In this document: one piece after another, positions 1 through 21,072 of the stretch
Position numbering within the stretch: position 1 is the first letter of the stretch
How the letters are laid out: each line of letters starts with the position of its first letter
From: Acanthamoeba lenticulata
Taxonomy: Eukaryota; Discosea; Longamoebia; Acanthamoebidae
Assembly: GCA_002179805.1 (NCBI GenBank)
Contig: NAVB01002573.1
Span: 1 to 21,072, forward strand
Length of the DNA stretch: 21,072 nt
Direction of reading: 5' to 3'
Position numbers and translations under genes: made by a program
Notes under the pieces: model-generated
Database searches by the model: none
Told to the model about the DNA's origin: nothing
What the model saw: the letters and a program-made list of their open reading frames with translations, nothing else

Positions 1-1
1 C

Positions 2-1129
2 ATCACCTTTGAGAAGAAGCACGGCCAGCGTAGCGACATCGAAGACGTGATCGTGGGCAAGCGGCGCTTCCAGTACGAGGAGGAGCTCAAGACCAACGTG
101 CACAACTACGACATCTGGTTCGACTTTGTGCGCCTCGAGGAGCTCCACTCGCCGCCAGAGCGCGTGCGCGACGTCTACGAGCGCGCCATCGCCAACGTCC
201 CGCCGGCGGCCGACAAGCGCTTCTGGCGGCGCTACATCTACCTGTGGATCAACTACGCGCTCTACGAGGAGCTCCACGCCAACGACCCGGCCCGGGCGCG
301 CGAGGTCTACCGGCAGCTGCTGCGCTTGATCCCCCACACGAGCTTCTCCTTCAGCAAGGCCTGGATCCTGGCCGCGCAGCTCGAGATCCGCCAGCTGGAC
401 CTGGCCGCCGCGCGGTCCGTGCTGGGCCACGGCATCGGCCTCGCGCCCAAGGAGAAGGTCTTCAAGTTCTACATCCAGTTTGAGCTCCAGCTGGGCAACA
501 TCGACCGCTGCCGCCGCCTCTACGAGGCCTACGTCGAGCGACACCCGAACAAGTGCACGGCCTGGACCTCGTACGCCGAGCTCGAGCGCCAGCTGGGCGA
601 GACCGAGCGCGCCCGCGCCATCTACGACCTCGCCGTTGAGCAGCCACTGCTCGACATGCCCGAGGTCCTGTGGAAGGCCTACATCGACTTTGAAATCGAG
701 CTCGAGGAGGTTGAGCGCACCGAGCTCCTCTACCGCCGTCTTCTCGACCGCACCAAGCACGTCAAGGTCTGGATCTCCTACTGCCAGTTCCTCGCCGCCG
801 TCGCCGGCCGCCCCGACGACACCCGCGCTACCTACGAGGAGGCCTACAAGTACCTCAAGAACGCCGGCCTCAAGGAGGAGCGCGTCCTCCTCGTCCAGAG
901 CTGGAAGCAGTTTGAGGAACAGACGGCCGACCCGCGCGGCCTCACCCGCGTCAACTCGCTCCTGCCCAAGCGCATCAAGAAGCGCCGCCCGCTCAAGTCC
1001 GAGGACGGCGCCGCGGCCGGCTGGGAGGAGTACTACGACTACATCTTCCCCGACGAGCAGTCGGCTCTCCCCAACCTCAAGATCCTTCAGCGCGCCCACC
1101 AGTGGAAGCAGGCCGCCGATTCGTCTTGA
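2..1129 (+). CDS. CRNKL1/CLF1: Crooked neck-like pre-mRNA splicing factor, C-terminal part (5' end outside window)
   Basis: The reading frame is already open at base 2 and runs 375 codons without an intron to TGA at 1127-1129. The first methionine-like codon (GTG at 47) is internal. The protein is a chain of HAT (half-a-TPR) repeats with the W/Y-x2-Y..A/E pattern. It shows near-identical family stretches such as KRRFQYEEE, YIYLWINYALYEEL, LDMPEVLWKAYIDFEIE and the closing GWEEYYDYIFP. This is the C-terminal portion of the Clf1/Syf3/Crooked neck family, a scaffold of the Prp19-associated (NTC) complex that acts in spliceosome activation in the nucleus. The end of the protein after the WEEYYDYIFP motif is short and lacks the long acidic tail of the animal protein. 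It converges with the TMEM243-like gene, 172 bp away. Confidence in the family is very high. Confidence 0.96.
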   Translation: MTFEKKHGQRSDIEDVIVGKRRFQYEEELKTNVHNYDIWFDFVRLEELHSPPERVRDVYERAIANVPPAADKRFWRRYIYLWINYALYEELHANDPARAREVYRQLLRLIPHTSFSFSKAWILAAQLEIRQLDLAAARSVLGHGIGLAPKEKVFKFYIQFELQLGNIDRCRRLYEAYVERHPNKCTAWTSYAELERQLGETERARAIYDLAVEQPLLDMPEVLWKAYIDFEIELEEVERTELLYRRLLDRTKHVKVWISYCQFLAAVAGRPDDTRATYEEAYKYLKNAGLKEERVLLVQSWKQFEEQTADPRGLTRVNSLLPKRIKKRRPLKSEDGAAAGWEEYYDYIFPDEQSALPNLKILQRAHQWKQAADSS

Positions 1130-1301
1130 AGAAGTTGATCCCTCTCTCTTCTTGTTCATCGTTACGATTACATCACCATCAAGACTTCCTACAACACTTG
1201 CGTCTTCTTCAATATTTCTGGTTTTGTGGCGCTACAAGAACGTAAAAGGGGGGGGGGGTTGATGTGGTGCTGCCCAGGTTTTAACAACTCTATCTATATC
1301 A
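1130..1301. other. Convergent intergenic region (3' flanks of CRNKL1 and TMEM243-like genes)
   Basis: This is 172 bp between two convergent stop codons. It is AT-richer than the flanking exons and contains an 11-base G run at 1248-1258. No ORF of note or RNA gene was seen. It presumably holds both short 3' UTRs. Confidence 0.6.
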
Positions 1302-2135
1302 CTACAGGTAGGCAAAGTAGCTGGCCAGGGGCGGGGCGCCGCAGGTGGAGAGGGTGCAGTTGCAGCACTGCACGGTCGCCTGCGTGAGGGAGGTCACCAG
1401 CGCGCACTGCGGATTGTTCTGGTTGTAGCACTTGGCCGCGCCCGAGAGCACGCACTGCTTGGCTTGCGTGTTGTACAGGCCGTCCGGGCTGTGTGTCGTG
1501 ACGTGGTGACGAGGATGTCGTGTAAGCAGAAGCCGCACAAGAGCAAGAGCGCGTGCGTATGTGTGGACAGAGCGTGGTCGCGTACCAGCTCGGAGGTGGC
1601 TTGCACGGTTCAGGAGGCGAAGGCCACACGTAGGCGTTGATGGTCACGCAGAGCAGGATCACGACGAGTGTCGTTCCAATCAGGACCCTGGTTGTGTTCG
1701 TTAGCGGGGCACGACGTTGTCAGTACAAGGAGAAACAAGGCCGCAGCGCACGCAACAAAGTGAGCTACCAGAAGAGCTTAGGGTCCTGGTCGCCCTTGGC
1801 GTAGAACCTCCACTGATGATGGACCACACAGCATAAGGAATGAGATAGAGTGATAAATGACTGAGGCAAAGCGAAATGGAATCACGGGGATCAGTTTGAA
1901 CCTGGAGGATGACGACGAAGGTGAGGCAAAGCATGCTTCCTGCGAGCATGATGTGTTGTGGCGTCTCGTGAAGAATGCCAAACACAATGCCAACAGTGGC
2001 GGAGAAAATGATGGTGATGGCCACAGCCGCGATTAGGAGCCAGGCCAGCCACTTGACTCCTTTTCGCTCCTCACCGAAGAGAGGCGTCTCTGTTGTGACT
2101 TCATGTGTGGCAGGGCCTGTGCTGTAGTCCGCCAT
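1302..2135 (-). CDS. TMEM243-like three-helix membrane protein with Cys-rich C-terminal tail
   Basis: The model has four exons: 2135-1902, 1812-1769, 1687-1586 and 1488-1302. The three introns are 89, 81 and 97 nt with consistent phases, giving 188 residues. The N-terminus carries the motif PLFGEE (residues 18-23), followed by hydrophobic helices at about 29-56, 60-78 and 93-113. Between helices 2 and 3 lies YAKGDQDPK, matching the (W/Y)RQGDLEPK motif that, with PLFGE, marks the TMEM243 (MM-TRAG) family. Family members have about 118 residues. This one continues with a Pro-rich linker and a tail of about 60 residues holding nine cysteines, including CCNC. The function of the family is poorly known, and membrane location is inferred from the helices. 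An alternative acceptor at 1860 would add 16 residues, but it destroys the family spacing. Confidence 0.72.
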
Positions 2136-2345
2136 TTCAATTCAATTGAATGTACAGCCGATAAAGATCAGCTGTCTCGTTACGCCAGCACAAAACCACG
2201 AGAAAAAGGCGAAAGAAAATCGTCGTGGGCACGCAAGGCACGCTGGCCCGAAGCGTTGGTTCGTGTAAGAGTAGTACAACAAGAAGGAAAGGAAGGCTCA
2301 TAGGTAGCAACGCTGTACTCGTTGAGCGTGAGCTCCAAGGTTCTC
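2136..2345. other. Intergenic gap between two tandem minus-strand genes
   Basis: This 210-bp gap lies between the stop of the headpiece gene (2346) and the ATG of the TMEM243-like gene (2135). It should hold the 3' UTR of the former and the promoter of the latter. I see no clear TATA box or conserved element. Confidence 0.5.
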
Positions 2346-2669
2346 TCAAAAGAGCCCAACGAGCTTTTTCTTCTGGTTTCGCTTCCAAAGGGGCATCTTG
2401 TAGAACTCGTCCTTGTCCATCTGGAACACCTTCTGGAACTCTTCGGCAGCCAAATGGCCCTGCACAGTCGTTTAGTCCGACAGCTCCATACCTGTTTATC
2501 ACTTGACCAGACATGTCTGGTCATGCTTGTAAAAAGGGAGCTGGTGTCTCACCTCGATCTTGGCGACGTGGATGATCTTGTCCTTGGGCTTGTTCTGGCG
2601 GAAGGACAGCAGCTCGGCAAGTGTGTAGTTTGTCTTCAGCGCCTCCTCCAACGCAGCTTCGCTGGGCGT
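2346..2669 (-). other. Villin headpiece (last two exons of the fusion gene)
   Basis: TPSEAALEEALKTNYTLAEL opens the headpiece and EFQKVFQMDKDEFYKMPLW leads to the C-terminal basic helix ending GLF. The hydrophobic core pattern F..VF.M....F..(L/M)P.WK is intact, as is the Lys-rich actin-binding end. There is one residue more than usual between the Lys run and GLF. The 93-nt intron at 2552-2460 splits the headpiece in phase 0. Confidence 0.93.
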
Positions 2670-5600
2670 CTTCACACATCAGAAACAATAACGTCAGCCA
2701 GCCGATTGTACATGTACACGAGGACTCTTGAGGCTGGGGGCGTACCGGCTCCTCCGGCTCAGCCCTCTTGAGCTCGGCGCTCGTAGCCACAGTGGCTCGG
2801 CGGTAGAGTGGCGAGACTGACAGCGCGGGCCGCGTCTCTGGCGTCGCCGCGTTGGTCACTCGCCGAGCTGGCGGCGTGCCTGGTGGTCGTGGCAGTTCCC
2901 AACGTGAGCCTTCATCCCCTTGGAGGCTTCCAGCCGCAGCGCAAAAGAAGAAATGAGAGCGCGTACTGAAGGCGGGGCCTCTCGGCGACGTCCCCTGCGC
3001 GACGTCGGTCCACTCGGCAAACTTCTCCCTATTGGTGGATGTTGTGGATGTGGTGTGGAGTAGTTGATGAGCCTTGGGGGCCTTGGGTAAAGCGCGACAA
3101 AGTGGAGGTGTGTGTCTACGAACTTGAAGAGGAGCGGCTCCTTGTCCTCGGCCACGCAGTCCAGCGTGACCCACGCCGGCCTGTCGGCCTTGGCGGCCAG
3201 AAGCTCGGCCTTGGCCTTGGCCTCGGCCGCCTGGCTGTCAGCTTCGCTCACCTCGCGGCCAATCCAGAGGTAGAACTCGGTCTCGGTGTCGACTGCAAGA
3301 ATGGTGGTCGGCGACAAGAGGTCGCGCGTGGGCGGCACGCCGGCCGCGCCGCACGGCTCGGTGCTCACCGCGCCGCCTGCGCCCGTCGGGACGAGCTTGT
3401 GCATGGAGACCACGACCGGCCAGGCGTTATCATCGTCTCCCCCGTCCTCGGGCGTGGCGACATCGCTCGGTTGGCCGCCCAGCACGGTCCAGAACTCGCC
3501 AGCGCGCTGGGGCTCCTGGTCCACGTTGACCAGCATCACGCCGCCCGTGCGCTCGTTGTTCTTGATGATGTTGGCCACCATCAACGCCTTGGAGCGCTCG
3601 TTGATGTTGGCCTTGGTGCCGTTCCACACAAAGAGCGTTCGTCCGGTGTCGAGCACGAACGAGTCACCTGTGCGCAGCACAGCAGTTCAGAGGCGACAGC
3701 CAATCAGCGCAAGCCATGGCGTGGCGACGAGGGCGCGCGAGGTACCGTGGTTGAGCGACTTGGCGGCGACCTCGACCAGCCGAGTGCGCACCTTCCTCTT
3801 GCCCTTGCACTGGATGAGGCGCTTGGCCGTGGGCGGGCTCATCGTCACGCTGCTACGCAAAACCTTCCGGAAGACTGCAACACCAAGGCCAAACACAACA
3901 AGCCGTCATCAATCAATATTTGAGGCCACGATCGTGTCGTCGCCCTTCAAGGGCCTGATAGGGGACGTACCAGGAGAAGGCGTATTGGCGATCGATCCCG
4001 TACTCGCCCGCAGCCGTGGTGACACGACTCCGGCGACGCGCGGGTCCTGCAACGGGCCGTTGGTCGTCCGTTGCGGCGCGACGTCGGCCGAAGCCGCCGG
4101 AGAGTTGGCCGGCACAGCCGTGCCGGAAGCCGCAAGGGCACCCGCGCTGGCGTCGGTGGTGGCTGTCGTGGCCTCGGCGGCATCCTCGACCTTGGCCGGT
4201 GTGGTCGTCGTGGACGAGCTTGACGAAGAAAGCAGTTGCTGGGGATTGGACAGCCCGAGCTTGCTGGCCCGCTTCTGGTGCTCTTCGAGCTCCTCCGGAG
4301 CCACAGACGAGTTGCGCCGAGGGCCCGACGACTGCAGCGGATTCAACACCGCCAAGCCCGACGGGGCGCCCGGGCTCACAGAGGGCGATGGCGAGGGCGG
4401 GACGCCCGACACAACCCGTGGCCGGTTGGCGCCGATTGGGGACGACGCGCCTAAGGCGGCGCGGGCAGGCTGGGTTGGGGAAACTGGCTGCGTCTGCACG
4501 GCACCGGCGGACTTGGCGAAGGAGGGTACTCCCCTCTTGTCTGCGCCTCCCTGCTCTTCTTCTGTGGCGGTGGCGGTCTGCAGGTCGATCGAGCCTTCGC
4601 TTCGCTTCTTAAGCAGATGAACGCCGAACCCGGGCTTGGGCTCCTCCTTTGTCTCCGCAGGCGCCGCTGTGTTTGCACTGTCATTTATGTGTGTGTGTGT
4701 GTGTAGCGTGGTCAACATGTGCGTGTAGGCTTGCGTATTGGCACACAATGCGGCCTGCAAACGTACGGCGACTTGCGAAGGCCGCTCGGCATGAGGCGCC
4801 CGCCGTGCATCGGCGGCAGCGCGATGGGGATGGCAGCGCCGCCAGAAGGCCCTGGTGGTGAAGCCACAGACACAGTTGTGTCTCTCTGTGAATAACATGG
4901 CTGACCCATGAAAGGACAGATGGGACGCCGTACGCCGAGTGACTGGGCTGCTGGCGGGGGCAAGGGACTTGTCCTTCTCCTCCTCTTCGTCGTCGGGGAG
5001 GACCACCAGTGCTTGCTGCGAGTACATCGACTGGGGCGAGACCGAGGGCACCTTGGAGTGGTGGCCTGCATAGAGTATGCGCGCGTGTCAACAACAACAA
5101 CAACAGCCAACCCAAGAGATCGTGACGGGCGTGAGGGCGTCGTGCCTCGCTTGGGCGGCCGTCGGGCCGGGCCCTTGTTTCGGGCGGGGGCGTTTAGACG
5201 AGGCCCGGGCGGCGCGACGGCCTCGAGCACGTTGCTCTGCGGAGCGGGATCACTGTTCACTACGACGACCTGCGGCGGTGCCGTCATTGTGATGACGGTG
5301 GTGGCGGTGGCGGTGGCGGTGGTGACGGCGGGTGAGGCTGTGGCGGCTTCCTTCTTGCCGCCCTTCTTGCCAAAGAGCTTGAATTTGGACGTCTTGGCCG
5401 CCGCGGGCTTGGCCGTATGAGGAAGAGCAATGGGCGCGAGCTTTTCCGGCTGGACGAGGTTGAGGAGCGACACGCCCTCGCTCTGTCGACGGCGGAGCTC
5501 GGTGCGCACCCACATGAGGGCCTCGCCCATCGCGTTCTCGCCCGAGCCGAGCTTGTTTTTGGACTTTTCGCCGTTGCCCAGATATTTGTCACTGTCCCTG

Positions 5601-6690
5601 TATACCAAGTGCAGCTCGCCCGAGCCCATCAACTTGTTGAACATCATGGTGCTGTTCCCGAACTTGTACAGCGTGATGGCTCTCAAAATCTGATATTTTT
5701 GAGTACAAAATTAACACAAGAGGCGCCACACACGCTACACGCCAAGCAACGGACACGAACCTCGTATTTGTTCTCCCTCCATTCCTGCTGGACCTCGTCA
5801 ATCTTTATCGTGGAGTCGAGTTTGCGCAGGTCCTTCAGGTTGGACACGAACTGGATCTTCTTCCCCATGGGCGAGCTCGGCCCTACCTTTTGGGACTGTG
5901 TAAAGAGAGAGGAGTAGGAGGAGGAGAAAGAGTTGAAGCATGTGAGCCAACGGACGAGGCAATGAGGCATTGTCGAGAGTAAATGGCGAACCAGGAAGTA
6001 ATGAAGGCAGGTGAGCCAGGTGTTGCTGGCCAGGGTCATGGGCGACAGGAAGCACGGGCTGAAGCAGGAAGCCTCTGAAAAGTAGAGGAACCCGTCCATC
6101 GTATGCTCGTCGCGCTGTGCACCCAGCTGTTCAAAGTCGCTACCTCGTGGCGACAGCGGTGGTGCCGAGGCCTGATGGTTTCCCTTGCCGCCCTTCTTGC
6201 TGCCAAAGCCACGGCGCGCCTTCTTCTCGATGGTCTTTGTGTGTTCAACTTCCATCTCTCGAAGCGAGCGGCGACGTCCGACCTGCATGTCGTCCACCGC
6301 TCGCCTGGCCGGGTTGAAAGGCGGGATGACTGGCTTTTGTGTCTGCCCCTTGTCGGTTTCAACTTGCCGTTGTTTCTCGGGCATGAGCTCTGCAAGATTT
6401 TTGGCACTGTGCGCCTTGTGCTCGGGTGTCAAGGCTCGGCTGCGTCCCGGTGCATCGAGGAGCTGAGCAGGATCAAGCATCGCTTGTTGTTTCTGTTGTT
6501 CCCCTCGCGGGCTCTTCAGGAAGGGCGTCCCTTCCCCGCGTCCCTTCTGATGAGTTGCCCCAACCCACTTGATCGTCGGCACCTTAGCTCCATTGGTTCC
6601 ATTCGAGGCGCCGTCCTGTCCCTGGTGTTGGTTCTGACCTGAGGCCTCTGATCCATTGTTGCTGGTGTTGTCAGGATTGACCTCCATCAT
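2346..6690 (-). CDS. NADAR domain - gelsolin repeat - villin headpiece fusion protein
   Basis: Twelve predicted exons: 6690-5992, 5895-5761, 5689 to about 5105, about 5051 to 4944, 4885-4767, 4677-3971, 3874-3746, 3667-3120, 3024-2967, 2879-2746, 2669-2553 and 2459-2346, giving roughly 1150 residues. Domains in order are: a disordered polar N-terminus; a NADAR/YbiA-like domain at about 200-345; a basic, Ser/Pro/Thr/Ala-rich linker at about 350-785; a first gelsolin repeat at about 795-925 (CKGKRKV, GDSFVLD, LFVWNG, NERTGG, as in villin/gelsolin G2); a second at about 935-1016 (YLWIG, then EPLLF and AEW); and a villin headpiece at about 1083-1150 ending in PLWKRNQKKKLVGLF. The headpiece and gelsolin repeats are established F-actin-binding modules. 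All phases close except the third intron, where donor and acceptor (5199/5066 or 5104/5052) cannot be decided. A two-gene reading is possible, but no start or stop signal between the parts supports it. Confidence 0.7.
4688..4704. repeat. TG/AC microsatellite in an intron of the fusion gene
   Basis: About eight TG units on the plus strand (CA on the coding strand) sit just upstream of the acceptor of the 89-nt intron at 4766-4678. Confidence 0.85.
5480..6105 (-). other. NADAR (YbiA-like) domain region of the fusion protein
   Basis: The domain is encoded across three exons. The N-terminal part ends in TWLTCLHYFL and is joined by splicing to SQKVG. It aligns residue for residue in spacing with the family block FSNF..P..(G)KTWPTSEHYFQAQKF. 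The C-terminal part has KF...LMGSGELHLVYRDSD, then YLGNG and GENAMGEALMWVRTEL. This matches the family pattern KF..n..L..LL.T....LvE....D.YWGDG...G.N.LG..LM.lR. Compared with that pattern, the Glu of T-x-E-H is Leu (residue 229), and the Trp and Asp of WGDG are Leu and Asn (315, 317). The Lys of the QxQK motif is kept. NADAR proteins act on ribose-linked N-glycosidic bonds. Whether this copy is active is doubtful. Confidence 0.68.
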
Positions 6691-7014
6691 AATCACTCTT
6701 ATTTACACACTGGTGACCGCGCTGTGATGAAGCCGTTTCTCTACTTGTTTCTGCCGTCCTGTCGTCCCTCTCCACTCTCTTCACACACACCAAGCGCCCT
6801 CGAGGTGGTGGTTGGTTTGTCACTCCAAGGAGACGTGCCTTGGCCTCCTCAGCGCTAAAACCCAAAGGCATGGAGGCATCCTTTCCTTTTTCAGGGTGAG
6901 CCACCCAAAAGAAGATAGACGAAGAAGACATACCTCACATTCCTGCTCAACGACAGCCCCCTTGATGCTCGTGGACACAACTTACAAACAACTACAAACA
7001 TCCTGTTTGTGTCG
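6691..7014 (-). other. Gap upstream of the fusion gene with a candidate 5' coding exon (6931-6792)
   Basis: These 324 bases separate the SMN stop codon from the ATG used for the fusion gene. An in-frame TAA lies just upstream of that ATG. On the same strand an ATG at 6931 opens about 47 codons of coding-like sequence (MSSSSIFFWVAHPEKGKD, then GFSAEEAKARLLG). It is followed by GT sites near 6791 and by weak acceptors at about 6698 and 6682 that would keep the frame. This could be a true first exon, which would extend the fusion protein by about 47 residues. The acceptors lack a pyrimidine tract, so I left it out of the model. Confidence 0.35.
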
Positions 7015-8209
7015 TTATTGCAACATTGAGTGGCTACTTAGGGGTAACGGGGCACTATCGCGCAGGGCCTGATATCTGCCCGCATAGTAGCCCGAGTAGT
7101 ACCACGCGTTCAGCAAGTTCTTGAGCGCCTCGTCGTCCATGCCCGCTGTGGAGCACATAAAGCAAAAGACAGATGAGTGATTTGATCTCTGTCAGATTGA
7201 CGGTAAGAAGTACCTGGCGGTGGTGGAGGCGGCGGCGGCTGGTGATGCTGATGGTGCACGTGAGGCAATACGGGCGGGTGATGATAGGGGCTATGCATGG
7301 CCGGGTGGATGTGGTAGTGTGGCGTGGGCATCATCGGGTAGCCGGACGGCATGGCCGGGTACCCAGCCGGGCCATAGGGCGCGTACGCTCCAGCCTGCTG
7401 CCACGATAACCCACCCCAGTCAGCAATCTCCACGCGGCGTCTGAGCTGGTGTACACCAGGGAGTGGTCAACCTGAGCAAAGGGGTAGGCCCCATAGCCTT
7501 GATCGTGGCTAGTAGGAGCCGGGGCTTGAGCAGAGGTGCCCTTCTGCTTGCGCTGTGCTTTCTTGGCCGGCGATGTAGCGGCAACTGCGGCATGGTCTCC
7601 TCCGGGGTAGTAGTGCGGGTGGTAGCCATAGTAGGCGCTGTAGTCGTAGGCTCCAGCGTCGTGCGGAGAGGGTTGCGTTGCGAGGCTTGTCTGCGTGCGG
7701 TTTGCTTCAGGCTCCTCTTCCGCAACTACGTCATCGTCTTGCCCCGCTGCAGACTTGCGCGACTTCCTGCTGGCCCCATGAGGTGGTGTGAGGGTTGGTG
7801 GCCGTTGGGCGGCACGCCAGGGAGGGTGAAAGTCGCACCGTTTGGTGGTTTTCTTTGGTGTAGCGCTCTCCTTTCGCGCTGGGGTGGAAGGCACAGAGGA
7901 GACCATAGCGTCCACGGTGGGTGCTTCAATATCGTCCATCCTCGATTCTTCAGTGCACTCTTCATCGTCCTCCGCTTCTTCAACTGCGTCTTCTTGAAGT
8001 GCTGCTTCTTCTTCCTTGCGGTTGGGGTCGTGCGCTTTCTGCACGCCGGGGTGAGAAATTGAAACTCACCTTCTCGAGAAAGGTGGTGCACAAACCTTGT
8101 AGTAGCTGATAGATTGTGAAAAAGCTTTGATAAGCTCGGTATCATCCCAAATCTCGTTAAAATCGGCCCCTCCCATCGCGATGGGCTGCCATGTTGTCTT
8201 GCCCGCCAT
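7015..8209 (-). CDS. SMN1: Survival motor neuron (SMN) homologue lacking a Tudor domain
   Basis: Five exons: 8209-8096, 8038-7839, 7769-7472, 7394-7214 and 7145-7015. The introns are 57, 69, 77 and 68 nt, all phases close, and the product has 307 residues. The N-terminus has the Gemin2-binding helix motif IWDDTELIKAF (residues 20-30). The C-terminus has the YG box for self-association, LLNAWYYSGYYAGRYQ. Between them lie an acidic Glu-rich stretch, a basic KKTTKRRKSRKS stretch, a Tyr/Gly/His-rich part and a His/Pro-rich segment with an eight-Pro run. SMN with Gemin2 assembles Sm rings on spliceosomal snRNAs. No Tudor signature, which reads symmetric dimethyl-Arg tails of Sm proteins in animals, is present in any frame, including the introns. 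Fission yeast Smn1 also lacks it. Confidence 0.88.
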
Positions 8210-8386
8210 AGTCGCAAAAGTTTCACAAACTTTTCTTGCACTAAAATTAAATTGAATAGTTTCCACGAAGCACGCTCGTGTTTCCCGCTCTTTTGGGGCA
8301 GGCAAATCGAAAGAGGCGACGGATTGTGGGTGGGCAGCCCAGTTGTGTACCGAGAAGCTTCACAATCCATCAGCGTTTACGCGCCA
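8210..8386. promoter_or_regulatory. Divergent promoter region between SMN and SCC2
   Basis: This is 177 bp between two divergent start codons (ATG at 8209 on the minus strand and at 8387 on the plus strand). It must hold both promoters and 5' UTRs. No clear TATA box is visible. There is a short AT-rich patch at about 8239-8262. The regulatory role is inferred only from gene order. Confidence 0.55.
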
Positions 8387-11300
8387 ATGGACAATCGCGG
8401 CTCGCCCCAGCCGCCCCCTTACAATCTGTGTAATTTGACTCATTTTACAAGTGTTCTGCCGGCGTTGCCGTTGCCCACGATCAACGTGCCGTATGCTGTC
8501 AACGTTTTTGCCACGCAACCGGCCGAGCTCGTAAAGCAAGCCGATAAATGGTTGGATAACCCGACACCTGACATCGACACGATGATGCAGCAGTGGCTGG
8601 CCGAAGCCGACATGTCTTGGGCGTACGTGGCCTTCTTCGTCACAGCCGCGATGAACGTGGCGCGCCCTGACCACTGTTATTATTATGCAGACCAACAAGT
8701 GATGAAGGCCAATTTAGCCTCACGCCAGCTCAGTCACTCCCACTCCCGCGCAAGCCTCTTGCCGACCTATCAAACCGTCCATTGAACATGCAACAGCCAA
8801 TGGAGAGCAAACCAGCCCCGCCCAGCCAAGCGGCTTCTCGCACCAACATGCCTCCTCCGCCACCAGTCAAGGTATTTTATTATTATTATTCTTCTTCTAT
8901 TCACCCACTTGTTTAGTGGAGGTGCACAGCCTCACTCTTGTTGTGGCCCCCAAACCCCAGACCTTTTCAAAGAAGAGGACACAAGCGACTACTGCCTCTT
9001 CGCAGGGTCAATCCGAGAAGAAGACGCTCAAGCTCAAGGGCAGTCGCCAACAGCAAACAGATACGACAAAGCAAGGTATAGCCGACATGCTCGCCCATAC
9101 GGGGAACAAGAACTTACAAGCTTTGTCTTGATAGACGATGTACTCGAATCAACGGAAGGCAAACGATTTGGTGCGCTCATCGCGCATATCTTCGAAGTGC
9201 ATGACACCGGCGTGCAAGATGATGATCAAGACACGAGGCTCGTTGACTATGAAGTGGTGCGTTTTGGCCCTCATCTGCTCAACGTTTATGAAGATAGGCT
9301 CATTTGTCTTCACCACGCCTTAGCTGAACGAACTTTGGACCGAAACGGCAAAGCTAAAAGCGAATGGCTCGCTAGCGCGTGTGCCAACTGAGACCCTGTC
9401 ACGGCTGATCCACATCATGGAATCCTACGTCAAAAAAGGCAACAACGTCAAGATCTTTGAAGAGGAAGAAGAGCGGGTCCGTTACTTCTACGTAATCTAC
9501 AACACACCTTGAAGTAACACTCGTTCTTCCTTAAGGGTGAAAAGGTGAAGGAAGTCACCGTACTCTACGGGTTCGTCGCAGCTCTGGTCATCATTCAGAT
9601 CTTCGCAGCACCCAACATCGAAAAAGCGCTGATTGTAGAGGATGTGCGTCTTATCTTGGTCTTATCTCTGGTGCCTGAAAAAGCTCACCGGCTCATGCGA
9701 CCAGACGATCGAGAGTATGTTGCACTTCGTCAAGTTCAATGTTACGCACAACATTATTCCAGCCTTCGACCCCCTTGTTGACCTCAAGAAGGTGAAAGGA
9801 AAGAAGGCTGTCGAGCACTGCAAGAGGTAACCTCATTTCAGTTCTCTTAACGTTCACTATGCTTAAGCAATTCACACGCCGTCGTGTGCAGACTCGTTAC
9901 TCTAGTATGCTGTTATCTCGATGTACTCAATGAATTCATCGCCAAGGAGCCGCTTACCGATAGCATGGTGTTGGACATCTGCGCTGTCACCATTCCGCCC
10001 TTCTTCATGGAGGGTGGCAACGAGCTTCAGCTTCATGCGCTAAGCGTTGCTCGCACGGTACTCTTTCGCGTCCTTCTCATGATTAGCCTAGGTGGATCTC
10101 GTGTGGTTCGCGCGTCACTGACCGTCTGGTGGGTTTGTGTGCAGATTTTTTCGCAGTACGAGAAGCACCGAACACTCATACTCGAGGACATCTTCACCTC
10201 CCTGGCCAAGTTGCCCAAGACCAAGCGAACCTTGCGAGCTTATCAGTAAGTACCAGCGATGCACACAGCTATACACTCATGCGTTGTCCGCCGCTAAGAC
10301 TCCTGCGCACAGTCTGGTCGAAGACAACAAGTCCATACAAATGGTCTCTGCGCTGGTGCTGCAGCTGATCCAGTGCTGCCCTTCTCTCATCAAGTTGGCC
10401 ATCACTGGCACCTCGAAGAAGAGCATCGACCTGGAACCGCAGAAGCCTGCACAAGCCGAAGGCGAATCCATGGTCACGGTCAGCGACGCCAACTCCTATG
10501 AGGCTGCCGTGGCGTGCGCCTTGGCCTTTATGCAGTCCTTTGTGGCCAAGTACGCAGGCCTCTGACATCCCGTTGAGTGTGGTACAACTAACGTGCTCAA
10601 CTACTTGTAGGTGCTCCACGCGCGAGGAAGACAACGACTACCGACACATCCTAACCAACTTTGTCGAGGACCTGCTGCTGACGATCAATCTGCCCGAGTG
10701 GCCCGCCTCGCAGGTGCTTCTGCGTGTGCTGAGCGGTATCCTGCTCAAGAATATGAAGAAGGACTCTAAGGAGAGCACCATCCTCAAGAGCTTTTCGATC
10801 GACCTGCTGGGTAATGTCGCGGCCAAGGTGAAGAAGGAGATGGCCCTGGCTCAACAGTGGATGGAAGTGCTTCCTCAGTCTGCGGTACGATCGTATCATC
10901 TGCACACTCGTCAATGCACTAGGCTCACGACCGAACGTGCTCGGCGTAGGATGGAGGCGATAGCATCGGGTGTTTCTGCAATGACAAGCAGGACAATGGT
11001 CAGTTTATGCTGGACTGCGATGAGTGCCACAAGTGGTTCCATGGCGTTTGTGTGGGCGTGCTGCCCGATCACGTGCGGCCGCTTCTCTTCCTTTATGAAC
11101 AGAACCATTTTGTCTGTGGTGCTCATGCTCAGGCGCGCAGGTTCCGACAAATTGGTACTGCGACAACTGTCTCATCAGGCGAAAGGTGCGCTCAAGGAAG
11201 CACAGCGACAAGAACAACAGCAGCGCTTCCGTTGACATGTCCGTCGACGAGCCCGACGACGAGGAGGTCCGCGCATTTTCGATTGTCTTGCCGCTGTGAG

Positions 11301-14300
11301 TGCCTCTTCGTCAGTACTCATTTCTCTCTGACGCTGTGCAGAAGTCAGTGGACGACGAACAGGCCCAAGCGCGCGAGGCGCTGGAAATTGACATCATGCG
11401 ACAAATGCTCCTCAACTATCTGGCGGAGCGCTCCAAGGCGGATCCCTCTGTGCTATACTCCCGACAGTTCCTCATCAGCCAGTGGTGCCACACCGAAGAG
11501 GACGAGGACAAAGTCCAGGACTACAAATCACAGTGGGAAGTCAACTCGAAGCGCAGCCGTGAGGTGGCCGAGAGGTAAGCAGTGGATGCATGGGAGGGCT
11601 TAAGTCGTTGACACTCTCTGACCGCTACTCATGCCAGGAATGAGCGTCTTCTCTCTCGGGACGGCATCTTCAAGATTGTCCGCTTCCTATCTACGAAGGG
11701 CTCGCTCCTTTTGAGCTTTGACAGCATGCTCAATCAAATCATCGTCCTTATGAACGAACCGCTCACCACCTTCCGTTCCAAGGGCCTGAAGGCGTTGACC
11801 ACCATTTTGGAAGCCGATTCCAACACGCTGGGCGATGTACATCTTTCTTCACCTTCTGGCTGAGAAGCTATATTGATTAACGCACCTCGCTATGCAGCCC
11901 CGCGTAGAGCAAGCTGTGCGCGGGCGGTTCATGGACAGCGCGATCTCTGTGCGCAGTGCTGCTGTTGACTTGGTCGGCAAGTACGTAATGGAAAGGCCAG
12001 AATTCGCGGCCCAGTACTACCCCATGATCGCCGACCGAATCTACGTACGCGTCTTCTCGCCAAATGCGCGCAAAGGTGATTTTCTGATCAATTCGCCTTG
12101 CCCTCTTCTAGGACAAGGGTGTGACCGTCCGCAAGCACGTGGTGACCATCCTGCGCAATATGTGCCTGGGCCAGCCTCACCACTCTTTGGTTCCAACCAT
12201 CTGCCAGGAGCTGGTGAAGAAGATCAGCGACGAGGACGACTTCATCAGGGTATGAGAACACTCAAGTGATAGATTGCGCCTTGTCATTCTCTGATACACC
12301 ATTTTGCCTTCATTTCTTCCTGCAACAGGAAACCGTGCTCAAGACCTTCCAGGAGCTGTGGTTCAGCGCCTTGCCGAAGAAAGAGGCCAACTCAGAAGCC
12401 AGCTTCGCCGTTCATAAGGTTCGTCAATGCACTCACAAGATTAAGCTGATGTCATCGAACGCTAACAATAACCTGCGGGCATTCTTCCTAGACCCTTGAC
12501 ATGCCTACCAGAGTCGATCAGCTCATCGAGGTGACGCGGAGCAGCGGTAGGAATCAGTGGTTCTCTGACCTGCTCGTCAACGTATGACTCCCTTCTCACA
12601 GCCCTCAAATGGGCCATGCGGAAGTACATCTCTGACCATCGACTTTATACGCGCAGTTGTTGCGCAAGGAAGTCAATGAGCCCAACAAACCTGTACACGC
12701 CATATGTAAGCTGATGGTGTCCAGCATCGCCGAACGCCTCTTCGCCCTCGATGAAAACAATGCCGAGCCTGCTGGCACCGAAAACGTACCCGCCTGCTCT
12801 ATTCACAATTGTGTCTCAGCACGTGCTGCTGTGATGTTTCCCTAGGCATGTCGCCTTAGCGCTTACCTACCACGTTATCGCAGGAGCAAAAATCTGCCTT
12901 CAGATCGTTGCCTGCCGTTCTCAATGCACTCCACCTGTTCTGCCAGGCCTCGCCTAGCCTCCTTGTATCACACATCACCACACTTCACCCGTACATGAAG
13001 CTCACGGTAACTCCCGCCTTCAATTACTGGTGTCCATGTCTGATTGCTGACCCACCCCATGATGCAGGCAAATGACGTTGGTGAACACCTGGCCGCCAAC
13101 CGAGTGATTGGGATCATGGAGAGCGTAGCGCCGCTTCTCGAACACCCTGATCCCTCATTCTTCGCCGAAGTAGAGAAGGATTTGCAGGAGCTCATCTACA
13201 ACATCACTCTTACTTCTCCAGTACGCCTTATCCGTGTTACACTCCTTCCGTGCGAGAAATCACTCACCCCTTCGCTTGCAACTGTTACCAGCTTGCTTGG
13301 TTGGCGCTGGCCTCGGCAGCCAAGTGCCTCGCCACCTTTGTACTGAAGCTGACAGGCCACCATGAGCTGCTGCGTTCCATCGTTGATCGCTTCCAAACCT
13401 ATCTGGACAAGTGCCGAGCCATGTGCAGCAAGAAGGAACTCCTGACCCCCGCGCGCGTCGACAACGCTGGCCGTGCGCTTTACTGCCTCGGCCACATCTC
13501 CCGACACTATGAGGCTGTTCCTGGTACGTTGTGTCAAAGCTCTGGTCCTCTTCGTTCAACATTTGCTAAAACTGCAATGTGTTGATCTTTTAGCCAAGGG
13601 CGACGCAGGACCGTCAACCAAGGACCCGGTGTTGCACAACACCTTCAAGCTCGCCACGCTGTATGCCCAGTGCTCGACGAGCTCCGAACTGCAACTGCGA
13701 GCTACCCAGGTCTCTCTCCTCCCAGTTTAAGTTCCTTTGATCTTCATTACTATTCACTAAATCCTCTTTTTTAATTATCCGGCAGGCGCTCGGCAGTGTT
13801 TTCGTGCGCGCACCGGAGCTCATGCTCAAGCCGCATGTGCAGGCCATCATCAAGCAAACGCTCTTGTCTGAGTCACACGAAGTGCGACTTCAGGCGTTGC
13901 TCAACATTTCAGACTTCCTTGCCTCCGAGGAAACTAAAGCACTCGCCGGGTCGGCCAGCAAGAAGAAGCAAAAGCAGAAGAAGTCCAAGCCAGGTTCGCC
14001 ACTCCACGTCCCCTCTTCCCCTATCTGTCGAAACCTAACGGTCTCTTTAGCCAAAGGCAAGGCCAAGCCCAAGAACGAGGACGAGCTCGACCTCGACGGG
14101 TCGATGGACCTCAACGAATCGCTAGACGAGAGCAGCCACGAGCTATTCGTGGAGATGGACAACAGCGATTCTGGGTACATACACCCATTTTTTGGTTATG
14201 ATTTAGTGTCGCAAGCAGCGGCTGACCATCCTCTACTCGATCATCAGCGTGAGCACCGCCATCGCGCAGTTGTTCCTGGATTGCATTTTGGGGCAGTTGC

Positions 14301-15947
14301 TCGATCCGCAGGTGTCGCTCCGGACGGCAGCGCTCAACACATTGGGTTTCATCCAGCGCCAAGGACTCATGCATCCGCAGCAGTGCGTGCCCCAACTGGT
14401 GGCGCTCGAGACCGATCGGGTGCTCTCCGTGGCCAACAAGGCGCACCACATGCTCACAACCATCAACGAAAAGTATCCGAGCTTCATCCATAACCGGTTC
14501 ATTGATGGCATCAAGCTCTCCTACACCTTCCAGAAGAACACCTGGGGCGACTGCACTGGTTCGTACACGGGCTGCAGGCACATCATATGGAAGCGCGTAA
14601 CAATTGCAAGATGTTGACTTGATTTTATATTCCTTCCTCTCAACAGCGATGGTGGGCAAGTCCAAGCTCTCCGTGCTGGCCCAATTGTATACTTTGTTCA
14701 GCGACAAGCGTTCCTCCCGCAACACCTTCCTCAGCAGCATCATCCGCCTCTTCAAGCAGTGTACATCCTCCGATGAGGTACGAGCTCATTTATATTTTTA
14801 TAATTTATGACTAATTCGTATTACATTTCAGACGGACGTCGGCTTCTTCCGTTATCTGGCCGAGCTCATCCTCAGCCTTCCCTACACGTATGTTGACGAG
14901 GTACGTTTGATCTTCATGAAGCGTTCATCGAATTCAAGCCAAAACAATTCATGCTCACGTAACGGTGATTATGTTGTCGACCGTTTCAGGTGCTGTGCAT
15001 TATTTACAACATCAACCACTCCATCACGTATGTGGGTGGCACGATTCTGGCCTCCCTCAAATCCTTTTTCGCGAGCGCCAAGTCGGCCAAGGGGCACGAG
15101 GCTGCATCGGTGCCGAAGGACCAGTTCAAGACGTCGGCGATGATCATGATCCTCCTCGTCCTCAAATACACCCTCAAGCGAGCCTACAAGCTCACCGACA
15201 GGTACGTCTTCGTCAGGTTATTGTTTCAACAAAACTATAAACGTAAATAATTAATTTGATTTCAATATTCTTAGCCGCTGTAAGGCCTACTCGCCGTTGG
15301 AGACCGTCAAGGCGCGGGAGGGCAAGATCACGGAGGCCGCTGTGTTTGACTTCTCGGCCGAGAGCTCACCCTTTGCCGCGATCACGAGCGATTTCGACTT
15401 TGACGACACGTCGGCCCTTCACCAGCACTACAAACAGTTCAAGGAGATGATCCAGCAAGACGAGGGCGACTTTGATCTCAAGGAGAGCACCGCGAAGAAG
15501 GGCGGGCGAGGCCGAGGCCGTTCGCGCAAGGCCGTCGTTATGAAGGAGATTGTGGACGAAGAGGAAGAGGAGGAAGCGGCCGAGGACGAAGAGGGGGAAG
15601 AAGAAGAGGAGGAGGAAACCCCAACGGCCGAAGATGACCACGAGCCTCAGGAGGGCGACAGCGAGGAGCGGTCGCCCGGGGCCCGAGGAGCCTCGCAGGC
15701 GCGCCGTCGCGGTCGGGCCGCGGCCGCCAAGCCGCAGCGCGGGCGGGGCAAGCGCGCCCGGAGCTCGCTGGAGGAGAGCGACGAGGCTGCCGACGCCGGC
15801 AGCGGCGGAAAGCGCAAGCGAGCGGCTGCAAAGCCCGCCGCCACCAAGAAGAGGCAGAAGAAGGCCGCTGGGGCTGCGCCCGTCCGGAGGTCCAAGCGAC
15901 GGCGCAACGACGACGATGACTCCAACGACAGCGACTTTGTTGCGTGA
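8387..15947 (+). CDS. NIPBL/SCC2: Cohesin loader Scc2/NIPBL with internal PHD finger
   Basis: There are 31 predicted exons and 1803 residues: 8387-8698, 8797-8871, 8961-9075, 9135-9256, 9324-9476, 9536-9643, 9705-9826, 9892-10057, 10145-10245, 10313-10549, 10611-10884, 10950-11072, 11141-11266, 11342-11574, 11638-11836, 11898-12044, 12112-12249, 12329-12418, 12492-12581, 12657-12785, 12884-13006, 13068-13220, 13292-13523, 13594-13709, 13786-13993, 14051-14174, 14248-14558, 14647-14777, 14832-14900, 14990-15201 and 15275-15947. All phases close. The N-terminus (LTHFTSVLPALPLP) resembles the Mau2/Scc4-binding start of NIPBL, which supports the chosen ATG. HEAT-repeat landmarks are YEKHRTLILEDIFTSLAKLP, SADPSVLYSRQFLISQW-like sequence, DSAISVRSAAVDLVGKYV and GLMHPQQCVPQLVALETD. 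Scc2 loads cohesin onto chromatin. The tail is highly charged. The second and third introns are the least certain. Confidence 0.94.
10950..11170 (+). other. PHD finger within Scc2
   Basis: Residues about 603-646 hold a complete Cys4-His-Cys3 zinc set: CFC (603, 605), CDEC (618, 621), H626, C629 in WFHGVCVG, and WYCDNC (643, 646). The finger is split by a 68-nt phase-0 intron at 11073-11140. Removing it joins LPDH to VPTNWYC and restores the normal spacing. PHD fingers commonly read the histone H3 tail. Animal and yeast Scc2 lack this domain, whereas plant SCC2 is known to carry one. Confidence 0.9.
15480..15947 (+). other. Alternating acidic and basic C-terminal tail of Scc2
   Basis: The last 150 or so residues after the HEAT part alternate Gly/Arg (GGRGRGRSRK), a run of Asp/Glu (about 15560-15620), and Arg/Lys/Ala blocks with AT-hook-like (RGRGK, RGRAA) and nuclear-localisation-like (KKRQKK, RRSKRRR) motifs. 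It ends in an acidic DDDDSNDSDF. It is probably disordered and may bind DNA or chromatin. This is inference from composition only. Confidence 0.75.
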
Positions 15948-16010
15948 AGAAGAAAAGAAGGCGAAAACTGTTTCCTTTATTTTCTATTTTCTTCTTGCGC
16001 CGGCAACAAG

Positions 16011-18411
16011 ATGAGGGCGACCCTGCGCCAAGGGCTTGAGACCAGCGCAAGGGCTGTTGGAGGCCCATGCGTGCCCCGCTGTGGCGCTATGGTGCAGCGC
16101 CAATACCATCGTCCTCCTGTGCTGTCGTTGGCCACCAAGGTGAATCCAGCAGCATGCCAGAGGATGCAACTCCTCCTGCCCTCTCTGGCATGGTGGCCGA
16201 GGAGGACGCGAAGTGGTGCCGTCGCGTCCGCTGCTGCGTTGCCAGCTGCACGGCAACATCGGGCGAGGCGGACCTACAGCGCGGGGTTCCACTACGGCGG
16301 GCAGTCCGGCGACTCCATCTTCGCGCTGGCCACGAGCCCGGCGGGCAAGGCCGGCGTGGCCGTCGTGCGCCTGTCGGGCCAGCGCGCAGGCGACGCCCTG
16401 CGCGCGCTCACCCGCGCTTCAGACCTGCCGCCAGCGCGCGTCGCCACTCTGCGCAAGCTCTTTGACCACGAGGTGTGCACCTCGCCGCCGCATCTCCCCG
16501 CGAGCTGCCGTTCTCTGGCTGACACCGCTCTGCATGCAGAGTGGCGAGCTGCTCGACGAGGCCCTCGTGCTCTGGTTCCCCGGGCCACGGAGCTTCACAG
16601 GCGAGGACATGGCCGAGCTGCACCTCCACGGCGGCCACGCCGTGATCACGGCCGTGCTCCACGCCCTGGGCCGCCTCCCCGGCCTCCGCTCCGCCGAGCC
16701 CGGTGTACGCCTGCCGTCATTCCACAAAGACCATTCTACAAACGCCCGCAGATGAGGCCTAACACAAGGAAACACGCCCAACCAGGAATTCACGAAGCGC
16801 GCATTCCAGAACGGGAAGATGGACCTGACCGAGGCCGAGGGCATGGCCGACCTCATCGACGCCGACACGGAGGCCCAGCGGCGCCAGGCCCTTCGCCAAA
16901 TGGGCGTACGTTTGTGCGCGCCTTTTTGTTGTTTGACAACCAATCCGATCACCGAGTGATGACTCCCGGCGCGCGGTCGTTGCGGTCGCCCGCCCACAGG
17001 GCGCGCTGGGCCAGCTCTGCAACGAGTGGCGCGAGGAGCTGATCAAGTGCATCGCCCACGTCGAGGCCGTCATCGGTACGCACACTCGCCCGGCGCGGTC
17101 GAGGCCGAGACCCTTGCGCTCACAGGAGAATATGGACCAGATTTCGGGGAGGACGAGCACATCGACCATGAGGTGGCCGCCGCCGTGCAGCCCCGCATCC
17201 GACGCCTGCACGACGCCATCGGGCACCACCTGCGCGACGCCCATCGCGGCGAGCGCCTGCGCAGCGGGGCGGCGCTGGCCATCGTGGGCCCGCCCAACGC
17301 GGGCAAGAGCAGCCTCCTCAACCTCCTGGTCCGGCGCAAGGCCGCCATCGTCTCGTCCATCCCCGGCACCACTCGCGACGTCATAGAGGCACGTAAAACT
17401 AATTTCAATATTTATTAAATATTATTAGCTTTTAATTTTGATTTTATTCTTATTATTTTAAAAAAAATATTTCCAGGTGGCGCTGGACCTGGGCGGCTAC
17501 CCGCTCACGATCGCCGACACGGCCGGCATCCGGCACGCCGAGGACGAGATCGAGAAGGAGGGCGTCGCCTTGGCCCGCGAGAGGTGCCCCCCCCCTCTGC
17601 TTCTCTCCCTCTCTCTCTCTCTCTCTCTTGAGATCGACGGGGGAGGATGATGAACCTGATGTCGTCTTGTTGATGGCGCAGGTTCGCGAGCGCCGACCTG
17701 AAGATCTGCTTGTTCGACGCCACGACCTATCCGGGTCTGGCGCCCGAGTTGCTGGCCTTGGTCGACGACGACACGCTGGTGGTCCTCAACAAGCGGGACC
17801 TCCTCCCTTCGCCTCCTGTCTCTGTGGTGCGCGCCATCGCACACGCACGCGCGCGTGCTGGTGACTGACCCGCGATTGTGGGAGAAGCGATTGGCCGACG
17901 GGAGCACGCGGGAGGTGATCGCGATCAGCTGTCGTAGCGGCGACGGACTGGAGGACCTCACGGCCGCCCTCGAGTCCCGCCTCAAGGCCTTGTGCGTCGA
18001 CTTGCCCTTTGCTTAAGCTTGCGCTGCTCTCCATGACCACCTTCCACTCACGTTTGTGATGCAGCTTCGAGAGCGGCGCGGCGACGGGCCACGGCGGCGC
18101 GGTTGTGACGCGCGCGCGACATCGAGAGCACCTCCAGCGATGCCTGCAGCATTTGTGCACGTTCGCCCTCCCGCCCTCGGCCGCCTTGTGTGGTGGAGCT
18201 TGGGATGCTCACGTCCCATTGGGGACCGCGGGATTGCAGGTACCTCGAGATGGCCACGGAGGCGAGCGGGTCGCGCGACGGACGGATGTCGATCGACGTC
18301 GCGGCCGAGGAGCTGCGCCGAGGCCTGGCCGAGCTCAGCCGCGTCACAGGCCGGGTGGACCTCGACGAGATCCTCGACGTCATCTTTCGCGACTTTTGCA
18401 TCGGCAAGTAG
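16011..18411 (+). CDS. GTPBP3: Mitochondrial tRNA uridine-modifying GTPase (MnmE/GTPBP3/MSS1)
   Basis: Ten exons and 560 residues: 16011-16472, 16540-16704, 16786-16905, 17000-17075, 17141-17388, 17477-17583, 17682-17817, 17885-17991, 18065-18154 and 18240-18411. An Arg/Ala-rich presequence of about 95 residues looks like a mitochondrial targeting signal. It is followed by the MnmE N-domain ([54 protein letters not shown]). The G domain has the P-loop GPPNAGKS (324-331), GTTRD (350-354), DTAG (371-374) and NKRD (429-432). The C-terminus carries the invariant FCIGK (556-560) with the catalytic Cys557. With MnmG/MTO1 this enzyme makes the 5-carboxymethylaminomethyl-type modification at wobble U34 of tRNA. 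Intron 5 has a GC donor. The donor of intron 7 could be 17818 or 17827. The ATG lies only 63 bp after the Scc2 stop. Confidence 0.93.
17389..17476 (+). other. Probable GC-AG intron in MnmE
   Basis: To keep the invariant spacing between GTTRD-VIE and [10 protein letters not shown], the exon must end at GAG (17388), so the intron starts GCACGT and ends TTCCAG. No GT donor in the correct phase keeps the protein intact: using GTCATA at 17380 would delete three conserved residues after GTTRD. The intron is strongly AT-rich with T and A runs, unlike the flanking exons. Confidence 0.72.
17601..17629. repeat. CT microsatellite in MnmE intron 6
   Basis: A pyrimidine tract with about ten CT units follows a C run. 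It lies inside the 98-nt intron at 17584-17681. Confidence 0.85.
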
Positions 18412-18502
18412 TAAAGCCCAAAGTGGTAGTGGGCGAAAAGGGCAAAAGAGCGCTTAAAATCACTTGTCTTGAAGTCGAGTGTGGTGTTGAGCCGTTGGTG
18501 AG

Positions 18503-18972
18503 ATCCATCTTTTCCACAACGTCGGGCCCGTCAAGACTGGCCTTCTGCAGGCCATCGACGCAGCCCTCGCCCAAGCCATCACTTACATTGAAACGCACCT
18601 CGAGGACGATCCCGGCGCATCGTCCCACCCATCCCCTCCTCCTTCTTCTTCTACTTCTCAGCAGGAGCTCGCCCAGCCTTCATCGACTTCCTCACCTACG
18701 GCGAAGGCGCAGCAGCAGGACAGCAAGGAGGAAGTCGCTCAGCCACCCAAGGTCAAGCCCGCGACGATCGAAGCGGGGCAAGCGAACGGGTCTTCATTCC
18801 CGCGACCTTGAAGGAGCTGCTCGAGCAACGAAGCCAGCGAACTGTGTGAGTTCTCGGTTCACTCCCTGCGCATGGCTCTGGACCGATGCGCGTGCGGAAG
18901 GTCGAGATCTTGCAACCTGGTGATGTGGTGTTTGTCCTCACCAAGGAACAGGAGGAGGCCAAACATGCTTAA
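18503..18972 (+). CDS. Unrecognised coding stretch, 5' end not identifiable
   Basis: Two frames carry coding-like sequence. The first (about 18492-18780) includes HLFHNVGPVKTGLLQAIDAA and ITYIETHLEDD, then a Ser/Pro/Gln-rich part. The second (about 18660-18839) includes RPAFIDFLTYG and RVFIPATLKELLEQRSQRT. The second frame resumes after a plausible intron (18840-18900) as VEILQPGDVVFVLTKEQEE and stops at TAA 18970-18972. I could not find a GT/AG pair that joins the first frame to the second. No ATG occurs in any plus-strand frame from the MnmE stop (18411) to 18871. The real start must therefore lie in an upstream exon overlapping MnmE, use a non-ATG codon, or be lost to an assembly error. 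I do not recognise the family. Confidence 0.4.
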
Positions 18973-19270
18973 ACGTGTTCCTCTGGAGAATATAAACTGA
19001 ACATATGTTCTTTGCCACGGCGCTTGTTCATGTGCCCCTGTGCCTAAACGGCGACCGCAACTGTTGTTAACTGTTCGGTGGAAGCTCGCGCGCAAACAAG
19101 CGAATGAAACTCGGGTGACTTTCACAGGAACGACCAACCATCAAACCACCTCAGCAGTATGTCAGCCCAGCGTCAGGCCAGGAGTCAGGAAAGACGCAAC
19201 GTTGGGCTTGCAAAAGATTTTGGAGGTCTATTGATCTCTGCAAATGCTGCGATACGACACAAGCTGCTCC
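18973..19270. other. Intergenic region before the transporter gene
   Basis: This 298-bp stretch lies between the TAA of the unrecognised stretch and the ATG used for the transporter. An in-frame ATG at 19244 could also serve as start and would add nine residues. I see no RNA gene, repeat or recognisable promoter motif. Confidence 0.5.
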
Positions 19271-21072
19271 ATGAGTGACCCTGTCGAGGAGGACGAAGAG
19301 TTCGCCCCCCGCGCACTTGGTCCTTACGTGGGCATCAATCGCCAGCCAGGCTTTCCTGGCAGCGACACCAGCAGCAACCACAAGCCTCCACCCCCGCCCA
19401 GTTCGTCCTCCCCCCCCCCAAGGCCACACCACGGCAATGGGAACTCACCTGATTAATGTGGCATGGCAGGCAAGTGGATGTCCCACCTCCCACTGGGCGT
19501 GCGGCTCGTCCTCACGGCCGCTCTTCTTCTGGTCTTCTTCACGGTATCGTTTTTTTCTTTTTTAATTTATTATTTATTTCTCTCCATCTTTTGTAGCACA
19601 CCAAGCTCACGGACGGGCTTCCTTGGGGGAGCAGAGTGTGTCGGGCGTGCCCATATGGAACAAATTGATCTTCTCGGGGGCTCTGCCTGGCGCGACCCCC
19701 TTCCCTTACGCCCTCACCGTCACCTTCCTCCAGTTGGTCCTCTTTCTCCCTCTTTCAAGACGCCGTTTCTTGTGCGGCGTCTTCCTGACGCACATCATGC
19801 AATGGCAGACCGGCACAGATGTGCTCCTCATGCTGGTCGTGGCGGCCACGGGCCTTGTTCACGTTTGCCAATCGTCACGCCAGCACCGCCACGGCCATGA
19901 GCGACGGCCTTCCTGGTCGGACCACGACAGGACCAACAGCTACTACGAGACCCACAACAAGAAGATGGCCATCAAGTCGAGCCACCACTTCAGTGGTTAC
20001 TCCGAGGAGCAGCCACAGCCGTTCTACTTCACCCACCGCTTCTACTTCAAGCTGTGCGTCGTCCCTTGAAGTCATGACGTGGTTGACTCATCGACTCACA
20101 CGCGCGTGCACAGATGGCACACGCTGCCGATCGGGGTGCTCTTCGGGTTCAAGCTGGGGCTGACCAACTGGGGCTTGCACCTGGCCCCGACCGTCAACTT
20201 CCACCTCCTCATCCAGGCCTGCTCGGTGCTCCTCCCTCCCTCCCTCCCTTCCTCCCTTCATTCTTTGCGTGCCTACGAAGGCTGCTGACGTCATCCCGTG
20301 CCTCCACACGCACACGCACACGCACACACGGCAGCTGTTCTTTGTGATCGTGTTTGCGTTCCTGATCCTCCGCGAGCGGCCCACCCCGTGGGCCCTCCTC
20401 TGCGCCGGCGGGGCCACGGCGGGCGCCATCCTCGTCTCCCTCGACTTTGGACACGACGTACAACACTGCGCCCATCTCTTCTTCTTCTCCATCCATCGAT
20501 CGATCGAGAGTCACATGCGTGTATGTACATCACCGGTTGGGGGGGGATGGGGGAGGGAGCGCAGGAGTGGGGCCTCGGGGACAAGTGGTGGGTGCTGGGC
20601 GTCAACTTTGCGTCGGCCATCTTCGAGGGCCTCTCCATCGTGTTCCTCCGGCGCGCCCGCAACATCCTGGCCAAGGCCTTCCCGGAAGAGCGCGACGTCC
20701 TCCTCATCATCCAGGTCCCCTACGCCTCCCCGGGATGCACTCTCTCCCTCCCTTTCCTCTTCCACGCATCCGTTGTCGTGCGGCGGATGCACCTTAACCG
20801 TTGCGATTCTACCGTTTGGGCGTCAGATCACGTTCATGAAGCTGGTCATCTCGGCCCTCACGGTGCTGCCCTTTGCGCTGGCCATCGAGGGCTGGTGGAA
20901 CCCCCTTAAGGTCCCTCTCCCCTCTTCAGCAAGTCTTCTTCTTCTTCTTCTTCTTCTTAACCTGCGCGCTGACGTGTACCTGCAGGCGCCCATTCTGTGG
21001 AAGGCGCTGCCCGACGTGAGCTGGACCATGGCCCCCTACATCTTCGTCGGTGCCGTGATCACCTTCCTGTAC
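19271..21072 (+). CDS. SLC35-like (drug/metabolite superfamily) transporter, 3' end outside window
   Basis: Nine exons reach the window edge in frame: 19271-19400, 19470-19543, 19632-19736, 19809-20053, 20114-20225, 20335-20457, 20565-20714, 20827-20910 and 20986 onward, giving 370 residues so far. A polar Pro-rich N-terminus is followed by membrane helices. The first pairs LVLTAALLLVFF with PIWNKLIF, the W/YNK motif at the end of helix 1 in SLC35/TPT transporters. FPYALTVTFLQL follows. Later come GFKLGLTNWGLHLAPTVNF and LFFVIVFAFLILRERPT, typical of the family's helix 4-5 region. The likely role is antiport of a nucleotide sugar or phosphorylated metabolite across a Golgi/ER or other endomembrane; the substrate cannot be told. 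A His-rich hydrophilic loop of about 55 residues (8 His) precedes FYFKLW. The acceptor of intron 2 may be 19631 or 19634. A pyrimidine-rich acceptor at 19596 fits neither frame nor helix. Confidence 0.78.
20933..20958. repeat. CTT trinucleotide repeat in a transporter intron
   Basis: About eight CTT units lie within the 75-nt intron at 20911-20985, where they may serve as an extended pyrimidine tract. Confidence 0.85.

What the first reader, a model, noticed from the sequence alone, without database searches (positions are those of the whole stretch)
2346..6690. NADAR domain fused to gelsolin repeats and a villin headpiece
One minus-strand gene appears to encode, in order, a NADAR/YbiA-like domain, a Ser/Pro/Ala-rich linker of about 440 residues, two gelsolin repeats and a headpiece. 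NADAR proteins are linked to NAD/ADP-ribose and riboflavin-intermediate chemistry, while gelsolin and headpiece modules bind actin. The combination suggests a link between an ADP-ribose-type ligand and the actin cytoskeleton, for example sensing or recruiting to ADP-ribosylated actin. The domain calls rest on motif spacing seen in the sequence; the functional link is inference. I am not aware of this architecture being described.
Basis: partly seen in the sequence, partly recalled or inferred. Interest (0 to 1): 0.78.

Follow-up and report, generated by a model that had tools for sequence, protein, structure and literature searches.

The report
Degenerate NADAR domain on actin-binding protein
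An Acanthamoeba gene joins an enzyme-like domain that seems to have lost its active site to an actin-filament-binding tail, a combination I did not find in any other protein, whose function is untested.

Summary
A minus-strand gene (6690/6687 to 2346) reads as one open frame across 10 or 11 predicted exons. Pfam finds, in order, NADAR (59.3 bits, cut-off 35.1), two gelsolin repeats and a villin headpiece. A second, colinear haplotype contig (97.4% identical) keeps the frame. Profilins point to Acanthamoeba.

The reading changes in two ways. First, the NADAR domain looks like a pseudoenzyme. Both glutamates that hold the distal ribose are gone (E43 to Leu; E125 lost, Tyr beside it), as is Trp133 (Leu). 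Phosphate-side K50, W89, K/R93 and D130 remain. A diverged homolog, P0006 (82 of 153 identical in the domain), carries the same losses; 63 of 63 bacterial YbiA-type rows have E at 43. Second, the gelsolin pair is of the G2-G3 type without G1, so F-actin side binding is likelier than severing.

Best reading: a villidin/supervillin-like F-actin adaptor whose N-terminal cargo or ligand module is a non-catalytic NADAR. A link to ADP-ribosylated actin is unsupported. Two adjacent genes are disfavoured but not excluded without RNA. My searches found no record or paper with this architecture.

The parts
5992..6687 (-). exon 1: low-complexity N-terminus and first part of NADAR (an ATG also lies at 6690)
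   Evidence: Pfam; homology to P0006
5761..5895 (-). exon 2: middle of NADAR (Lys235 = K50 position, Trp271 = W89 position)
   Evidence: allele indel of 5 in the intron before it
5146..5689 (-). exon 3: end of NADAR (to about 5486) and first linker; GC-AG intron follows
   Evidence: boundary set by P0006, RRPPQRGHHKKVP against RRPPKRGHHSKVP
5992..6090 (-). NADAR domain, segment 1 (residues 200-232); Leu228 (E43 position) at 6006-6004
5486..5689 (-). NADAR domain, segment 3 (residues 278-345); Tyr307 beside the lost E125, Asp311, Leu314 (W133 position)
4934..5065 (-). exon 4, linker (model C; ends at 4944 in the 11-exon alternative)
4767..4885 (-). possible extra linker exon (11-exon alternative only; otherwise part of a 267-nt intron)
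   Evidence: GTACGT donor, frame open in both haplotypes
3971..4666 (-). exon 5: Ser/Pro/Ala-rich linker (begins at 4677 in the alternative); 231 whole codons with no in-frame ATG
3746..3874 (-). exon 6: start of first gelsolin repeat (RLIQCKGKRKVR, from about 3827)
3120..3667 (-). exon 7: most of the two gelsolin repeats (G2-G3 type)
2746..3024 (-). exon 8: end of gelsolin pair and second linker
2553..2669 (-). exon 9: N-terminal part of headpiece
2346..2459 (-). exon 10: villin headpiece C-terminal subdomain, ending WKRNQKKKLVGLF, and stop

Best explanation
One single-copy Acanthamoeba gene encodes a protein of about 1,130 to 1,170 residues. Its N-terminal NADAR fold is probably catalytically dead. 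A long low-complexity linker, probably disordered, joins it to a gelsolin G2-G3 pair and a villin headpiece. Shown: open frame, domain order, loss of active-site residues, and the same loss in a diverged homolog. Inferred: the tail binds the sides of actin filaments at two sites (G2 and headpiece) without severing or capping, because G1 is absent, as argued for villidin; the NADAR domain is a non-catalytic binding module for a protein partner or a phosphate-bearing ligand, carried to cortical actin.
Against: No RNA. P0006 stops at 708 aa, before any gelsolin part, on a 3,132-base contig I could not read; if that end is a true stop, the relative has separate genes. E88A (E43 position) of the E. 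coli C7 NADAR had only a minor effect in vitro, though E88Q and D171A/N lost activity and changes at both positions failed to rescue cells (PMC11543638, section 12 read); so loss of E43 alone would not prove inactivity. Other NADAR genes of this genome also vary at E43 (E in 4, D in 2, Q in 1 of 7 contigs looked at) and at E125 (E in 2, Q in 1 of the 3 where I could read it). The P0006 model used bacterial NADAR rows, which favours that fold, and its 451-470 stretch (D130, W133) is of low confidence (means 58, 55). F-actin binding is by homology only.
Confidence: 0.7

Rival explanations
1. Two neighbouring genes: a NADAR protein ending in or after exon 4 and a separate gelsolin-headpiece protein starting at an ATG near 4718.
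For: In-frame ATG at 4718 (listed for the window; also in the other haplotype's sequence there). Gaps to the neighbouring open frames are, by eye, about 200 to 400 bases, similar to the 267 bases between exons 4 and 5. P0006 ends before the gelsolin part.
Against: The frame of exon 4 runs on without a stop to 3909 in the window. The other haplotype has one stop in that frame, inside the intron, so a shared end for gene 1 is lacking unless it is spliced otherwise. Exon 5 has no in-frame ATG of its own and splices in phase. At most about 230 bases would have to hold a C-terminus, terminator, promoter and 5' end.
Confidence: 0.15
2. Active NADAR enzyme anchored on actin, removing ADP-ribose from actin or another target.
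For: NADAR domains are ADP-ribosyl erasers (PMC11543638 section 12; PMC10789625 passages). The essential Lys (K50) and D130 are kept. E88A of a bacterial NADAR was only slightly affected in vitro.
Against: The E125-equivalent is lost, and changing that residue (D171A/N) removed efficient activity. E43, Q47, R79 and W133 are also changed, in window and P0006 alike. In the passages I read the described substrates are guanine ADP-ribose and riboflavin intermediates, not protein.
Confidence: 0.07
3. The NADAR domain is a pure protein-interaction or structural scaffold with no ligand (a narrower form of the best explanation, overlapping with it).
For: Loss of the distal-ribose, R79 and W133 contacts.
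Against: K50, W89, K/R93 and D130, all pyrophosphate contacts in 8bau, remain in both homologs.
Confidence: 0.35
4. Assembly or splice-model artefact.
For: Intron boundaries are predicted, not observed; those in the linker are uncertain.
Against: Two separate contigs agree over 9.5 kb; P0006 aligns through exons 1-4 without introns.
Confidence: 0.03

Closest known systems
YbiA/NADAR hydrolases (E. coli YbiA 2b3w; Phytophthora NADAR 8bau)
   Different: E43, Q47, R79, E125 and W133 lost; fused to an actin-binding tail
Villidin / class-4 coronins (PMC3203266, passages read)
   Same: gelsolin repeats lacking the first one, then a C-terminal headpiece, in amoebae; an unrelated N-terminal module
   Different: coronin WD and PH domains there, NADAR here; two gelsolin repeats, not four to five
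Supervillin, dematin, ABLIM (headpiece hits)
   Same: headpiece at the end of a long protein (recalled)
   Different: no NADAR (recalled)
Paralog on C491/C1783 of the same genome
   Same: two gelsolin hits and a partial VHP hit
   Different: long coiled-coil-like frame upstream, assumed to be the same gene, instead of NADAR; 30% identity in the gelsolin part

Membership tests
NADAR superfamily (PF08719) | profile match over the domain | tested here: met
   59.3 bits, cut-off 35.1, positions 10-163 of 163
NADAR superfamily (PF08719) | YbiA-type fold | tested here: met
   for homolog P0006 only, with 36 bacterial NADAR rows in its alignment; the spliced window protein was not folded
YbiA-type NADAR hydrolase | Glu at E43 | tested here: not met
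   Leu in window and P0006; E in 63 of 63 bacterial rows
YbiA-type NADAR hydrolase | Glu at E125 (Asp or His in other subfamilies) | tested here: not met
   gap with neighbouring Tyr in both; E in 62 of 63 rows, a count inflated by one search pattern
YbiA-type NADAR hydrolase | Lys at K50 | tested here: met
   K235; K in 63 of 63
YbiA-type NADAR hydrolase | N-glycosidase or de-ADP-ribosylating activity | not testable with these tools
   needs protein
Gelsolin/villin superfamily | gelsolin repeats | tested here: met
   two Pfam stretches; aligns to gelsolin 140-356
Gelsolin-type severing/capping protein | G1 repeat | tested here: not met
   two stretches only in the 1093- and 1169-aa models; best match starts after G1
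Villin headpiece proteins | C-terminal VHP domain | tested here: met
   57.6 bits, 36 of 36 positions
Villidin / class-4 coronin | coronin WD domain and PH domains | tested here: not met
   no such Pfam hit

The most novel reading that the evidence does not exclude
A NADAR domain that has given up hydrolysis but still binds ADP-ribose or a related nucleotide acts as a reader or sensor that places that signal, or the molecule carrying it, on cortical actin in Acanthamoeba. As far as my searches go, it would be the first NADAR reader and the first NADAR protein of the cytoskeleton.
Probability: 0.2. Interest if true: 0.8.

Novelty: new variant of a known kind. Interest (0 to 1): 0.5.

Why it matters
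The physiological roles of NADARs across eukaryotes are stated to be unclear (PMC11125620, passages read). An apparently dead NADAR, kept in two diverged homologs and, here, carried on an actin-binding tail, offers a testable case of the fold used for binding rather than catalysis, and a new N-terminal module in the gelsolin/headpiece family.

Tried and rejected
Two earlier splice models for exon 3 (ends at 5254 and 5105) were dropped when P0006 showed the RG-HH join. The first Pfam and full-length database searches used the 1093-aa model; one search repeated Pfam on the 1169-aa one, the database search was not repeated. Cofilin-family exon as species marker: hit coactosin-like chains, not informative; profilins used instead. 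Active-site yardstick: 68 loci found, 6 dropped for covering fewer than 126 query residues, 62 plus YbiA counted. Some of the six search patterns contain W89, R93, E125, D130 or W133, so those counts are inflated; none contains E43, Q47, K50 or R79. Literature, 8 searches: 'NADAR' with 'gelsolin' 19 papers and with 'Acanthamoeba' 19, judged by listing only, none evidently on this protein; 'NADAR' with 'ADP-ribos' 260, of which 20 listed, used to pick papers; 'NADAR domain' with 'headpiece' 0; any two of DUF1768, YbiA, NADAR domain, villin, gelsolin: 297, of which 25 listed, none of these with a NADAR and an actin term together; Acanthamoeba with gelsolin and villin headpiece 0; villidin 11, of which 6 listed; NADAR with pseudoenzyme and ADP-ribose 1, passages read, not about a NADAR pseudoenzyme. 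No structure of the gelsolin or headpiece part was predicted. In one search the P0006 stretch 530-612 gave rows that look like generic long helices.

Full report
What is there. The window is the whole contig C1437 of a 48.5-Mb genome in 1,825 contigs. Two profilins of that genome are close to, but not identical with, the PDB profilins 1f2k, 1prq and 1acf. Those come from Acanthamoeba castellanii (recalled), so this is an Acanthamoeba, probably another species.

Gene model. On the minus strand an open frame starts at 6690/6687 and ends at 2346. Model C has ten exons and 1129 residues; eight introns are GT-AG and one is GC-AG. The GC-AG intron was chosen because the homolog P0006 reads RRPPQRGHHKKVP across the same join. 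P0006 aligns through exons 1 to 4 without interruption (its first 176 residues have no counterpart here), and was probably read from a transcript (inference). Between exon 4 and exon 5 an extra exon is possible (11 exons, 1169 residues). Both versions stay open in both haplotypes.

Second haplotype. Contig C711 matches window 559-10086 at 97.4%. Across model C exons there are 22 synonymous and 20 nonsynonymous differences (pS 0.0263, pN 0.0078). By region the nonsynonymous counts are N-terminus 2, NADAR 2, linker 12, gelsolin 2, second linker 2, headpiece 0. The two indels in model C exons are multiples of three; several in introns are not. In the 11-exon version a compensating +2/-2 pair falls in the extra exon.

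One gene or two. Read from exon 4, the window frame has no stop until 3909, and exon 5 has 231 whole codons without an in-frame ATG. Haplotype C711 has one stop in that frame, inside the presumed intron. An in-frame ATG at 4718 exists, so a two-gene arrangement is not excluded; that P0006 ends before any gelsolin part is unexplained.

Domains. Pfam: NADAR 206-343, two gelsolin repeats, headpiece at the C-terminus. The gelsolin pair aligns to gelsolin 140-356, i.e. G2-G3 (domain limits recalled), with the RLIQCKGKRK stretch in the place of a phosphoinositide-binding stretch of gelsolin (recalled). The headpiece keeps the WKRNQKKK...GLF end that carries F-actin contacts in villin (recalled).

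Active site. Numbering follows Phytophthora NADAR 8bau and agrees with the profile alignment. Window / P0006: E43 L/L (Leu228 in the window), Q47 L/L, K50 K/K (Lys235), R79 S/A, W89 W/W (Trp271), R93 K/R (Lys275), E125 gap/gap with Tyr next to it (Tyr307), D130 D/D (Asp311), W133 L/L (Leu314). Of 63 bacterial rows: E43 63, Q47 63, K50 63, R79 59, W89 63, K or R at 93 63, E125 62, D130 63, W133 63; the counts for W89, R93, E125, D130 and W133 are inflated by the search patterns. In the ADP-ribose complex the distal ribose is held by E43 and E125, and the pyrophosphate by K50, R79, W89, R93, W133 and D130 (PMC11543638, section 12 read). So both ribose-side residues are lost and four of six phosphate-side residues are kept. 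In the same section D171A/N (E125 position) lost efficient activity, E88Q (E43 position) was inactive and E88A was only slightly affected in vitro, while changes at both positions failed to rescue cells. Within this genome, NADAR exons on seven of the nine other contigs with hits show E (4), D (2) or Q (1) at E43; at E125, read on three contigs, two show E and one Q. None of the seven shows a hydrophobic residue at E43.

Relatives. Full-length search: five hits, none with a NADAR domain listed. N-terminal half: P0006 only. C-terminal half: P0007 (130 of 186 identical over the gelsolin core) and P0008 (two gelsolin repeats and VHP). Each search scored only about 8,000 top candidates and the hits suggest few protists in the database, so absence is weak evidence. 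In the genome itself the NADAR half was found at this locus only, while C491/C1783 has a coiled-coil-like frame before two gelsolin hits and a VHP hit. The gelsolin-headpiece tail thus seems to be a module that Acanthamoeba has joined to different N-terminal parts (inference).

Mechanism. Best supported: a filament side-binding adaptor with a non-catalytic NADAR head. Whether the head binds a nucleotide, a protein or neither is open. The link to ADP-ribosylated actin has no support beyond the family name.

Noticed in passing
window 2-1126 (+): C-terminal part of a HAT-repeat RNA-processing factor, PRP39 or Syf1/CRNKL1-like by Pfam.
   Followed up: no
window 10953-11600 (+): PHD finger (31.5 bits) inside what looks like a large plus-strand gene.
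   Followed up: no
window 15948-17039 (+): Start of a TrmE/MnmE-like protein (28.3 bits, just below the 29.8 cut-off).
   Followed up: no
L049 (C491:63819-67091) and C1783: Paralogous tail: coiled-coil-like frame, two gelsolin hits and a VHP hit, suggesting a reusable gelsolin-headpiece module.
   Followed up: partly
L001 (C152), L007 (C183), L002/L003 (C520/C829): Other NADAR genes of this genome also depart from the canonical residues: Q at E125 in L001, Q at E43 in L007, D at E43 in L002/L003.
   Followed up: partly
L146, L147: Two IMG/VR contigs encode a stretch about 30% identical to the NADAR part of P0006.
   Followed up: no
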